Below, one piece after another: positions 1 to 64,000 of a DNA stretch of 64,000 nucleotides. Source of the stretch: Gemmatimonadota bacterium (GTDB taxonomy: Bacteria > Gemmatimonadota > Gemmatimonadetes > Longimicrobiales > Gaopeijiaceae). Position 1 is the first letter of the stretch; each line of letters begins with the position of its first letter. The translations under genes and the position numbers were made by a program. The notes beneath the pieces are model-generated. The model was given only the letters and a program-made list of their open reading frames with translations. It searched no databases and had not been told where the DNA came from. The stretch is from NCBI GenBank assembly GCA_022823145.1, contig JAJDXS010000080.1, positions 62,001 through 126,000 of the forward strand. The letters are read 5' to 3'.

Positions 1-16
1 TGGAAAAGGCAGGACC

Positions 17-1231
17 ATGCGCACCGCGTTCCTTGCTCTCGCGCTCACCGCCATCCTCTCCTCCTGCGAAACGGAATCGCCGGCAGGCGACCTGACGCGC
101 GAGACGCTTCCGAACGGGGCGATGCTCGTTCGCTACCCCGACCTTCCCGCCATCGACGCAGTTGGCCCCGATGTTACCGAATCGCATGTGGACCTGCACT
201 TCGGCAGCGTCGACGGATCCGACCCCAACCTCATCTTTGCAGACATCCGGGGCATCCAGGCCGCTGGCGACGGCACCATCTTTGTGCTGGATGCCCAGGC
301 CACCGAGGTGCGGGCCTACGATTCCGGCGGTCGGTACCTGAGCACGGTCGTGCGGAAGGGTGACGGGCCGGGCGAGATCACCGCGGCCAACGGGATCTTC
401 CTCGCGGGCGACACGCTGCTGTGGCTGAACGATCACGGCAAGTGGATGATCGTCGGCGTCGACCGGTCCGGAGAGGAGGTGCACCGCTTCGACATGCCGA
501 TCAGGAGCTACGGATACATCTGGGACGGTGTCTTCGACGATCGTGGACGCTACTGGACATCCGACTACGAACGGGAGGGCGGATTCACCTACCCACCCCC
601 GCCAGCCCTGAGCTCCAGCGTTTATCACAACTACTTCGTGTCCTACGACCTGGCCAGCGAGCGCATCGACTCGGTCTACCTCGGTGAAAGCAGCGGTCGG
701 TCATACACATACGAGGACGAGTACGGGATCTGGCAGTACCTGCCGATTCCCTTCGAGCCGGCCTACATGACGTTGTTCGACCCGTCCGGCGGATTCTGGC
801 TCGCGAACAGCGCGTCTTACCGCATTGTGCGAACCGGCGAGGGTGGGGACACGCTGGTCGTGATCGAGGCCGCGCTGCCCCTACAGCCGGTCACGGACGA
901 AGACCGTGCCGCCTACGTCGAGGAATGGCTCGGGTATTGGCCCGAGGCGCGTCGCGATCTGGAAGCGGTTGCGGCTCTCATCACCGACGTCAAGCCCGTT
1001 CTGGCGGGCATCTTCGTTGACGACGAAGGCATGCTCTGGGTGGAGAGGGTCGTGCCGGGCGATGCCCCCGCTTTCTACGACCGATACTCTGCGCAAGGAG
1101 ACTATCTGGGCTCCGTGCGCCTCGCGTTCAAGGCGGCCAGGGGCAGAGTCTGGGTCCAGCACGGCAGTATCTACGCCTGGGTCGTTGATGAGCTGGATGT
1201 GCCGTACGTGGTGAGGGCGCCGGTGGGGTGA
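17..1231 (+). CDS. 6-bladed beta-propeller lipoprotein
   Basis: Predicted secreted lipoprotein of 404 aa. A short signal peptide ends in a lipobox (ILSSC, Cys17), so the protein should be anchored by lipid after Lnt-type processing. The body reads as repeated beta-propeller blades: strands rich in Y/W/V, a 'DAQATEVRAYDSGGRYL' blade, and the G-DGPGE turn near residue 120 that marks the six-bladed propeller lipoproteins common in Bacteroidetes and Gemmatimonadota. The second lipoprotein encoded from 3731 on the other strand shares the YLST...GDGPGE motif, so the two are probably paralogues. The start has an upstream AAAAGGCAGGA ribosome site. Substrate or partner is unknown; the family has no established enzymatic role. 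Family assignment is fairly secure, function is not. Confidence 0.8.
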   Translation: MRTAFLALALTAILSSCETESPAGDLTRETLPNGAMLVRYPDLPAIDAVGPDVTESHVDLHFGSVDGSDPNLIFADIRGIQAAGDGTIFVLDAQATEVRAYDSGGRYLSTVVRKGDGPGEITAANGIFLAGDTLLWLNDHGKWMIVGVDRSGEEVHRFDMPIRSYGYIWDGVFDDRGRYWTSDYEREGGFTYPPPPALSSSVYHNYFVSYDLASERIDSVYLGESSGRSYTYEDEYGIWQYLPIPFEPAYMTLFDPSGGFWLANSASYRIVRTGEGGDTLVVIEAALPLQPVTDEDRAAYVEEWLGYWPEARRDLEAVAALITDVKPVLAGIFVDDEGMLWVERVVPGDAPAFYDRYSAQGDYLGSVRLAFKAARGRVWVQHGSIYAWVVDELDVPYVVRAPVG

Positions 1232-1367
1232 TGGCTGTGCGCCCACCATCGGCGCCGTGCGCGGTCCGGCCAACCCCCCTGACACCTCACGTAATCCCAC
1301 CACCATGGCGGGCGTAACCTCATGCGAGTACCGCCACCTGCCTCCACCCCAGCATCAGGCCGCAGCC

Positions 1368-2450
1368 ATGCCCGACAACAAGACCGTCATCGCACTCCCG
1401 GCCCTGACTCTCACGGCCCTCCTCACCCTCGCCCTTCCTTCTGAACCCGCCCATGCCCTGGCGCCACCACAGGACCCCACCCCGGCCGCCGCCAACCTGG
1501 CCTTCGCCCCCGAAGCTCCTTCTCCGGGCTCCTCGGTCACCGTCACCTACCACCCGCTGGACGCCCTCGCCGGCGAGCCCGTGCTCGTCCTGCGGGGAAG
1601 GTTCGAGGTCCCGCGGCGAATCGACCTGGGCCACGAACCACGGAACGAGCGCGTTGCCACGCTGACGCCGGGGGACGGTGGGTCCTTCACCGGATCGTTC
1701 CCGGCACCGAACTCGGCGGCCTACGGCATCTTCGTCGTCGAGGACGTGGCGGGTGAGCGGCTCGACACGAACGGCGGAATGCACTTCGAACTGGTCATCC
1801 ACGGCGAGGACAGGTCGTCCCACGCAGACGTGCTGGTCCGGCGCGCGAGCCACTACAAGGACCGCGATCCCTCCATCGCGAGCGAGTCCAACACACGTGC
1901 CGCGGAACTCTTGCGCGAGGTGCTGGCCGAGGAGAACCCGAGTGAGTCGATCACGGTCACTATCTCCGACTCTCCGACCACCGACCTGCAACCCGACCTG
2001 GCCGATCTGCCGGCGGAGTTGCGGTGGACCCAGGCATGGTTGCGATGGCAGGAAGACGGGAACTCTCGCGCGGCGCTGGAGGAACTGGAAGCCGAGTGGC
2101 CGGTAGCCGAGGGCCTGCGCACGGGAATCGCCAACAGCGGCCTGCTCCTTGCGGTCGAATCGCGGGACCTCGACGCCGTAGACCTTTGGGCCGGGCGGAT
2201 CCTGCGCGAGGGCTGGGCCGACCCCTGGTCGGACAAGGTGATGATCGCACAGATGATCTCGACCCTTCCGGAGCGCCGTGGCCGCGCCCTCGACCTCGCC
2301 GGAGACGCCCTGGCGGACCTGGACGCTGTGGATCTCGCCCGATACCCCGGACGCCCGCTCGGTGAGACGGCATCCGAATACGCCGACGCCCTCGCTCGGG
2401 CCCGGGCCGAAGCGCAGGCCGAGTACAACCGGCTCCTCGCCGCCGGCTAG
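1368..2450 (+). CDS. Secreted hypothetical protein, beta-sandwich plus helical domain
   Basis: Unknown protein of 360 aa. I take the ATG at 1368 because a clean signal peptide follows it (hydrophobic ALPALTLTALLTLALP, then AHALA cleavage region); the frame is open further upstream but that part is proline-rich and not signal-like. Residues about 45-160 look like an immunoglobulin-like beta-sandwich (SVTVTYHPLDALAG, VLVLRGRF, SFTGSFPAP). The rest, about 170-360, is helical and Ala/Glu/Leu-rich, resembling tetratricopeptide-type repeats without a clear consensus. It lies alone between two propeller lipoproteins and ends 3 nt from the convergent gene. No catalytic motif is visible. Gemmatimonadota often carry such domains in front of thioredoxin-like modules, but none is present here. 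Confidence 0.65.
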   Translation: MPDNKTVIALPALTLTALLTLALPSEPAHALAPPQDPTPAAANLAFAPEAPSPGSSVTVTYHPLDALAGEPVLVLRGRFEVPRRIDLGHEPRNERVATLTPGDGGSFTGSFPAPNSAAYGIFVVEDVAGERLDTNGGMHFELVIHGEDRSSHADVLVRRASHYKDRDPSIASESNTRAAELLREVLAEENPSESITVTISDSPTTDLQPDLADLPAELRWTQAWLRWQEDGNSRAALEELEAEWPVAEGLRTGIANSGLLLAVESRDLDAVDLWAGRILREGWADPWSDKVMIAQMISTLPERRGRALDLAGDALADLDAVDLARYPGRPLGETASEYADALARARAEAQAEYNRLLAAG

Positions 2451-2453
2451 CAT

Positions 2454-3731
2454 CTAGCGTTCCCGCCGCCTCAGCGGCCACACCTGCGCGTACTCGACAC
2501 CGAGGTCATCGGTCGCGCGCCCGAGGATGTAGTCCTCGCCGATCTCGTAGATGTCGGTGAGCACGGCGGGAGTCTCGACCAATCCCAGGACACGCCCCTC
2601 CGGGTCGAAGATCGTCCACAGCGGATCGGCATCGCCTGCTCCGGGCAGGCGGTACTCCTGGACCCAGAGGTGGTCGAGGACATCGGCGATCGCCGTGACG
2701 AACGCGGGATGGGTCTCGGGGAGCGGGATGCCCTCGTACCGTTCGCGCATCGCTCGCCGTCTGTCCGCACGCAGCCGCTCGGGTTGGCGCATGACCCGAT
2801 CCTCGATGTAGGCGTCAAGGTGCGCGTCCGTCCGGGCGATCACTTCATGGTCTCGCCACACGATGCGTTTCAGCATGCCATCGGCCCCGAATGCCCTGAT
2901 CTCGTAGCCGTAGTTCGGAGCGACAACCACGAGGTCTCCCCACACGAAACTCGCTATGTCGTGGTCGAAGATGAGCGACATGACGCTGGTCCGGTTGCCG
3001 TTGTACTCCCGGTTTGTCTCGGTGCCGTCGAAGGTGCCCAGTCGCCCCTGCTGCGCCCCCTCGGCTCCGTGCAGCTGGTAGAGATCCTCTTGACGGTGCA
3101 AACCGTCCTGCCGCGAGCCGCGAAGGATGGTCTCACTCGCCAGGGTCCGGCCTGTCGGCAGGGCCACCTCGGGGCTCCGGTGGACCGCACCCTCCAGCGC
3201 GAAGGTCCGGCCGACGTTCCCTCGGTTGTCGAAGACAGTGAGACGGCGGCCTTGAGCAAACCAGGCAATCAGGGAATCACCCTGCCACCGGTCGAAACCG
3301 AGCAGATTCTCGAATTCACCGGGACCGTCTCCGGTACCTCCCCACGTCGAGAGGTAGCGCCCGGACGCATCGAATACCCGCAACTCGTTTGGGCCGCTGT
3401 TCCGGACCACGATCCGGCCATCGGCCATCGTAAGCGCCCCGCGTACGCGGTCGAGCAGATACGGCTCCGCACCCTCGATCGCCCCGATCGAAACCGACGG
3501 TGCCGTCCCGACCTGCCATCCGAGCCTGGAATCGGCCGGCGGCCGGAGGTTCTCGACGATCCGAATCCCGGCGCTGTCCCGAATCACCGCCTGCCGGGCG
3601 AGCGATTCTGCGTCGGTTGCCGCACCATCCCCGGGATTGTCGCAGGCGAGCAAGGTCATGACGATGGCCATCACTGCGACGGTTGCAGGGGCGAACGGGC
3701 GACAGGGCCTGGCGACGGCAACGAACGACAT
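2454..3731 (-). CDS. 6-bladed beta-propeller lipoprotein
   Basis: Lipoprotein of 425 aa. The signal peptide is long, with the hydrophobic stretch ending in TLLAC (Cys30). The mature part starts with an acidic linker, then a 'DSAGIRIVEN' segment typical of six-bladed propeller lipoproteins in Gemmatimonadota, followed by blades including YLSTWGGTGDGPGEF near residue 130. Blade-type strands continue to the C-terminus (DHLWVQEYRLPG, FDPEGRVLG). It is transcribed divergently from the streptogramin-lyase-like gene at 3824 and convergently with the gene ending at 2450. No enzymatic residues are recognisable. A surface or periplasmic binding role is inferred only from the fold. Confidence 0.8.
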   Translation of the reverse strand: MSFVAVARPCRPFAPATVAVMAIVMTLLACDNPGDGAATDAESLARQAVIRDSAGIRIVENLRPPADSRLGWQVGTAPSVSIGAIEGAEPYLLDRVRGALTMADGRIVVRNSGPNELRVFDASGRYLSTWGGTGDGPGEFENLLGFDRWQGDSLIAWFAQGRRLTVFDNRGNVGRTFALEGAVHRSPEVALPTGRTLASETILRGSRQDGLHRQEDLYQLHGAEGAQQGRLGTFDGTETNREYNGNRTSVMSLIFDHDIASFVWGDLVVVAPNYGYEIRAFGADGMLKRIVWRDHEVIARTDAHLDAYIEDRVMRQPERLRADRRRAMRERYEGIPLPETHPAFVTAIADVLDHLWVQEYRLPGAGDADPLWTIFDPEGRVLGLVETPAVLTDIYEIGEDYILGRATDDLGVEYAQVWPLRRRER

Positions 3732-3823
3732 GCGCGGTATCCTCGGTTATCTTGCCGGGCTCGCGTCAGGGGCTTCGATTGAACATAGTGGCGGAGATCA
3801 ATCCCCGGTGGGAGGACTGACCG

Positions 3824-4873
3824 ATGAAGTTGTTGCGTTGTGCGATGCTGGCGTTGGCAGGTGTTCCGATGGCTCCGGCGGGCGGGCTCGCCCAGGAGTC
3901 CGAGCAGCCGCAGGGGAGCGATCCGAGGCTGGAGGAGTGGAACGTGCCCTGGGAGGAGAGCCGGCCGCGTGATCCCTACGTGGCGCCCGACGGACGCGTC
4001 TGGTTCGTGGGGCAGCGGTCGCACTACGCCGCCGTCCTCGACCCGAACACCGGCGAGTTCGAGAAATACGACCTTCCCGATGGTGCAGGCCCGCACACGG
4101 TCGTAGTTGGTTCGGACGGGATGGTGTGGTACACCGGAAACCGCGTGGGCAATATTGGCCGGATCGATCCCGCCACCGGTGAGATCGAGATCTTCCCGAT
4201 GCCCGACGAGCGCGCCCGCGACCCGCACACCTTCGCCTTCGACGCTGCGGGCGACCTCTGGTTCACGGTCCAGGGCGGCAACTTCGTGGGCAAGTTCTGG
4301 CGGGAGACCGGCGACGTGCGGCTGGTCGAGATGCCGGACAACCCCGAGGGGCGCGGGGGTTCGACCCGTCCCTACGGACTCAAGATGGATTCCCGTGACC
4401 GGCCCTGGGCGACGCTGTTCGGGACGAACCAGCTGGTCATGGTCGATCCGCAGACATTCGAGCCCACCTACTACGAGTTACCCGAGGGCGCGCGGCCGCG
4501 GCGGCTGGTGATCGACTCGCGTGACATCGTGTGGTATGTGGACTACGCCCGCGGATACCTGGGCCGGGTCGACCCGGAGAGCGGCGAGGTGACCGAGTGG
4601 GCCAATCCGAGCGGCGAGGGGGCACGTCCGTACGGGGTCGCCATCGACCAACACGACCGGGTCTGGTTCGTCGAGACCGGGGTGCGGCCGAACCGGTTCG
4701 TCGGGTTCGACGCGCGCACGGAGCGGTACATCAGCGAAGTAGACGTGGCCAGCGGCGGTGGAACCATTCGTCACATGTACTTCGATCCGAAGACCGGCGT
4801 GGTATGGTTCGGGACCGACGTGAACACTGTGGGGCGGGCGGTGCTGCCGCCTTTGAGGAGGGTCAGCGAGTAG
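3824..4873 (+). CDS. Secreted streptogramin-lyase-like 7-bladed propeller
   Basis: Exported protein of 349 aa with a signal peptide (MKLLRCAMLALAG... cleavage near GLAQE). The body is a regular propeller with repeats of about 45 residues of the type 'PD.RVWFVGQ...VLDPNTGEFEKYDLP', 'DGMVWYTGNRVGNIGRIDP', 'AGDLWFTVQGGNFVGKF', 'DIVWYVDYARGYLGRVDP' and 'DRVWFVETGVRPNRFVGF'. This matches the Vgb (virginiamycin B lyase) superfamily. Many members are not antibiotic lyases; I see the fold, not proof of activity. The Vgb catalytic His pair should be checked by alignment: candidate histidines occur at 'AGPHTVV' and 'TIRHMYF'. The start has a GGGAGGA site 7 nt upstream. Confidence 0.75.
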   Translation: MKLLRCAMLALAGVPMAPAGGLAQESEQPQGSDPRLEEWNVPWEESRPRDPYVAPDGRVWFVGQRSHYAAVLDPNTGEFEKYDLPDGAGPHTVVVGSDGMVWYTGNRVGNIGRIDPATGEIEIFPMPDERARDPHTFAFDAAGDLWFTVQGGNFVGKFWRETGDVRLVEMPDNPEGRGGSTRPYGLKMDSRDRPWATLFGTNQLVMVDPQTFEPTYYELPEGARPRRLVIDSRDIVWYVDYARGYLGRVDPESGEVTEWANPSGEGARPYGVAIDQHDRVWFVETGVRPNRFVGFDARTERYISEVDVASGGGTIRHMYFDPKTGVVWFGTDVNTVGRAVLPPLRRVSE

Positions 4874-5055
4874 CGGCGAAGGCGGATCCGCTCCGGTTCA
4901 CGATCTACAAGGTTTGCCACGAGCCGATGGGTGAGCAGGCCGCGGAGGACGGGAATTCGTCGTGAACGCGGTGGTGGCGCGATCCACCGCAGGTGCGCTT
5001 GTCCGCGGTTGACCTCGACAACCAGTCTCAACGTGGCTCGAAAAGGGGAATCATC

Positions 5056-6276
5056 ATGTCCACCAATCGTCCGGTCTACAACCCCGAGGCTCCGGCGTTC
5101 GCGAGGCTCCAATTCTGCTTCGCTCTGGCGACCAGCCTCGCGCTCGCCACGGCGTGCGCACCAGCTGCGGACCAGGAGGAAGACGGGGCCACGCCGGCCG
5201 CCGAGCAGACTGCCGACCAGCCCCCCGAAGCCGACCACTTCGTCCCCTCCACGCCAGAGAACCTGAATTGGGGCTGGTTTCCGATTGAGAAGGAACCCGT
5301 GCTCCGCATGCAGTCCGGCGAAACCGTCCGGGTCAACACGCTGACCCACGTCGGTGCTGGCCAGAACGAGGATCCGGTGAGGTACCTCACGAGCCTCGGC
5401 ATCCCGCGCGACGAGATCCCGCAGGACGTGCTGGACTTCTGGGAGACGCGCGAGGGGCGGCCGCGCGAGGGCCGGAGCGGCCATGTTATCACGGGCCCGA
5501 TCCATGTCGAGGGCGCCGAGCCCGGAGACGTGCTGGAGATCGAGATCCTGTCCATTGAGACGCGCGTCCCGTGGGGGGTGAACAGCACGAGCGCGCGCGG
5601 CGGCGTCTTCTCGACCTCCTACCCCGGGTACGCTGAAGGCGATCCGGCGCTGGACATCCCGCCGGGCACGCGCCACGTGATCCGCACCGGCGAGGTCGAC
5701 GGCCGGGAGGTCGCGTTCTTCTCCGACGACATCCAGGTTCCGCTCGCCCCGTTCATGGGCATCCTTGCCGTGGCGCCCGATCCCGTGGTGGGCCAGCCCG
5801 GTGTGACGGTTCCCGGCGTGCAGGGGTCGCGGCCACCCGGCCCGCTCGGCGGCAACCTCGACGTCAAGGATCTGAAGGCCGGAACGACGGTGTATCTGCC
5901 CGTGTTCCACCCCGGGGCTCTCTTCTATGTCGGAGATCCGCATGGGGCTCAGGGCGACGGTGAAGTCAGCGGGACGGCGATCGAACAGTCTCTGACCGGC
6001 ACCTTCCGGCTCCGGGTTCACAAGGACGGCAGCATCACGGGCCCCAGAGCCGAGAATGACGAGCACTACATCCTGATGGGGATCGACCTGGACCTCGACC
6101 GCGCCGCCCGCCACGCCGTCTGGGAGGTCGTGAACTTCCTCGTCGAGGAGAAGGGGCTCACCCCGGCCAAGGCGCTGTCGCTGGCGAGCATCGCGGTGGA
6201 CTTCCGAGTCAGCGAGGTCGTGGACCTGACGCAGGTGGTGTCGGGGTTCATCCCGAAGGACGTGTTCCTGCGGTAG
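5056..6276 (+). CDS. Acetamidase/formamidase family lipoprotein
   Basis: Amidohydrolase of the FmdA/AmdA family, 406 aa, which hydrolyses short amides to ammonia and the acid. The conserved core is visible: 'GPIHVEGAEPGDVLEIEIL' near residue 150, 'PFMGILAVAPDP' near 235, 'GGNLDVKDLKAGTTVYLPVFHPGALFYVGDPHGAQGDGEVSGTA' near 270-315 (motif split for description), and the acidic HG-AQGDGE loop expected at the active site. Unusually it carries a signal sequence ending in LATAC (Cys34), so it looks like an exported lipoprotein rather than a cytosolic enzyme. I chose the ATG at 5056 because AAAAGGGGAA precedes it. The 3' end overlaps the convergent membrane-protein gene by 29 nt. True substrate unknown. 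Confidence 0.85.
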   Translation: MSTNRPVYNPEAPAFARLQFCFALATSLALATACAPAADQEEDGATPAAEQTADQPPEADHFVPSTPENLNWGWFPIEKEPVLRMQSGETVRVNTLTHVGAGQNEDPVRYLTSLGIPRDEIPQDVLDFWETREGRPREGRSGHVITGPIHVEGAEPGDVLEIEILSIETRVPWGVNSTSARGGVFSTSYPGYAEGDPALDIPPGTRHVIRTGEVDGREVAFFSDDIQVPLAPFMGILAVAPDPVVGQPGVTVPGVQGSRPPGPLGGNLDVKDLKAGTTVYLPVFHPGALFYVGDPHGAQGDGEVSGTAIEQSLTGTFRLRVHKDGSITGPRAENDEHYILMGIDLDLDRAARHAVWEVVNFLVEEKGLTPAKALSLASIAVDFRVSEVVDLTQVVSGFIPKDVFLR

Positions 6277-6985
6277 CGCGCACGGGCCGGGTGTTGGAGT
6301 CACCGGACCGCGCGTCCGCCGAGAACGTCAGCCACCCTCCCATGGCGATCATCCAGATCACGTAGCACGCGTCGACCCACGCGACCAGTTCCTGGTCGAA
6401 AACGATCATCGGGATCCTGAACAGCAGTTCCAACGCCCCGACGGCGGCCATCCACGTGATCAGCTTTCGCCATCCGAACACGCTCGCGAAGACCAGCGCG
6501 AAGCAGAACATCGAAGCGCCGCGGGCAAGCCCGGCGATCCTCTCGAAGAGGATGCTGGCGTCCCGCATCACGAGCTGGATGCCGACGAACGATTCCTGTG
6601 CCGCACCGCCTGACGCCGCGCTACGCTCCGGCAGGGCCGTCCACCCAACCGCGTCCAGGCCGAAGTGCGGGACGAGAGCCACCGCGCTCGCGTAGAACAT
6701 GGTGACGGCCAACAGCAGCGGGGCGCCGGCGGGTTTCAGGGCCGCATGAAGGCCCAATGGCAACGCCAGCGTGAACAGCCAACTGGCGACGCCGAGCCAG
6801 ACCGCGGCGTACGGTCCGGGCTGGATGGCATTGACGGCCCGGTGCACTTCGGCGGTCGGCTCGCCCGCGATCAGCGACACGTCGATGCCCGCGGACACCG
6901 CGCTGCCGATGAGCACGGATACGCCGAGGATGTTGCACAGCACCGCCAGGAGGGCCGAAACCCCCGAGACTCTCTGGATGGACAT
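6248..6985 (-). CDS. Hypothetical multi-pass membrane protein
   Basis: Integral membrane protein of 245 aa with about six hydrophobic spans (for example VSALLAVLCNILGVSVLIG, YAAVWLGVASWLFTLALPLGL, LLLAVTMFYASAVALV, GASMFCFALVFASVFG, WMAAVGALELLFRIPMIV and DACYVIWMIAMGGWLTF). The pattern resembles DUF4386-like proteins but I cannot confirm the family. It is the last gene of a minus-strand run after SusD, 21 nt downstream of it, so is probably cotranscribed. Its C-terminal tail is hydrophilic and overlaps the 3' end of the convergent amidase gene. No catalytic residues are apparent. Confidence 0.7.
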   Translation of the reverse strand: MSIQRVSGVSALLAVLCNILGVSVLIGSAVSAGIDVSLIAGEPTAEVHRAVNAIQPGPYAAVWLGVASWLFTLALPLGLHAALKPAGAPLLLAVTMFYASAVALVPHFGLDAVGWTALPERSAASGGAAQESFVGIQLVMRDASILFERIAGLARGASMFCFALVFASVFGWRKLITWMAAVGALELLFRIPMIVFDQELVAWVDACYVIWMIAMGGWLTFSADARSGDSNTRPVRATAGTRPSG

Positions 6986-7006
6986 TGTGTTGGCTGTGGC
7001 GCCCTC

Positions 7007-8347
7007 CTACGCCTCGCCGTCCCTGCAGTCCGTCAGGCTGTAGTTGGGGTTGTTCGCCTCGTTGCCCGGGATCACCAGCGACAGGTCCGTGCCCCGCTGC
7101 AGGTTGTCCTTGTGGTACGGGCCCCACGGGTACACGGTGTTCGCCGCGCGGCCGTACTGGCGCACCAGACGCCGCAGGTCGCCCAGGCGATGTCCCGTGT
7201 TGAAGAGCCAGAACGCCCGCTCGCGGAACATCAGGTCCACGCGGGCATCCTGGTCGCCAGGATCCGCTACCGGATCGAGTCCCACCGTACCCCGCGCCGC
7301 GTTGATCGTCGCAAGCCATCCCGCCATGTCGCCGTTGTTGAGCTGTGCCTCGGCCTCGATCATGCGCGCCTCGTTGCCGCTGGCGGTCTCCACCGGCGCA
7401 GCGCGGCTGGTAAGCTTGAGATACCGGTACATCGGGGTCTCCGAATCGAAGCGTGAGACGCCGACGTATTCCGTGGGGACCCGCGGATCCCCGGCCGTGG
7501 CGAAGTCCAACCCGTTGCCGCCTTCGTTCTCCGACACGGAGTAGCGGTCGAGTTCCCAGTTGTCCACGTACATGAAGTTCTCTTCACGGGACGAGTTGGT
7601 GGAATGGACGGTCTCGTACAGGAAGTCCGTGGGGACGGTCGCTACCGCGGCGGCCGCCGCGGCATGGTTGCCCTGGTTCACCAGCGCTCTGCCCCTGAGG
7701 ACGCTTGCGAAATTGGCGATCCGCGCGCTTCCGCCGCTGAACTGGTCGGCCATGTTCAGCCGCTCCATCGCGCGGTCCATGATCTGGTCCGTGCTCAGCG
7801 GCGTGCCGTACTCGATCTCGGGTTCGGTCCTGCCGAAGGGCACCGCCCCGCAATAGGCCTCGCCCATCAGGATGTGCACCGCTGCGGAGACGGCGTACAG
7901 TTCGCCGATCCGCGGGTCACCGCCGGGGTTCCCCGAGACCTCCTGCAACAGTGCGGCCGCATCCTCGGCCGCGACGCGCGCCACGTGCAGGTTCTGGTAC
8001 ATCTGGTCCCACGATGCGTTCTGGGGGTCCATCTCGCGGAGGTCCATGGCGCGTGTCAGCGGCGGGGTGCCTCCGAACTTGAATTCGTCGCTGAACCATC
8101 CCATGGCCTGCACCAGGCCCAGCGCCGAACCCGGGCCGCCGGCCGCGCCGTCCTTGGCCAGCGCGAATTCACCGATGGCGCCGTTGTAAAGCGCGGACGC
8201 GCCCTGGAGGGTGCGCAGCTGGTCCGGCTCGATGATGTCTGGATCCGCGACATCCAGAAGGGAGTCGCACGCGGGGAGCGTCGCGGCGAGAGTCAGGGCA
8301 GCGATCGTCCAGCCCCTGGTTTTCCGTTGTCTTCCATTCGTGTTCAT
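7007..8347 (-). CDS. RagB/SusD-family outer-membrane lipoprotein
   Basis: SusD-type surface lipoprotein of 446 aa, the lid that sits on a SusC TonB-dependent channel and captures nutrients. A signal peptide ends in LPAC (Cys27), followed by the typical 'DSLLDVADPDII' start of the mature protein. Helical TPR-like segments fill the middle (MYQNLHVARVAAEDAAALL; YAVSAAVHILMGEAYCGAVPFG), and the conserved C-terminal 'ERAFWLFNTGHRLGDLRRLVRQYGR' and 'VYPWGPYHKDN' motifs are present. I chose the ATG at 8347 because GAGAGGAA lies just upstream; a longer in-frame start exists at 8395. It follows SusC by 51 nt in the same direction, forming a SusCD pair. The ligand cannot be deduced. Confidence 0.93.
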   Translation of the reverse strand: MNTNGRQRKTRGWTIAALTLAATLPACDSLLDVADPDIIEPDQLRTLQGASALYNGAIGEFALAKDGAAGGPGSALGLVQAMGWFSDEFKFGGTPPLTRAMDLREMDPQNASWDQMYQNLHVARVAAEDAAALLQEVSGNPGGDPRIGELYAVSAAVHILMGEAYCGAVPFGRTEPEIEYGTPLSTDQIMDRAMERLNMADQFSGGSARIANFASVLRGRALVNQGNHAAAAAAVATVPTDFLYETVHSTNSSREENFMYVDNWELDRYSVSENEGGNGLDFATAGDPRVPTEYVGVSRFDSETPMYRYLKLTSRAAPVETASGNEARMIEAEAQLNNGDMAGWLATINAARGTVGLDPVADPGDQDARVDLMFRERAFWLFNTGHRLGDLRRLVRQYGRAANTVYPWGPYHKDNLQRGTDLSLVIPGNEANNPNYSLTDCRDGEA

Positions 8348-8398
8348 GTCGGTGTTCCTCTCGTCAGTCATGGTCTCTGAAGTCATGGTCGCCATGGG

Positions 8399-11300
8399 TC
8401 AATACCCGAGATTGACTCTGAGCATGAACGCTCTCAGCTGGCCCGCCTGCACGAAGTTGTAGTTGGGTCCGTCCGTGCTTGCGCCGGAGGTGTTCACCTC
8501 CGGGTCCCAGCTGGTGAAGTTGGTGTAGGTATACAGGTTGCGTCCGGTCAGGATGAGGGATGCCGAGCGCGCGCCGATCCGTTGCGCCCACGCAGCCGGC
8601 GTGTTGAGGCGAATGTGGGCTTCACGGACCTTGAGGAATGAGGCGTCCTCGGCGTAGGCGCCGAACGCCCGCGATCCCGCGACCGCCTTCGCCTGCGCTT
8701 CGAGAGGCGCGCCGGGGTCGTTGAGGTCGCGGCAGTTCTGCACGAATGCACACTGGAACAGTGTGTTCACGTTGTGCGACACATAGCCGCCCTGGTAGTC
8801 GACGAGGCCGCCGACCTCGACTCGGCCGCTCCACAGCGACAGACTCGTTCCGACCTGCAGGTTCTGCGTCGGGATCGTACTGCCGTTGAAGACGGCGGTG
8901 TCACTGACCACGACCTCGCTCGGAACGATGATGCCGTCGCCGTTGGCGTCTTCCCACGACTCGAGTCTCGGCCACCACAGTCCGTAGAGCGGGAAGCCGA
9001 CGGCCTGCTTGTAACCGAAGCCCTGGAGCGGCGTCACGCCTTCGCCGAGCTCGATGAGCTCGTTGGAGTTTTTCGCCCCCGTGATGGCGACCGACCAGCT
9101 CAGGTCCTCGCGCTCGATGAGGCGGGCATCGACACTGACCTCGACGCCCTGGTTCATCACCTCGCCGAGGTTCTCGACGCGGGTCTGGGTCGCGCCCAGC
9201 GAGCCGGGCAGCTCGCGATTCACCAGTGCGTCGGTGGTGCTCTTGTTGTAGTAGGTGAACTGGATGTCGACCCTGTTGTCGAGGACGGTGGCGTCGAACC
9301 CGCCCTCGTACTCGGTCGACCGCTCGGGCCTGAGCTCGATATTGCCGAGGCCGCCGATGGTCACCGAGGGCCGCGAGGTGGTCTGATCACCCACGAGAAT
9401 CGAACTCGTGACCGGCAGGAGGAAACGCAGCGCCGCGTTCGCGTCGGGCTGCAGACCCGACTGGCCGAAGGCGCCGCGCAGGCGTAGCGAGTTGATCCAG
9501 CCGGCGTCCGGGTCGTCGAGGGCGATGAACGAAACCGAGGCCTTGGGATACCAGGCCGCCTCGAAGCCCTCGCCGAACGCGCTGTTCTGGTCGACGCGCA
9601 TGGCGCCGGTCACGTACAGTCGGTCATTCCAGCCCAGCTGCTGTTCGAGGTAGCTGCCGACGGTCTTGGTCTCGACGGTGATCTCGCCCGAGTTCTTTGT
9701 CGCCCCGGCGTCGATGGACTGGCCGCCGGGGGGGAAGACCGCCGCCGAATTGAGGGTGCCTTCGAGGAGGTCCTCGTTGTACTGGGCGCCGATCGAGGTC
9801 CGCGAACTGATCCGGTCGGTGATGTCGAAGTTCGCACTGCTTCCCAGGTCCACCGAGTACTTGTACTGGGTGAAGGAGTCGATCGCCCGGATTCCCTGCC
9901 GCTGCTGGCCGCAGATCGCGCAGCCCTGGCCCGGCGCGTTGAACGACTCGTCGCTGTAGCCGGTGTAGTCGAGGCCCACGGTGGCGTGTGCGGTGACGAA
10001 GTCCGTCGGTCTCCAGTTGAGCCGTCCGCTGTTGATGAAGCGGTCGTTCTCCCGCCAGACGATGTGCGCGAAGTTCTGGTCCGGCGGCGCGAAACCGAAG
10101 GGGCTCGGGGCGTCCGGGTTGGCGGTTCCGAAGATTGCGGTGCCGTAGATGCCCTCCAGGTTGTCGCCCGTCTGCGGCAGGTAGAGGTCGCTCTTGACCA
10201 CCCCCATCGACACGTTCAGGTCCATGTTCTCGCGCACGTCGGCAGTCAGGTTGGCCCGCAGGTTGACCTTGTTCAACTCGTTCGGGTAGAGTTGCTCGTC
10301 GGGGATCACGTCCGTGCCGCGCTCCTCGTACAGGAACTCGCGGCTGATCTGGGGCATCTGCACGACGCCCGTCTCGTTCTCCCACTCCGCGGACACGAAG
10401 TAGCGCACGGTGTTCCCGCCGCTTACCTGCGCGCCGTACTGTTGCCGGTACCCGTTCTTGATGGGCGAATACTCGGGCTCGGTAAGCAGGTTGCGGGAGT
10501 ACAGCTGCTCGATCGTACACTGTCCCATCGCCTGGTGCATCGGCAGACAGAGACGCGTTCGACCGTTGGCCCCGCGGCCCTGGGAGAAATAGATCCCGGG
10601 GTATTCCGCCGGATCCTGGCTCAATCCCTGCTCGATCCAGATGTTCCAGCGGGGCGGTCCCTCGGTGCCGCGCTTGGTCGTGATCCAGATGACCCCGTTG
10701 GCGGCCTGGGTCCCGTAGAGCGTCGCCGCCGAAGGTCCCTTCACGATCTCGATGCTCTCGATCTCCTCGGGATTGAGATCGTTGAAGAACGAGGGTTCGC
10801 CGCCTCCGATGTACTGGTCTCCGCCCAGCGCGGGCGAACCGGAGTTGACCCGGATCCCGTCAACGTATACCAGCGGATCGGGAGAGAGCGTCGCGCTCGA
10901 AATCCCGCGAATGCGGATCCGCGCCCCCGTCCCGACCGTCCCGTCCGACGGGATCACCGAGACGCCCGAGGCGCGGCCCTGCAGCAGCTCCTGGAAGCTG
11001 GTGACGGGCGCCACTTCGGTCAGCATGGAGGTTTCGATCTTCGCGATGGCATTGCCGATCTCGCGGCGGCGCTGCTCTCCGGTGGCGGTCACGACGATCT
11101 CGTCCATTGAGAGAGCGGTGAGCTGGAGTACGAAATCGCGCACCGCGGTCTCGCCCGCCTGCACCGACACGGACTCGGTCATGCCGGTATAGCCCAGCAT
11201 TACCACCGTGATGTCATGATTGCCTGCGGGTACGTTGTTGAGCAGGTAGCGGCCCGCGTCGCTCGACAGACCGCCGATGGTGGTGCCCTCGATTGAGACC

Positions 11301-11431
11301 TGGGCCCCGGCAAGGGGCCGGCCCGAGGCGTCCTGGACGGTGCCGGTTACCGTGCCCGTCTGGGCCAGGACCGGGGCCGTCGCGAGAGCCAGGGCGACGA
11401 GGGAGAGAGTGAACTCACGCAGGCGCTTCAT
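8399..11431 (-). CDS. SusC/RagA-family TonB-linked outer-membrane protein
   Basis: TonB-dependent transporter of 1010 aa. Domain order: signal peptide (cleaved near VLAQT), carboxypeptidase-like regulatory beta-sandwich at about 28-115 ('GTVTGTVQDASGRPLAGAQVSIEGT'), TonB-box-like segment 'MDEIVVTATGEQRR' near 110, plug domain with 'GRASGVSVIPSDG' and 'RIRIRGISS', 'VYVDGIRV', then a long barrel with 'LNPEEIESIEIVKGPSAATLYGTQAANGVIWITTKRG'. The last strand ends in aromatic Tyr (LRVNLGY), typical of barrel proteins. Six or more cysteines lie in predicted loops (LCLPMHQAMGQC, GCAICG, FQCAFVQNC), suggesting disulfides outside the cell. It pairs with SusD downstream; an AAGGAG site precedes the start. 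Confidence 0.95.
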   Translation of the reverse strand: MKRLREFTLSLVALALATAPVLAQTGTVTGTVQDASGRPLAGAQVSIEGTTIGGLSSDAGRYLLNNVPAGNHDITVVMLGYTGMTESVSVQAGETAVRDFVLQLTALSMDEIVVTATGEQRRREIGNAIAKIETSMLTEVAPVTSFQELLQGRASGVSVIPSDGTVGTGARIRIRGISSATLSPDPLVYVDGIRVNSGSPALGGDQYIGGGEPSFFNDLNPEEIESIEIVKGPSAATLYGTQAANGVIWITTKRGTEGPPRWNIWIEQGLSQDPAEYPGIYFSQGRGANGRTRLCLPMHQAMGQCTIEQLYSRNLLTEPEYSPIKNGYRQQYGAQVSGGNTVRYFVSAEWENETGVVQMPQISREFLYEERGTDVIPDEQLYPNELNKVNLRANLTADVRENMDLNVSMGVVKSDLYLPQTGDNLEGIYGTAIFGTANPDAPSPFGFAPPDQNFAHIVWRENDRFINSGRLNWRPTDFVTAHATVGLDYTGYSDESFNAPGQGCAICGQQRQGIRAIDSFTQYKYSVDLGSSANFDITDRISSRTSIGAQYNEDLLEGTLNSAAVFPPGGQSIDAGATKNSGEITVETKTVGSYLEQQLGWNDRLYVTGAMRVDQNSAFGEGFEAAWYPKASVSFIALDDPDAGWINSLRLRGAFGQSGLQPDANAALRFLLPVTSSILVGDQTTSRPSVTIGGLGNIELRPERSTEYEGGFDATVLDNRVDIQFTYYNKSTTDALVNRELPGSLGATQTRVENLGEVMNQGVEVSVDARLIEREDLSWSVAITGAKNSNELIELGEGVTPLQGFGYKQAVGFPLYGLWWPRLESWEDANGDGIIVPSEVVVSDTAVFNGSTIPTQNLQVGTSLSLWSGRVEVGGLVDYQGGYVSHNVNTLFQCAFVQNCRDLNDPGAPLEAQAKAVAGSRAFGAYAEDASFLKVREAHIRLNTPAAWAQRIGARSASLILTGRNLYTYTNFTSWDPEVNTSGASTDGPNYNFVQAGQLRAFMLRVNLGY

Positions 11432-11539
11432 GGCCTTACTCCTTGCAGCGAGGATGCGGCGCCCGCGTTACTCCGTGTGGCGAGTCGGACGCCGAGTGAC
11501 CCTTCCACCCACCCGATCCGCACGCCGTCCAACGTATGG

Positions 11540-12220
11540 TTACCCGACGGAGAAGAGCAAACCTCCCTGGATGGTCGTCACGCGGTGCTTGCCGGACCGG
11601 TCCAGCGGACCATCGTAGATCGACCGCAGTCCGAACGTGTACAGGATTTCGAGCGACGCGGCCATTCGGTCGACGATCCTCACCTCGGCACCGATCCCGC
11701 TGCCGACGCCCCAATCGAACCTCTTGCTGGGCAGTCTGACCCGGTCGTCCGGGCCCTCATCGGCACACTCGTCCACGATCGTGAGCGGTTGCAGAGCGGC
11801 CACGGCCGTGACCTCGCACGAGAGCTCCACCCCGAGGGCAGGTCCCGCGAGCACATATAGCGAGACCCGTTGACCCGGCAGGGAAAGCCGCGCCTTCGCA
11901 AGGGCGGACCACTCGGCGTACTCCAGCCTGAAGGTGAAGTCGCCCGCCGGAGGCGCTTCGACGAAGGCTCCCTTCTGAACGTAGGCCGCGCCGAACCGGA
12001 CGCCGAACGTCCCGTTTGCGGGAAGCGCCAATGTGGCGCCGAAGGCGGCGCGACCGATCGAACGCTCGTCTCCCAGCTCGACGCCTTCGAACTGCAGCGA
12101 CGCCAGGGTCAGCCCTGCGTTGACACCGACGGTCACCTGACCGATCGCCGGCCCGCCTGCGAACAGAAGGAACAGCGCGGGGTATGCGAGGGCGCGGAGG
12201 AGTGTTGTGGCGCCGTTCAT
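11540..12220 (-). CDS. Outer-membrane beta-barrel (porin-like) protein
   Basis: Predicted small barrel of 226 aa. Signal peptide (ALAYPALFLLFAGGPAIGQ) followed by 'VTVGVNAGLTLASLQFEG', alternating-strand segments ('TFGVRFGAAYVQKGAFVEA', 'FTFRLEYAEWSALAKARL', 'VSLYVLAGPALGVEL') and a final strand 'RVTTIQGGLLFSVG'. This matches the 'outer membrane beta-barrel / porin family' group seen widely in Gemmatimonadota and Bacteroidetes, which resembles opacity-type barrels of 8 strands. The open frame extends to 12301, but the signal peptide starts at 12220. It sits 108 nt upstream of SusC in the same direction and may be cotranscribed. Specific function unknown. Confidence 0.8.
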   Translation of the reverse strand: MNGATTLLRALAYPALFLLFAGGPAIGQVTVGVNAGLTLASLQFEGVELGDERSIGRAAFGATLALPANGTFGVRFGAAYVQKGAFVEAPPAGDFTFRLEYAEWSALAKARLSLPGQRVSLYVLAGPALGVELSCEVTAVAALQPLTIVDECADEGPDDRVRLPSKRFDWGVGSGIGAEVRIVDRMAASLEILYTFGLRSIYDGPLDRSGKHRVTTIQGGLLFSVG

Positions 12221-12222
12221 AC

Positions 12223-12237
12223 CGGTTAAGCTAACCG
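12223..12237. promoter_or_regulatory. Inverted repeat abutting the barrel-protein start codon
   Basis: CGGTTA-AGC-TAACCG, a perfect 6-bp dyad with a 3-nt centre, lies 3 nt upstream of the ATG at 12220. Its position would block initiation of transcription or translation of the barrel gene if bound, so an operator is possible. No regulator gene is next to it. Confidence 0.3.
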
Positions 12238-12344
12238 TAGGCGTCCTGACCATTAAACCTGCGTGGGCACGCGACACTCGCGCGGGCCGCGCCAGGCTCA
12301 CGCGACATCACGAGAGTCGCTCGAGCCGGGCGGGGCAGGGGAAC

Positions 12345-12872
12345 ATGAGCGAACGAATCAAACAGCGGCGGAAGTCGGAACGCAGGGTCCTCTTCTGGTG
12401 TCTGGGGGTCGCTGCCGTGATCCACGTGGTCGTGTTCGTCGGCTTCCCCGCGATACGGACGGGTGACGGGCCGTTTCCGATCTTCAGCGACGATTTGACC
12501 GTGGAAGCGGGCGCCATTCCCCTCGATCTCTTCTTCGGTCCGCCCGCGATCTCGGATGCCGCAGGGGGGCTTTCGCTGGAACCGCCCGCACGGGTGCTGG
12601 AGGCGGACAGGCTGGTCTATCTCGAAGCCGGATGTCGTGCCCTGATCAGCGGCTCCCGCACGGTAATCCGCGGCAGCGTGCGTCTGAGGGTCAGGTCGAA
12701 CGGCCTGACGGACGTCCTGGACGTTGTCCGGTCGACCGGCGAGCCGTGCGGGGACGAGGTGCTGGAGCGGGTAGCGGGAGACCTCTGGTATCGTTGGCTT
12801 CCCAACGAGGACTTCCCTGCTCCCGTCGAGTTGATCCAGCCGGTGAGTTTCGCGGAGAGGGGCGGACTGTAG
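12345..12872 (+). CDS. TonB-like energy transducer protein
   Basis: Protein of 175 aa with a basic N-terminus (MSERIKQRRKSERR) followed by one membrane anchor (VLFWCLGVAAVIHVVVFVGF), a short periplasmic linker, and a C-terminal domain from about residue 95 resembling the TonB C-terminal fold: 'IRGSVRLRVRSNGLTDVLDVV.STGEPCGDEVLERVAGDLWYRWLP' follows the G.V.v.v.i...G.V..v.v..SSG....D..v...v..w.f.P pattern. It lacks the usual Pro-rich spacer, so it would reach only a short way across the periplasm. It is divergent from the barrel-SusCD run and could energise it, which is inference. A GGGGCAGGGG site precedes the ATG; the upstream in-frame extension to 12207 is not signal-like. Confidence 0.65.
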   Translation: MSERIKQRRKSERRVLFWCLGVAAVIHVVVFVGFPAIRTGDGPFPIFSDDLTVEAGAIPLDLFFGPPAISDAAGGLSLEPPARVLEADRLVYLEAGCRALISGSRTVIRGSVRLRVRSNGLTDVLDVVRSTGEPCGDEVLERVAGDLWYRWLPNEDFPAPVELIQPVSFAERGGL

Positions 12873-12984
12873 AGCCGCCGGGTGGGCGAAGCGGCCCAGC
12901 GCGGATGCATTGCCGCTCGAATGGATGACGATTATGGTGTCGCACCAACTCCCGCATCGACGCCCGCTGGAAGAGGAATGACCC

Positions 12985-13242
12985 ATGAATATGCGCTCCA
13001 TGACGACGAACGAAAAACTCATCGTCGGGTCGGTCGTCGTGGCCGTTGCGCTGTCCTTTGGCCTCGTGCGGGGAGTGGAATACCCGGCGCTGGTGACGTC
13101 CAACGTCACGTACTACCCCAGGGACTACGACGAGGGCGGCGACTACCGGGAGAGCACCCCCCGGTGCTGGGGTGTCCCGGTCATCTACTGGACGTGCCGC
13201 ACGACGATGGTGCCCGTGGACACGGAGTCGGAAACCGGGTAG
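12985..13242 (+). CDS. Small single-span membrane protein, unknown
   Basis: 85-residue hypothetical protein. One hydrophobic span (IVGSVVVAVALSFGLV, about residues 13-29) is followed by a soluble tail with a 'YYPRDYDEGGDY' acidic/aromatic patch and two cysteines (PRCWGVPVIYWTC) that could form a disulfide if exported. An AGAGGAA ribosome site lies upstream of the ATG, which supports translation. It follows the TonB-like gene by 112 nt on the same strand and is convergent with the permease ending at 13311. No family recognised. Confidence 0.5.
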   Translation: MNMRSMTTNEKLIVGSVVVAVALSFGLVRGVEYPALVTSNVTYYPRDYDEGGDYRESTPRCWGVPVIYWTCRTTMVPVDTESETG

Positions 13243-13310
13243 ACGCGGCGTCGCTCCGCGGCAGGCGCGCCGCGGTCGCCAGGCTGGCCGGGCGCGCCGA
13301 GCCGGTCGCC

Positions 13311-14114
13311 CTAACGAATCCCCTCGAGCTGGATCCCCCTCACGAAATACCGCTGCGTGAAGAGGAAGAGGAGCGCGATCGGCAGCACCGCCACGACGCC
13401 GGCTGCCATCTGGTACGGCCAGTTGATCTCGTAGGTGGAGTGGAAGGCGGCGATCCCGACTTCGACGACGCGCATCTCCATGGACCGGGTGACGAGCAGT
13501 GGCCAGAGAAGATTCTTCCACGCATCGACGAAGGCGAAGAGGCCGAGCGTGGCCACCGCGGGTTTCGCGAGGGGCAGGGCTACGCTCCAGAAGATGCGCC
13601 AGTGTCCGGCGCCGTCGACGCGGGCGGCGTCCTCCAGGTCGCGGGGCAGGGTGCGGAAGTACTGCCGCATCAGGAAGATGCCCCACACGGATACGAGTTC
13701 GGTGGAGATGAGGCCCTGGTAGCTGTCGATCCAGCCGACGGCATCGATCATGAGGAAGCGGGGGATGAGGACGACGACAACGGGCACCATCATGGTGGCC
13801 AGGAAGACCATGAAGATCCGGTCACGGCCGGGGAAGCGGAGCCGCGCGAAGGCGTATCCGGCGGCGGTGGCGGTCGCGACTTGCCCTGCCACCACGGCGA
13901 CCGCGAATACGAGCGAGTTGAGGAAGTAGCGCGCGAACGGCTGCGAGGTCAGCGCCTCCGGGTAGTTCGACCAGAGCGGCGAGGCCGGGAGGATGCGCCC
14001 CGGCGAGAAGACCTCGAGCTGACCCATGAGGCTGGTGGCGGCCATCCAGAGAAAGGGGCCGGCCATTGCGGCGCAGGCGAGGGCGAGGAGGGCGGTACGG
14101 GCGGCGCTACGCAT
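13311..14114 (-). CDS. Carbohydrate ABC transporter permease (MalG/UgpE type)
   Basis: Inner-membrane permease of 267 aa with six spans, of the binding-protein-dependent transport family. The EAA loop that docks on the ATPase is clear: 'LPRDLEDAARVDGAGHWRIFWSVALPLAKPA' (residues about 170-200). N-terminal 'GPFLWMAATSLM' and C-terminal 'RYFVRGIQLEGIR' are typical of the MalG group. It overlaps the upstream permease gene by 8 nt, so the two are translationally coupled and should form the heterodimeric channel. Last gene of the operon running from 20670 down to 13311. Sugar specificity cannot be read from the sequence. Confidence 0.95.
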   Translation of the reverse strand: MRSAARTALLALACAAMAGPFLWMAATSLMGQLEVFSPGRILPASPLWSNYPEALTSQPFARYFLNSLVFAVAVVAGQVATATAAGYAFARLRFPGRDRIFMVFLATMMVPVVVVLIPRFLMIDAVGWIDSYQGLISTELVSVWGIFLMRQYFRTLPRDLEDAARVDGAGHWRIFWSVALPLAKPAVATLGLFAFVDAWKNLLWPLLVTRSMEMRVVEVGIAAFHSTYEINWPYQMAAGVVAVLPIALLFLFTQRYFVRGIQLEGIR

Positions 14115-15936
14115 ATGCCCGCCTCTCGTCGCGCCGGCCTTCGAGGAGCCGGAAGTGCAGCCAGGTCGCGGCGAATACGACCGCGAAGAGGATCCAGCTC
14201 ATGGCGGCCGCGTTGCCGAAGCGGAGGAACTCCCACGCCTCGCGGTAGATGTGGTAGACCGCGACGTCGGTGGCGCCCAGCGGGCCGCCCTCGGTCATGA
14301 CGTAGACGAGCCCGAAGACCTGGAACGAGCCGATCACCGACGTGACGAGCACGAAGAAGAGGGTGTGGCGGAGACCGGGCAGCGTGATGTGGCGGAAGCG
14401 CTGGAGTGGGCCGGCGCCGTCCACGCGGGCGGCGTCGTACCAGTCGCGGGGGATCGCGGCGAGCCCGGCCTGGAAGACGACCATCTGATAGCCGACGACC
14501 ATCCACACGCTGATCAGCATCAGGCTGGGGAGCGCGGTGTCGGGGGATGTGAGCCAGGCTACGGGGCCGATGCCGACGCGGGCGAGGGCCTGATTGACGA
14601 CGCCGTAGCCATCGTTGAGGAGCCATTTCCAGACCACCGCAATGGCGACCACGCTGGTGATCCCGGGCAGGAATAGAGCGAGGCGGGCCCAGCGGATGGC
14701 GCGTCGCGACCCTTGCGTGAGGAGGGCGAGGGCGAGGGCCACGGCCATCGCGGCGGGGACGTGCAGGGTGAAGACGGCGGTGTTGCGGATGGCCGACCAC
14801 CACGTGGCATCCAGGAGGATGTCGCGATAGTTGTCAAGTCCGGTGAAGGGGTGCGCGGGATCCACGAGGTGCCACTCGTGCAGCGAGATCCACAGTGAGA
14901 AGAGCAGGGGTCCGAAGGTGAAGAGGAGGAGGAGCGTGGCGGCCGGGGCGAGGAAGCTCCAGGCGGCCAGGGTGCGGCGAAGCGTGCGGGGGCGGGCGGA
15001 GAGCGGGAGCAGGAAGAGGATCAGGTTGAGCGCGAGGATGGTGGCGGTGGTGGTGGCCGCCAGGGGGATGGTGGGGGCGGCGGTCTCCTGGTAGCCGAGG
15101 AAGGCGAGGTGGAGGGTGGTGGGGGGCGGGGCGGCTCCGCTGGCGGTGGGGAGGGTGGCGTGTGCGGCGTGGTAGGTGGCGCCGTTGGCCTGGATGGTGT
15201 ATGCGCCGGCCGCGCGGAGGTCGGGGGGCAGGGCCGTGATGGCCCGGGCGACTTCGCGCGGCATGGTCCAGAGCTGGTCGGGGCGGTCGAGCGCGGTGGC
15301 CGTGGCCCAGGGGAGGCCGGCGACGCGGGCGGCGGTGGCTGGAGTGGCGCCGGTGGCGCTGGCGATCGAGGCCGCGTCGAGGGCGTGGGAGACGTGGGCC
15401 GCGCTGAGGTCTTCGAGTTCCAGGTCGGCCCACCGCGCGGCGGCGACGGCGACGAGGGCGAGGAGGGCTGCCGTCAGGATCGAGGTGGTGGCAGGGTAGC
15501 GGGGTGGCGGGGGGTGGTGGCGCCGCCGGGTGGCCCAGGCGGCCATGAGCAGGACGGCCAGCAGTGCGGGGACGGTGGCGCCCGCAGGCCAGGACGGGCT
15601 GGCCGGTTCCGGGTCGATCGCGATCCACACGACCGGGTCGAGAGCGCCGGCCTCATACCCATATTCGCCTGGTCCCCTGCCACCAGCTTCCGCGGCCTGG
15701 ATCGCGACACGGTTGCCGAGAAACTGCGCCACGGCCTGCGCTCCGGCGCCTGGGAGTTCCCAGAGAGCGGCGGCCATGCGCGCATCGTTCCCTGTTGCGC
15801 GGTCTCGGGCGTTGCCGACGGCGTTGGCGGCCACGGCCAGGCTCGCGGCGAGACCGAGGGCGGTGGCTGCGGCCGCGATCGCGGGGAGCGGCGTGCGGCC
15901 GCGACGATGCCGGGCGCGCTCCACGGGGCCGTTCAT
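14107..15936 (-). CDS. Carbohydrate ABC permease (MalF/UgpA type) with unusual N-terminal extension
   Basis: 609 aa, about twice the usual length of this permease family. Residues about 325-609 are a standard sugar permease: 'FGPLLFSLWISLHEW', 'GLDNYRDILLD', 'RLALFLPGITSVVAIAVVWKWLLND', and the EAA loop 'IPRDWYDAARVDGAGPLQRFRHITLPGL'. Residues 1-320 are extra: a span near 18-40, a soluble loop of about 75 residues, two closely spaced spans near 117-135 and 150-168, a second soluble loop of about 120 residues, and a span near 293-312. The start ATG overlaps the stop of the binding-protein gene (ATGA), so the extension should be translated. The loops contain no motif I recognise; a periplasmic sensing or docking module is a guess. 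Confidence 0.88.
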   Translation of the reverse strand: MNGPVERARHRRGRTPLPAIAAAATALGLAASLAVAANAVGNARDRATGNDARMAAALWELPGAGAQAVAQFLGNRVAIQAAEAGGRGPGEYGYEAGALDPVVWIAIDPEPASPSWPAGATVPALLAVLLMAAWATRRRHHPPPPRYPATTSILTAALLALVAVAAARWADLELEDLSAAHVSHALDAASIASATGATPATAARVAGLPWATATALDRPDQLWTMPREVARAITALPPDLRAAGAYTIQANGATYHAAHATLPTASGAAPPPTTLHLAFLGYQETAAPTIPLAATTTATILALNLILFLLPLSARPRTLRRTLAAWSFLAPAATLLLLFTFGPLLFSLWISLHEWHLVDPAHPFTGLDNYRDILLDATWWSAIRNTAVFTLHVPAAMAVALALALLTQGSRRAIRWARLALFLPGITSVVAIAVVWKWLLNDGYGVVNQALARVGIGPVAWLTSPDTALPSLMLISVWMVVGYQMVVFQAGLAAIPRDWYDAARVDGAGPLQRFRHITLPGLRHTLFFVLVTSVIGSFQVFGLVYVMTEGGPLGATDVAVYHIYREAWEFLRFGNAAAMSWILFAVVFAATWLHFRLLEGRRDERRAYA

Positions 15937-17258
15937 CGCGCCAGCACCTCGTCTACCCGGCGGGCGACGTCGGTGGCGCTCGACGCGAGGGGTTCACCGG
16001 TGAGAAGTCGGCGGTCCATGATCTCGACCGCGAGTGCCTCGATGCGCGAAAAGTCGCGTACGTATGCACCCCAGGTTGCCCTTGCACCCTCGGCGAGCCG
16101 CGTGAAGGCGTGCTCGACGCCGGTGGTGTCGGCGGCGGCGATCTCGGCGGCCACGTCGATCCGCGAGGGGATGGCGAGTCCGGAGCGGGCCCGGATCCGC
16201 TGCGCTTCCGGCGACGCCAGGAAGCCGGCCAGGTCGATGGCGCGGCGCGGGTTTGCGGTGTTGGGGGGCACGGCCCACCCGGACGCATACAGGACGCTGG
16301 TGGCCGTCGGCTGCGACGGGTGATGCGGAATCGGAAGGATCGCGAGGTCGAGACCGCCGCTGGTCACGAGATCGCGAAAGACGGGGAGCGTCCAGTGGCC
16401 CGAGAGCAGGAACGCCTGGTTGCCCGACGCGAAGCGCGCCTCGCGGGCGGGATCGCCCTGCTGCACGAACTGTGCGCCGGGGGTCAGGCCGTCTTCGGCC
16501 AGGCGGGTCAGGAACTCGTACGCGGCGAGCGCGGGCGGGGCGTCGAGGAATCCAGTCGCGGAGGTCCCGTCGGGCGCGAGGATGTCGCCGCCGGCGGACC
16601 AGACGAACGGCACCCACTGGTAGAGGTTGCGGGGGAAGTCGAGGCCGAAGACATCGGAGCGGCCGTCGCCGTCGGTGTCGGCGGTGACCGCACGAGCGAC
16701 GCGGCGGAAATCGTCCCAGGTCCAGCCGGTCGCCGGCGCGCCTGCCGGTGTCGGCGGCAGCTCGATGCCTGCGCGGGCCAGGACGCCGCGGTTGGCGTAC
16801 AGCACCATCGGAGTGAAGTCCTTGGGCAGCGCGAACACGGCATTGCCGCGTACGAAGGCATCGAGCACCTGCGGGAACACGCTGTCGACGCGAAATCCGA
16901 GCGCCTCCTGGTAGGGGGCGAAGTCAAGCGCCAGTCCGCGATCCACAAAGGTGGGGATGTCAGGGGAATCGAGCAGGTAGACGTCTGGAGGACGGCCCGC
17001 CGCGATCGATGTGAGGAGTCGCTCCTCATACCCGTTGGGCGCGGATTCGAGAAGGACGCGGGTGCCCGGCCGCAGTTCCTCGTAGCGCGCCGCAACCTGT
17101 TGTTCGATCTCGAGTTCGTGGCCGCCGGCCCAGAGCGCGACCCGCAAGGTGGTGGAGTCGGGTGGGGCGGGGGCGCAGGCGGAGCAGAGCGCGGCGACGA
17201 GAACGGTGGCACGAGTCACATCCCCCGGGGGGACGGCAGTGCCGTGCCGGGTTTTCAT
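15933..17258 (-). CDS. Extracellular sugar-binding lipoprotein (ABC, family 1)
   Basis: Solute-binding protein of 441 aa. N-terminal signal region ends at SACAP (Cys28), and the mature part begins with 'LRVALWAGGHELEIEQQVAARYEE', the classic start of family 1 binding proteins (maltose/glycerol-phosphate type). Further landmarks: 'RPPDVYLLDSPDIPTFVDRG', 'ALPKDFTPMVLYANRGVL', 'GWTWDDFRRVARA', 'NQAFLLSGHWTLPVF' and 'RRAIDLAGFLASPEAQ'. It delivers substrate to the two permeases encoded next. The ATG at 17258 has no Shine-Dalgarno and lies inside a dyad; a GTG 39 nt downstream (Val14), just after GGGGG, is an alternative start that would give a shorter, more usual signal peptide. Overlaps the next gene by 4 nt. 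Confidence 0.92.
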   Translation of the reverse strand: MKTRHGTAVPPGDVTRATVLVAALCSACAPAPPDSTTLRVALWAGGHELEIEQQVAARYEELRPGTRVLLESAPNGYEERLLTSIAAGRPPDVYLLDSPDIPTFVDRGLALDFAPYQEALGFRVDSVFPQVLDAFVRGNAVFALPKDFTPMVLYANRGVLARAGIELPPTPAGAPATGWTWDDFRRVARAVTADTDGDGRSDVFGLDFPRNLYQWVPFVWSAGGDILAPDGTSATGFLDAPPALAAYEFLTRLAEDGLTPGAQFVQQGDPAREARFASGNQAFLLSGHWTLPVFRDLVTSGGLDLAILPIPHHPSQPTATSVLYASGWAVPPNTANPRRAIDLAGFLASPEAQRIRARSGLAIPSRIDVAAEIAAADTTGVEHAFTRLAEGARATWGAYVRDFSRIEALAVEIMDRRLLTGEPLASSATDVARRVDEVLAR

Positions 17259-17300
17259 ATGAGTGAAAACATATAATATTATGTTCTATAGAAACGCAAT
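17251..17300 (-). promoter_or_regulatory. AT-rich promoter/operator between ATPase and binding-protein genes
   Basis: The 44-nt gap 17259-17302 is strikingly AT-rich in a GC-rich operon. Two dyads overlap: GTTTTCA-N6-TGAAAAC (17251-17270, spanning the ATG) and AACATA-N6-TATGTT (17268-17285). On the minus strand TTGCGT (17299-17294), 17 nt, then TTATAT (17276-17271) make a plausible promoter that would start transcription only a few nt before the ATG. I infer an internal promoter with overlapping operators for the binding-protein and permease genes. The regulator is not in the window. Confidence 0.5.
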
Positions 17301-17302
17301 AT

Positions 17303-18379
17303 CTAGCTTGGTCTCAGCGCCGACCCTTCGCGCCAGCCGTCCGGGCCGAAGAGATGAGCACGCTCCCACGCGACCGAGACGCCGATCCCGTCCCCGGCTG
17401 CCACGCGCAGCGTGGGCGGCACCCGCGCGACCCACGCCGCATCGCCCGGCCCGTCGAGGTGGACCCGCTGCTCGCTGCCGAGGACCTCGACGCGGACGAC
17501 GGCGGCGTCGAAGTCGGCGTGCGGCGCGTCAAGGGCGAGATCTTCCGGGCGCACCGCCAGCGTCGCCCTGTCGAACGGCCAGATGCCGGCCAGGCGGAAC
17601 GGCCCGCCCGTGAGGCGGCCTGCGCTGTTGCGCGCCAGCGTGAGCCGATTGATCGCGGGCGACCCCACGAAACCCGCGACGAAGAGGTCCACCGGCCTGC
17701 GGTAAATCTCGTCGGGCGTTCCCACCTGCAGCACGCGCCCCCGGTCCATCACCGCGACGCGCTCCCCGAGCGAGAGCGCCTCGACCTGGTCGTGGGTGAC
17801 GAAGATCATGGTGGTGCCGAGGCGCCGATGGAGCGCGGCGATCTCGTCACGCGTCCTGAGGCGCAGCCCTGCATCGAGGTTCGAGAGGGGTTCGTCGAAG
17901 AGGAAGACGCCTGGATCGCGCACCATCGCCCGCCCCAGCGCGACCCGCTGGCGCTGCCCACCGGAGAGCTGGCCGGGACGCCGCGACAGCAGCCCGGAGA
18001 GTCCGAGCACCGTGGCCACCTCGCCCACAAGGGTCTCGATTTCGGCGCGGCCGGCGCCCCGCACCCGGAGGCCGAAGCCCAGGTTCTGCGCGACGGTCAT
18101 GTGCGGGTAGAGCGCGTAGCTCTGGAAGACCATCGCCGCATCGCGGTCGCCCGGCGGCACGTCGTCGACGCACCGCCCCCCAATCCAGACCTCCCCCGCG
18201 CTCGCCTCCTCGAGCCCGGCGACGAGGCGCAGCAAGGTGCTCTTGCCGCACCCCGACGGCCCCACCAGCACCATGAGTTCGCCGGGGCGCACCTCGAGGT
18301 CCACCGCCGCCACGGCCACGGTGTCGCCGAAACGCTTCTCGACGCCGCGCAGCGATACCGACTGCGGCCCGCGGGTCAT
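17303..18379 (-). CDS. Sugar ABC transporter ATPase (MalK/UgpC type)
   Basis: Cytoplasmic ATPase of 358 aa that powers the sugar importer. Walker A 'GPSGCGKST' near 39-47, Q-loop 'MVFQSYALYPHMTV', signature 'LSGGQRQRVALGRA', Walker B 'VFLFDEPLSNLD', H-loop 'IFVTHDQVEAL'. C-terminal to residue 240 is the OB/TOBE-type regulatory region typical of MalK ('TLAVRPEDLALD', 'VEVLGSEQRVHLDG'). The ATG overlaps the stop of the glycoside hydrolase gene by 4 nt. An ATPase gene separated from its permeases by a promoter-like gap may serve other importers too, as is known for shared MsmK-type ATPases; that is inference. Confidence 0.95.
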   Translation of the reverse strand: MTRGPQSVSLRGVEKRFGDTVAVAAVDLEVRPGELMVLVGPSGCGKSTLLRLVAGLEEASAGEVWIGGRCVDDVPPGDRDAAMVFQSYALYPHMTVAQNLGFGLRVRGAGRAEIETLVGEVATVLGLSGLLSRRPGQLSGGQRQRVALGRAMVRDPGVFLFDEPLSNLDAGLRLRTRDEIAALHRRLGTTMIFVTHDQVEALSLGERVAVMDRGRVLQVGTPDEIYRRPVDLFVAGFVGSPAINRLTLARNSAGRLTGGPFRLAGIWPFDRATLAVRPEDLALDAPHADFDAAVVRVEVLGSEQRVHLDGPGDAAWVARVPPTLRVAAGDGIGVSVAWERAHLFGPDGWREGSALRPS

Positions 18380-20670
18380 GGCAGCGTCTCCGTCGGGGCA
18401 ACATCGTCCCAGGCCACGATCAGGGGCTCGCCGCGCGGCCCGCTGTAGCGCTCGCCGTCCACGGTGAGGGTGGCGCGATCCTCGTCCAGCGCGACGTACA
18501 GCGCCCGGCCCCGGGCGTTCACGGGTCCCATCGAAACATGGGGTTGCGCGTGCGGGAGCGGTCGTACTTCCACTCCTCTCGAGTCCACGTGGAGCCCGGC
18601 GAACGCGCGCGCCAGCAGGTCGAGGACCCAGGAATGCTGGTAGTCATCAATCCCCCGGAAGTGGCAGGCGCGGCCGGCATATGGATTGTAGTGCTCGAAG
18701 CAGTTCGGGCGCCCGGGATCGCCGTCGGTGAACATCATGCGCACGAAGCACGCGAGCATGTCGGCGGCGAGTTCTCCAGCCCGCGTGTTGCCACGGCGCC
18801 ACTCCCTGAGCAGACCCTCGATGACGTGGCTCGTGGTCATGGGCCAGACGCGTCCGTTCCAGGGGCAGTTGCGGCGCTTGCCCCGCCAGATCCCTTCGGC
18901 GGAAAAGCGGGGATCGTCCACGCTGGACGAGGGGAGCGGGAACGGCGTGCCGAAGGTCGACGGGTCCTCCAGATGGTCGAGCATGGCGTCGAGGCGCCGG
19001 CCGTCGGCGAGCCCGGCCAGCATGGGGTAGAAGCCGACGGCGGCCTTGACCCCGGTGCGCTTCAGAGTGCGGCCGTCGACATCGGTGAACAGGCGCGCCT
19101 CGGGGCACCACATGCGCTCGGTGATGGCGGTTGCGCAGCGATCCCGCAGGGCGCGCCATTCGGATGCGTCACCCGTTCGGCCCAGGCGCCCGGCGAGGAC
19201 GGCGAGCGCCCGGAACAGCTGGTGGGCGTATACGGATATGTCGATGCCCTTCAGGCGCAGTCGCGGACGCCACCCCCCCACGTCGGCCTTGTCGTCGACC
19301 GCCATGTAGCGCGACATGTACTCCTGACCCGTCTCGAAGTGGTTCACGACGGTGAACATCCCGGACTGCTCGGGATCGCGCGCGGCGTCCACCCAGCGAG
19401 CATAGCGGGAGAGGCCTTCGTAGCAGCGGACGAGCGCCACGGAGTCGGGGTGCATGTCTTCGACCGCGAGCAGCGCGTCGCCCCAGTTGGCGTGGTAGAA
19501 GTCGGTGCCCTCGAGGTGATCGGGGTATAGCCGCCCGTGAAAGGAGCCGTCGGGCTTCCGGTTGTCGATGAAGTTGAGCAGCGATCCCCACGCCTCCCTG
19601 CCGCCGGCCCGCCAGCGCATCTCCATCATGTGGCACTGGGCGCTGTAGGTGATGGGGACGTGGAAGTACTCGGGTCCCTCCGCGATGGCGGGGTGGCGGA
19701 CGTGCCCCCAGTGCCCCTCGATGCGGTTGAGGCCGAGTCCGTAGACGCGGTAGTCGAAGTAGCGGTCGAGGTGTGGGTCGCCGCAGCAGAAGGCCGGGAA
19801 GCCGGCGAAGAACGAAGCCCACTCCGTATCCGGGCTCGGGCGGGGGCTGGCGAGTGCGGCGGGCTCGCCGAGTTGCGGTTGCAGTTGCAGTCGAAGAGGA
19901 ACCCGGCCTTCGGAGCCGATGAAAAAGGCCACCGCGATCCAGGTCCATCCGGGGCGGCCGTCGTCGGCATCCGCCGCCAGGGCGAGCGGATCCGGTGGCG
20001 CAGACACCTCGGCAAACGGCGAGTGCCCCCACTCCGGCACCGCCAACCCCTCCGACCGAATGACCTGGCTCCAGGCGGGTGTGGACGGCCCCCTGAGTGC
20101 CATGCGCACCGTCATCGGCCGACCGGTGCGGTCCGGAACGCTACGGATCCAGCCGACTCCGCGCTCGAGGCGGGTCAGTCCGGAGACCGCGTCTGCGGGT
20201 TGGGCGGTGAATCCCACCAGATGACCTCCCGCCAGTGCAGCGGGAAGACTCCACGACGACTCCAGGATCCCTCCGGGCCGGACCCGACGCTCCTCCATGA
20301 CGCGATGATGCCCCTGCTCAGTCGACAGCGGCGCGGACCATCGCGCGGTCAGCCGTCCGGGATGCCAATTCCAAGCTGAGGGCTGCGGTTCCCGTGCGTT
20401 CCCGCCGCTGGTGACGCACGGACCGCCGCGCAATCGGATCTCCATCCCGCGTCCGTCCAGAAGCGCGACCGAAAAACCGGGTCCGACCTCGCGCTGAAGC
20501 AGGTGCACGGGGTCCCAGAATCCCGGCCGGTGCAGCCATTTCGGAAACGGGGGAGCCCAGGCGACGCCGTCAAGACCGCCGAGGTACCACTTGTCGTCGC
20601 GGGCCAGAGCATGAATGCGCTCGTGCGGCGAGGCGCTGCGCACGTCAGGCGGTACCGGGCGCGCCTCCAT
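18376..20670 (-). CDS. Cytoplasmic (alpha/alpha)6 glycoside hydrolase, GH63/trehalase-like
   Basis: 764 aa. The C-terminal two thirds read as an (alpha/alpha)6-barrel like the GH-G clan and 'MGH1-like' domain: 'FCCGDPHLDRYFDYRVYGLGLNRIEG' (split), 'GPEYFHVPITYSAQCHMMEMRW', 'GRLYPDHLEGTDFYHANWGDALLAV', 'GIWRGKRRNCPWNGRVWPM' near 610, and 'FEHYNPYAGRACHFRGIDDYQHSW' near 680. The W-NGRVWP and E-YNP motifs are where the family carries catalytic and substrate residues. Residues 1-250 form a beta-rich N-terminal domain. There is no signal peptide, so it should act on imported oligosaccharides in the cytosol, consistent with cotranscription with the ABC importer. Exact linkage specificity is unknown. 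First gene of the operon. Confidence 0.8.
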   Translation of the reverse strand: MEARPVPPDVRSASPHERIHALARDDKWYLGGLDGVAWAPPFPKWLHRPGFWDPVHLLQREVGPGFSVALLDGRGMEIRLRGGPCVTSGGNAREPQPSAWNWHPGRLTARWSAPLSTEQGHHRVMEERRVRPGGILESSWSLPAALAGGHLVGFTAQPADAVSGLTRLERGVGWIRSVPDRTGRPMTVRMALRGPSTPAWSQVIRSEGLAVPEWGHSPFAEVSAPPDPLALAADADDGRPGWTWIAVAFFIGSEGRVPLRLQLQPQLGEPAALASPRPSPDTEWASFFAGFPAFCCGDPHLDRYFDYRVYGLGLNRIEGHWGHVRHPAIAEGPEYFHVPITYSAQCHMMEMRWRAGGREAWGSLLNFIDNRKPDGSFHGRLYPDHLEGTDFYHANWGDALLAVEDMHPDSVALVRCYEGLSRYARWVDAARDPEQSGMFTVVNHFETGQEYMSRYMAVDDKADVGGWRPRLRLKGIDISVYAHQLFRALAVLAGRLGRTGDASEWRALRDRCATAITERMWCPEARLFTDVDGRTLKRTGVKAAVGFYPMLAGLADGRRLDAMLDHLEDPSTFGTPFPLPSSSVDDPRFSAEGIWRGKRRNCPWNGRVWPMTTSHVIEGLLREWRRGNTRAGELAADMLACFVRMMFTDGDPGRPNCFEHYNPYAGRACHFRGIDDYQHSWVLDLLARAFAGLHVDSRGVEVRPLPHAQPHVSMGPVNARGRALYVALDEDRATLTVDGERYSGPRGEPLIVAWDDVAPTETLP

Positions 20671-20997
20671 CCGTTTCGCGTCCTACCTCATTGCCACAGC
20701 AGAATGAACCGTCTGTGAGCCGGTTCGACCGGTCGCGCGTTCATTGAATGGAGCGCGGCAAAGGCATCGACCTGGGGCCGGGACACGGCAATCGGCTCGG
20801 TCATCACCACCCAGCTCACTACCTCGGAGCAGGGACCATCAATAGGCCGCTGAAGGCACTGAGTCGCATGTTTTCCTCCCTGTGGAGCACCAAGAAGAGA
20901 TTGCGGGAGCGGTTAAAGTACACCGCCCCCTGCGGCTGGCAACGCCGATGCCTCAAGCGTTCTGTGGCCACCGCGCATCCCGAACGTAGATTACGAG
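20671..20997. other. Divergent intergenic region, hydrolase operon / rel
   Basis: 327 nt without a credible gene between the minus-strand sugar operon and the plus-strand rel gene. It must hold promoters for both. I see a TAGATT hexamer at 20987-20992, only 5 nt before the rel ATG, and a locally AT-richer stretch near 20880-20925. No strong -35/-10 pair, RNA gene or repeat stands out. Confidence 0.5.
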
Positions 20998-23211
20998 ATG
21001 GCGACCACGGCGGCGGCCGCACGCGTTACGACGATCCGGGGTTTGCCCCGGCCACTGGCCAGGGCCATGGAGGCGTACGCCGAGCGTCTCGATGTTGAGG
21101 CGATCCAGGCGGCCTATGAACTCGCCGCCGAGGCGCACGCCGGTCAGTTCAGGGCCTCGGGCGAGCCGTATATCAATCACGCGGTCGAGGTCGCCACGAT
21201 CCTCGCCGAGCTGCAGCTCGATACGGGCACGGTGGTTTCGGCGCTGGTCCACGACGTGGTCGAGGACACGGTGGTCTCTCTACAGGGCATTCGAGAGCTC
21301 TTCGGCGACGAGGTCGGCGCGATCGTGGACGGGGTCACCAAGATCGGGAAAGTGCGCTTCCGCTCAAGCACGGAACGCCAGGTGGAGAACTATCGCAAGC
21401 TCCTGCTCTCGATGGCTCAGGATGCGAGGGTGATCCTGGTCAAGCTGGCCGATCGACTGCACAACATGCGGACACTCGAGTACCTGCCTCCGAGGAAGCA
21501 GAAGCCGATCGCGCGGGAAACTCGCGAGATCTACGCGCCTCTGGCGCATCGGCTGGGGATGGCGGCGATCAAGTGGGAACTCGAGGACCTGGCCTTCAAA
21601 TACCTCGACCGCGAAGCCTACGACGCGTTGCGGAAGCTGGTCAGGCAGCGGCGCCGGGCGCGGGAACGGCTCATCCTGGAGATGCAGCGTCCGCTGGAGG
21701 AGGCACTCGACGAGGCCGGCGTCGTGGCCGAGGTGACGGGTCGGCCCAAGCACCTGTGGTCGATCCATCGGAAGATGGTCACGCAAGACCGGAGCTACGA
21801 CGACATCTACGACCTGATGGCGCTGCGCGTGATCACCGATTCGGTGCAGGGATGCTACGCGGCGCTGGGGATCATCCATGGTCGCTGGACGCCGATTCAG
21901 GAACGCTTTCACGACTACGTGGCCACCCCGAAATCCAACATGTACCAGTCGATCCACACGACCGTCTACGGAGCCGGGGGGCGCCGGTACGAGATCCAGA
22001 TCCGCACGGAAGACATGCACCGTACCGCGGAATTCGGGATCGCCGCCCACTGGCGCTACAAGGAGGAGGGGAAGGGCAGCAGGGTCGACGATGCGCTTAC
22101 CTGGTTCCGCCAGGTGCTTGAGTGGCACAAGGACGCCCGCGAGCCCGAGGAGTTCATGGAGTTCCTCCACATGGACCTCTTCCAGGGCGAGATCTTCGTC
22201 TTCACGCCGAAGGGCGAGGTGAAGCAGCTTCCGGTAGGATCCTCCCCGATCGACTTCGCGTTTTCGGTCCACACGGAGGTGGGATTCCGGTGCGCAGGCG
22301 CCAAGGTCAACGGGAGGATTGCGCCCCTGTCGCGCCAGTTGAAGAGCGGTGACTCGGTCGAGATCATCACCAACCCGCGCCAGCGCCCGAATCGTGACTG
22401 GCTGGGCTTCGTCAAGACGTCCCGGGCGCGCCAGCGGATCCGGCAGTGGATCCGGCGCGAGGAGTACGACAGCGCGCTGCGGCTCGGCCAGGAGTTTTTC
22501 CTGCGGGAGCTGCGCAAGGCGAAACGGCCGAAGCCCGGCGACGCCCAGATGCTGAAGGCCGCCCGCAAGCTGCAGTTCAAGAGCTTCGACGACGTGCTGG
22601 CGGCGCTCGCGCGCGGCGACATCGGCCCTTCCGCGGTGATTCGCGCGCTCTATCCGGACGAGGATCCGTCGGAGGTCGTGAAGCGGACGCCCTCGGCGCT
22701 GGAGCGCATCGCCGCGAAGATCCGCAAGTCGAACCGCGGCGTGACCATCCAGGGGATGGACAACCTCATGGTCCGGTACTCGCAGTGCTGCCAGCCGGTC
22801 CCGGGCGACAAGGTGATCGGTTACATCACGCGCGGGCGGGGCATATCGATCCACCGCACCGACTGCCCGAACGTCCTCAACCTGGACAACGATCCCGGGC
22901 GCCGCGTGGAGATCGAGTGGCGGGCGGAGCGGGACGACCGCTTTTTCGTGCACCTGTACATGGAGGGGACGGACCGGCGGGGACTGCTCGGAGACGTCGC
23001 GCGCACGATCAGCGAGACCGCGACGGACATTCAGCACGCCGACATGCGCGGTACGGACGGGGGGATGACGGCGGCGTTCGTGGTGGAGGTGCAGGATCTG
23101 AACCACCTCAAGCGCGTGATGGACGCGGTGCACCGCGTAAAGGGCGTCACCTCGGTGATCCGGCGCGAGAGCATCGGCGAGAGCGAACTCTTCGACGGGA
23201 AGGGGAAGTAG
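20998..23211 (+). CDS. rel: Bifunctional (p)ppGpp synthetase/hydrolase (Rel/SpoT)
   Basis: Stringent-response enzyme of 737 aa that makes and degrades (p)ppGpp. Order: HD hydrolase at about 30-190 with intact '[14 protein letters not shown]' and HDVVED catalytic motif; synthetase at about 230-350 with '[15 protein letters not shown]', '[12 protein letters not shown]' and EIQIRT; TGS at about 395-460 ('[15 protein letters not shown]'); a conserved Cys region ([11 protein letters not shown], '[11 protein letters not shown]'); and a C-terminal ACT domain ('[14 protein letters not shown]'). The intact HD motif argues for a hydrolase-competent Rel rather than a RelA-type monofunctional enzyme. There is no Shine-Dalgarno; TAGATT lies 5 nt upstream of the ATG, so the message may be leaderless. 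Confidence 0.96.
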
Positions 23212-23290
23212 GCCTTGCCAGCCCTGCGCCCCGCCGCCCTCAGGGCGACGCGGAGATTGTCGACGGCCTGCCAGGCGGGAGAGCTGCCCG

Positions 23291-25275
<1,985 letters not shown>

Positions 25276-25279
<4 letters not shown>

Positions 25280-25773
25280 TCGCGGTGGTGGTGACGGAGG
25301 CCGAGCTGGTGGCGTGGGGGCGGAGAATCGGGGCCGAATTGGGGCCGCCGGCGTTCATCGGGCTGCAGGGGCCGCTTGGGGCGGGGAAGTCGGTGCTCGC
25401 GAGGGCGGTGGCGGAGGGGGCGGGGGTCCGGGAGTGTGTGCCGTCTCCGACCTTCAACATCGTGTTCCGGTATGGATTGGCGGGACGCGCGGACGGAAGC
25501 GCGGGCGGGCTCGCGTCTTCGGTGGTGCATGCGGACCTTTACCGGCTGCGTTCCGTCGAGGAGCTGGGCGGGATCGGCTGGGACGACCTGGTGGGGGACG
25601 AGGGCGCGATCGTGCTGGTCGAATGGCCCGAGCACGCGGGCGGAGAGCTTCCCGCCGACCGCTGGGAGTTGACGCTGGGGTACGCTGAAGGGGACCCGGG
25701 GTTGCGTACGGTCGAGGTGGAGCGGTATGGCGAGCCCTCGGCCCTCCCGGCCTTTCCGGTGGGCGTGGGGTGA
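25276..25773 (+). CDS. tsaE: tRNA t6A synthesis ATPase TsaE
   Basis: Small P-loop ATPase (165 aa) required with TsaB/TsaD/TsaC for N6-threonylcarbamoyladenosine at position 37 of ANN-decoding tRNAs. Walker A '[14 protein letters not shown]' at about 35-48, '[11 protein letters not shown]' switch near 60-70, 'HADLYRL' and '[10 protein letters not shown]' downstream, all family hallmarks. The GTG start at 25276 overlaps the uvrB stop (GTGA), and the gene again overlaps tsaB by 4 nt, so the block is translationally coupled. An insertion of about ten residues between the SPTF motif and HADLYRL ([13 protein letters not shown]) is somewhat unusual. Confidence 0.93.
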
Positions 25774-26480
25774 CGGCCGGCCCGTGCGTGGATGGGTCCG
25801 CGTGTGCGCCGGCCGGACCCGTGCTCGGGATCGAGACATCGGCGCGCGTGGGATCGGTGGCTCTCGCGGAGGCCGGGGAGGTGGTGGCGGGACGCGTGCT
25901 GTCCGAGCCGGCCCGCCACTCGTTGGGGCTGATTCCGGCGGTGCGCGAGGTGCTCGCCGAGCGAGGGGTGGGGGTGGACGAGGTCGTCGGAGTGGCGGTG
26001 GGGGCCGGGCCGGGGTCGTTCACGGGAGTGAAGATCGCGGCGGCCGTGGCGAAGGGGCTGTCGTGCAGCCTGGGGGTGCCGCTGTACGCCACCTCGAGTC
26101 TGCGTGCGGCGGCGGTGGCGGCGGCCCCCCCCGTCGTGACGGCGTCGGATCGGGAGATCCGGTATGTGATCTTCGATGCGCGGGGTGGCCGGGTGTACGG
26201 CGCCTGCTACGATGTGGGCGCGGGTGGGGCGGTCGAGGCGGTTGCGCCGCACGCGGGCACGATCCTCGATGTGCTCAACCGGCGGCCGCCACGCGGTGCC
26301 GTGTTCACCGGCGACGGCGCCGTGGCGCACGCGGGGCTGATCGGCGCGGCGGGGTACGAGGTGCGGCCTCCTCCCGCCGGGGTGCCCGGGGCCGACGGTG
26401 TGCTGCGTTGCTGCGACTGGGTGGCGGTGGACGCCGCGTCGTGGGAGCCCGAATACGTGCGGGAATGGAGGCCGGGATGA
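25770..26480 (+). CDS. tsaB: tRNA t6A synthesis protein TsaB
   Basis: Inactive-paralogue partner of TsaD in t6A formation, 236 aa. 'VLGIETSARVGSVALAEAGEVV' near residue 20 is the ASKHA-type phosphate-1 strand; 'HSLGLIPAVREVLAERG', 'VGVAVGAGPGSFTGVKIAAAVAKGL' (split) and 'PLYATSSLRA' follow in the TsaB order. GTG start at 25770 overlapping the tsaE stop by 4 nt; an N-terminal extension of about 18 residues precedes the first strand, so an internal start is possible. It overlaps rimI by 4 nt. Confidence 0.93.
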   Translation: MTAGPCVDGSACAPAGPVLGIETSARVGSVALAEAGEVVAGRVLSEPARHSLGLIPAVREVLAERGVGVDEVVGVAVGAGPGSFTGVKIAAAVAKGLSCSLGVPLYATSSLRAAAVAAAPPVVTASDREIRYVIFDARGGRVYGACYDVGAGGAVEAVAPHAGTILDVLNRRPPRGAVFTGDGAVAHAGLIGAAGYEVRPPPAGVPGADGVLRCCDWVAVDAASWEPEYVREWRPG

Positions 26481-26959
26481 CGGGGCGGGGGGTGGTGGTG
26501 CGGGAGGCGGTTGGGAAGGATCTCCCCGCCATCGCCGAGATCGAGGCAGCGACGTTCTCGCGGCCCTGGAGCCGGGCCACCTTCACCGGCCTCCTCGATC
26601 GCTCCGAGGCCGAACTGCTCGTCGCGAGCGACGGCGGCTCGGTGGTGGGCTACCTGGTGCTGTTGACGGGCCCGGGCGAAGCGGAACTTGCGAACCTCGC
26701 GGTGAGTGCGGGATCCCGAAAACGTGGGATCGGGAAGGCCCTGCTGGCCGCCGCCAGCGAGATCCTGCTCGACAAGGGCATAGGCTGCCTGTACCTGGCC
26801 GTTCGCGCATCGAACGAGAAGGCGATCAGATTGTACGAGCGATTCGGCTTCTCCGACGTCGGGACTCACCGTGCCTACTATCAGGATCCTTCCGAAGACG
26901 CGCGCGTGCTGGCGCTGGAACTGTCCGGTTCGCCGCCATCGAGGGGTTCATCGAGCTGA
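26477..26959 (+). CDS. rimI: Ribosomal protein S18-alanine N-acetyltransferase RimI
   Basis: GNAT acetyltransferase of 160 aa. Acetyl-CoA binding motif A is 'AVSAGSRKRGIGKALLAAA' near residue 77-95 (R-x-x-G-I-G), motif B 'ASNEKAIRLYERFGFSDVG' near 117-135, and an early 'IEAATFSRPWSRATF' segment typical of RimI. The ATG overlaps the tsaB stop (ATGA). tsaB-rimI adjacency is widespread, which supports the specific assignment. The last 79 nt overlap the convergent unknown gene; the C-terminal 'GSPPSRGSSS' is low complexity. Confidence 0.9.
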   Translation: MTGRGVVVREAVGKDLPAIAEIEAATFSRPWSRATFTGLLDRSEAELLVASDGGSVVGYLVLLTGPGEAELANLAVSAGSRKRGIGKALLAAASEILLDKGIGCLYLAVRASNEKAIRLYERFGFSDVGTHRAYYQDPSEDARVLALELSGSPPSRGSSS

Positions 26960-27870
26960 TCGACAGGTGTGTCGGACACCCGATCGGGTTGTTCGAGTTC
27001 CCGAAGCCGGGCCATCAGCCGCGCAAACCGGATCGACGCTATCCTGAGTGTCCTGGGGTTGACAGGCGACTTGCCCTCGCCGGCCTCCGGCTTCCCATCC
27101 TCCGGCGCGGCGGCTTCGATCACGTCGCCGCGCAAGGCGAAATACCTTTGCATTTCCCCGATGGCGGCGTCCGCAAGCACCTCCCGTATCCGTTCTCTCA
27201 GTTTCCGTCGGCCGGTATCGGTGGTGAGACCCCACAACACCTGCCGCCTGCAGACGTCGTCGACCTCGATTCCGGATTCACCGTGAAGAAGGCGCCTGAC
27301 GACTTCAGGGACGATCACACCCGCTATTTCGACCGAGCCCGATTCATGGTCGAAGGGGATCCAGCTCAAGGGGACCGTCTGCCAATCCACTGGGAGGAGC
27401 GGCCGGAAGATGTTCGTGAGGGCCGCCTTGACAAAGGGATTGGCATCGAGGACCAGGCCATCCGCTGTCTTCAGAATCAGCGCGGGCCTCACGCCGCTCT
27501 CCGCGACGCATGCGCGCAGGGTCTCCCGATGATCGTGCCGGCCGATGACCGCGACGCCGTAGGTCTCGGTCTGCTCGCGTGAAAGCCGCGTGCCCTGCCG
27601 CAATTCGACGGCGGTAAGCCTTGTGTAACGCTCCAGTCGCCCGGGATCGATCTCCGGGCTCCCCGTTACCTCGACAAACAGCGAATGGCGTGTCTCGCGG
27701 GAAGCCAGCACGAAGACGGGGTGACTCCGGTCCTGTCCATCCCATGTCAGCCCGCTGTTGATCCAGACGTCGCGGTATCCCATGCCGCGAAGTGCTCCGG
27801 AAACGCCAGGGGTACCCCGGCACATTCCCAGGAGGAGATTGACGACGCTAAGCCTGAAGTTCGAAGACAT
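26881..27870 (-). CDS. Unknown protein, possible PD-(D/E)XK-like fold (pair, downstream member)
   Basis: 329 aa, no family recognised. Predicted order of secondary structure at about 10-165 is helix (LSVVNLLLGM), strand (RDVWINSG), strand (HPVFVLAS), strand (HSLFVEVTG), helix (RLERYTRLTAVELR), strand (TYGVAVIG), helix (ETLRACVAESG), strand (PALILKTADG). This alpha-beta-beta-beta-alpha-beta pattern, with an E-V-T at the third strand where nucleases have E-x-K, resembles the restriction-endonuclease fold, but the catalytic Lys is missing, so this is only a hint. A helical domain follows (VVRRLLHGESG, RERIREVLADAAIGEMQRYFALRG). The Ser-rich tail lies antisense to rimI. The start overlaps the upstream partner gene by 23 nt. 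Confidence 0.65.
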   Translation of the reverse strand: MSSNFRLSVVNLLLGMCRGTPGVSGALRGMGYRDVWINSGLTWDGQDRSHPVFVLASRETRHSLFVEVTGSPEIDPGRLERYTRLTAVELRQGTRLSREQTETYGVAVIGRHDHRETLRACVAESGVRPALILKTADGLVLDANPFVKAALTNIFRPLLPVDWQTVPLSWIPFDHESGSVEIAGVIVPEVVRRLLHGESGIEVDDVCRRQVLWGLTTDTGRRKLRERIREVLADAAIGEMQRYFALRGDVIEAAAPEDGKPEAGEGKSPVNPRTLRIASIRFARLMARLRELEQPDRVSDTPVDQLDEPLDGGEPDSSSASTRASSEGS

Positions 27871-29017
27871 CCTTCATGTCCTGGCCGATCAACCGAACCT
27901 GGGAGTCGAGGTGTCGCTGCAAGGTGGCGTAGAGTCGGACTACCGTGCTTGCACTGCTTCCGGCGGGCAGAAACACCCGTATGAAGTCCGAAGTTATCTC
28001 GAAATCGAGCAACCCGCCCACGCTGAGGTCGAGCACGCGCATGCGCGAGTACGTCGAGGAGGACGTCATCGCGACGCCCCAGTACCTGAATGGCGGCGCC
28101 GTGGAGAGGATCGCATCACTGAGGGCAGCCGCATCACCGACCGGACGGGAAAGGCGGAAGGTGGCGGAACGGCCGGACAGTGAGCCTTGCTCTCCCTCGC
28201 TGCTGACCCGGTAATGCGACTCGATCCTTTCGACGTTGCGTCGAACACGATCCCTGAGCGTGTCGACGAGGTGAAGATGGGCCGCAATGGAAGTTCCACG
28301 CGCCTCCAGCCGGCCGTCGCAATGGATGTCCTCGAGGCAATACGCCTCCCTGTTCTCTTCGTCCGGCCAGTACTGAACGTGTACCCGCGACAGGGACAGG
28401 CACTCGTTCAGGGAGTCGTCGGCCTGGAGCAGGGACATCACCTGGCGTGACCTGCGGCCCCACAACTGCATCGACATGAAGTCGGTGCCCCCGGGATCTC
28501 TGCCGTCGTTCCCGAACATCCGTCGGTCATGAACGGTGATCAGGCCCCGCACGGATCCGAGGCCGGCAGCGGTCTCGAGTAGTTGCCCCGGCAGGGCGAT
28601 ACGGGCCAGGCCCGTCCCGACCCTCGTGAGCCTCCCGATGATCCAGTCCGCCGTCTCGCTTCTGGCGAGCGTGTGGATCAGCCAGAACCGGGCGTCCAGG
28701 AAGTCTACATAGAGATGCACGGGCGACCGACGGCGGTAGCTGCCTTCGATGGTGAACAATCCCCTGTCGGCGGAGGGGTGCGCGCGAGAAGGACACCTGG
28801 ACCGAAGCAGGGGTTCGGAGAGCAGCTCGTGCAGCGTCTGCTCGCATGAGACATGCCCGTCAGCGTCCGGGTCGGCCGGGGGATGCGACTCGAGCAAATA
28901 CGTCTTGACCGGAATCGCGTCGCCTCCGGACGGCTTCCCGGCGGCTCCGGTGGCGTATTCGCCCGTCAGGCGGCCTTGCAGGAAAGCGGTCAACTGGCCC
29001 CGGTCTTGAGCGATCAT
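27848..29017 (-). CDS. Unknown protein (pair, upstream member)
   Basis: 389 aa, not recognised. I place the start at 29017 because GGAGAA lies 6 nt upstream; the frame stays open to 29329 but the extension is not protein-like. Visible features: an alpha/beta N-terminal part ('HLYVDFLDARFWLIHTLARSETADWIIGRLTR', split), 'VRGLITVHDRRMFG', a charged helical middle ('LVDTLRDRVRRNVERIESHYRVS'), and a compact C-terminal domain of about 100 residues with 'APPFRYWGVAM', 'MRVLDLSVGGLLDFEIT', 'FIRVFLPAGSSASTVVRL' and 'LQRHLDSQVRL'. No signal peptide or membrane span, so cytosolic. It is first in a two-gene minus-strand unit and reads into its partner by 23 nt. Base composition looks lower in GC than the flanking housekeeping genes, suggesting possible acquisition. 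Confidence 0.65.
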   Translation of the reverse strand: MIAQDRGQLTAFLQGRLTGEYATGAAGKPSGGDAIPVKTYLLESHPPADPDADGHVSCEQTLHELLSEPLLRSRCPSRAHPSADRGLFTIEGSYRRRSPVHLYVDFLDARFWLIHTLARSETADWIIGRLTRVGTGLARIALPGQLLETAAGLGSVRGLITVHDRRMFGNDGRDPGGTDFMSMQLWGRRSRQVMSLLQADDSLNECLSLSRVHVQYWPDEENREAYCLEDIHCDGRLEARGTSIAAHLHLVDTLRDRVRRNVERIESHYRVSSEGEQGSLSGRSATFRLSRPVGDAAALSDAILSTAPPFRYWGVAMTSSSTYSRMRVLDLSVGGLLDFEITSDFIRVFLPAGSSASTVVRLYATLQRHLDSQVRLIGQDMKDVFELQA

Positions 29018-29251
29018 GACGGATTCTCCGATGAGAACAGCGGTTTTCCGGCAGTTGCACACATTGCGCCTTCGCTCTACTGGCTGCGCAATATACGGAT
29101 ACCATGCCGATCGGAAAACCACCTCCGTTCTCACCCGATACCGGGATTGGTTACCATATTTGACTGTAGGGCGGACGTGGAGGAGGACTCGGGCGAAGTG
29201 CCCGGCTGGCACGGACGAGGGGCCGACACGATCACGGGGACCGTACAGGGA
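29018..29251. other. Divergent intergenic region upstream of unknown pair and epimerase
   Basis: 234 nt, noticeably AT-richer than its surroundings near 29085-29165. It must carry the promoter for the minus-strand pair and possibly one for the epimerase-tol run. A dyad TTGCGC-N16-GCGCAA sits at 29064-29091, and TATATT can be read on the minus strand nearby, but I cannot define a confident -35/-10 pair. Confidence 0.35.
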
Positions 29252-30238
29252 ATGATTTCCGGCGCAGGCCGACGGGTTCTTGTTACCGGTGGTGCGGGGT
29301 TTGTCGGCAGCCACGTCGCCGAGGCACATCTGGCCCTTGGGGACCGGGTCTGCGTTTTGGACGACCTTTCATCCGGGCATCCGGGCAACGTCCCCGCGGG
29401 GGCGGATTTCGTGGAGATGGACGTCGCGGATCCGCGCACGCGCGCTTTCGTCAGCGAAGGAAGGTTCGACGTCGTCAACCATCACGCTGCCCAGGTCGAC
29501 GTGCGGTTCTCGATGGCCGATCCGGCTGCGGATGCGCGCACGAACATCGTGGGCCTCGTCAACGTGCTGGAGGGGGCCCGCGCGGCCGGAACCGGGCGAG
29601 TGGTCTTCGTTTCCAGCGGTGGAGTCGTTTACGGCGAGCCCGACGTGTTTCCGACGCCCGAGACCGCGCCCAAGCATCCCGTGTCGCCCTACGGGGTCTC
29701 CAAGCTGACGGGGGAGTACTACCTGGACTACTACCGTCTGATACATGGGCTCGACTATGTCGCCCTGCGCTACAGCAACGTCTACGGCCCGCGCCAGGAT
29801 CCACGCGGCGAGGCGGGAGTCGTAGCCATCTTTTCGAACCGTCTGCTCAGGCGGGAGCCGCTGGTGATCTACGGCGACGGCGAGCAGTTGCGGGACTACG
29901 TGTACGTGGAGGATGTCGCGCGGGCCAACCTCCTGGCGGCGGAAATGGATCTGGTAGACGATGTGGACATGGATTCCCGGGCGTTCAACATCGGAACGGG
30001 GGAGGCGACGAGCGTGAACACGCTGGCAGAGTTGCTGGAAGAGGTGTCCGGAATCCGCGTGAGACGCGTCTTCCGCGAGGCCCGGGCGGGAGATGTCCGG
30101 CGCAGCACCCTTGCCACCCGCCGAATACGCGACCGTGGCTGGGTGCCGGGCTTCAGTCTGCGCGAGGGTCTGGCACGCACCTTTCGGCACATCGCCGTGC
30201 GGATGGCGGCGCCACGAGTCGCGGAGGTGGGGTCATGA
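29252..30238 (+). CDS. NAD-dependent epimerase/dehydratase (UDP-glucose 4-epimerase type)
   Basis: Extended short-chain dehydrogenase of 328 aa acting on a nucleotide sugar. 'RVLVTGGAGFVGSHVAEAHL' (split) near residue 8 gives the GxxGxxG NAD-binding loop; the catalytic set is Ser in 'VVFVSSGGVVYGEP' and the Tyr-x-x-x-Lys in 'SPYGVSKLTGEYY'. 'LRYSNVYGPRQDP', 'IYGDGEQLRDYVYVEDVARANL' (split) and 'FNIGTGEATSVNTLAELL' are typical of GalE-like and GDP/UDP-sugar epimerases. The ATG at 29252 is chosen because the Rossmann strand starts directly after; AGGGA is rather close. It overlaps tolQ by 4 nt, an unusual but suggestive link to envelope synthesis. Substrate unresolved. Confidence 0.88.
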   Translation: MISGAGRRVLVTGGAGFVGSHVAEAHLALGDRVCVLDDLSSGHPGNVPAGADFVEMDVADPRTRAFVSEGRFDVVNHHAAQVDVRFSMADPAADARTNIVGLVNVLEGARAAGTGRVVFVSSGGVVYGEPDVFPTPETAPKHPVSPYGVSKLTGEYYLDYYRLIHGLDYVALRYSNVYGPRQDPRGEAGVVAIFSNRLLRREPLVIYGDGEQLRDYVYVEDVARANLLAAEMDLVDDVDMDSRAFNIGTGEATSVNTLAELLEEVSGIRVRRVFREARAGDVRRSTLATRRIRDRGWVPGFSLREGLARTFRHIAVRMAAPRVAEVGS

Positions 30239-30945
30239 GCGTCCTGATGCTTCAGGCAGGCCCACCGCGCAGCGTGCTCGACATGATCCTCGGGGCCAGC
30301 CCTCCGACCCACATCGTCCTCGGGGTACTCTTCCTCTTCTCGGTTCTTTCCCTTTCGGTGATCATTGCCAAGGTGCGTCACTTTCGGAGAGTGCGCCGGG
30401 ACGGAGACGAGTTCGTGGCGCAACTGGAGTCGGTATCCAACCTGGGTGACGCGTACGAGGTCGTGCGGCAGCTGGAGGATTCTCCCTACACGCGGCTGTT
30501 CAGCAGCGGACTCGGGTTCTTCGACGAACTCCGGCCGGGGGCGCTGTCGGGCGTCAACCATGCACCGGGCCTGTCGCTTACGCAGCTGGAAGCGCTCCGC
30601 ATGATGATCGACAAGGTGGAAGCCGAAGAGATCGACGAACTGTCGCGGGGGCTGAACTGGCTTGCCGTCATCGGGTCGGTCTCTCCGTTGCTGGGGCTGA
30701 TGGGCACCGTGATCGGGATCATGAACACCTTCATTGGCATCACACGGTTCGGATCCACCAACATCAGCGCGGTGGCGCCGGGCGTTGCGGAGGCGCTGAT
30801 CACCACCGTCGCGGGGCTCGCCGTGGCCATCCCCTCCGTCATTGCCTACAACCACTTCGCCTCGCGGATCAACCTGATTCTCGGCGAGTTCGAGGGCTTC
30901 GCGAGCGAATTCATCGGGACGCTGGCGAGGGGTGGCCATGTCTGA
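30235..30945 (+). CDS. tolQ: TolQ/ExbB/MotA-family proton channel protein
   Basis: Inner-membrane motor subunit of 236 aa. First span near 22-44 (THIVLGVLFLFSVLSLSVIIA), cytoplasmic loop with helical 'LEALRMMIDKVEAEEIDELSRGL', then the paired spans 'WLAVIGSVSPLLGLMGTVIGIMNTF' (split) and 'GVAEALITTVAGLAVAIPSVIAYNHF' (split), containing the conserved TolQ/ExbB TT-AGL motif. With the ExbD/TolR protein encoded next, it converts proton flow to force on a TonB/TolA-type rod. TolB and Pal follow, which supports TolQ over ExbB. Start overlaps the epimerase stop by 4 nt. Confidence 0.93.
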   Translation: MSVLMLQAGPPRSVLDMILGASPPTHIVLGVLFLFSVLSLSVIIAKVRHFRRVRRDGDEFVAQLESVSNLGDAYEVVRQLEDSPYTRLFSSGLGFFDELRPGALSGVNHAPGLSLTQLEALRMMIDKVEAEEIDELSRGLNWLAVIGSVSPLLGLMGTVIGIMNTFIGITRFGSTNISAVAPGVAEALITTVAGLAVAIPSVIAYNHFASRINLILGEFEGFASEFIGTLARGGHV

Positions 30946-30987
30946 CGGGCACGTGACCGGCCGTTCGAACAGGGAGGGCGGACCGGC

Positions 30988-31401
30988 ATGAGCCGCAACC
31001 GGGACCGTGCGCGGATTCCGGTCCGCGCGGAGATCAACGTGACCAGCCTTGTGGACGTGGCGTTCACGCTGCTGGTCATCTTCATCATCACGGCGCCGGT
31101 GCTTCAGGGCGGGGTGGACGTTGCGCTGCCGCAGGGGGAAGTGGGCGCCATCCAGGCCTCCGACCAGCATATTATCGTGAGCATCCTGGCCGACGGGTCG
31201 GTGTTTCTGGGCGACACACAGGTGGATCCGGCGAACATGGAGGGCATCCTGTCACAGATGCTGCGCGCGAACCAGCAGGACGCGGTCTACATCAGGGGCG
31301 ATTCGCTGGCGTACTATGGTCCGGTCTTCAGAATCATCTCAGCGGTGGCAAGTCAGGAGGGCGTTGCCGTTTCCCTGATCGCGGTGGACGAAATGCCATG
31401 A
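30988..31401 (+). CDS. tolR: TolR/ExbD-family proton channel partner
   Basis: 137 aa. Short cytosolic N-terminus, then one span with the essential aspartate: 'INVTSLVDVAFTLLVIFIIT' at about 12-31 (Asp20 is the presumed proton carrier). The periplasmic domain follows ('GGVDVALPQGEVGAIQ', 'IIVSILADGSVFLGDTQVD', 'DAVYIRGDSLAYYGPVFRIISAV', split) as in the TolR/ExbD fold. A GGGAGG site precedes the ATG. It overlaps the TolA-like gene by 4 nt. Works with the TolQ protein encoded upstream. Confidence 0.94.
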   Translation: MSRNRDRARIPVRAEINVTSLVDVAFTLLVIFIITAPVLQGGVDVALPQGEVGAIQASDQHIIVSILADGSVFLGDTQVDPANMEGILSQMLRANQQDAVYIRGDSLAYYGPVFRIISAVASQEGVAVSLIAVDEMP

Positions 31402-32171
31402 GCGCCAGTCAGACTCCCCCTTTTTCGGATGCCGGCAGGACCAACCCGCTGGACCGGCGATCGCTGATGCTCTCCCTGTCGATTCACGCTCTGGCCCTGG
31501 TGTTTCTGATCTGGGGGGTTCCCGCACTGGCACCCGAACCGATCGTGTACCAGGCGATCGAGATCAGGGTCGTGTCGGCGCCGCCCGCACCCGCGCCACC
31601 CCCTCCCGAGGAGGAGACCCCGCCCGCGCCGCAGGAGGAACTCGTAGTCGAGACCCCCGAGGAGCCGGTCGAGGAAGAGGAGGCCCCGATTCCGGTCGAG
31701 GAGGAAGCGCCTCCCCCGGAGCCGGAGGAGACCCCGCCCCCGGAGGTGGAGGATCCGCCGCCTCCCGCGGAGGACCCCGCCCCTGCCGAGGCGGAAGAGA
31801 GCGAAGTAGAGGACGGCGGGCAGGACATCAACGTCCGCCTGGAGGGGCTCAGAAGGGACTATCCCGCGTACTATGGCAACATCATTCGCCAGATCGAGCG
31901 CTGCTTCCGCCCCTCGGACGCCGGGAACCATGTGGCCGTGGTCCAGTTCGTGATCCGCGAGGACGGGAGCGTCAGCGACATCAGCATCGCCGAGCGATCG
32001 GGCAGCTTCATCTTCGACCTGGAGGCCCAGGGGGCGATCGAATGCGCGGGCGCGCCCGGCCGCCTGGGTCCCCTGCCTCAGGGCTATTCCTGGGATGTCC
32101 TTCCGGTGCAATTCAGATTCAGGCCGGGATCGGAGGACCAGACATCGACCCGACTCGCGGAGGAGACATGA
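31398..32171 (+). CDS. TolA-position protein with TonB-like proline/glutamate linker
   Basis: 257 aa. N-terminal cytosolic tail, one span (LMLSLSIHALALVFLIWGV, about 24-42), then a linker of about 80 residues made almost entirely of Pro and Glu (PPPPEEETPPAP, EEAPPPEPEETPPP), and a C-terminal domain ('GLRRDYPAYYGNIIRQIERCF', 'GNHVAVVQFVIREDGSVSDISIAE', 'PQGYSWDVLPVQFRFRP', split) of the TonB/TolA C-terminal superfamily. True TolA proteins usually have a long Ala/Lys helical spacer; this one has a TonB-like extended spacer though it occupies the tolA position between tolR and tolB. It probably carries the force from TolQR to TolB/Pal. Overlaps both neighbours by 4 nt. Confidence 0.85.
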   Translation: MSASQTPPFSDAGRTNPLDRRSLMLSLSIHALALVFLIWGVPALAPEPIVYQAIEIRVVSAPPAPAPPPPEEETPPAPQEELVVETPEEPVEEEEAPIPVEEEAPPPEPEETPPPEVEDPPPPAEDPAPAEAEESEVEDGGQDINVRLEGLRRDYPAYYGNIIRQIERCFRPSDAGNHVAVVQFVIREDGSVSDISIAERSGSFIFDLEAQGAIECAGAPGRLGPLPQGYSWDVLPVQFRFRPGSEDQTSTRLAEET

Positions 32172-33535
32172 TGAAGCACAGGATTGCCGTTCTCGCGCTG
32201 ACGGCGCTGACGGGTCTCCCGCTCGTCGCCGCCGAACCGGCCGCCGCCCAGGAGGAAGCCGCGATCCCCGGCGTCCAGCTGGGACTTGCCTACGAGAATC
32301 TGTACATCCCGCCGCTGGCGATCCTGCCGTTCACCGGGCCGGACGCGGACGCCGCTCTGGTGTCCGGGGTTCAGGGCATTGTGGCGCGGGATCTGGACTA
32401 CAGCGACCGCTTCGTCGTGCTGGATTCCCTCCCCGAGGGACTGGCTGACGACGGCATCCGGTACAGCCTCTGGGACCAGTACGGCGCCGACTGGGTCCTC
32501 ATGGGCGAGGTCGAGACGGTTGCGGGGCGTCACTTCCTGTCGATCGAGCTGCACGACATCGTCTTCACGAGCGTGGAACGCGGCCGCTTCGCCCTTCCCG
32601 CCCGCGACGACGAGGATTTCCGCATGGCGGTCCACCGGGTGTCGGACGAGATCGTCGAATGGGTGACCGGCGAACCGGGCATCGCCGCGAGCCGCATCGT
32701 GTTCTCCATGAGACCCTTCGGGAACCCCACCGCGAAGGAACTCTACATCGTCGACTCCGACGGCGAGAATCTGCAGCGGCTCACCTGGGACGAGAATCTG
32801 GCGATCTCGCCGGCGTGGGCTCCCGACGGAAACCGGATCGCGTACGTATCCTACAAGACGGGCTTGCCCGGGATTTACGAACTCAGTCTTGCCGATGGCA
32901 GCGAGCGCCCGGTCGACACCGGCCGCGGGGGCCAGCACATGACCCCGGCGTACCATCCGGACGGCGACGAACTCGCATTCAACATCCTCGGCGCGGGGCT
33001 GTTCCGGTACGACCTGGGCGACAACTGCTGTCTCGTCCAGCTGGTCGGAGGGCGGGCCGAGAACCTCCAGCCATCGTACTCGCACGACGGCGATGAGCTC
33101 GTCTTCCTGTCGAACCGCCTCGGAGAAGCCACGCCGCAGATCTACACCATGCCTGCGCGTGGCGGCAACGCCGACCTGCTGTCTCCCTATCGCTTCGGCC
33201 AGGGCGGCTACTTCGCCGATCCCGACTGGTCCCCGATCTCGAGCAAGGTCGCCTTCGCAGGCGGGATTGTGCGACGCCGGGTGCTGAACCGGTACCACAT
33301 CTTCGTGGCCGACACCGAAGTGGGTGACAACCGCCTGAGACAGCTTACCCAGGAGGGCAGCAACGAGGACCCGAGCTGGGGGCCCGACGGCAGGCACATC
33401 GTTTTTGTGGGAGAGCGCAGCAACGGTTTAGGCGTGTTCATCGTCGACTCGGGGACGGGGCGGACGCGCCTCCTCGTAGCGAGTGTCGAGGCCGCCGACA
33501 CGGATTGGTCGCCGGCGCTTGGCCCCCGCACTTGA
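32168..33535 (+). CDS. tolB: Tol-Pal system beta-propeller protein TolB
   Basis: Periplasmic protein of 455 aa. Signal peptide cleaved near AAAQE; N-terminal alpha/beta domain ('YIPPLAILPFTGPDADAALVSGVQGIVARDL', split; 'GADWVLMGEVETVAGRHFLSIELHDI', split); then a six-bladed propeller of WD40-like TolB repeats from about residue 190 ('NLAISPAWAPDGNRIAYVSYKTGLPGIYEL', split; 'NLQPSYSHDGDELVFLSNRLG'; 'SNEDPSWGPDGRHIVFVGERS'). It binds Pal and the OM. The ATG at 32168 overlaps the upstream stop (ATGA) after GGAGGAGAC; a second ATG follows directly. No promoter is needed given the overlap. Confidence 0.95.
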   Translation: MMKHRIAVLALTALTGLPLVAAEPAAAQEEAAIPGVQLGLAYENLYIPPLAILPFTGPDADAALVSGVQGIVARDLDYSDRFVVLDSLPEGLADDGIRYSLWDQYGADWVLMGEVETVAGRHFLSIELHDIVFTSVERGRFALPARDDEDFRMAVHRVSDEIVEWVTGEPGIAASRIVFSMRPFGNPTAKELYIVDSDGENLQRLTWDENLAISPAWAPDGNRIAYVSYKTGLPGIYELSLADGSERPVDTGRGGQHMTPAYHPDGDELAFNILGAGLFRYDLGDNCCLVQLVGGRAENLQPSYSHDGDELVFLSNRLGEATPQIYTMPARGGNADLLSPYRFGQGGYFADPDWSPISSKVAFAGGIVRRRVLNRYHIFVADTEVGDNRLRQLTQEGSNEDPSWGPDGRHIVFVGERSNGLGVFIVDSGTGRTRLLVASVEAADTDWSPALGPRT

Positions 33536-33560
33536 TAAGGCCAGACCGATCACCTATATA
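33532..33560 (+). promoter_or_regulatory. Near-consensus promoter for pal inside the tolB 3' end
   Basis: TTGATA at 33532-33537, a 17-nt spacer, and TATATA at 33555-33560: a near-perfect sigma-70 type promoter, overlapping the tolB stop codon. Transcription would start near 33567, leaving about 55 nt of leader before pal. In this GC-rich sequence such a match is unlikely by chance. It would let pal be made in excess of tolQRAB, as the abundance of Pal requires. Confidence 0.7.
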
Positions 33561-33621
33561 CAACGAGTGCCGGACGTGGATTCGCAGGGAGACCTCACCC
33601 ATATCATCAGAGGGAGCAGGT

Positions 33622-34212
33622 ATGTCTAACCGTCGTTTGGTTCTCGCAGCTTTTGCCACCGCGATCGTGCTGGCCGCCTGTGGGAGCGAACCCGAACCGG
33701 AGATGGCGCCGGAGCCCACCGGCCCGACTGCCGAAGAACTGGAGCGGATGCGGCAGGACTCGATCCGCAGGGCGCAGGAAGCCGAGGAAGCACGACTCAG
33801 GGCCGAGCGGGAAGCGGCCGAGCGCGAGAGGCAGCGACGCGCGGAAATGTCCCGCCAGACGCTTCGCGAAACGGTGTATTTCGACTACGACGAGGCCGCG
33901 ATCCGGTCGGACACCGAGACGAGGCTCCGGGCCAAGCTGGACATTCTGCGCGCCAACCCGGGCGTGCAGTTGCGCATGGAGGGCCACGCAGACGAGCGCG
34001 GAACTTCCGAGTACAACATCGCCCTGGGGAACGAGCGCTCCGAGGCGGTGATCCAGTTCCTCACCGGGTTCGGGCTCGACGCGGGGCGTTTCAGCTCCGT
34101 TTCCTACGGCGAGGAGCGGCCGGCGGCCCAGGGATCCAACGAATCGGCCTGGGCCCAGAACCGGAGGGTCGAGTTCGTCATCACGGCAGGTGGTGACGGC
34201 ATCGGCAGGTAG
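33622..34212 (+). CDS. pal: Peptidoglycan-associated lipoprotein Pal
   Basis: Outer-membrane lipoprotein of 196 aa that tethers the membrane to peptidoglycan. Lipobox VLAAC at Cys20, then a Pro/Glu and Arg/Ala/Glu-rich linker of about 70 residues, predicted as a charged helix, and an OmpA-like domain from about residue 90: 'ETVYFDYDEAAIRSDTE', 'RMEGHADERGTSEYNIALGNERSEAV' (split), 'SYGEERPAAQGSNESAWAQNRRVEFVI' (split). The diaminopimelate-binding Asp and Arg of the family are present in the HADERG and QNRRVEF motifs. The linker is longer and more helical than in E. coli Pal. AGAGGGAGCAGG is a good ribosome site. Confidence 0.96.
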   Translation: MSNRRLVLAAFATAIVLAACGSEPEPEMAPEPTGPTAEELERMRQDSIRRAQEAEEARLRAEREAAERERQRRAEMSRQTLRETVYFDYDEAAIRSDTETRLRAKLDILRANPGVQLRMEGHADERGTSEYNIALGNERSEAVIQFLTGFGLDAGRFSSVSYGEERPAAQGSNESAWAQNRRVEFVITAGGDGIGR

Positions 34213-34213
34213 C

Positions 34214-34241
34214 GCGCCGGGCGGGACCGCAGACCCGGCGC
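34214..34241 (+). terminator. Hairpin between pal and cpoB
   Basis: GCGCCGGG, a 12-nt loop, then CCCGGCGC: a perfect 8-bp GC stem directly after the pal stop. It has no T-run, so it is not a classical intrinsic terminator; it may protect the pal message 3' end or reduce read-through into cpoB. Confidence 0.45.
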
Positions 34242-34296
34242 GGGGGTTGACCGGAGCTTGCGCACCCTTGCGTTTGCGAAGGGCGGAGGAGGAGTA

Positions 34297-35115
34297 GTGT
34301 CGCACCGGATCGGCAGGAGTGGGCAGACAGCGATTCTCATGGCCGTCGTCATACTGGGCGGCTGCGCCACGAGGGGCGACCTGCGTCAACTCCAGTACGA
34401 AGTTCGCTCGCTGGCCGTCAGGCAGGACTCCGCTTTCCGGGCGTTGCAGCGCATCGTCGAGAGGTCCAACGGCGAGGCACTCGACTCGGTGGCCGAGCTG
34501 GCCGAACTGCTGTTCGAGCTGCGAGGCGATTTCAACAGCAGGCTGCTGGACATTCAGAATCAGCAGCTGGTCATGGGCGAACTGGTCGGTCAGAGCCAGC
34601 ACAGCATCGCTCTGATGACCGAGCAGCTGAACGCACAGCGACGGGAGATCGAACGCGTCTCCCGGCAGCAGCCGGCCGACACAACCGCCGCAGCTCAAGA
34701 AGAAGAGGGCGAAGAATCTGCGGAGACCCAGCGTCCCGACCCGGCCGAAGACGCCTACAATGCGGTAGTGGGCCTGCTCGAGCGGGGCAGCGTGTCGGTG
34801 GCGCGAAGCGGGTTCGAACAGTTCCTGGAGGAGTATCCGAACAGTGAATTCGCGGCGGGCGCGTACCTTCACCTTGCGGAGATCATGGCCCTCCAGGACG
34901 ACGAGATCGAGGACGCGATCACCACGTACCGCATGATCCCGGACCTCTTTCCGGACGCGCCCGAAGTGCCGCAGGCGCTGTTCCAGGCGGGCCTGCTGTG
35001 CGCATCCATCGAGGCCTTCGAACGTGCCCGCGGATACCTCGAATGGCTTGTCGACTCATACCCGGACCATCGTCTCGTCCCCCAGGCCCGGGAACGGCTC
35101 GAGGAGATTCCCTGA
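34297..35115 (+). CDS. cpoB: CpoB/YbgF-like Tol-Pal coordinator lipoprotein
   Basis: 272 aa. I choose the GTG at 34297 because GGAGGAGGA lies immediately upstream; a TTG at 34258 is possible but has no such site. Lipobox ILGGC at Cys23. Residues about 30-130 form a coiled coil (heptad-rich 'RDLRQLQYEVRSLAVRQ', 'LAELLFELRGDFNSRLLDIQNQQ'), then an acidic linker and TPR repeats from about 160 ('AYNAVVGLLERGSVSVARSGFEQFLEEYPNSEFA', split; 'EVPQALFQAGLLCASIEAFERARGYLEWL', split). This coiled coil plus TPR order and the place after pal match CpoB/YbgF, which links cell-wall synthesis to constriction. Having a lipid anchor differs from E. coli CpoB, which is soluble. Confidence 0.85.
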   Translation: MSHRIGRSGQTAILMAVVILGGCATRGDLRQLQYEVRSLAVRQDSAFRALQRIVERSNGEALDSVAELAELLFELRGDFNSRLLDIQNQQLVMGELVGQSQHSIALMTEQLNAQRREIERVSRQQPADTTAAAQEEEGEESAETQRPDPAEDAYNAVVGLLERGSVSVARSGFEQFLEEYPNSEFAAGAYLHLAEIMALQDDEIEDAITTYRMIPDLFPDAPEVPQALFQAGLLCASIEAFERARGYLEWLVDSYPDHRLVPQARERLEEIP

Positions 35116-35180
35116 CGGGTTGCAGCGGGACCGGTGCGCTGGCGGTCCGGGCCGGTCTGCGGGATTGGTGAGGGCTGCCC

Positions 35181-35711
35181 ATGCGCTGTCCGTCGTGCGG
35201 GGGCGAAGCCACGAAGGTGGTGGACACGCGTGCAGCACGGGGCGGGCGCGCCGTGCGCCGACGGCGCGAGTGTCTCCGTTGCGGCGGCAGGTTTACAACG
35301 TACGAGAACGTCGAGCAGCGCCCGCTGCAGGTGCTGAAGCGTGACGGGAGCGCAGAGGACTTCCAGCGCGACAAGCTTCGGGCGAGTATAGCTACGGCCT
35401 GCACCAAGCGCCCCGTGTCTCCGTCCGAGGTCGAGGCGCTGGTCGACCGCATCGAGGACGGGGTGTCGGGATCGGCGGGCGTCGAGATCTCGTCGGCCGT
35501 TATCGGCGAGGCAGTGATGGAGGGACTGGAGCCGCTGGACCGGGTCGCCTACATCCGCTACGCCTCGGTGTACAGAAACTTCCAGCACATCGACGAATTC
35601 CAGGAAGCCGTGGACGAACTGATCGTGAAAGAACGCAGGGTGGAACAGGGCCGTTTGCAGGTTGAGATGCCGCTGGAGGCGGACACCGCTTCACAGGGAG
35701 ACAGCCAATGA
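35181..35711 (+). CDS. nrdR: Transcriptional repressor NrdR
   Basis: Nucleotide-sensing repressor of ribonucleotide reductase genes, 176 aa. N-terminal zinc ribbon with CPSC at 3-6 and CLRC at 31-34, then the ATP-cone domain from about 47 ('VLKRDGSAEDFQRDKLRASI', 'VEALVDRIEDGVSG', 'DRVAYIRYASVYRNFQHIDEF', split). Length and motif order are those of the family; the C-terminal acidic tail of about 20 residues is extra. It overlaps tatC by 4 nt. The target boxes and nrd genes are not in the window. Confidence 0.96.
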   Translation: MRCPSCGGEATKVVDTRAARGGRAVRRRRECLRCGGRFTTYENVEQRPLQVLKRDGSAEDFQRDKLRASIATACTKRPVSPSEVEALVDRIEDGVSGSAGVEISSAVIGEAVMEGLEPLDRVAYIRYASVYRNFQHIDEFQEAVDELIVKERRVEQGRLQVEMPLEADTASQGDSQ

Positions 35712-36619
35712 GGCGGCTGCGCGACGGACTGCTGGCGAGGAGCGACAACCCCAAGGCCGAGATGCCGTTTCTCGACCACCTCGAGGAGCTGCGCTGGCGG
35801 ATCCTGTGGAGTCTGCTGGCGCTGATCGTGGGTGGTGTGGCGGGGCTGGTGCTCGTCCTGTACTTCGATGTTCCCGAACTCCTCATTAGACCGGCCGTGG
35901 ACCTCTTCGGTGAAGATTTCAGGCTGCTCACTCTGTCACCGGAAGCGAACTTCATCATTCTGCTCCAGCTCTCGCTGCTGGTGGGCTTGATACTGGCGTC
36001 TCCGGTGGTCATCTATCAGCTCTGGGCGTTTTTTTCGCCCGCGCTCGAAGACCGCGAGAAGCGGGCCATTGTCCCGGCCCTGCTGATGGGTCTGGTCCTG
36101 TTCGTCGCGGGTGTGGCGCTGGCCTATTTCATTGTTCTGGAACTCGCGCTGAGATTCCTGTCGGGAATCCTGATCGACTATCTCGAAGCGAGCTGGACGG
36201 CCAACTTTTACCTCGGTTTCGTCGTCAAAATGCTATTGGCGTTCGGGATCGTCTTCGAATTGCCGGTGGTGGTCCTCGTCTTGAGCGTACTGGGGATAGT
36301 GACCCCGGAGTTTCTGCGCACGAAGAGGCGCCACGCCTTCGTGGCGATCCTGCTCCTTGCCAGCTTCATTTCGCCCGGAGACATGATCAACGTCACGATT
36401 GCGATGACGATTCCGCTGATTGCACTGTACGAATCCAGCATCTTCCTGTCGGTTCTGGTGTGGCGGAAGCGTGACGCCAGGGAACAGGAAGCCGATTCGT
36501 CGCCGCCCGACGGTACGGTGGCGGCTGAAGACGGTGACGAGGCCGCCGATGTCACCCCATACAACCACGGTGACCCGGCCGGGGGCAGCGCTCCCGCGAC
36601 GCCGGACGGTGACGGATAG
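35708..36619 (+). CDS. tatC: Sec-independent protein translocase TatC
   Basis: Twin-arginine translocase core, 303 aa, six membrane spans. Conserved N-terminal 'MPFLDHLEELRWRILWSLLAL' (split) near residue 18, the 'SPEANFIILLQLSLLVGLILASPVVIYQLWAFFSPALEDREKR' region (split) near 77-120, and 'FGIVFELPVVVLVLSVLGIVTPEFLRTKRRHAFV' (split). The F-E-L-P motif and the LRR/E-L-R start are the family signature. A hydrophilic acidic tail of about 55 residues after the last span is longer than usual. It is not next to tatA, which lies about 7 kb away at 43391. Overlaps nrdR. Confidence 0.96.
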   Translation: MRRLRDGLLARSDNPKAEMPFLDHLEELRWRILWSLLALIVGGVAGLVLVLYFDVPELLIRPAVDLFGEDFRLLTLSPEANFIILLQLSLLVGLILASPVVIYQLWAFFSPALEDREKRAIVPALLMGLVLFVAGVALAYFIVLELALRFLSGILIDYLEASWTANFYLGFVVKMLLAFGIVFELPVVVLVLSVLGIVTPEFLRTKRRHAFVAILLLASFISPGDMINVTIAMTIPLIALYESSIFLSVLVWRKRDAREQEADSSPPDGTVAAEDGDEAADVTPYNHGDPAGGSAPATPDGDG

Positions 36620-36620
36620 C

Positions 36621-39509
36621 GTGGCAGGCCGCCTTCGTCCCGGTCGTCTGCTCCCGGGGCTGGGACTGGCGCTAGCGCTGTCGGGGGCGGGTGCCCCGCT
36701 GGCGGCGCAGGAGATGCGCGACTCGTTGCAGAACGTGGTGCGCGAGCGACTCGAGCGTCTTACCAGACGCCTCGGCGACACGACCGGCCTGGTCCCGATC
36801 GATTCGGTGGACAACAACCTGGGCGAGGTCGCCACGTCCGATTCCACGCTGATGGAGCTGCTGGCGCTGCCGGGCTACGACCTCGTGCAGTACCGGGGCC
36901 AGGCGGCCACCTTCGAGACCGCATCGAGACTGCTGACCCTCTACGGATCGGACGGTACCGAGGCGGTGATGAATCGTGAGGGGCTGGAGCTCGCAGCCGA
37001 CTCCGCGCTCGTCTTCAATGAAACAACCGGAAGACTGGTGACCATCGGGGATACGGCGAGATACCGGCCCGACCAGGGCGACGAAGTCGTCACCCGCAGG
37101 ATCATCTTCGACCTCAACGAGGACCGGGGCACCGCATCCGATGTCAACACCACCATGGACGCGGGGCTCGGGGAGTGGATCGTGCGCGGCGACTTCCCCT
37201 GGGTGAACGCGGATGTGTCGTTCGGCCACGACGTCATGTTTACGAGCTGCGACGAGGAGGAGCCCCACTACCACTTCGTCGCTCGCGAGATCAAGATGAC
37301 CGAGGGTGGCACCCTCGTCGCGCGCAACGTGCTGCTGTATTTCGCGGACGTGGGCGTGATGTGGCTCCCGTTCATCGCGCAGAGCACCGAGCAGGGTCGG
37401 CGCTCGGGACTGCTGCCGATCCGCTTCTCTGTGAACGACATCGTGCGGACTTCGGGCAGCTATGCGCGCCGGTTGTCCAACGTCGGCTACTACTGGGCGA
37501 TAAACGACTATCTGGACGCCCAGCTCAGCATGGACTGGTGGAGCGGGAACTACACGGCGGTCACCGGAGGGACGCAGTTCCGCTGGCTGCGGCAGTTCAT
37601 GGACTCGAACATCAACTTCCGCCAGTTCTGGCGAACAAACGGCGCATCCGAACTGGCGTTCGATGCCGGCTACAACTGGGAGATCTCGGAGCGCACCAAG
37701 CTGCGCCTTGCGGCCCGGTACGCTTCGAGCGCGTCCTTTGTCCGCCAGAATTCCTTCGACCCCCGCGAGGTGACTCAGTCGATCGACTCGGACGGCGGAT
37801 TCAACCGGCGATTCGACTTCGGCACGCTCTCGCTCAGCGCCAACCGGAGGCAGTTCCTCTCCGACGACCGGGTGGAGATGACGCTCCCCACCGCAAACTT
37901 CTCCCTGTCCACGATCACGCTCTTTGCCGCACCGCCGAACCGGGCGCGCTTCTACAACAACGCCACCGTGTCCGGCTCCCTGAGGCTCGCGCGCGCGATC
38001 CGCGACCTTCCGGCGCCGATGATCACCGAGGAACAGCCGTTCACCCTGGCCATGGCGGATGAGCAGGACTGGCGCGGCGGGGCGTCCGCCAGCCTGTCGG
38101 CAGGCAATATCTCGATATCCCAGAGCGTGGAGTTCAACCGCAACACCAAGCTCGACCTCCCCGGGAGTTTCTTCGATCCGATGATGCCCGCGCAGCGGGC
38201 CGGGCTCGGCAGCGTGGCGGATCTGCAGCGCTCGATCGTCTACCCGCACGCCGCCCAGGATGAGATCGACTTCACGGCCGAGAACGTCACCTGGTCGACC
38301 AGCATCAATTACCAGCAGACCCTGGTCGGCTCCACCACGATCACACCGCAGATTTCGCTCTCGGGGCGCTCGGTCGGTTCGGACACCCTGTCCGCGGGAG
38401 GGGGCGGGTTCGTCTCGGCGCCCAGTCGCTTCTCGCTCGGCGCGCAGCTCAAGTCGGACTTCTACGGTTTCTTCCTCGACGGGACGCTTCGCCACAAGGT
38501 GTCGCCCACCTTCGACTATGCCTACACGCCCGAGGCCACCCCCAGCGTGCTGCAAACGGCCATCTTCGGCAACCGGGCGATCCAGCCCAAGAACGAGATC
38601 CGCTTCGGGCTCACGCAGACCTTCGAGATGAAGGTGGGAGACGAAGAAGCCGACTCGGCGGCCGCCGAAACCGCAGCCGCCGACCCGTCGGGCGGTCCCA
38701 GGCGACTTCCTCAGGCGCAGAAGGTGACCGTGCTCGCCCTGCGCTCGAGCGCGGTGACCTACGATTTCGAGCAGGCGAGCGAGTTGGGGCACTTCACCCG
38801 CGGCTTCGCGGACAACCTGCGGGTTTCCCACCAGATCAGCTCGGACTACCTCCGCGGCCTCACGGTTTCGCTGGAGCACCTCGTTTTCGACGATGTCGGC
38901 ATCGGCCCGCAAGGTGCGCGCAGCTTCTCGCCTTTCATCTCCAACCTCAATCTGGGGTTCTCGATGGGTAGCCAGACCGCGCTCTTCCGCTGGCTGAGGG
39001 GGCTCACCGGAGGAGAGGTGGACGAGGAGGGCGACGCGGCCCAGGCGGGGCAGACCCAGGAAACACAGGATGACCAGCGTGATCCGGCGGGGTTTGAGAC
39101 CGAGGATCTGGGCGAGTCCACGATCGTGCCCGGTGGCGGGCGTGAACGGGCGGCGGGACCGCGCCGGCAACAGGGCGACGTGGGCAAGTGGGACGCGTCG
39201 TTCTCCTACTCGCTGGCCCGCGACCGCGGGATGGGCGCGACCAACAACCAGATGCTGCAGGGCACGCTCAACTTCCAGCCCACCGAGAAATGGTCGGTCC
39301 GTTGGCGCACCTCGTACGACGTCGTCGCGGGGGTCTTCAACGACCACATGATCAGCCTGCAGCGGGACATGCACCGGTGGGAGGCCGACTTCTCCTTCCG
39401 GCAGACCGCGACCGGGAACTGGACCTTCCTCTTCGAAGTGGCGCTCTCCGACAACCGCGACCTGCACTTCGACTACGAGCAGCGCACCGGAGGGGCCGAG
39501 GGCCGTTAG
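36621..39509 (+). CDS. lptD: LPS-assembly protein LptD (OstA)
   Basis: Outer-membrane LPS translocon of 962 aa. Start chosen as the GTG at 36621, just after the tatC stop, with GGTGA upstream; a GTG at 36609 is the alternative. Signal peptide is cleaved near PLAAQ. The N-terminal jellyroll (OstA-like) occupies about 70-230 ('TRRIIFDLNEDRGTASDV', 'GEWIVRGDFPW'), ending in the conserved 'FTSCDEEEPHYHFVAREIKM'. The barrel starts at about 250 ('VGVMWLPFIAQSTEQGRRSGLLPIRF', split) and runs to the C-terminus ('NWTFLFEVALSDNRDLHFDYE', split). A Gly/Glu-rich insertion near 800-850 interrupts the barrel. LptE is not visible nearby. Confidence 0.9.
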   Translation: MAGRLRPGRLLPGLGLALALSGAGAPLAAQEMRDSLQNVVRERLERLTRRLGDTTGLVPIDSVDNNLGEVATSDSTLMELLALPGYDLVQYRGQAATFETASRLLTLYGSDGTEAVMNREGLELAADSALVFNETTGRLVTIGDTARYRPDQGDEVVTRRIIFDLNEDRGTASDVNTTMDAGLGEWIVRGDFPWVNADVSFGHDVMFTSCDEEEPHYHFVAREIKMTEGGTLVARNVLLYFADVGVMWLPFIAQSTEQGRRSGLLPIRFSVNDIVRTSGSYARRLSNVGYYWAINDYLDAQLSMDWWSGNYTAVTGGTQFRWLRQFMDSNINFRQFWRTNGASELAFDAGYNWEISERTKLRLAARYASSASFVRQNSFDPREVTQSIDSDGGFNRRFDFGTLSLSANRRQFLSDDRVEMTLPTANFSLSTITLFAAPPNRARFYNNATVSGSLRLARAIRDLPAPMITEEQPFTLAMADEQDWRGGASASLSAGNISISQSVEFNRNTKLDLPGSFFDPMMPAQRAGLGSVADLQRSIVYPHAAQDEIDFTAENVTWSTSINYQQTLVGSTTITPQISLSGRSVGSDTLSAGGGGFVSAPSRFSLGAQLKSDFYGFFLDGTLRHKVSPTFDYAYTPEATPSVLQTAIFGNRAIQPKNEIRFGLTQTFEMKVGDEEADSAAAETAAADPSGGPRRLPQAQKVTVLALRSSAVTYDFEQASELGHFTRGFADNLRVSHQISSDYLRGLTVSLEHLVFDDVGIGPQGARSFSPFISNLNLGFSMGSQTALFRWLRGLTGGEVDEEGDAAQAGQTQETQDDQRDPAGFETEDLGESTIVPGGGRERAAGPRRQQGDVGKWDASFSYSLARDRGMGATNNQMLQGTLNFQPTEKWSVRWRTSYDVVAGVFNDHMISLQRDMHRWEADFSFRQTATGNWTFLFEVALSDNRDLHFDYEQRTGGAEGR

Positions 39510-39650
39510 CGGGTCGTGGAAGCGGCACGGTCCGGACGCAGCGCTGCTCGAATGCCCGGGGAGATTCTGTCCATGGTCTGCCATATGTCCGTGATGGGCG
39601 CGCTGTGGCGTCCCCCTGAGAGGACAGTCACAGGCGCGCGACAGGGTCCG

Positions 39651-39675
39651 GAAGGGGCGCCGGGCCCCCTTTTCT
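39651..39675 (+). terminator. Possible intrinsic terminator after lptD
   Basis: GAAGGGG, a GC-rich loop, CCCCTT and a TTTT run (39651-39675), about 140 nt downstream of the lptD stop. This is the only hairpin-plus-T motif in the 294-nt gap 39510-39803, which otherwise holds no gene I can support. Confidence 0.4.
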
Positions 39676-39803
39676 CCCCCCTTGCGGCGTCGCCGGTGCT
39701 GGTACGGCATGTGCATGGGGCGACTGGGCGGGAACTCGCGGACAGTCCCGGCGGGCTCTCGGATGGACCGAACTGGCAGGACACATGTGACCGAGGGGGA
39801 GGC

Positions 39804-40961
39804 ATGGAGATGAAACGGCGATGGACGACCGGTTTGCTGATTGCAGTGGTCGCGAGCGTGCCGCAGGCAGCCTGCGACGAAGACTTCGGGATCACCTACG
39901 TGGCGGACGAACCCGACGCGCCACGGGACCTGACCGGGTCCTACTACAATCGGGGCGTGGACCTCTCGTGGCGCCTGGGGCCGGACTGGAGCGGCGAGCC
40001 CTTCCGCGTCTACGGCAAGCGGGTGAGCGATGCGGACTACTTCTTCATCGCGGAGGTGACCAGCTGCATCGACTCGGTGTGCGTATATCGCGACATCAAC
40101 GTCAAGGCCGGCGTCAGCTATGAGTACTACGTCGCCGCGGTCGACCCGGATACGGGCGTGGAGACGCCGAGCGAATACGCGGTCGAGGTCCGGGTGCCGG
40201 AGCCGGTGCCGCCGCCCGTGCCGGAGGGCCTGCAAACGGTGGCTCTCGACGGTGCAGCCTACCTCCACTGGGACGATTCGCCGGCGCTGGAGGACGACTT
40301 CCTGGCCTACCGGATCTACGCCTCCGGGGAGGATGGCTACTACCTCGTGGGCGAGACGGACTCCCCGGGCTTCATGGACCTGCTCGCCACGAACGGACAC
40401 ACGACGTCATACTTCGTGACATCCCTCGACGATCAGGGTCACGAAAGCGATGGCAGCGAAGCGGTGGACTGCACCCCCAGGCTGGACTACGCGGGCGAGA
40501 TCATGTACGCGCACGGCGATGTGCCGAGCGCGTCGGGCTTCCGCTTCCAGGAATCGGAGGACGCGCAGGCAGTCATGGCAGGAGACAGCGAGGACCGACA
40601 CTTCAGGCTCGAGAGCGACCGGCAGGGACTGTGGATGGTGCCGGGACCGCAAGCGCGAATCCACCCGGAGAGCCGCTGGACCACGTCGCTGAAGTGCGGT
40701 CCCGGCGCGGATCCGGACTGCGAGTCCTGGGAGATTGCGCCGCGCTCGGGGTACTCCACGGCGCGGGCCGCTCTGGATCCCGGCTATACCTACATGTTCC
40801 GAGTACCGGGGGACGACGGCGAGACCCGGTTCGGCGCGCTGCGCGCCACGATCATCGGGGTCGATCAGGAGGGAGACGAACTGATCGTCTTCGACTGGGC
40901 ATACCAGACGCAGCCCGGAAACCCGCATCTGAGCCGTACCGCGGCAACCAGCGGATGGTGA
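39804..40961 (+). CDS. Secreted protein with fibronectin type III-like domains, unknown
   Basis: 385 aa. Signal sequence with basic start (MEMKRRW), hydrophobic core and a PQAAC segment that could be a weak lipobox (Cys24). Residues about 35-125 and 130-220 read as two fibronectin type III repeats ('RDLTGSYYNRGVDLSWRLG', 'VSYEYYVAAVDPDTGVETPSEY'; 'EGLQTVALDGAAYLHWDDS', 'TSYFVTSLDDQGHES'). A C-terminal domain of about 160 residues follows with no family I recognise ('FRFQESEDAQAVMAGD', 'AALDPGYTYMFRVPGDDGETRF'). A strong GGGGGAGG site precedes the start. Function unknown; adhesion or polymer binding is only a guess from the domain type. Confidence 0.7.
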   Translation: MEMKRRWTTGLLIAVVASVPQAACDEDFGITYVADEPDAPRDLTGSYYNRGVDLSWRLGPDWSGEPFRVYGKRVSDADYFFIAEVTSCIDSVCVYRDINVKAGVSYEYYVAAVDPDTGVETPSEYAVEVRVPEPVPPPVPEGLQTVALDGAAYLHWDDSPALEDDFLAYRIYASGEDGYYLVGETDSPGFMDLLATNGHTTSYFVTSLDDQGHESDGSEAVDCTPRLDYAGEIMYAHGDVPSASGFRFQESEDAQAVMAGDSEDRHFRLESDRQGLWMVPGPQARIHPESRWTTSLKCGPGADPDCESWEIAPRSGYSTARAALDPGYTYMFRVPGDDGETRFGALRATIIGVDQEGDELIVFDWAYQTQPGNPHLSRTAATSGW

Positions 40962-40974
40962 GCCTGTCGGTGGC

Positions 40975-41883
40975 ATGATTCAGGTTGTGGAGGCGGTCCC
41001 CAACTTCAGCGAGGGCCGCGACCCGGCCTTCGTGACAGCGGCCGCCGACGCGTTTGCCGGCGCCGGGTGCGAAGTTCTCCACACGACACTGGATCCGGAC
41101 CATCATCGGTCGGTGGTGACGGTGATCGGGTCGCCCGGCGCGGTGGAGCGGGGATCGTTGGCCGCGGCTGAAGTCGCGCTGGAGCGGATCGATCTGCGGA
41201 GGCACAGCGGTGTGCATCCGAGGGTGGGTGCGCTGGACGTGCTTCCCCTGGTGCCGCTTCACGGGATCGATATGGACGCGGTGGTAGGGTTGGCCCGTCG
41301 GATCGCCCATGGAATCGCTCGCCTCGGGATCCCGGTTCACTTCTACGCCCGGGCCTCGCGGCCCCTCGGCCGCACGCTGGCGTCGATCCGGCGCAGCGGG
41401 CCCGGCAGGCATGAGGCGGACCTGCCGGGCCTCGACGACCGTGGAAGGGCCGTGCACAAGCGTGCGCACCCTACGGCCGGTGCGGCCTGCATTGGTGCCC
41501 GCGACGTGCTGCTGGCCTGGAACGTGGACGTGGAAGGCCTGTCGCTGGAGTCGGCCAGGGAGATCGCGGCCCGGATCCGGGAGGCGGGGGGCGGCTTCCC
41601 CGGTCTGAGGGCCCTTGCGCTGAGGCTTTCCAGGCAGCAGCGCATGCAGATCTCGATGAATCTCGAGGATCCGATCGGGACTCATCCCACCGAAGTCTTT
41701 CGCGCCATCGAGCGTCGGGTACGGCGAATGGGGGGCGCGGTGCAGGGCACCGAGGTGATCGGGATGTGTCCCGACCAGCTTGCGGACCCCGCCATCGCGC
41801 GGGAGATGCGGATCCGTGACTGGTCCGGGAACCGGGTTCTGGGACACCGCCTGCGGGCCTTCGTCGGAGGCGCGAACGGATAG
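40975..41883 (+). CDS. Glutamate formimidoyltransferase
   Basis: 302 aa, the formiminotransferase part of histidine degradation: transfers the formimino group from N-formimidoyl-glutamate to tetrahydrofolate (EC 2.1.2.5). Family start 'VVEAVPNFSEGRDPAFV' near residue 4, catalytic region 'RRHSGVHPRVGALDVLPLVPL' (split) near 80 containing the active-site His, 'GIPVHFYARAS', and 'MNLEDPIGTHPTEVFRAIER' (split). There is no cyclodeaminase domain, so it is the monofunctional form. The other hut genes are not in the window. An ATG at 40975 follows the previous stop by 13 nt, so likely cotranscribed. Confidence 0.93.
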   Translation: MIQVVEAVPNFSEGRDPAFVTAAADAFAGAGCEVLHTTLDPDHHRSVVTVIGSPGAVERGSLAAAEVALERIDLRRHSGVHPRVGALDVLPLVPLHGIDMDAVVGLARRIAHGIARLGIPVHFYARASRPLGRTLASIRRSGPGRHEADLPGLDDRGRAVHKRAHPTAGAACIGARDVLLAWNVDVEGLSLESAREIAARIREAGGGFPGLRALALRLSRQQRMQISMNLEDPIGTHPTEVFRAIERRVRRMGGAVQGTEVIGMCPDQLADPAIAREMRIRDWSGNRVLGHRLRAFVGGANG

Positions 41884-41901
41884 GCCGGGACGGCCCGGCC
41901 T
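41882..41901 (+). terminator. Strong hairpin at the formimidoyltransferase stop
   Basis: AGGCCGGG-ACGG-CCCGGCCT, a perfect 8-bp stem with a 4-nt loop, starting inside the TAG stop. It is followed by a weak CTGCCTTGTG T-rich stretch rather than a clean T-run. Probable terminator or 3'-end stabiliser before the polyprenyl synthase gene. Confidence 0.5.
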
Positions 41902-42019
41902 CTGCCTTGTGTCGAGCATCCTTCTACATTTGTTTTCTGGAGCGCGCCAGCCCTGGCCCCGTACGAATCGGGCCGAAACGGCGCGACGACGATTGTCCAG
42001 CACACCACACCCGGGACGA

Positions 42020-43021
42020 ATGGATCGGAGCACGGCCTTGAAGACGGCACCGGCGGGCCTCGCCGGAATAAAAGCCCCGGTTCAGGATCGCCTCGACAGC
42101 GTGATGGAGGAGTTGGGCCGGATCGCCGTGGCCGACTACTCGATGGTCGACGAGGTCAACGACTATCTCCTCAGGGTTCCGGGCAAGATGTTCCGCCCCA
42201 CGCTGGTGCTGCTCTGCAGCGAGATCGATGGAGAGGCCTCGGACGACGCCGTCACCCTGGCCGCCGTCGTGGAACTGGTGCACATCGCCACGCTGGTGCA
42301 CGACGATGCGGTGGACCACTCGGTGCTGCGGCGCGGGATGCCGACGGTGAACTCGGTGTGGACCCACCAGATCGCCATCATCATGGGGGACTATCTGTAC
42401 AGCCGTTCGGTGACGGAGCTGGCGCGCCTCGGAGACCTCGAGGCGGTCCGGGTTCTGGCAAAGGCGGCCAATACCATGAGCGTCGGCGAAATGAGGCAGT
42501 TGGTCTCCTATGACGACATCACCTACTCGGAAGCCGAGTACTACCTTCTCATATCCGCGAAGACCGCCTCGCTGATGTCGGCGGCGTGCGAACTCGGTGC
42601 TCTGGCCGGCAACCCGTCACACCGGGTTTCGCTGCGCAACTACGGGCATTCGCTGGGCATGGCCTTCCAGATCACGGACGACATGCTGGACTACGTGGGC
42701 AGCCAGGACATCACCGGAAAACCGGCCGGGCTGGATCTTCGCGGCAGGAAGGTGACACTGCCCCTCGTCGGAGCGCTCCGGGAAATGTCACCCCAGGAGC
42801 TGGACGAGGTGCGGCATCTCTTCACGATGACCGAACCGGACGACGAAGGGGTGGACCGGGTCATATCGCTGGTACGCCGAAACGGCGGGATCGAATACGC
42901 CGGGGAGAAGGCGGTGGCATACGCCGACGCGGCGGAGGGCGAGCTCCGCGACCTGTGCCCGGGGCCGGCGCTGGACGCATTGCGGGACGCCGTCCTATAC
43001 GTTACCGATCGGTCGCTGTGA
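42020..43021 (+). CDS. Polyprenyl (trans-prenyl) diphosphate synthase
   Basis: Long-chain isoprenyl diphosphate synthase of 333 aa that elongates FPP or GGPP with IPP, typically for the quinone side chain. First Asp-rich motif is in 'LVHDDAVDHSVLRRGMPTVN' (split; D-D-x-x-D), second in 'AFQITDDMLDYVG' (D-D-x-x-D). 'GKMFRPTLVLL' and 'GDYLYSRSVTELARLG' are conserved lid regions. ATG at 42020 is chosen after GGGACGA, though TTG at 42038 and others are possible. Small residues before the first Asp motif would favour a long product, but chain length cannot be fixed. Menaquinone or ubiquinone use is not visible here. Confidence 0.9.
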   Translation: MDRSTALKTAPAGLAGIKAPVQDRLDSVMEELGRIAVADYSMVDEVNDYLLRVPGKMFRPTLVLLCSEIDGEASDDAVTLAAVVELVHIATLVHDDAVDHSVLRRGMPTVNSVWTHQIAIIMGDYLYSRSVTELARLGDLEAVRVLAKAANTMSVGEMRQLVSYDDITYSEAEYYLLISAKTASLMSAACELGALAGNPSHRVSLRNYGHSLGMAFQITDDMLDYVGSQDITGKPAGLDLRGRKVTLPLVGALREMSPQELDEVRHLFTMTEPDDEGVDRVISLVRRNGGIEYAGEKAVAYADAAEGELRDLCPGPALDALRDAVLYVTDRSL

Positions 43022-43023
43022 CG

Positions 43024-43308
43024 ATGGCCGAGGCCCGCCACACCCGCCGCCGGATCGTGAGGCGGGGCCTGTTTGCCCTCGTGTTCGGACTCTTTCTGGG
43101 TGGATTGTTCACAAAGCTGGCCGAGGTCTTCCTGCCTCAGAGCGCCGCTCGCGCCTTCCTGACGACCTCGGTTTCCCAGTCGGTGGGTCCGTTCTTCCTG
43201 GATCTCGTCTCGGTGAGCATCACGCTGGGCCCGGTGAGTATCGCGCTGAATGTGCTTACGCTGGTGGGAATCCTGATCGCAGCGGTGGCGGTCCGGTCCT
43301 GGATCTGA
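43024..43308 (+). CDS. Small membrane protein, DUF4321-like
   Basis: 94 aa with two hydrophobic spans: FALVFGLFLGGLFTKLAEVF near 15-34 and VSIALNVLTLVGILIAAVAV near 68-87. Arg-rich N-terminus suggests a cytosolic start. The span pattern and 'LGGLFTKLAEVFLP' and 'GPFFLDL.SVSITLGP' segments match the DUF4321 family, which I recall rather than can verify. A GTG at 43018 overlapping the previous stop (GTGA) is an alternative start. Placed between a prenyl synthase and tatA on the same strand. Function unknown. Confidence 0.6.
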   Translation: MAEARHTRRRIVRRGLFALVFGLFLGGLFTKLAEVFLPQSAARAFLTTSVSQSVGPFFLDLVSVSITLGPVSIALNVLTLVGILIAAVAVRSWI

Positions 43309-43390
43309 TTAGTTTGTCCATCCAGCCCGCGACCGGCCGGCCGATCAGGGAGAGTCCCTCCGGGGGTAGTGGGCAGAGGAGGTAGAAGAC

Positions 43391-43636
43391 ATGCCATTCG
43401 GTCTTGGCGTAGGAGAAATGATTCTGGTCTTCCTGGTCGTTCTGCTCCTTTTCGGAGCAAAGCGCCTGCCGGAGATCGGAACCTCCCTCGGCAAGGGAAT
43501 CAGGGAATTCAAGTCCTCCGTCCGGGAAGTCCAGTCATCGGTTCGCGTGGACAAGGAACTTCCGGCCCCGCGCGAAGAACCCGCCGCTTCGGAGAGCCAG
43601 GAGGAGGGCTCCCCTCGCCGCCTGACGACGAGTTGA
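43391..43636 (+). CDS. tatA: Sec-independent translocase TatA
   Basis: 81 aa. 'MPFGLGVGEMILVFLVVLLLFGAKRLPEIGTSLGKGIREFK' (split): one short span, then the F-G-x-x-x-LP-E hinge and amphipathic helix with conserved Gly and Phe. This is the pore-forming or membrane-weakening subunit that acts with TatC. The tail is short and acidic. A strong AGAGGAGG site is 9 nt upstream. It is separated from tatC, and no tatB is recognisable, so this TatA probably serves both roles. Confidence 0.95.
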   Translation: MPFGLGVGEMILVFLVVLLLFGAKRLPEIGTSLGKGIREFKSSVREVQSSVRVDKELPAPREEPAASESQEEGSPRRLTTS

Positions 43637-43700
43637 TCGCCCCGGCCAGGCGCCGCCTGAAGCGCTGCAGCCTGGGAGTCGGGCGTATGCCGCGGGGTCG

Positions 43701-45533
43701 CTAGAAGACCGGCGGCAGCGGCAGTTGATCTTCGGCTGGCGCTAGGACCTGCTCCCTGCGGTCCACGATGTTCGCATTCGCACGCAGCGCCTCGATCCAC
43801 TGCGTGAGCCGCTGTTGCTGGATCGCGCCGAGCGCCTGCGCGCGCTGCAAGTCGACCTGTTCGAGCCAGGCAAGGCTGTCCGCGGCTTCGGAGCCGGTCC
43901 GTTCGATGACGTAGGCGTTCCGGTTGGCTTCGATCGCGTCCGACACCTCGCCGACATCCAGCCCGAACGCCGTTCCGACGGCGGCGTTATGTCGTCCCAA
44001 TCCCGGGACGAAGTCGTTCCGGGCAAAGGGACCCGCGTCCCGCACCTCCAGCCCGAACTCGCGGGCGACCTCGGCCAGCGTGCGCCCCGCATGAACTTCG
44101 GCCGCCAGTTCCCGGGCTTCCTCCAGCGCGGTCGCCACCTTCTTGTCGGTCCCGATGTTGCCGCGGATGGCGACCTCGGCTTCCTCGATCGACAGAGTGC
44201 GCGCCGGATCGATGGACACCACCTCGATGGCGTAGAACGTCGTCCGGTTCTCGAACACCGGACTCACGTCGCCGACCATGGTCTCCGGGTCGAAGACCCA
44301 CTCGCCGCCCTCCGCCACATCGCCGGCGCCGGGCACGATGGGCAGGGTCTCGATGAGGTCCACCGTGTCGGTTTCCAACCCGAGGGAGACGGCGGCGTCG
44401 GTGAGCGGCATCGACTCGCCGAGTTCTTCCAGCGAGTCCGCCGTGGCCAGCAGGTCGATCTCGGATTCGTCGGATCGGACCATCGGCAGCAGGATGTGGC
44501 GTGCCTGCGCCGAGTCCTGTCCCCAGCGCTCGCTCACTTCGATCAGGTGCACCCCGAAGCTTGTGCGCACCGGTTCGGTGACCCGGCCGACCGAGGCAGC
44601 GAAGACGGCGGAGTCGAACTGGGAGACCATGGTTCCCTGTGAGAAGACGCCGAGATCGCCGCCGTCGGGGGCCGTCGCCTCGTCGGTGCTCTCGCGCATC
44701 GCGACCTCACCGAAATCCTCGCCGTCGAGGATCGATTGGCGGATCTCGAGCGCCCTGTCCATGACAGCCGCGGTGTCGGCGGACGTGGGCGCTTTCGTGA
44801 ACGCGACCGAAATGACGCCGGCGCTCGCGGGCACCAGGAACTCATCGGTGTTGTCGTCGTAGTAGCGCGAGACTTCCGCGGCCGAGATCTCGATCTCGTC
44901 GTCGGACACGCGCGTCAGCGGTTCGAAGGAGACGTAGCTGACGCTTGCCCGCTCGTTCAGGTCCTTGTATGCGCTCCACAGTTCGGCATCGGAGACGTAG
45001 ATCCCGGACGACACCTGGCGCAGCAGCTTGCCGCGCGGAATGACGTCGCGGTAGTAGGCCTCGAGCTGCAGTTGCGTCAGATTGTCCGCCGTGGCCAGGA
45101 ACTGCTGATACTTGGTGATATCGAAAACGCCATCCGTCTGGAACGCGGGGCTGGAGACGAGGTCCGGCGGCGGGCTCAGCAGCGCCGCCGTCTGCACTTC
45201 CTCGTCGGTGACGATGATCCGTCTGCGCTGCAGCTCCTGCTGGATCAGGATCGAATTGACGACTTCGTCCCAGGCCTGGTCTTCCAGTTCCGAGTTCTGC
45301 GCGTTGGTGATCGGTTCTTCCTGGAACTGGGCCAGCTGGTCGTAGAGATTGCGGTACGAAGCCATGTACTGGTCGTAACTTACGGGGGTGCCGTTTACGC
45401 GGCCGATCTCCCCGAAGGACCCCGATGTCTGGCCGGTGATATCCATGCCCCACTCGAAGAACATCAGTCCCCCGAAGGCCAGGGCCACCAGGATCATGAT
45501 CCACTTCGTGCTTCTTCTGAGTTGCTCCATCAT
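43701..45533 (-). CDS. Membrane-anchored periplasmic peptidyl-prolyl isomerase/chaperone (PpiD/SurA-like)
   Basis: 610 aa. N-terminal basic segment and one span (WIMILVALAFGGLMFFEWG, about 11-29), then a SurA-type N-terminal chaperone domain ('GRVNGTPVSYDQYMASYRN', 'EEVQTAALLSPPPDLVSSPAFQTDGVFDITKYQQFL', split), a parvulin-like region near 250-355 ('DGEDFGEVAMRESTDE', 'GGDLGVFSQGTMVSQFDSAVFAA', split) and a second half with 'RTLAEVAREFGLEV'. The parvulin 'GGDLG.F....M...F..A' motif is present. It assists folding of exported proteins leaving the Sec translocon. ATG at 45533 chosen with AAGGAGG about 11 nt upstream; a GTG at 45545 is possible. Converges with tatA. Confidence 0.85.
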   Translation of the reverse strand: MMEQLRRSTKWIMILVALAFGGLMFFEWGMDITGQTSGSFGEIGRVNGTPVSYDQYMASYRNLYDQLAQFQEEPITNAQNSELEDQAWDEVVNSILIQQELQRRRIIVTDEEVQTAALLSPPPDLVSSPAFQTDGVFDITKYQQFLATADNLTQLQLEAYYRDVIPRGKLLRQVSSGIYVSDAELWSAYKDLNERASVSYVSFEPLTRVSDDEIEISAAEVSRYYDDNTDEFLVPASAGVISVAFTKAPTSADTAAVMDRALEIRQSILDGEDFGEVAMRESTDEATAPDGGDLGVFSQGTMVSQFDSAVFAASVGRVTEPVRTSFGVHLIEVSERWGQDSAQARHILLPMVRSDESEIDLLATADSLEELGESMPLTDAAVSLGLETDTVDLIETLPIVPGAGDVAEGGEWVFDPETMVGDVSPVFENRTTFYAIEVVSIDPARTLSIEEAEVAIRGNIGTDKKVATALEEARELAAEVHAGRTLAEVAREFGLEVRDAGPFARNDFVPGLGRHNAAVGTAFGLDVGEVSDAIEANRNAYVIERTGSEAADSLAWLEQVDLQRAQALGAIQQQRLTQWIEALRANANIVDRREQVLAPAEDQLPLPPVF

Positions 45534-45564
45534 GGCGGTTGCCACCTCCTTGCAAGGACAGGGA

Positions 45565-45593
45565 AGCTAACGCCTTGCCGGACCCGTCTTCAA
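45565..45593 (-). promoter_or_regulatory. Predicted promoter for the PpiD-like gene
   Basis: Minus strand: TTGAAG (45593-45588), 17-nt spacer, TTAGCT (45570-45565), about 30 nt before the ATG at 45533. It shares the divergent 45546-45750 region with the aroQ promoter. Confidence 0.4.
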
Positions 45594-45608
45594 GGAATGA
45601 CGAGCGCG

Positions 45609-45638
45609 TTGACACTCTTGTCCGCCAAAATCTACCTT
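45609..45638 (+). promoter_or_regulatory. Predicted promoter for aroQ
   Basis: Consensus TTGACA at 45609-45614, an 18-nt spacer and TACCTT at 45633-45638. The transcript would start near 45645 and have about 105 nt of leader, holding an imperfect CCAGGC/GCCTGG pairing and a pyrimidine-rich stretch, before the GTG at 45751. Confidence 0.5.
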
Positions 45639-45750
45639 TCGGGCGCCGGCGGCGACGGATACACCCCAGGCCGAAAGTGCCCGCAAGCGCGCGCCTGGTG
45701 CGGCGCTCGCTTCCTTTTCGCCTGTCCAATCCATCGAAAGGAACGACTTG

Positions 45751-46203
45751 GTGAGGATTGCCGTGGTGCACGGCCCCAACCTGAACCTTCTCGGAACCAG
45801 GGAGCCCGAGGTCTACGGAACCGCAACCCTGGCCGACGTCGACCGGGCGCTGGAGGAGCTGGCTCGCGAAGTCGGCGCCGAGGTGGAGTTCTTCCAGTCC
45901 AACTGCGAGGGAAGGATCCTCGACTACCTGGCGGAGATCCGCGAACGCGTGGACGGCGTGCTGATCAACCCGGCCGGACTGGGCCACACCTCGGTAGCCC
46001 TGCTCGATGGCCTGCTGGCAACGTCCAGACCGTTCGCGGAGGTCCACCTCAGCAATCCCTCGAGCCGCGAGAGCTTCCGGCACCGTTCTTTCCTGTCGGC
46101 GGCGGCAGTTGGCGTAGTCGCCGGTTTCGGTGTCGACAGCTATCTTTCGGGCTTTCGCTGTCTCAACAATTACCTTGTTCGGCGGAGCGGTGCGGCCCAG
46201 TAG
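45751..46203 (+). CDS. aroQ: Type II 3-dehydroquinate dehydratase
   Basis: 150 aa, third step of the shikimate pathway. 'VVHGPNLNLLGTREPEVYG' (near residue 5, with the catalytic Arg/Tyr loop), 'FFQSNCEGRILDYL', 'GVLINPAGLGHTSVALLDGLL' (split; the active-site His region), and 'EVHLSNPSSRESFRHRSFLS' (split). The start is GTG at 45751 with AAAGGA 8 nt upstream; a TTG 3 nt earlier is less well spaced. Usual family sequence at the catalytic loop is NPGAYTHTS, here NPAGLGHTS, same length. It is followed by efp at 42 nt, an aroQ-efp neighbourhood seen in many bacteria. Confidence 0.95.
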   Translation: MRIAVVHGPNLNLLGTREPEVYGTATLADVDRALEELAREVGAEVEFFQSNCEGRILDYLAEIRERVDGVLINPAGLGHTSVALLDGLLATSRPFAEVHLSNPSSRESFRHRSFLSAAAVGVVAGFGVDSYLSGFRCLNNYLVRRSGAAQ

Positions 46204-46245
46204 AAGCCAGGCCCCGCCGATGGCGAGGATTCGGAACCGGTCTCA

Positions 46246-46812
46246 ATGGCAACTACCGCAAACTTTCGCAACGGGATGGTCCTGGAAATCGACAACGTCC
46301 TCTGGACCATCACCTATTTCCAGCATGTCAAGCCCGGAAAGGGCGGCGCTTTCGTGCGCACCAAGCTCAAGAACGTGCTCTCGGGTGCGGTCGTGGACAG
46401 GACGTTCCGGGCCGGCGAGCGGGTGACCAGCGTCAGGCTGGAAAGGCGTCCGGTCAGCTACTCCTACACCGATGGCGAGCTGTTCCACTTCATGGACCAG
46501 GAGACCTACGACCTGATCCCGATCAGCGGGGACATGCTCGGCGAGGACCAGTTGAAGTACCTGAAGGAGAACATGGACTGCCACGGGCTGGTCCATGATG
46601 GCAACGTCCTCAGCGTGGAGTTGCCGGACTTCGTGGAACTCGAGGTCACCGACACCGATCCGGGCTTCAAGGGCGATACGGCACAGGGCGCCACCAAGCC
46701 GGCCAGGCTCGAAACGGGGGCGGTGGTGCAGGTTCCGCTCTTCGTCGAGGTGGGGGACCGGCTCAGGATCGATCGGCGTGAGGATAAATACCTGACACGG
46801 GTGAGCGGATGA
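46246..46812 (+). CDS. efp: Translation elongation factor P
   Basis: 188 aa, rescues ribosomes stalled at consecutive prolines. KOW-like domain I with the modification loop '[16 protein letters not shown]' (Lys32 at the tip, the residue lysylated or otherwise modified in relatives), then two OB domains ('[21 protein letters not shown]', split; '[43 protein letters not shown]', split). No EpmA/EpmB is in the window, so the modification type is unknown. It overlaps accB by 4 nt, a common efp-accB-accC arrangement. Confidence 0.97.
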
Positions 46813-47300
46813 TCGACATCGAGCTTCTACAGGCGCTGGTCCGCCTCATGGACGAATCGTCGCTGGACAGCCTCGAGATCGAACGCGGAGCGACCCGGAT
46901 TCGGCTGGCCAAGTCTCCCAGCGGCGGCATCGTGGTTCCACAGGCGTTTTCGGGGGCTGCGTCCCTTCCTGCGGAGGCGGCTCAATCCGCCCCTTCGCCG
47001 GGCTCCGAACCGGCGTCGCCCGCGCAGTCCGCTTCGGCACCCGAGCCGCCCGCCGCCGATCTGGTGGAGGTCACTTCGCCGATGGTCGGCACCTTCTACC
47101 GGGCGCCGTCACCGGAGGCGGAACCGTACGTGGAGGTCGGGACGTCCGTCGCGGCGGGCGACGTTCTGTGCGTCATCGAGGCGATGAAGCTGATGAACGA
47201 ACTGGAGTGTGAAGTGGCAGGGCGGATCGTCGAGATCTGTGCCGACAACGCCGAGCCGGTCGACTACGGGCAGCTTCTCTTCCGCGTCGATCCCGCCTGA
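46809..47300 (+). CDS. accB: Biotin carboxyl carrier protein of acetyl-CoA carboxylase
   Basis: 163 aa. N-terminal helical domain ('[21 protein letters not shown]'), a Pro/Ala/Ser linker near 50-85, and a biotinyl domain with '[24 protein letters not shown]' (split) and '[20 protein letters not shown]' (split); the lysine of EAMKLMN is biotinylated. Carries carboxylate to the carboxyltransferase in fatty-acid synthesis. ATG overlaps the efp stop (ATGA). Followed at 22 nt by accC. Confidence 0.97.
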
Positions 47301-47321
47301 TCCAAGGACCGCTGGGACCGC

Positions 47322-48683
47322 ATGTTCACGAAACTCCTGATCGCAAACCGGGGGGAGATCGCGCTCCGCATCGTGCGCGCGTGCCGCGAACTCGACATCG
47401 CCACGGTCGCGGTTCATTCGGAAGCCGACCAGGAGTCGCTCCACGTGCGGTTCGCGGACGAAGCCGTGTGCATCGGTCCGGCTCGCCCGGCCCAGTCCTA
47501 CCTGAAGGTGACGCGCATCGTCGCCGCGGCGGAGATCACCGGGGCGGAGGCGGTTCACCCCGGCTACGGTTTCCTTGCGGAGAACGCCGAATTCGCCGAG
47601 ATCTGCCGGCGCTCCGATCTGGTGTTCGTGGGGCCGACGCCGGACCAGATCCGTTCCATGGGCGACAAGGCCGTGGCCCGCGAAACGATGCGAGCGGCGG
47701 GTGTGCCGGTGGTCCCGGGATCGGACGGAATCGTGGAGGACGAAGGCGAGGCGCTCTCCATCGCTCGGGAGATCGGGTTCCCGATCATGATCAAGGCGGC
47801 GGCGGGCGGGGGCGGGAAGGGGATGCGCATCGCCGGCTACGACGGATCCTTCCGCCGCAACTTCGCGGCGGCGCGGGCCGAGGCCGACGCGGCCTTCGGC
47901 TACGGTGGCATGTACCTGGAGCGCTGCATCGAGCGGCCCCGGCATGTCGAATTCCAGGTCTTCGGCGACACGCACGGGCGCGTGGTGCACCTCGGCGAGC
48001 GCGATTGCTCGATCCAGCGCCGGCACCAGAAGCTGGTGGAGGAGTCCCCCTCGCCGGCGCTCACCCCCGAGCTGCGCAATCGCATGGGCGAGGCTGCGGT
48101 GAAGGCCGCCGAAGCGATCGGCTACGAGGGAGCCGGCACCGTCGAATTCCTCCTGGACCGCTCCGGCGAGTTCTTCTTCATCGAGATGAACACCCGCATC
48201 CAGGTCGAACATCCGGTCACCGAGGCAACGACGGGCCTGGACCTGGTCAAGGAGCAGATCCGGGTGGCCGCCGGGGAGCCGCTCTCATTTCCGCCCGGGG
48301 AGCAGGAACACCGCGGCCACGCCATCGAGTTCCGGGTCAACGCCGAGGATCCGTCGCGCAACTTTGCACCGTCGCCGGGGCTGATCACGACGTTTCACCA
48401 GCCCGGCGGCCCGGGCGTGCGCGTCGATACCCACGTCTACTCGGGATACCGCGTGCCCCCCTTCTACGACTCGCTCCTTGCCAAACTGGTCGTCTGGGGC
48501 AACACGCGGGAAGAGGCGGTCGTGAGGGGACGCGAGGCCCTCGAATCGTTTGTGGTCGAGGGCGTATCCACCACGATCGACTACCTGGCCGAGATCACGC
48601 GCGACGAGGAATTCCGCTCGGGCGAGGTGGACACGAGCTTCGTGCAGCGCTTTCAGGACAGACGGCGCTCTCGCGTCGGTTGA
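47322..48683 (+). CDS. accC: Biotin carboxylase of acetyl-CoA carboxylase
   Basis: 453 aa, carboxylates the biotin on AccB with ATP and bicarbonate. '[21 protein letters not shown]' (split) start, ATP-grasp region with '[17 protein letters not shown]' (Gly-rich loop), '[20 protein letters not shown]', '[17 protein letters not shown]' and '[17 protein letters not shown]' in canonical order. Length is normal. It follows accB and precedes comB in a continuous run; accA/accD are not in the window. Confidence 0.97.
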
Positions 48684-48693
48684 GGCCGCGCCC

Positions 48694-49416
48694 ATGAGAC
48701 TCCGTGTGTGCTTCACCCCGGCCGAAGTGCGCGCCGACGACGTCGAGGGCGCGTGCGCGATCGTCATCGACGTGGTGCGCGCCACCTCCTGCATTGTCGA
48801 GGCCATGGCCAACGGCGCCGAAGCGATCCTTCCGGCCGTTACCGTCGAGGAGGCGGTACGGTTGCGCGATGCCTCCGACGGTGATCGGGTGCTGCTGTGC
48901 GGGGAGCGTCAGGGGCTCCGGATCGAGGGCTTCGATCTGGGCAATTCGCCGGCCGAGTTTACGGCTGGGGCCGTCGGCGGCAGGCGCCTGGTGATGACCA
49001 CGACCAACGGCACGAAGGCTCTGGCGGCAGCGCAGCAGGCGGAGCGGATCCTCCCCGCCTCCTTCATGAACCTGGGTGCGGTGGCGGAGGCGGTTCTGGG
49101 CGACCGCGCGGTAGTGGTGATCTGCGCGGGCAAGGCGGGCCGCTTCGCGATGGACGATGCGGTTTGCGCCGGCCACTTGTTGCGGAGGGTTCTGGACGGG
49201 GTCGCCGGGCCCGTCGTGATCGACGAAAGGGCGCGGGCAGCGGTGGATCTCGCAGGCATTCACGAAGTGTCGGCGGAGATGCTGACGCGGACGGAGGCCG
49301 GCCGGGCGCTGGTGGAAGTGGGGTTGGGAGGTGATCTGGCACTGTGCGCCAGCGCCGACAGGCATAAGATTGTACCCATGATGCGAGATAGAATCATCAC
49401 CGTCCCGTCTCCCTGA
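48694..49416 (+). CDS. ComB-family phosphosulfolactate phosphatase-like protein
   Basis: 240 aa of the ComB family, named for 2-phosphosulfolactate phosphatase in coenzyme M synthesis. Seen: 'ACAIVIDVVRATSCIVEAMANGAEAILP' (split; the family's V-D-V-x-R-A-[TS]-[ST] motif), 'GFDLGNSPAEF', 'RRLVMTTTNGTKALAAA' and a C-terminal 'LALCASADRHKIVPMM'. These match the family well. Other coenzyme M genes (comA, comC and so on) are absent here, so in this bacterium the reaction is uncertain; related sulfolactate or unrelated phosphatase use is possible. Start at 48694 lies 11 nt after the accC stop. Confidence 0.8.
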   Translation: MRLRVCFTPAEVRADDVEGACAIVIDVVRATSCIVEAMANGAEAILPAVTVEEAVRLRDASDGDRVLLCGERQGLRIEGFDLGNSPAEFTAGAVGGRRLVMTTTNGTKALAAAQQAERILPASFMNLGAVAEAVLGDRAVVVICAGKAGRFAMDDAVCAGHLLRRVLDGVAGPVVIDERARAAVDLAGIHEVSAEMLTRTEAGRALVEVGLGGDLALCASADRHKIVPMMRDRIITVPSP

Positions 49417-49423
49417 GGCACCC

Positions 49424-51937
49424 GTGGTGAAGTTCCCGGGACGCGGCGGGAAGAGGGGCGGAACGGGTCGTCCGGCTCAAGCCGGGAATGCCGCGAGGAA
49501 GCCGTCCAGGGACGCTGCTTCCCCCGACCGAAGGGGAGACATCGGTCGCACACTGGCCTTTCTCGTGGTCGTCCTCGCGTTTCTGATCACCGCCGCCCTC
49601 TTCCCGCTGGACCGGTTGGGGCCCAGGGTTGCCGAGTTCTTTCCGACGGCCAACCCGGTAGGGGAAGCCGGCCACATCATCGATCGGTTCCTGTTGACCT
49701 GGCTCGGGCTGGGGTCCGCCGCCGTGCCGCTGGGACTGGTGGCAGGCGCGGCGTCGATCGGGGGATGGTGGTCGCGGCCGGCCCGGCGCACACTCTGGAT
49801 CCTCGCGTGCTCGCTCGTGCTGTTGCTCCCGCTTGGGGGGTTCCTCTCCGGCGGCAGTGAGACCGTTACCGGTTTCGTCGGCGAGTTTCTCGGGGAGCCG
49901 CTGCTGCGCGCTACCGGGTGGCTGGGGGCATGGGTGCTGTTCGTGACGGCCGTCGCACTGACCTCGATCGCGGCGTTCCGCTTCAACCCGCTGTCGCCAC
50001 CGACGCTGGCGCTGGGAGCCGCATCGCGCGGATTGGGGCGGAGGCTGCGCCGCAGCGGAAGCCTCGCCCGGGACTGGTGGGGTCGGCGCGCGGAGCGGAG
50101 GAGCGCGGCTCGGGCCAGGAAGGATGCCGGACAGCGAGCGGCGGAAGAGCGAGCCAGGGCGCGAAGACGCCCCTTCGGAGGAGTGTTGGCCAGGGGCGAA
50201 CGGGGAGGCGCAGAAGAGGGGGATGGCGGTCCGGAACGGGGAGATGCAAGAGACGCGGGCCTGGCCCTGGACTCCGGGTTCGAACAGGCCACAGGGGACC
50301 GGGACTCCGGCAGCGCTTCGGAAGCGGTCGCGTCGGACGGTGCTGCCGGCGTCGCAACCGCCGATCCCGCGGCCCCTGCGGGCACCGCCGGAGAGGATCC
50401 GCCGGCCGACTACCCCTGTCCGCCCTTCAGCATCCTGACGGCCCCCGCCCACGAGAACCGCTTCGGCATGGAGAAGGAGCTCGACAGGCTGGGGCGGGTT
50501 CTCGTCAACACGCTGGAGACCTTCAACATCAGGTGCAGGATGGCGGGACGCACAACGGGCCCGGCGGTCACGCAGTACGAGGTGGTGCCCGAGCCGGGGG
50601 TGAAGGTCAACAGGATCGCCAACCTGGATGCCGACCTGGCGCTGGCCATGAGGGCGAAGAGCGTCAGGATCGTCGCGCCCATACCCGGCAAGGGAGCCAT
50701 CGGCGTCGAGATCCCCAACCCGCGTCCCGAGATCGTACGGCTGCGCGAGATTCTGGAGACGCCGGCCTTTGCGCGTTCGCGCGGCGCGTTGCCGCTGGGA
50801 ATGGGCAAGGATCTCACCGGCGATGCCTACGTGGCCGACCTCGCGAAGATGCCGCACGCGCTGATTGCGGGGGCGACGGGCTCGGGCAAATCGGTATGCC
50901 TGAACACGATCATCACGAGTCTCGTTTACAGGCACGGACCGGACAGGCTTCGCCTCCTGCTCATCGATCCGAAGATGGTGGAGCTGTCGGCCTACGCGGA
51001 CCTGCCCCACCTGCGCCACGCGGTGGTCACGGACCCGAAGGAGGCCGCAGGCGCCCTGAAGTGGGCGGTCATGGAAATGGAGCGCCGCTACCTGCTGCTC
51101 AGCGCCAACGGGGTGAGGTCGCTCGGGGAGTTCAACGACCGCGTGGAGCAGGGGGTCGAACTCAGCCTGCCCGAGCCGGACGGTCCCGACGAGGACGAGG
51201 ACCGGTGGCGCTACAAGGCCGGCGTGTTGCCCTGGATCGTGGTGGTGGTGGATGAACTGGCGGACCTGATGATGACGGTGCAGGCAGAGGTGGAGAAGCC
51301 GCTGACCCAGTTGGCGCAGAAGGCTCGCGCGATCGGGATACACCTGCTTGTCGCGACACAGAGGCCAAGCGTGAATGTCATCACCGGGCTGATCAAGGCG
51401 AACTTCCCCTGCAGGATCGCCTTCAGAGTCGCCTCGAAGACCGATTCGAGGACCATCCTTGACCAGAATGGGGCGGACTCGCTCCTCGGCTACGGAGACA
51501 TGCTGTTCCTGCCGCCCGGCCGCAGCGAGCCGGTGCGGATGCAGGGAGCGTTCATCTCGACGGAAGAGACCGAGGCGCTCATGGCATGGTATCGCGCACA
51601 AGCCGACACCATGGAGGCGCTCAAGGCGCGGGTGAAGTCCGATGAGAGCGACATTCTGGAAGAGCTGAAGGCGAAGGAGGGGGACGGCGACGGGGGAGAG
51701 GAGGGCAGGGGATGGGGCGACTGGGACGAACTCTTCCGCGAGGCGGCCGAGGCGTGCATCCAGCAGGGGGTCGGGTCCACGTCGCTGTTGCAGCGCCGGC
51801 TGCGGATCGGGTACGGGCGGGCGGCCAGAATCGTCGATCAGCTGCACGATGCGGGGGTTCTGGGTCCGCCGGACGGTTCGAAGCCCCGCGAGGTACTTCT
51901 GGACCATCAGGGGCTGGACGAGGTATGCCCTGTTTGA
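49424..51937 (+). CDS. ftsK: DNA translocase FtsK/SpoIIIE
   Basis: 837 aa; clears chromosome termini through the division septum. Four spans at about 40-185 (AFLVVVLAFLITAALF, LGLGSAAVPLGLVAGAASIG, ILACSLVLLLPLGG, AWVLFVTAVALTSIA), a poorly conserved Arg/Ala/Gly-rich linker to about 325, then the motor: alpha domain 'FNIRCRMAGRTTGPAVTQYEV' (split), Walker A 'AGATGSGKSVCLNTII', Walker B 'WIVVVVDELADLMM', and 'ASKTDSRTILDQNGADSLLGYGDMLFLPPG' (split). The C-terminal gamma winged helix is 'STSLLQRRLRIGYGRAARIVDQL' (split). GTG start. The 3' end overlaps lolA by 13 nt. Confidence 0.95.
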   Translation: MVKFPGRGGKRGGTGRPAQAGNAARKPSRDAASPDRRGDIGRTLAFLVVVLAFLITAALFPLDRLGPRVAEFFPTANPVGEAGHIIDRFLLTWLGLGSAAVPLGLVAGAASIGGWWSRPARRTLWILACSLVLLLPLGGFLSGGSETVTGFVGEFLGEPLLRATGWLGAWVLFVTAVALTSIAAFRFNPLSPPTLALGAASRGLGRRLRRSGSLARDWWGRRAERRSAARARKDAGQRAAEERARARRRPFGGVLARGERGGAEEGDGGPERGDARDAGLALDSGFEQATGDRDSGSASEAVASDGAAGVATADPAAPAGTAGEDPPADYPCPPFSILTAPAHENRFGMEKELDRLGRVLVNTLETFNIRCRMAGRTTGPAVTQYEVVPEPGVKVNRIANLDADLALAMRAKSVRIVAPIPGKGAIGVEIPNPRPEIVRLREILETPAFARSRGALPLGMGKDLTGDAYVADLAKMPHALIAGATGSGKSVCLNTIITSLVYRHGPDRLRLLLIDPKMVELSAYADLPHLRHAVVTDPKEAAGALKWAVMEMERRYLLLSANGVRSLGEFNDRVEQGVELSLPEPDGPDEDEDRWRYKAGVLPWIVVVVDELADLMMTVQAEVEKPLTQLAQKARAIGIHLLVATQRPSVNVITGLIKANFPCRIAFRVASKTDSRTILDQNGADSLLGYGDMLFLPPGRSEPVRMQGAFISTEETEALMAWYRAQADTMEALKARVKSDESDILEELKAKEGDGDGGEEGRGWGDWDELFREAAEACIQQGVGSTSLLQRRLRIGYGRAARIVDQLHDAGVLGPPDGSKPREVLLDHQGLDEVCPV

Positions 51938-52644
51938 TTCGGGGCCGGCGGAGTCGGCTGGCGGCCTCCGCGGCAGCCCAGGCAGCCCTTGGCGTTGTGG
52001 CGTCCGTGTCGGCGGGAACGGCCCAGGAGTCGGTCAAGGCGATGGAGGCGGCGGCCGAGCTGTACCGCGACGTGGCTGCGATGTGCGCCGACTTCGAGCA
52101 GGCGATCGAGGTGCGGCTCACGCGCCGGACCATTCAAAGCGCCGGGCGGGTGTGCCAGCAGCGTCCCAACCTGTTCTCCATGCGATTCTCGGACCCGGAC
52201 GGCGACATGGTGATTTCGGACGGGGAGTTCTTCTGGGTCTACTACCCGAGCCTCGACGGCGCCCAGGTGAATCGGTATCCGGTGTCGGACGCGCCGGCGA
52301 GCCGGGATTTCTTTCGCGAGCTGCTCGAGGATCCGGGCGTCAAGTACGACGCCGAAGAGGGGGGGGTCGAGGCGGTCGGCGGACGCGACTGCCGGGTCGT
52401 GACGCTGACGCCCCGCGCGGGGGCGGCCTACGACAGGGCACGCCTGTGGGTGGATACCGGCAGTCATGTGATCCGGCGCCTCGAAATCCACGAACAGAGC
52501 GGGAACGTGCGCACCGTCACGCTGCGCGGCCTGGACCTGTCTCCGTCGATCGATCCCGGCACCTTCGTGTTCGAGGTTCCGGAAGGGGCGCGGATCCGGG
52601 GAGGGGGAGGGTCGGGCGGCGGCAGCCCGCCCGCACTCCGATGA
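51925..52644 (+). CDS. Outer-membrane lipoprotein carrier LolA-like protein
   Basis: Periplasmic carrier of 239 aa that shuttles lipoproteins to the outer membrane. Signal peptide (RLAASAAAQAALGVVASVSAG) cleaved near TAQES; then 'ELYRDVAAMCADFEQAIEVRLTRRTIQSAGRVCQQRPNLFSMRFSDPDGDMVISDGEFFWVYYPSLDGAQVNRYPVS' in pieces, matching the LolA half-barrel (R.P..fr..y..P....i.sDG...W.Y.p...qV). C-terminal tail is Gly-rich. The ATG at 51925 lies inside the end of ftsK. LolA next to ftsK is a recurrent bacterial arrangement. Extra cysteines (Cys in CADF and VCQQ) may form a disulfide. Confidence 0.85.
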   Translation: MPCLIRGRRSRLAASAAAQAALGVVASVSAGTAQESVKAMEAAAELYRDVAAMCADFEQAIEVRLTRRTIQSAGRVCQQRPNLFSMRFSDPDGDMVISDGEFFWVYYPSLDGAQVNRYPVSDAPASRDFFRELLEDPGVKYDAEEGGVEAVGGRDCRVVTLTPRAGAAYDRARLWVDTGSHVIRRLEIHEQSGNVRTVTLRGLDLSPSIDPGTFVFEVPEGARIRGGGGSGGGSPPALR

Positions 52645-52651
52645 GGCTGAG

Positions 52652-54106
52652 ATGAGGCTTCGCACGAGGGATCTTCCCGTCTTTCCGGTGAGCGCGGGGC
52701 CGGTGAGGCTGGACGTGCGCCCAGACGTGCGCGCGGTCGACCCGCGCTCCTTCGCGATCGGTCCCGAGGACGGACCGCGGCTCGGCCTGGTGACCCTGGG
52801 GTGCGACAAGAACACCGTCGATTCCGAGCACATGATGGCCGCACTGGTGGCGTCGGGCGCGAGGGTGACCAGCGACGTGGAGGACGCGGAAGTCGTGGTG
52901 GTGAATACCTGCGGCTTCATCGACGCGGCCAAGGAACAGTCCATCGACACGATCCTGGGCGCGTGCGAACTCAAGGCCCGCGGCCGGGTGAGGGCGGTGG
53001 TGGCGGTCGGCTGCATGGTGCAGCGCTACCGGGCCGAGATGGAAGAGGAGATCCCCGAAGTGGACCTCTTCCTCGGCATCGCCGAGATGGCGCGCCTGGT
53101 TCCGGAGCTGCGCGCCCGGGGGCTGGTCGGTGAGACGTTCGTGCCGAACATGGAGCGGCCGCTGCGCATCCTGACCTCGGAAACACCGCACGTTTCCTAC
53201 CTCAAGGTGAGCGAGGGGTGCGACCATCGCTGCGCCTTCTGTGCCATCCCGCACATGCGCGGCCTGCACCGCTCGGCGGACCTGCACGCGCTGGTGGCCG
53301 AGGCCCGCGAACTGGGCGAGCAGGGGGTGCGCGAGCTCAACCTCGTGTCGCAGGACACCACCTGGTACGGCCGCGACCTCAGACGCCGCGACCGCTCCGC
53401 GCCGCTCCTCCACGATCTCTTGGAGGCGCTCGTGGAAGGCACGGAGGTGGACTGGTACCGGCTGCTTTACATGTACCCGTCCGGGATCACGCCGCGGCTG
53501 GTCCGGCTGATCGCACGCGAACCGCGTCTGCTCCCGTACCTGGACATGCCGCTGCAGCACGGAAGCGACGCGGTCCTGGCGCGCATGCGGCGCCCCGAGC
53601 GACAGGCCACGGTGCGCGAGCGCGTCCGCTGGCTCCGGGACGAGATCGACGACCTCACCCTGCGCACCACCGTCATCGTCGGCTTTCCGGGCGAGACCGA
53701 CGACGACGTGCGGATCATGATGGATTTTCTCGAGGAAATCCGTTTCGACCGGGTCGGCGCCTTCGCCTACTCGATCGAGGAGGGCACGGCGGCCGCTGCC
53801 ATGCCCGACCAGGTGCCCGACCAGCTGAAGGCCGAACGGCTGGAGATGGTCATGGAGCATCAGCGGGACCTCTCGCTCGAATCGAACATGGCGCGCGTGG
53901 GGACGCGGGCGCAACTGCTGGTCGACGAGCTCACACCAGGCGAGGCCGGCCACGAAGCGGTCGGGCGCACCCAGGGACAGGCGATCGAGGTGGACGGACA
54001 GACGCTGCTTGCCTCTGCCGGTGCGGCGCGCCCCGGCGATATCGTCGACGTGGAGATCGTGGAGGCGGGAGACTACGACCTGTTCGGGAGGGTGATCGAT
54101 GCTTGA
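52652..54106 (+). CDS. rimO: Ribosomal protein S12 methylthiotransferase RimO
   Basis: 484 aa radical SAM enzyme that methylthiolates Asp88 of S12. Domain order: UPF0004 N-terminal domain with 'LVTLGCDKNTVDSEHMMAALV' (split) and further cluster ligands in 'VVVNTCGFIDAAKEQS' and 'AVVAVGCMVQRY'; radical SAM cluster 'CDHRCAFCAIPHMRG' (Cys-x3-Cys-x2-Cys) near 190; C-terminal TRAM domain near 410-480. The 'CDHRCAFCAIP' form and 'GLHRS' favour RimO over MiaB. An N-terminal extension of about 45 residues precedes the first domain. ATG at 52652 lies 7 nt after the lolA stop; overlaps the next gene by 8 nt. Confidence 0.95.
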   Translation: MRLRTRDLPVFPVSAGPVRLDVRPDVRAVDPRSFAIGPEDGPRLGLVTLGCDKNTVDSEHMMAALVASGARVTSDVEDAEVVVVNTCGFIDAAKEQSIDTILGACELKARGRVRAVVAVGCMVQRYRAEMEEEIPEVDLFLGIAEMARLVPELRARGLVGETFVPNMERPLRILTSETPHVSYLKVSEGCDHRCAFCAIPHMRGLHRSADLHALVAEARELGEQGVRELNLVSQDTTWYGRDLRRRDRSAPLLHDLLEALVEGTEVDWYRLLYMYPSGITPRLVRLIAREPRLLPYLDMPLQHGSDAVLARMRRPERQATVRERVRWLRDEIDDLTLRTTVIVGFPGETDDDVRIMMDFLEEIRFDRVGAFAYSIEEGTAAAAMPDQVPDQLKAERLEMVMEHQRDLSLESNMARVGTRAQLLVDELTPGEAGHEAVGRTQGQAIEVDGQTLLASAGAARPGDIVDVEIVEAGDYDLFGRVIDA

Positions 54107-55121
54107 GAGCGGACCCCGGCGGGTGCGGATCGGCGTGATCGGGACGGGGGTGACGAGCCAGTTGCTGCACCTGCCGATCCTCAGCGAGCGCGCCGACGTC
54201 GAGGTAACCGCGATTTCGGACCTAGATGCGGTCAAGGGACAGGCCGTGGCCGAGCGCTTCGGCGTGCCGCGCGTGCTGACCGACGACGAGCTGATCGCCG
54301 CGGAGGAGATCGAGGGCGTGGTGATCTGCGCGCCCAGTTTCCTTCACGAGAGCTTTGCGGCGGCCTGCCTCGAAGCGGGCAAGCACGTGCTGGTCGAGCG
54401 TCCGCTGGCGCTGTCGCCCGGCGGGGCACGCCACCTGCTGGAGGTCGCCCGGGCGACGGGCAAGGGCGTTGTGACGGGGCTGTCGCACCGCTATCAGGCC
54501 AATGTACGGGCGTTGCGCTCCGCGATCGCCGAGGGTGCGCTGGGCGAGATCGGCACCGCGAGGGTGACCTGGCTCAACCGAGCCGTGCGACGTCCGCGGA
54601 CGGGGTGGCGGCGGCGTGCGCTGGAATCGGGTGGCGGCGCGCTGATGGACCTGGGGGTGCCGGCGCTGGATCTCGCGCTCTGGGTGCTCGGCTACCCGGA
54701 GATGGGCCGCGTGGCCGCCACCACCCGCGGCGACGGCTTCGACGTGGAGGAGGAGGCGCACGTCCATGCGGTTACGCGTGACGGGGTGGCCGTGACGCTC
54801 ACGGCCAGCTGGCGCCTGCATGCCCCCGCGGACCGTCACCGCCTCTGGGTCCTCGGCTCGGAGGGCAGCGCGCGCCTGTCACCGCTCTCCATCTACAAGC
54901 AGATCGGGGGGCGCACGGTCGACATTACCCCCCGCCAGCCCATCCCGCGCGGCGGCGAGGACCACTTCACCAACGGCTACCGCCGCCTGCTGGACGAATT
55001 CGTGCGGGTCGTCGGGGGGACCGCCGCCGCGATGCCTCCTACCGACCAGATCGGGCTGATGACGCTCATCGAGGCCGCCTACGAGTCGGCGCACGAGGGT
55101 CGCGAGGTCAAGCTCTCCTGA
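54099..55121 (+). CDS. Gfo/Idh/MocA-family oxidoreductase
   Basis: 340 aa NAD(P)-dependent dehydrogenase of unknown substrate. Rossmann start 'RIGVIGTGVTSQLLHLPIL' near 8; 'AVAERFGVPRVLTDDELI', 'EGVVICAPSFLHESFAAACLEAGKHVLVERPLALS' (split) with the conserved E-K/R-P-like 'VERPLAL'; the C-terminal alpha/beta domain has 'ESGGGALMDLGVPALDLALWVLG' (split), the G-G-x-x-x-D-x-x-H-like position. Typical Lys in EKP is Arg here (ERP), which occurs in part of the family. It overlaps rimO by 8 nt and lnt by 1 nt, so is translationally coupled to housekeeping genes, yet its own role is unclear. Confidence 0.88.
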   Translation: MLESGPRRVRIGVIGTGVTSQLLHLPILSERADVEVTAISDLDAVKGQAVAERFGVPRVLTDDELIAAEEIEGVVICAPSFLHESFAAACLEAGKHVLVERPLALSPGGARHLLEVARATGKGVVTGLSHRYQANVRALRSAIAEGALGEIGTARVTWLNRAVRRPRTGWRRRALESGGGALMDLGVPALDLALWVLGYPEMGRVAATTRGDGFDVEEEAHVHAVTRDGVAVTLTASWRLHAPADRHRLWVLGSEGSARLSPLSIYKQIGGRTVDITPRQPIPRGGEDHFTNGYRRLLDEFVRVVGGTAAAMPPTDQIGLMTLIEAAYESAHEGREVKLS

Positions 55122-56704
55122 TGTCGCCGCCGGGCGCCGCGGGCCCGCCGTCCGGGAGCACCGCGCCCACCGCACTATTCCTCGCTGCCGCCTCGGGCCT
55201 CGCGATCGGCGCCACCTTCTCCCCGCACGGAGGCCCCGTCGTCCCCTTCCTGGCCTTCGCCCCGCTCGCGGCCTCCCTCTCCCTCACCACGCGCGACCTC
55301 TCGGCGCCCCCCCTGGCCCCCTTCGCACAGGGCTTCACGGCCGCCGTCGTCGCGCACGGGATCGGTCTCTACTGGATGGTGCCGTCGCTCTCCTGGCGAA
55401 CGCCGCTGGCGGTCCCCACCTACCTCCTCGTCCTGCTCCTCATAGGCGTCGTCGCGGGTGCGGCCTGCGGCGCCGCCACATTCCTTCACGGCCGCAAGGG
55501 ATGGCCGCTGGCGCTGGCGCTCGCCGCCTGCTGGACCGGTTTCGAGTGGCTGGCGGCACGCGTACCCTGGGTCCCCTACGCCTGGCTCAACGCGGGAGGC
55601 TCGCTCGCATGGCATCCGGCTCTGGCCGCCGGGGCCGAGGTGTTCGGGGCGCGGTTCCTGACCTTCTGGACGGTGGCGGCGGGGGCTTGCCTGGCGGCTT
55701 TGCCAGTGCCGTGGTGGTCCTGGTCACGCCGGCTCCTCGGCTCGTCACCCGTGCCCCGGGCCGCGCCGCGCACCATCGCCCTCGTCTCGCTCCTGCTGGC
55801 CCTTCCCGCGCTCGCAGGCCAGATCCGCCAGGCCGCTCTCGACTCCCCGCTCAACGCGGGCGCGCTGGCGGAGGTCGCGGTCGTACAGCCCGGACGCACC
55901 GGCGGCGACCTCGATCGGTGGCTCGACCCGCTCCGGGACCAGGCGGGCATCCGGCCCTTCGTCGCGGCGGTTTTCCCGGAACGCTTCCTCGGGGTCCCGG
56001 GTCCCGACCTCGCCCGGTCCGCCCGCGCGCTCCAGACCGACATCCTGATCGGCGCCCTCGACGCCGAACCGCTTGCCGACAGTCCGGACACCCTCTGGTA
56101 CAACGCCGCCTTCGTACAGCCCGCCGCCGGCCCCGCACCGCCGCCGTACCGCAAGACCCGCCTGGTCCCGGGACTGGAAGCCACGGGAGTCTGGCCGGCA
56201 GCCGGACGCCCTCTTCCCGGCCGCGGCTATGCGGTGGGCCGCGACCCTCGTCCACTGACGCTGGGCGGTCACCCCACGGGCGTCATGATCTGCTACGATT
56301 CGGCCTTCGAGGCGACCGCGCGCACCCTCGTCCGCGCCGGGGCCGAGTGGCTGGCGGTCATCTCCAACGACGACTGGCTGGACCCCGGGCGCCCTTTCCG
56401 CACCACCTGGGCATACTGGCAGCATGCGACGCACGGACGTCTTCGCGCGATTGAGAACCGGGTGTCGGTGATTCAGGTCGGAGCCACCGGCTACAGCTTC
56501 GCGGTGTCTCCAGCGGGCAGGGGAGCACCCTACGCGCTCGAACCCGGCGCGGAGGGCGTCGCGGTTCTCACGGCGGCGCCCCCGCGCGGCATCACCCTCT
56601 TCACGCGCACCGGCGACCTCCTCGGCGTGGTCTGCTTCGCCGTCTTCGTGGCGGGGGCGATCGGCGGCGCGATGCCAAATGTAATGTCGAGATTACATTT
56701 GTAA
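55121..56704 (+). CDS. lnt: Apolipoprotein N-acyltransferase
   Basis: Last step of lipoprotein maturation, 527 aa. About six N-terminal spans (LFLAAASGLAIGATF to LVSLLLALPALAG), then a nitrilase-like periplasmic domain from about 250. Expected triad: Glu in 'AVFPERFLG', Lys in 'PYRKTRLVPGLE', Cys in 'GVMICYDSAFE'; the later 'VISNDDWLD' and 'HATHGRLRAIENRVSVIQ' match the family. All three are present, so activity is likely. It would N-acylate the many lipoproteins of this window. The ORF ends within the tandem dyads at 56677-56717, so its C-terminal tail (MPNVMSRLHL) is encoded by regulatory-looking DNA. Confidence 0.9.
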   Translation: MSPPGAAGPPSGSTAPTALFLAAASGLAIGATFSPHGGPVVPFLAFAPLAASLSLTTRDLSAPPLAPFAQGFTAAVVAHGIGLYWMVPSLSWRTPLAVPTYLLVLLLIGVVAGAACGAATFLHGRKGWPLALALAACWTGFEWLAARVPWVPYAWLNAGGSLAWHPALAAGAEVFGARFLTFWTVAAGACLAALPVPWWSWSRRLLGSSPVPRAAPRTIALVSLLLALPALAGQIRQAALDSPLNAGALAEVAVVQPGRTGGDLDRWLDPLRDQAGIRPFVAAVFPERFLGVPGPDLARSARALQTDILIGALDAEPLADSPDTLWYNAAFVQPAAGPAPPPYRKTRLVPGLEATGVWPAAGRPLPGRGYAVGRDPRPLTLGGHPTGVMICYDSAFEATARTLVRAGAEWLAVISNDDWLDPGRPFRTTWAYWQHATHGRLRAIENRVSVIQVGATGYSFAVSPAGRGAPYALEPGAEGVAVLTAAPPRGITLFTRTGDLLGVVCFAVFVAGAIGGAMPNVMSRLHL

Positions 56705-56717
56705 TATTGACATTACA
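56677..56717. promoter_or_regulatory. Two tandem 18-bp dyads (operator-like) at the lnt/prfA junction
   Basis: TGTAAT-GTCGAG-ATTACA (56680-56697) and TGTAAT-ATTGAC-ATTACA (56700-56717) are two copies of one dyad, TGTAAT-N6-ATTACA, with a 2-nt gap; centres are 20 bp apart, two helical turns. The first extends to AAATGTAAT/ATTACATTT. A TACA-TT-TGTA core (56694-56703) also fits the TACAnnTGTA type bound by BlaI/CopY-family repressors, by comparison only. TTGACA sits at 56707-56712. The region is AT-rich in GC-rich DNA. The regulator is not in the window. Confidence 0.6.
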
Positions 56718-56768
56718 TAGCCATCGACCGTCTGCTGCGGCCGGATCCGGCCCCCGAGGGGGCCGGCG

Positions 56769-56797
56769 TTCACCGTCCACCGACGGTCGGCTACATT
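56769..56797 (+). promoter_or_regulatory. Candidate promoter for prfA
   Basis: TTCACC (56769-56774), 17-nt spacer, TACATT (56792-56797). Transcription would start near 56804, about 37 nt before the ATC initiation codon proposed at 56841. The dyads above lie directly upstream. The -35 match is modest. Confidence 0.4.
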
Positions 56798-56840
56798 GTT
56801 GGGCTGACGTCCCGCCACCCTGTCCGCACGGAGAACCGCC

Positions 56841-57925
<1,085 letters not shown>

Positions 57926-57929
<4 letters not shown>

Positions 57930-58852
57930 CCGGCTCGCCCTCCACCGCCCCCCGCCGTTCACCCCCCGGCGGTGCCGGCGAACGGCGGTGGACCGTCATG
58001 GAGGTCGCGCGCTGGAGCGGAGATTTCCTGCGCGGCAAGGGTGTCGAGGACGGCCGTCTGAACGCCGAATACCTGCTGGCCCACGTCCTCGGGATCGGCC
58101 GGCTCCAGCTGTACCTGGATTTCGACCGACCCCTCGCCGAGACCGAACTGGCCGTCTACCGTCCCCTGCTCCGGCGCCGGGCGGCGCGCGAGCCGCTGCA
58201 ATACCTGCTCGGGTCCGCGCCCTTCCGGGACCTGGAGCTCGCGGTCGACCCCCGCGTCGCCATCCCGCGCCCCGAGACGGAGTACCTGCTCGAGGTGCTG
58301 GCCCGGGTCGCCGGGCACGACCGCGTCTTCGAATCCGCCCTCGACGTCGGGACGGGGTCGGGGGCGATCGCAATCGCCCTGGCGGCCGAGGGGCTGGCCC
58401 GGTCCGTCACCGCGACCGACATCTCTGCCGACGCCCTCGAGGTCGCGCGCTCGAACGCGAGGGCGTGCGGCCGGCCCGCCATCGATTTCCGCCGGGGTTC
58501 GTTGCTGGATCCGGTGGGGGGGCTCACCTTCGATCTCGTCCTGTCCAACCCGCCGTATCTGAGCGAGGCGGAGTGGCGCGGGGCCGAACCCGAAGTGCGG
58601 GAGTGGGAGCCGCGCGCCGCCATGGTGGCCGGGCAGGGAGGGTTGGCCCTCATCGCCGCCCTCGTCGCGGGCGTGGAAGCCGTCCTGCGCCCGGACGGGT
58701 GGTTCGGGCTGGAGGTGGGGAGTGCCCAGGGCGAAACCGTGGCCGGCTTCATCAGCGATACGGGACGCTTTCGGTCGGTCCGGTTACATGACGACCTTAC
58801 AGGCCGCCAACGCTATGTTTTTGCACGGAGGTTGACGCATGACCAACATTGA
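57926..58852 (+). CDS. prmC: Release factor glutamine methyltransferase PrmC (HemK)
   Basis: 308 aa from TTG 57926, or 284 aa from ATG 57998; the conserved core starts at '[21 protein letters not shown]' (split), favouring 57998 on homology, whereas TTG 57926 overlaps the prfA stop (TTGA) after GGGGAGG. SAM-binding motif '[16 protein letters not shown]', acidic strand end '[14 protein letters not shown]', and catalytic '[12 protein letters not shown]' (NPPY, the glutamine-binding loop). Methylates the Gln of the GGQ motif in release factors. Adjacent to prfA as usual. The last 14 nt overlap the ylbF-like gene. Confidence 0.93.
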
Positions 58853-59198
58853 TGACCTGGCCGGATCCCTGGGCCGTGCGCTCGGGAATACCCCCGAATA
58901 CCGGACGCTTGCCCGGGCGAAGGAGTGCGCGGACGACGATCGCCGGATCGTGGAGCTGACCAACCAGCTCAGGCAGCAGGAAGGGACGCTGCAGGCCGCG
59001 ATCCGGGAAGGAAAGGAGCCGGACCAGGCGGAAATGGAGCGCTACGAAGCGGCGTTGAACAAGCTGCAGGCGTCGTCGGTATACCAGAGCCTCGTGTCCG
59101 CGCAGGCCAACTTCGACAAGGTCATGTACCGGGTAAACGCGGCCATCCAGAAGGGGATGCAGGAGGGTGCAGCGTCCCGCATCATCCTCACTTCATGA
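58839..59198 (+). CDS. YlbF/YmcA-family regulator
   Basis: 119 aa, almost entirely helical ('LGRALGNTPEYRTLARAKECADDD', split; 'ELTNQLRQQEGTLQAAIREGKEP'; 'NKLQASSVYQSLVSAQANFDKVMYRVNAAIQKGMQEG', split), the antiparallel helix-hairpin of the Com_YlbF family. In Firmicutes YlbF, YmcA and YaaT affect competence, sporulation and RNA cleavage by RNase Y; in this diderm the role is unknown. It starts within the end of prmC, overlapping by 14 nt, so is translationally coupled. Confidence 0.85.
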   Translation: MTNIDDLAGSLGRALGNTPEYRTLARAKECADDDRRIVELTNQLRQQEGTLQAAIREGKEPDQAEMERYEAALNKLQASSVYQSLVSAQANFDKVMYRVNAAIQKGMQEGAASRIILTS

Positions 59199-59247
59199 GC
59201 GATCAGTGACGGCCAGCAACGAGTCCGGGCGACGGCGGGAGCGTTCG

Positions 59248-59904
59248 ATGCCCAGGAGCATCAGCGACCTGCGTGAGCCGACCGAGCGGATTACCGGGCC
59301 GATCACCCGGTGGCTGATACGGCGGGGGGTCCATCCCAACGCCATCACGGTGGCGGGCTTCCTGGTCACCGTGGCCGGGGCGGTCATGTACTCGCAGGAC
59401 CATGTCCGCACGGCCGGACTTCTCATGCTGCTCGGCGGCCTGTGCGACGTCTTCGACGGCAGTGTGGCGCGGGTATCCGGCCTCGCCTCCAAGTTCGGGG
59501 CCTTCTTCGACGCCACCCTGGATCGCATCTCCGAAATCGCGATGTACATCGGGCTCATGAGCCTCTACAACGCCTACCAGGTCGAGTTCGTCGACATCCT
59601 GATGATCTACATCATCGCCCTGGCACTCGGAGGCTCGCTGATGGTGAGCTACACGCGGGCCAAGGCGGAGTCGCTCGGATTCGACTGCTCGGTCGGGCTC
59701 ATGCAGAGAGGCGAGCGTATCCTGATCCTCGGTCTGGGGTCGCTGATCTTCGGCCTCGCGTGGGACGGCCTGGTTCTCACCGTGATCATCGTGATCGTAG
59801 CCGTATTGACAAATGCCACGGCCGTGCAGCGCATCTTCTGGGTGTACAGGCGCGGCACGGGCGTTCCTCTAGACAACGGCGGCCCGACCGCCGGAAAGGG
59901 TTAG
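59248..59904 (+). CDS. CDP-alcohol phosphatidyltransferase (phosphatidylinositol-phosphate synthase-like)
   Basis: 218 aa membrane enzyme. The signature D-x2-D-G-x2-A-R-x8-G-x3-D-x3-D is intact: 'CDVFDGSVARVSGLASKFGAFFDATLDR' (split), near residues 65-90. About five or six spans flank it ('ITVAGFLVTVAGAVMYS', 'ILMIYIIALALGGSLMVSY', 'VLTVIIVIVAVLT'). It swaps CMP of a CDP-lipid for a polar alcohol. The next gene makes inositol-3-phosphate, so I infer it makes phosphatidylinositol phosphate, as in actinobacteria and archaea. ATG 59248 has GGGAG 7 nt upstream. Alternative: phosphatidylglycerol-phosphate synthase. Confidence 0.85.
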   Translation: MPRSISDLREPTERITGPITRWLIRRGVHPNAITVAGFLVTVAGAVMYSQDHVRTAGLLMLLGGLCDVFDGSVARVSGLASKFGAFFDATLDRISEIAMYIGLMSLYNAYQVEFVDILMIYIIALALGGSLMVSYTRAKAESLGFDCSVGLMQRGERILILGLGSLIFGLAWDGLVLTVIIVIVAVLTNATAVQRIFWVYRRGTGVPLDNGGPTAGKG

Positions 59905-59910
59905 GTCACA

Positions 59911-61227
59911 GTGGACCAGCCTCCCAGGATCTCTTCGTCCGGCGGGCGCGTGGGTGTCCTGCTCCCCGGGCTCGGTGCGGTAGCCACCACGGTGGTGGCC
60001 GGCGTCGAGGCGGTAAGGCGGGGCCTGGCGCAGCCCTTCGGCAGCCTGACACAGATGAACACGATTCGTCTGGGCAAGCGCACCGAAGCGCGTGCGCCGC
60101 TCATCAAGGATCTCATCGACCTTGCCGGGCTCGATCAACTGGTCTTCGGCGCGTGGGACCCCATACCTGACGACGCCTACGACAGCGCCGTGAACGCCGG
60201 TGTCCTGGACCGCACGCAGCACCTGGACCCGATCCGGGACTTTCTGAAATCGGTGAAGCCCATGCCGGCGGTTTTCGACACCGCGTATGTCAAGCGGCTG
60301 GACGGGCCGAACCGGAAGAGGGAGGGGAGCCGGATGGAGCTGGCGGAGGCGGTGCGCGAGGACATCCGCCGCTTCAAGTCGGAGCACGGGTGTAGCCGCG
60401 CCGTGATGATCTGGTGCGGTTCGACCGAGGTGTTTCAGCGCTCGGGATCCGCGCACGCCACCCCCGAGGCCTTCGAGCAGGCGATGCGCGACGACGACCC
60501 CGCGATCGCGCCCAGCATGATCTACGCCTGGGCGGCGATCATGGAGGGGGTGCCCTACGCGAACGGGGCGCCGAACCTGTCGGCCGACGTGCCGGCACTG
60601 GAGGCACTGGCCCAGGACCGCGGCGTGCCCGTCGCCGGCAAGGACTTCAAGACGGGTCAGACGCTGATGAAGACGATCCTGGCCCCGGGGCTGAAGGCGA
60701 GGATGCTGGGGGTCAGCGGCTGGTTCAGCACCAACATCCTGGGCAACCGCGACGGCGAGGTCCTCGACGACCCCGAATCCTTCAAGACCAAGGAGGAGTC
60801 CAAGCTCGGCGTGCTCGAATACATCCTGCAGCCACGGATGTACCCCGAACTGTACGGCCGGCTCTACCACAAGGTCCGGATCAACTACTACCCCCCCCGG
60901 GGGGACGACAAGGAAGGCTGGGACAACCTCGACATCTTCGGATGGCTGGGGTATCCCATGCAGATCAAGGTGGACTTCCTGTGCCGGGACTCGATCCTCG
61001 CCGCGCCGATCGTCCTTGATCTGGCGCTCTTCCTGGATCTGGCCGCGCGTTCGGGCATGGGAGGGATCCAGGAGTGGCTCTCCTTCTACTTCAAGAGCCC
61101 GCATACGCCCGAGGGGCTCTACCCGGAGCACGACCTGTTCATCCAGCACAAGAAGCTCAAGAACACCCTGCGGTGGCTGGCGGGAGAGGATCAGATCACC
61201 CATCTGGGGCGGGAGTACTACGAATAG
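59911..61227 (+). CDS. Inositol-3-phosphate synthase
   Basis: 438 aa, GTG start. Converts glucose-6-phosphate to 1D-myo-inositol 3-phosphate with NAD. 'RVGVLLPGLGAVATTVVAGVEA' (split) gives the Rossmann Gly loop near 15; 'GSTEVF', 'PYANGAPNLSADVPALEALA', 'VPVAGKDFKTGQTLMKTILAPG' (split; the G-K-D-x-K-x-G-Q motif with catalytic lysines), 'STNILGNRDG' and 'CRDSILAAPIVLDLALFLDLA' (split) are the family blocks. It lies 6 nt after the phosphatidyltransferase gene. Together they point to inositol phospholipid, or inositol-based solute, production. Confidence 0.95.
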   Translation: MDQPPRISSSGGRVGVLLPGLGAVATTVVAGVEAVRRGLAQPFGSLTQMNTIRLGKRTEARAPLIKDLIDLAGLDQLVFGAWDPIPDDAYDSAVNAGVLDRTQHLDPIRDFLKSVKPMPAVFDTAYVKRLDGPNRKREGSRMELAEAVREDIRRFKSEHGCSRAVMIWCGSTEVFQRSGSAHATPEAFEQAMRDDDPAIAPSMIYAWAAIMEGVPYANGAPNLSADVPALEALAQDRGVPVAGKDFKTGQTLMKTILAPGLKARMLGVSGWFSTNILGNRDGEVLDDPESFKTKEESKLGVLEYILQPRMYPELYGRLYHKVRINYYPPRGDDKEGWDNLDIFGWLGYPMQIKVDFLCRDSILAAPIVLDLALFLDLAARSGMGGIQEWLSFYFKSPHTPEGLYPEHDLFIQHKKLKNTLRWLAGEDQITHLGREYYE

Positions 61228-61279
61228 CGGGGCCGTGTCGAGGGCGTTTCCGGGGCGCCGGGAGGGTTAGGGAAGCGGC

Positions 61280-61942
61280 ATGAGCGGCATACCCGAGACG
61301 CGCGGCCGGTTCATTGTGATCGAGGGTGCCGAGGGGGTCGGAAAGACCACCCAGGTGCGCCGGCTGGCAGCCTTCCTCGAAGGAGCGGGACTGCCTCTCG
61401 TCATGGCGCGCGAGCCGGGGGGCACGGCGGTCGGTGAAGGGATCCGCCAACTGTTGCTTCACGGCAGCGAGGGTCCGGTTGCGCGCGAGACCGAGTTGTT
61501 GCTTATCCTGGCCGCTCGCGCCTCGGTGGTGCGCGAGGTGGTGGAGCCGGCGCTCGCTGCGGGCAAGTGGGTGCTGTCCGACCGCTTCGACCTGAGCTCG
61601 TTCGCCTACCAGGGCTACGGCAGAGGCATCGGTGTGGATTTGGTGGCGCGTCTGAACGAATACGCGACCGGGGGGCTCGCCGCCGACCTCTACCTGGTGC
61701 TCGACCTGGCCGTCGAGGAGGGGATGGCCCGTCAGGCGCGTGAGGCCAGGTCACCCGATCGATTCGAGGCCGAGGATTCGACCTTTCGACGGGCGGTCCG
61801 CGAAGGGTATCTTGAACTGGCCCGATCCGTGGACCGGGCCGTGCTGGTGTCTGCGGACGGGAGTCCCGGCGAGGTGGAAGAGCGCATCCGCAGCGAGATG
61901 TTCGCGCGCTTCCCGGAAACTTTTGGGGAAGGCGGGGTTTAG
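61280..61942 (+). CDS. tmk: Thymidylate kinase
   Basis: 220 aa, phosphorylates dTMP to dTDP. P-loop 'RFIVIEGAEGVGKTTQVRRL' (split), 'AREPGGTAVGEGIRQLLL' (DR-x-type base loop region), 'GKWVLSDRFDLSSFAYQGYGRGI' (split; the DRF/Y-x-x-S-x-x-A-Y-Q motif), and LID region 'ARSPDRFEAEDSTFRRAVREGY' (split). AGGGAAGCGG precedes the ATG. Followed at 42 nt by the C-terminal processing protease, and probably in the same run as the inositol genes. Confidence 0.95.
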   Translation: MSGIPETRGRFIVIEGAEGVGKTTQVRRLAAFLEGAGLPLVMAREPGGTAVGEGIRQLLLHGSEGPVARETELLLILAARASVVREVVEPALAAGKWVLSDRFDLSSFAYQGYGRGIGVDLVARLNEYATGGLAADLYLVLDLAVEEGMARQAREARSPDRFEAEDSTFRRAVREGYLELARSVDRAVLVSADGSPGEVEERIRSEMFARFPETFGEGGV

Positions 61943-61984
61943 AAGCATGCACGAGTGTGGTATCCGGGCGGGGAAGGAGCCTGC

Positions 61985-63652
61985 ATGACTAGAGGCAGGG
62001 CTGTGCTGGTTCCGGCGCTGGTCGTGGTCTTCGCGGTCACGAGCGGGGGCTGGCTGCTCCAGCGCGGCGTCGGCATGCGTGCCAACATCTACTTGCATGC
62101 CAGGGTTTTCGAAGAGGTCGTGGAGCGCATCGAGGGGCACTTCGTGGGCGAAGTGGATGTGGACGACCTGTACGAAGCCGCGATCGCCGGGGTCGTGGAC
62201 CACCTTGGCGACCCGAATTCGCAGTTCCTGCCCGCGGCAAGATGGGAGGACGAGCGGATTCGAACCCAGGGCGAGTACGGCGGCGTCGGCCTGGAGGTCG
62301 CCGACCGCGACGGCTACATCACCGTCGTGGCTCCGATCCCGGGGACGCCGGGCGCGAGGGCCGGGGTGAGGCCCGGCGACCGGATCGTCGAGGTGGACGG
62401 CAGGTCGGTAGAGGGCTGGTTGACCGACCAGGCGGTCGATCTGCTCCGTGGCAGGCCGGGTACAACGGTGCGCATGGGCATCCGGCGCCCGGGGGCCGAC
62501 GCGATCATCCACTTCGACGTGACCCGCGCGCAGATCCACGTCCCCTCGGTTCCCTTTGCCACCATGCTCGACGACGGCGTGGGATACGTTCCGCTCCTGA
62601 TCTTCAACCGCACCACGACGAAGGAAGTGCGCGCGGCAATCGATTCGCTGGCGGCGGAAGGAATGACCTCCCTCGTGCTCGATCTGCGCCGCAACCGGGG
62701 CGGACTCCTCACGGAAGGGGTCGGGCTGACGGACCTCTTCCTCGATCCCGGGATGGATATCGTCGAGATCAGAAGCCGTGCCTCGGCACCGGAGAAGTAC
62801 GCCGCCATGGTGGACCAGAGCTACCCCGACCTGCCGGTGGTCGTGCTCGTCGGGTACGGCAGCGCGTCCGCCGCCGAGATCGTCGCCGGGGCGCTGCAGG
62901 ATCACGACCGGGCGCTCCTGATCGGCTCCACCACCTACGGCAAGGGATCGGTCCAGTCCCTCTTCCCCCTGTCCGGCGGCAACGTGCTGAAGCTCACCAC
63001 GGCCAGGTGGTTCACGCCCTCGGGGCGGTCCATCGAGATGGAAGCGGCGGATCAGGCGGCCAGGGGCGACCGGGGCGTGCTGACCGTGCAGGGCGACGTG
63101 GCCGAGCTGCCGGAGCTGGCGGACAAGCCCGAATTCAGATCCGCAGGCGGAAGGCTGGTGCGTGGCGGCGGCGGGATCGTCCCGGATCTCTGGGTCCTGC
63201 AGGACACTCTGCTGGTCGGCGAGCGCGAGGCGGTCAGAGAGATCCTGGCATCGGGCGGCGCCTTCGTGACGGCGCTTCAGAGCTGGGTGGTGGGCTACCT
63301 TCAGGACCACCCCGATCTGGCACCCGATTTCCGCCTCACCGACGCGGACCTCGCCGGTTTTCGCACAGCTCTCGAGGAACGTGGAGCCGGCATCTCCATT
63401 GAGACGCTTCAGCGTGCCAGGCGCTCGGTGCTCCTGCACATGGAGAGCGAGGTGGCGCTGCAGGCATGGGGTGACGGCGGCCGCTTCGAGCGCATCGCAG
63501 GGACGGACGCCGCGCTCCGCCGGGCCGTGGAACTCCTCACGGCGGCGGAGGATCAGCTGGAACTCTTCCGGTTGGCGGGGTCGCCGCTGGCGGAGGCGGA
63601 GGTGCAGCCCGTTGGCCAGGGTCCTGCCGCGGGGGATGGTTTCCCGCGCTGA
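61985..63652 (+). CDS. S41-family C-terminal processing peptidase
   Basis: 555 aa periplasmic or membrane-anchored protease. Signal anchor near 7-26 (VLVPALVVVFAVTSGGWLLQ); PDZ domain near 95-180 ('GGVGLEVADRDGYITVVAPIPGTPGARAGVRPGDRIVEVDGRSV', split); S41 core with 'LVLDLRRNRGGLLTEGVGL', nucleophile Ser in 'VGYGSASAAEI' and general base Lys in 'TTYGKGSVQSLFPL'. The Ser-Lys dyad is intact. A C-terminal helical region of about 130 residues follows. Starts with ATG 61985 after GGAAGGAGCC. It probably trims or degrades envelope proteins, like CtpA/Prc. Confidence 0.93.
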   Translation: MTRGRAVLVPALVVVFAVTSGGWLLQRGVGMRANIYLHARVFEEVVERIEGHFVGEVDVDDLYEAAIAGVVDHLGDPNSQFLPAARWEDERIRTQGEYGGVGLEVADRDGYITVVAPIPGTPGARAGVRPGDRIVEVDGRSVEGWLTDQAVDLLRGRPGTTVRMGIRRPGADAIIHFDVTRAQIHVPSVPFATMLDDGVGYVPLLIFNRTTTKEVRAAIDSLAAEGMTSLVLDLRRNRGGLLTEGVGLTDLFLDPGMDIVEIRSRASAPEKYAAMVDQSYPDLPVVVLVGYGSASAAEIVAGALQDHDRALLIGSTTYGKGSVQSLFPLSGGNVLKLTTARWFTPSGRSIEMEAADQAARGDRGVLTVQGDVAELPELADKPEFRSAGGRLVRGGGGIVPDLWVLQDTLLVGEREAVREILASGGAFVTALQSWVVGYLQDHPDLAPDFRLTDADLAGFRTALEERGAGISIETLQRARRSVLLHMESEVALQAWGDGGRFERIAGTDAALRRAVELLTAAEDQLELFRLAGSPLAEAEVQPVGQGPAAGDGFPR

Positions 63653-63701
63653 CCACGGGTTCGGCCCGCTATCAGGCCCGTTCAGCCATGGAAGCGCCCC
63701 T

Positions 63702-64000
63702 GTGATTGTTGCAGAATCCCGGACCCTGACGGTTTCCGTCCATCGCGGCCCCGTGCTCGAGTCAACGCACCGGGTGCATGCGGCCGTGTCGGACGAGGCG
63801 GGACGAGTGGTGCGCTGCTGGGGCGATCCCGGGCGCATCACGCTGCTCCGTTCGGCGGCCAAGCCGTTTCAGGCGTTGCCGCTGGTCGTGGACGGAGCCG
63901 CGGACCACTTCGGGCTTTCGCAAGAGGAGATCGCACTGTGCTGCGGTTCGCACAACTCGGAAGAAGCACATCTGGCCGTCGCGCGGTCGATCCTCGCGAA
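63702..64000 (+). CDS. Asparaginase II-family protein (partial, runs off window)
   Basis: First 99 codons plus 2 nt of a plus-strand gene starting GTG 63702 (VIVAESRTLTVSVHRGPV). 'ESTHRVHAAVSDEAGRVV', 'ITLLRSAAKPFQALPLV' and 'SQEEIALCCGSHNSEEAH' are hallmarks of the asparaginase II (Asn_asparaginase_II) family, in which RSAAKPFQ and GSHN(G/S)E are conserved. It would hydrolyse L-asparagine to aspartate and ammonia, though activity is inferred for most members. It lies 49 nt after the protease gene; no Shine-Dalgarno is evident. Confidence 0.85.
   Translation, partial: MIVAESRTLTVSVHRGPVLESTHRVHAAVSDEAGRVVRCWGDPGRITLLRSAAKPFQALPLVVDGAADHFGLSQEEIALCCGSHNSEEAHLAVARSILA

Follow-up and report, generated by a model that had tools for sequence, protein, structure and literature searches.

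TaoR proteins, reportedly described by Rajeev et al. in 2019, are said to regulate tungstoenzymes as well as the transport of molybdate and tungstate. In the common view a local regulator has only a small number of sites, whereas global factors for nucleoid structure or termination make up a class of their own. TaoR-like proteins are listed with an HTH_17 domain in PMC11980592, and TaoR represents the closest known family to the protein that we consider here as the candidate binder of a dispersed DNA element. One copy of this element lies at the junction between lnt and prfA (Table 1) in the window, i.e., the whole stretch of 64,000 nucleotides that was analyzed. Comparison among genomes establishes the architecture of the element, its link with a regulator gene, the conservation of its half-sites, and its placement at gene 3' ends.

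The initial annotation had singled out this junction for two inverted repeats of the form TGTAAT-N6-ATTACA, 2 nt apart and with their centers 20 bp apart. Both proved to be exact, whereas shuffles of the window gave on average 0.07 dyad matches (≤2 mismatches) and never two. Its further observations on the junction were also borne out: the repeats occupy an AT-rich patch (37% GC versus about 65–78% in the surrounding DNA), a consensus TTGACA is present within them at 56708-56713, the element takes in the final codons of lnt, and the start of prfA is indeed unusual (see below). The distance of 20 bp is a true property of the window copy, but it is not the usual one, since 42 of the 43 copies sampled in the genome of the window have a period of 21 bp and the window copy alone has 20 bp. 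The closely related species G002 and G015 have identical dyad arms in this copy, with a variable central N6, and also keep the rare form with a 2-bp spacer (N2); the copy is, however, common to the three closest species only. As an unusual form of such restricted occurrence, the window copy is of uncertain strength in its own right. A 20-bp variant near the same genes was also encountered at G006:C8:101532-101569 and G010:C8:165402-165439, by its position upstream of lnt and not at the lnt/prfA junction.

Table 1. Features at the lnt/prfA junction, with positions given within the window.
Feature	Position	Strand	Remarks
Dyad 1, TGTAATGTCGAGATTACA	56680-56697	no strand	Half-sites TGTAA at 56680-56684 and TTACA at 56693-56697
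Dyad 2, TGTAATATTGACATTACA	56700-56717	no strand	Half-sites TGTAA at 56700-56704 and TTACA at 56713-56717
Spacer between the dyads, TT (2 bp)	56698-56699	no strand	3 bp (TNA) in nearly all other copies
TAA stop codon of lnt	56702-56704	+	Part of the dyad 2 half-site TGTAA
lnt (apolipoprotein N-acyltransferase)	55121-56704	+	Pfam LNT_N and CN_hydrolase; 3' end carries the element
prfA (release factor 1)	56841-57929	+	Apparent ATC start; element ends 123 bp upstream

In its general form the element reads TGTMA-N8-TKACA-N3-TGTMA-N8-TKACA, i.e., 39 bp comprising two dyads with a period of 21 bp; the 20-bp (N2) form occurs 0–4 times per genome. A box of the BlaI/CopY type (TACA-NN-TGTA) was dropped as a description because its inner spacing fits the window copy only and the standard copy has NNN. 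Single dyads (≤2 mismatches) number 165 in the 4.49-Mb genome, compared to 5 for the reversed control. A pattern count over 154 genomes of the order revealed 116 copies of the element in the genome of the window and 29–265 per genome in 22 of the 23 genomes of the genus, the exception being G009 with none; the sister genus g12 has 0–5 copies per genome and other genera have 0–2, and a control pattern gave one match in total over all 154 genomes. The genome scan and the comparison with relatives had been set beforehand as the test of the initial annotation, whose suggestion survived it in that there are many copies and their half-sites are conserved. Tandem dyads of a similar kind were also sought de novo in 400 kb of G009, where nothing comparable turned up, and in 173 kb from other genera, a small and partly masked sample of the family. 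Among the GTDB matches listed, the genus members are MAGs labeled Gemmatimonadota/Longimicrobiales, which, on our own reading of the isolate names, come from sponges; these matches also include chance matches to the pattern in Bacteroidetes and others. The smallest genome, G011 (2.8 Mb), has the most elements (265). Three identical copies exactly 249 bp apart at G021:C1:207279-207815 point to a 249-bp tandem repeat that carries one element each. Two contigs of the sister-genus MAG G067 (L309 on C63 and L310 on C164) have the element density of the genus of the window, with proteins 84–89% similar, and probably represent contamination.

On balance, these distributions and the comparisons below favor an explanation in which a four-half-site TaoR-like operator was multiplied within the genus and took on a roadblock or boundary role at gene ends. 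The ancestral copy would have been the operator of the regulator gene itself, from which the dispersed copies, 29–265 per genome and mostly right behind stop codons, would have arisen in this genus. The TaoR-like protein would bind these copies, and the distance of two helical turns between the dyads would be suitable for a pair of cooperating dimers. The bound protein would then limit read-through where genes end, forming a roadblock or boundary rather than acting as a promoter repressor, possibly tuned by molybdate or tungstate.

In stretches of G000 and G015, chosen partly around the best-matching sites and hence leaning to strong matches, 84 classifiable copies (orthologues being counted in both genomes) lie for 37% between convergent, for 51% between tandem and for 12% between divergent genes, compared to 16%, 42%, and 42% for random intergenic positions. 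In the same sample copies are at a median of 12 bp from a stop codon as opposed to 68 bp for random placement, and 78% of the copies with an adjacent gene 3' end are ≤40 bp from the stop (random: 35%); many further copies touch or overlap a stop codon, as does the one in lnt. Genes were called with a home-made codon-usage finder trained in this analysis. An unbiased sample of 400 kb from the complete genome G021 holds nine copies in tandem gaps, two in convergent and one in divergent gaps, and one inside a gene; most of these are again found close behind a stop codon, and enrichment in convergent gaps is absent (2/12). Only about 6% of the gaps in these 400 kb carry the element, which is, therefore, not a general terminator. 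Within tandem gaps the upstream stop is preferred over the downstream start only weakly (13/21 and 15/20). The operator-like layout noticed by the initial annotation thus stands insofar as it denotes a protein site, given about 116 copies, selected half-sites and a double dyad before the regulator's own gene. As a promoter operator for prfA it finds no support: most copies lie just downstream of stops and divergent promoter regions are avoided, and control of prfA by the window element is not supported. The placement allows the tentative suggestion of a roadblock or boundary role for the protein bound at gene ends, and a part of the copies may well function as ordinary operators.

The main rival to a boundary role at gene ends assumes the same binder with another job: the elements would organize the chromosome through looping or nucleoid structure, and gene 3' ends would merely be the least harmful places to do so. 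Several observations agree with this, i.e., the copies of G021 are not biased with respect to origin or terminus (52 sites; KS p=0.51 versus a uniform distance from dnaA), no functional theme was found among 61 flanking proteins, divergent promoter gaps are avoided, and a design with four half-sites suits a bridging tetramer. However, the placement at stop codons (the 12 bp versus 68 bp mentioned above) is tighter than promoter avoidance requires, and we consider chromosome organization somewhat unlikely as the role of the elements.

The boundary reading draws its candidate binder from the sister genus g12, which has almost no elements but does possess one conserved copy, located upstream of a gene encoding an XRE helix-turn-helix plus PBP_like protein (XRE-PBP). 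This regulator, encoded in G000 at G000:C23:64017-65123, has an N-terminal HTH_31/HTH_3 domain together with a PBP_like match (PF12727) at 1.9e-49, and no TOBE match. The element occurs upstream of its gene in 4 of 5 g12 genomes, the fifth having a similar stretch with altered spacing, and in all 22 element-bearing genomes of the genus it precedes the start of the gene by 71–149 bp. A degenerate double dyad with a 21-bp period is present 44–86 bp upstream of the regulator in all seven further genera of the family that were compared, in each case exceeding all 400 shuffles (combined p about 3e-11 over 10 genomes tested), and is absent there in 3 genomes of other families. At the seven loci inspected the operon order is invariably regulator-modA-modB, with modA and modB recognized by eye from sequence. 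The regulator classes put forward in the initial annotation, BlaI, MarR or TetR, did not gain support from these comparisons, in which the one consistently linked regulator gene is that of XRE-PBP.

This locus is also an argument for a conventional, large molybdate/tungstate regulon, in which each element would be an operator at the promoter of the downstream gene. The founding copy, 44–151 bp upstream of the regulator-mod operon overall, plainly fits such a role, and roughly half of the copies are situated in tandem gaps, which could hold a downstream promoter. On the other hand, convergent gaps, in which a promoter is not to be expected, account for about 37% of the sampled copies, few are divergent, and molybdoenzyme families are absent from the most frequent families among the 61 flanking proteins. 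We regard a conventional regulon as unlikely to account for the dispersed copies.

Returning to the TaoR-like regulator as binder, a protein search identified one XRE-PBP ortholog in each of the 22 element-bearing genomes of the genus and none in G009, the genome without elements. In the PrfA tree G009 is nested inside the genus (support 100/99 for the genus and 83/75 for the exact place of G009), and, because it lacks both protein and elements, joint loss of the two is the simplest reading. The preference for TGTAA versus TGTCA in the outer half-sites differs between two clades (p=1.6e-4) and the same clades differ in the recognition helix of the regulator (SRQAIHAIETGSQ versus SRQAILAIEAGRN); this correlation would back the link between regulator and element but, being essentially one clade split, it is only supportive. 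The regulator of G011 (G011:C53:3586-4263) is much diverged, with 44% identity and a match over 234 residues only. From the sequence comparisons, the single-copy TaoR-like regulator is likely the cognate protein of the element, and we are rather confident in predicting that the elements are sites of a TaoR-like protein. Alternatively, another DNA-binding protein of the genus could bind the elements, the mod operon being one target among its sites. The link of XRE-PBP with the dispersed copies does indeed derive from comparison, yet genera of the family without dispersed copies still have the double dyad before the XRE-PBP gene, and the presence and absence of regulator and element agree across the genus, which renders a different binder quite improbable.

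Binding by a protein, be it the TaoR-like regulator or another, is in line with the way in which the elements have been conserved. Between G000 and G015, the identity of 18 orthologous copies amounts to 96.7% in the half-site 5-mers, compared to 80% in N8, 67% in N3, and 80% in the 50-bp flanks, which supports purifying selection on the half-sites. At 20 of 20 reliably mapped orthologous positions the element is present in both genomes (another two, mapped at about 70% identity, probably represent paralogues), and 4 of 6 testable positions are common to deep clades. Among the 43 copies compared no two are identical (at most 35/39 bp), no flanking DNA is shared beyond the element, and pairing within the dyads is not significantly above that of shuffled dyads at any position. 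Consequently, the element is best understood as a double-stranded protein-binding site kept in place, as judged from conserved half-sites, copies that are neither identical nor share flanks, and the lack of covariation, and not as a hairpin or a recent repeat. An RNA or single-strand hairpin was ruled out by this lack of covariation within the dyads, and an intrinsic terminator by the AT-rich nature of the dyads, without a T run or a GC-rich hairpin. Terminator-like hairpins were rare, being encountered near 1 of 40 elements and at 7 of 180 gene ends elsewhere. In the stretches L056-L092 of G000 such hairpins lie behind only about 4% of the gene ends (the same 7 of 180 without element), and the genome may rely on modes of termination other than intrinsic terminators. 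Neither a stem-loop with compensatory changes nor near-identical copies, by which REP/BIME/RAYT elements are recognized, were found. That the elements are selfish REP-like or MITE-like repeats, which spread by copying and settled in harmless places, is extremely improbable: their restriction to one genus, their many copies and a 3'-end placement resembling that of REP sequences would fit, but the diversity of the copies and of their flanks, the absence of paired-base covariation, the positions retained between G000 and G015 and across deep clades, and a constraint on half-sites instead of the whole repeat do not.

The start of prfA is a matter separate from the element. In the window the homology begins at ATC 56841-56843, with no in-frame ATG, GTG or TTG available, and in the window and its orthologs (L026-L048) this ATC (ATA in G006 and G010) lies behind a GGAG-type ribosome-binding site. 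At least 10 of the 23 genomes of the genus have no in-frame ATG, GTG or TTG between the preceding in-frame stop and the start codon of prfA. At this position G017 has ATG and G009 has CTG; in four genomes an ATG is located four codons further upstream. prfA seems to start on ATC, and an AUC start that a release factor keeps across a genus deserves a study of its own.

Should the TaoR-like protein indeed occupy its predicted sites, a one-component metabolite sensor, which elsewhere guards one transport operon, could have turned into a genome-wide boundary factor with >100 conserved gene-end sites in one symbiont genus, and molybdate/tungstate status could then tune read-through or chromosome structure genome-wide. 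Provided that protein does occupy the gene-end sites, these would constitute a protein-roadblock boundary system in bacteria and reveal a route from an ordinary repressor to a genome-wide factor. Expansion and loss of the system can be followed side by side, in the genus itself, in its sister genus (0–5 sites), and in a nested species without protein and sites.

Among known dispersed sequences, the REP/BIME elements of enterobacteria are similar in being taxon-specific and present in many copies at gene 3' ends, but the element described here has neither a conserved hairpin nor shared flanks, its protein half-sites are constrained, and it is linked to a regulator. The sites of MatP (matS), SlmA, and Noc are likewise dispersed palindromes for one DNA-binding protein; here, however, there is no origin/terminus bias in G021 and the placement at 3' ends is strong. 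By analogy, the regulator resembles the molybdate repressor ModE in its place in the regulation of modABC, although ModE has TOBE domains and the PBP_like protein has no match to these. With TaoR it shares the combination of an HTH and a PBP-like protein, here encoded directly before modA and modB with a double dyad upstream. It differs in its HTH, which is of the XRE/HTH_3 type and not the HTH_17 given for TaoR-like proteins in PMC11980592, and in the number and location of its operator-like sites, which in a single genus reach 265 and occupy mainly gene 3' ends rather than a few promoters.
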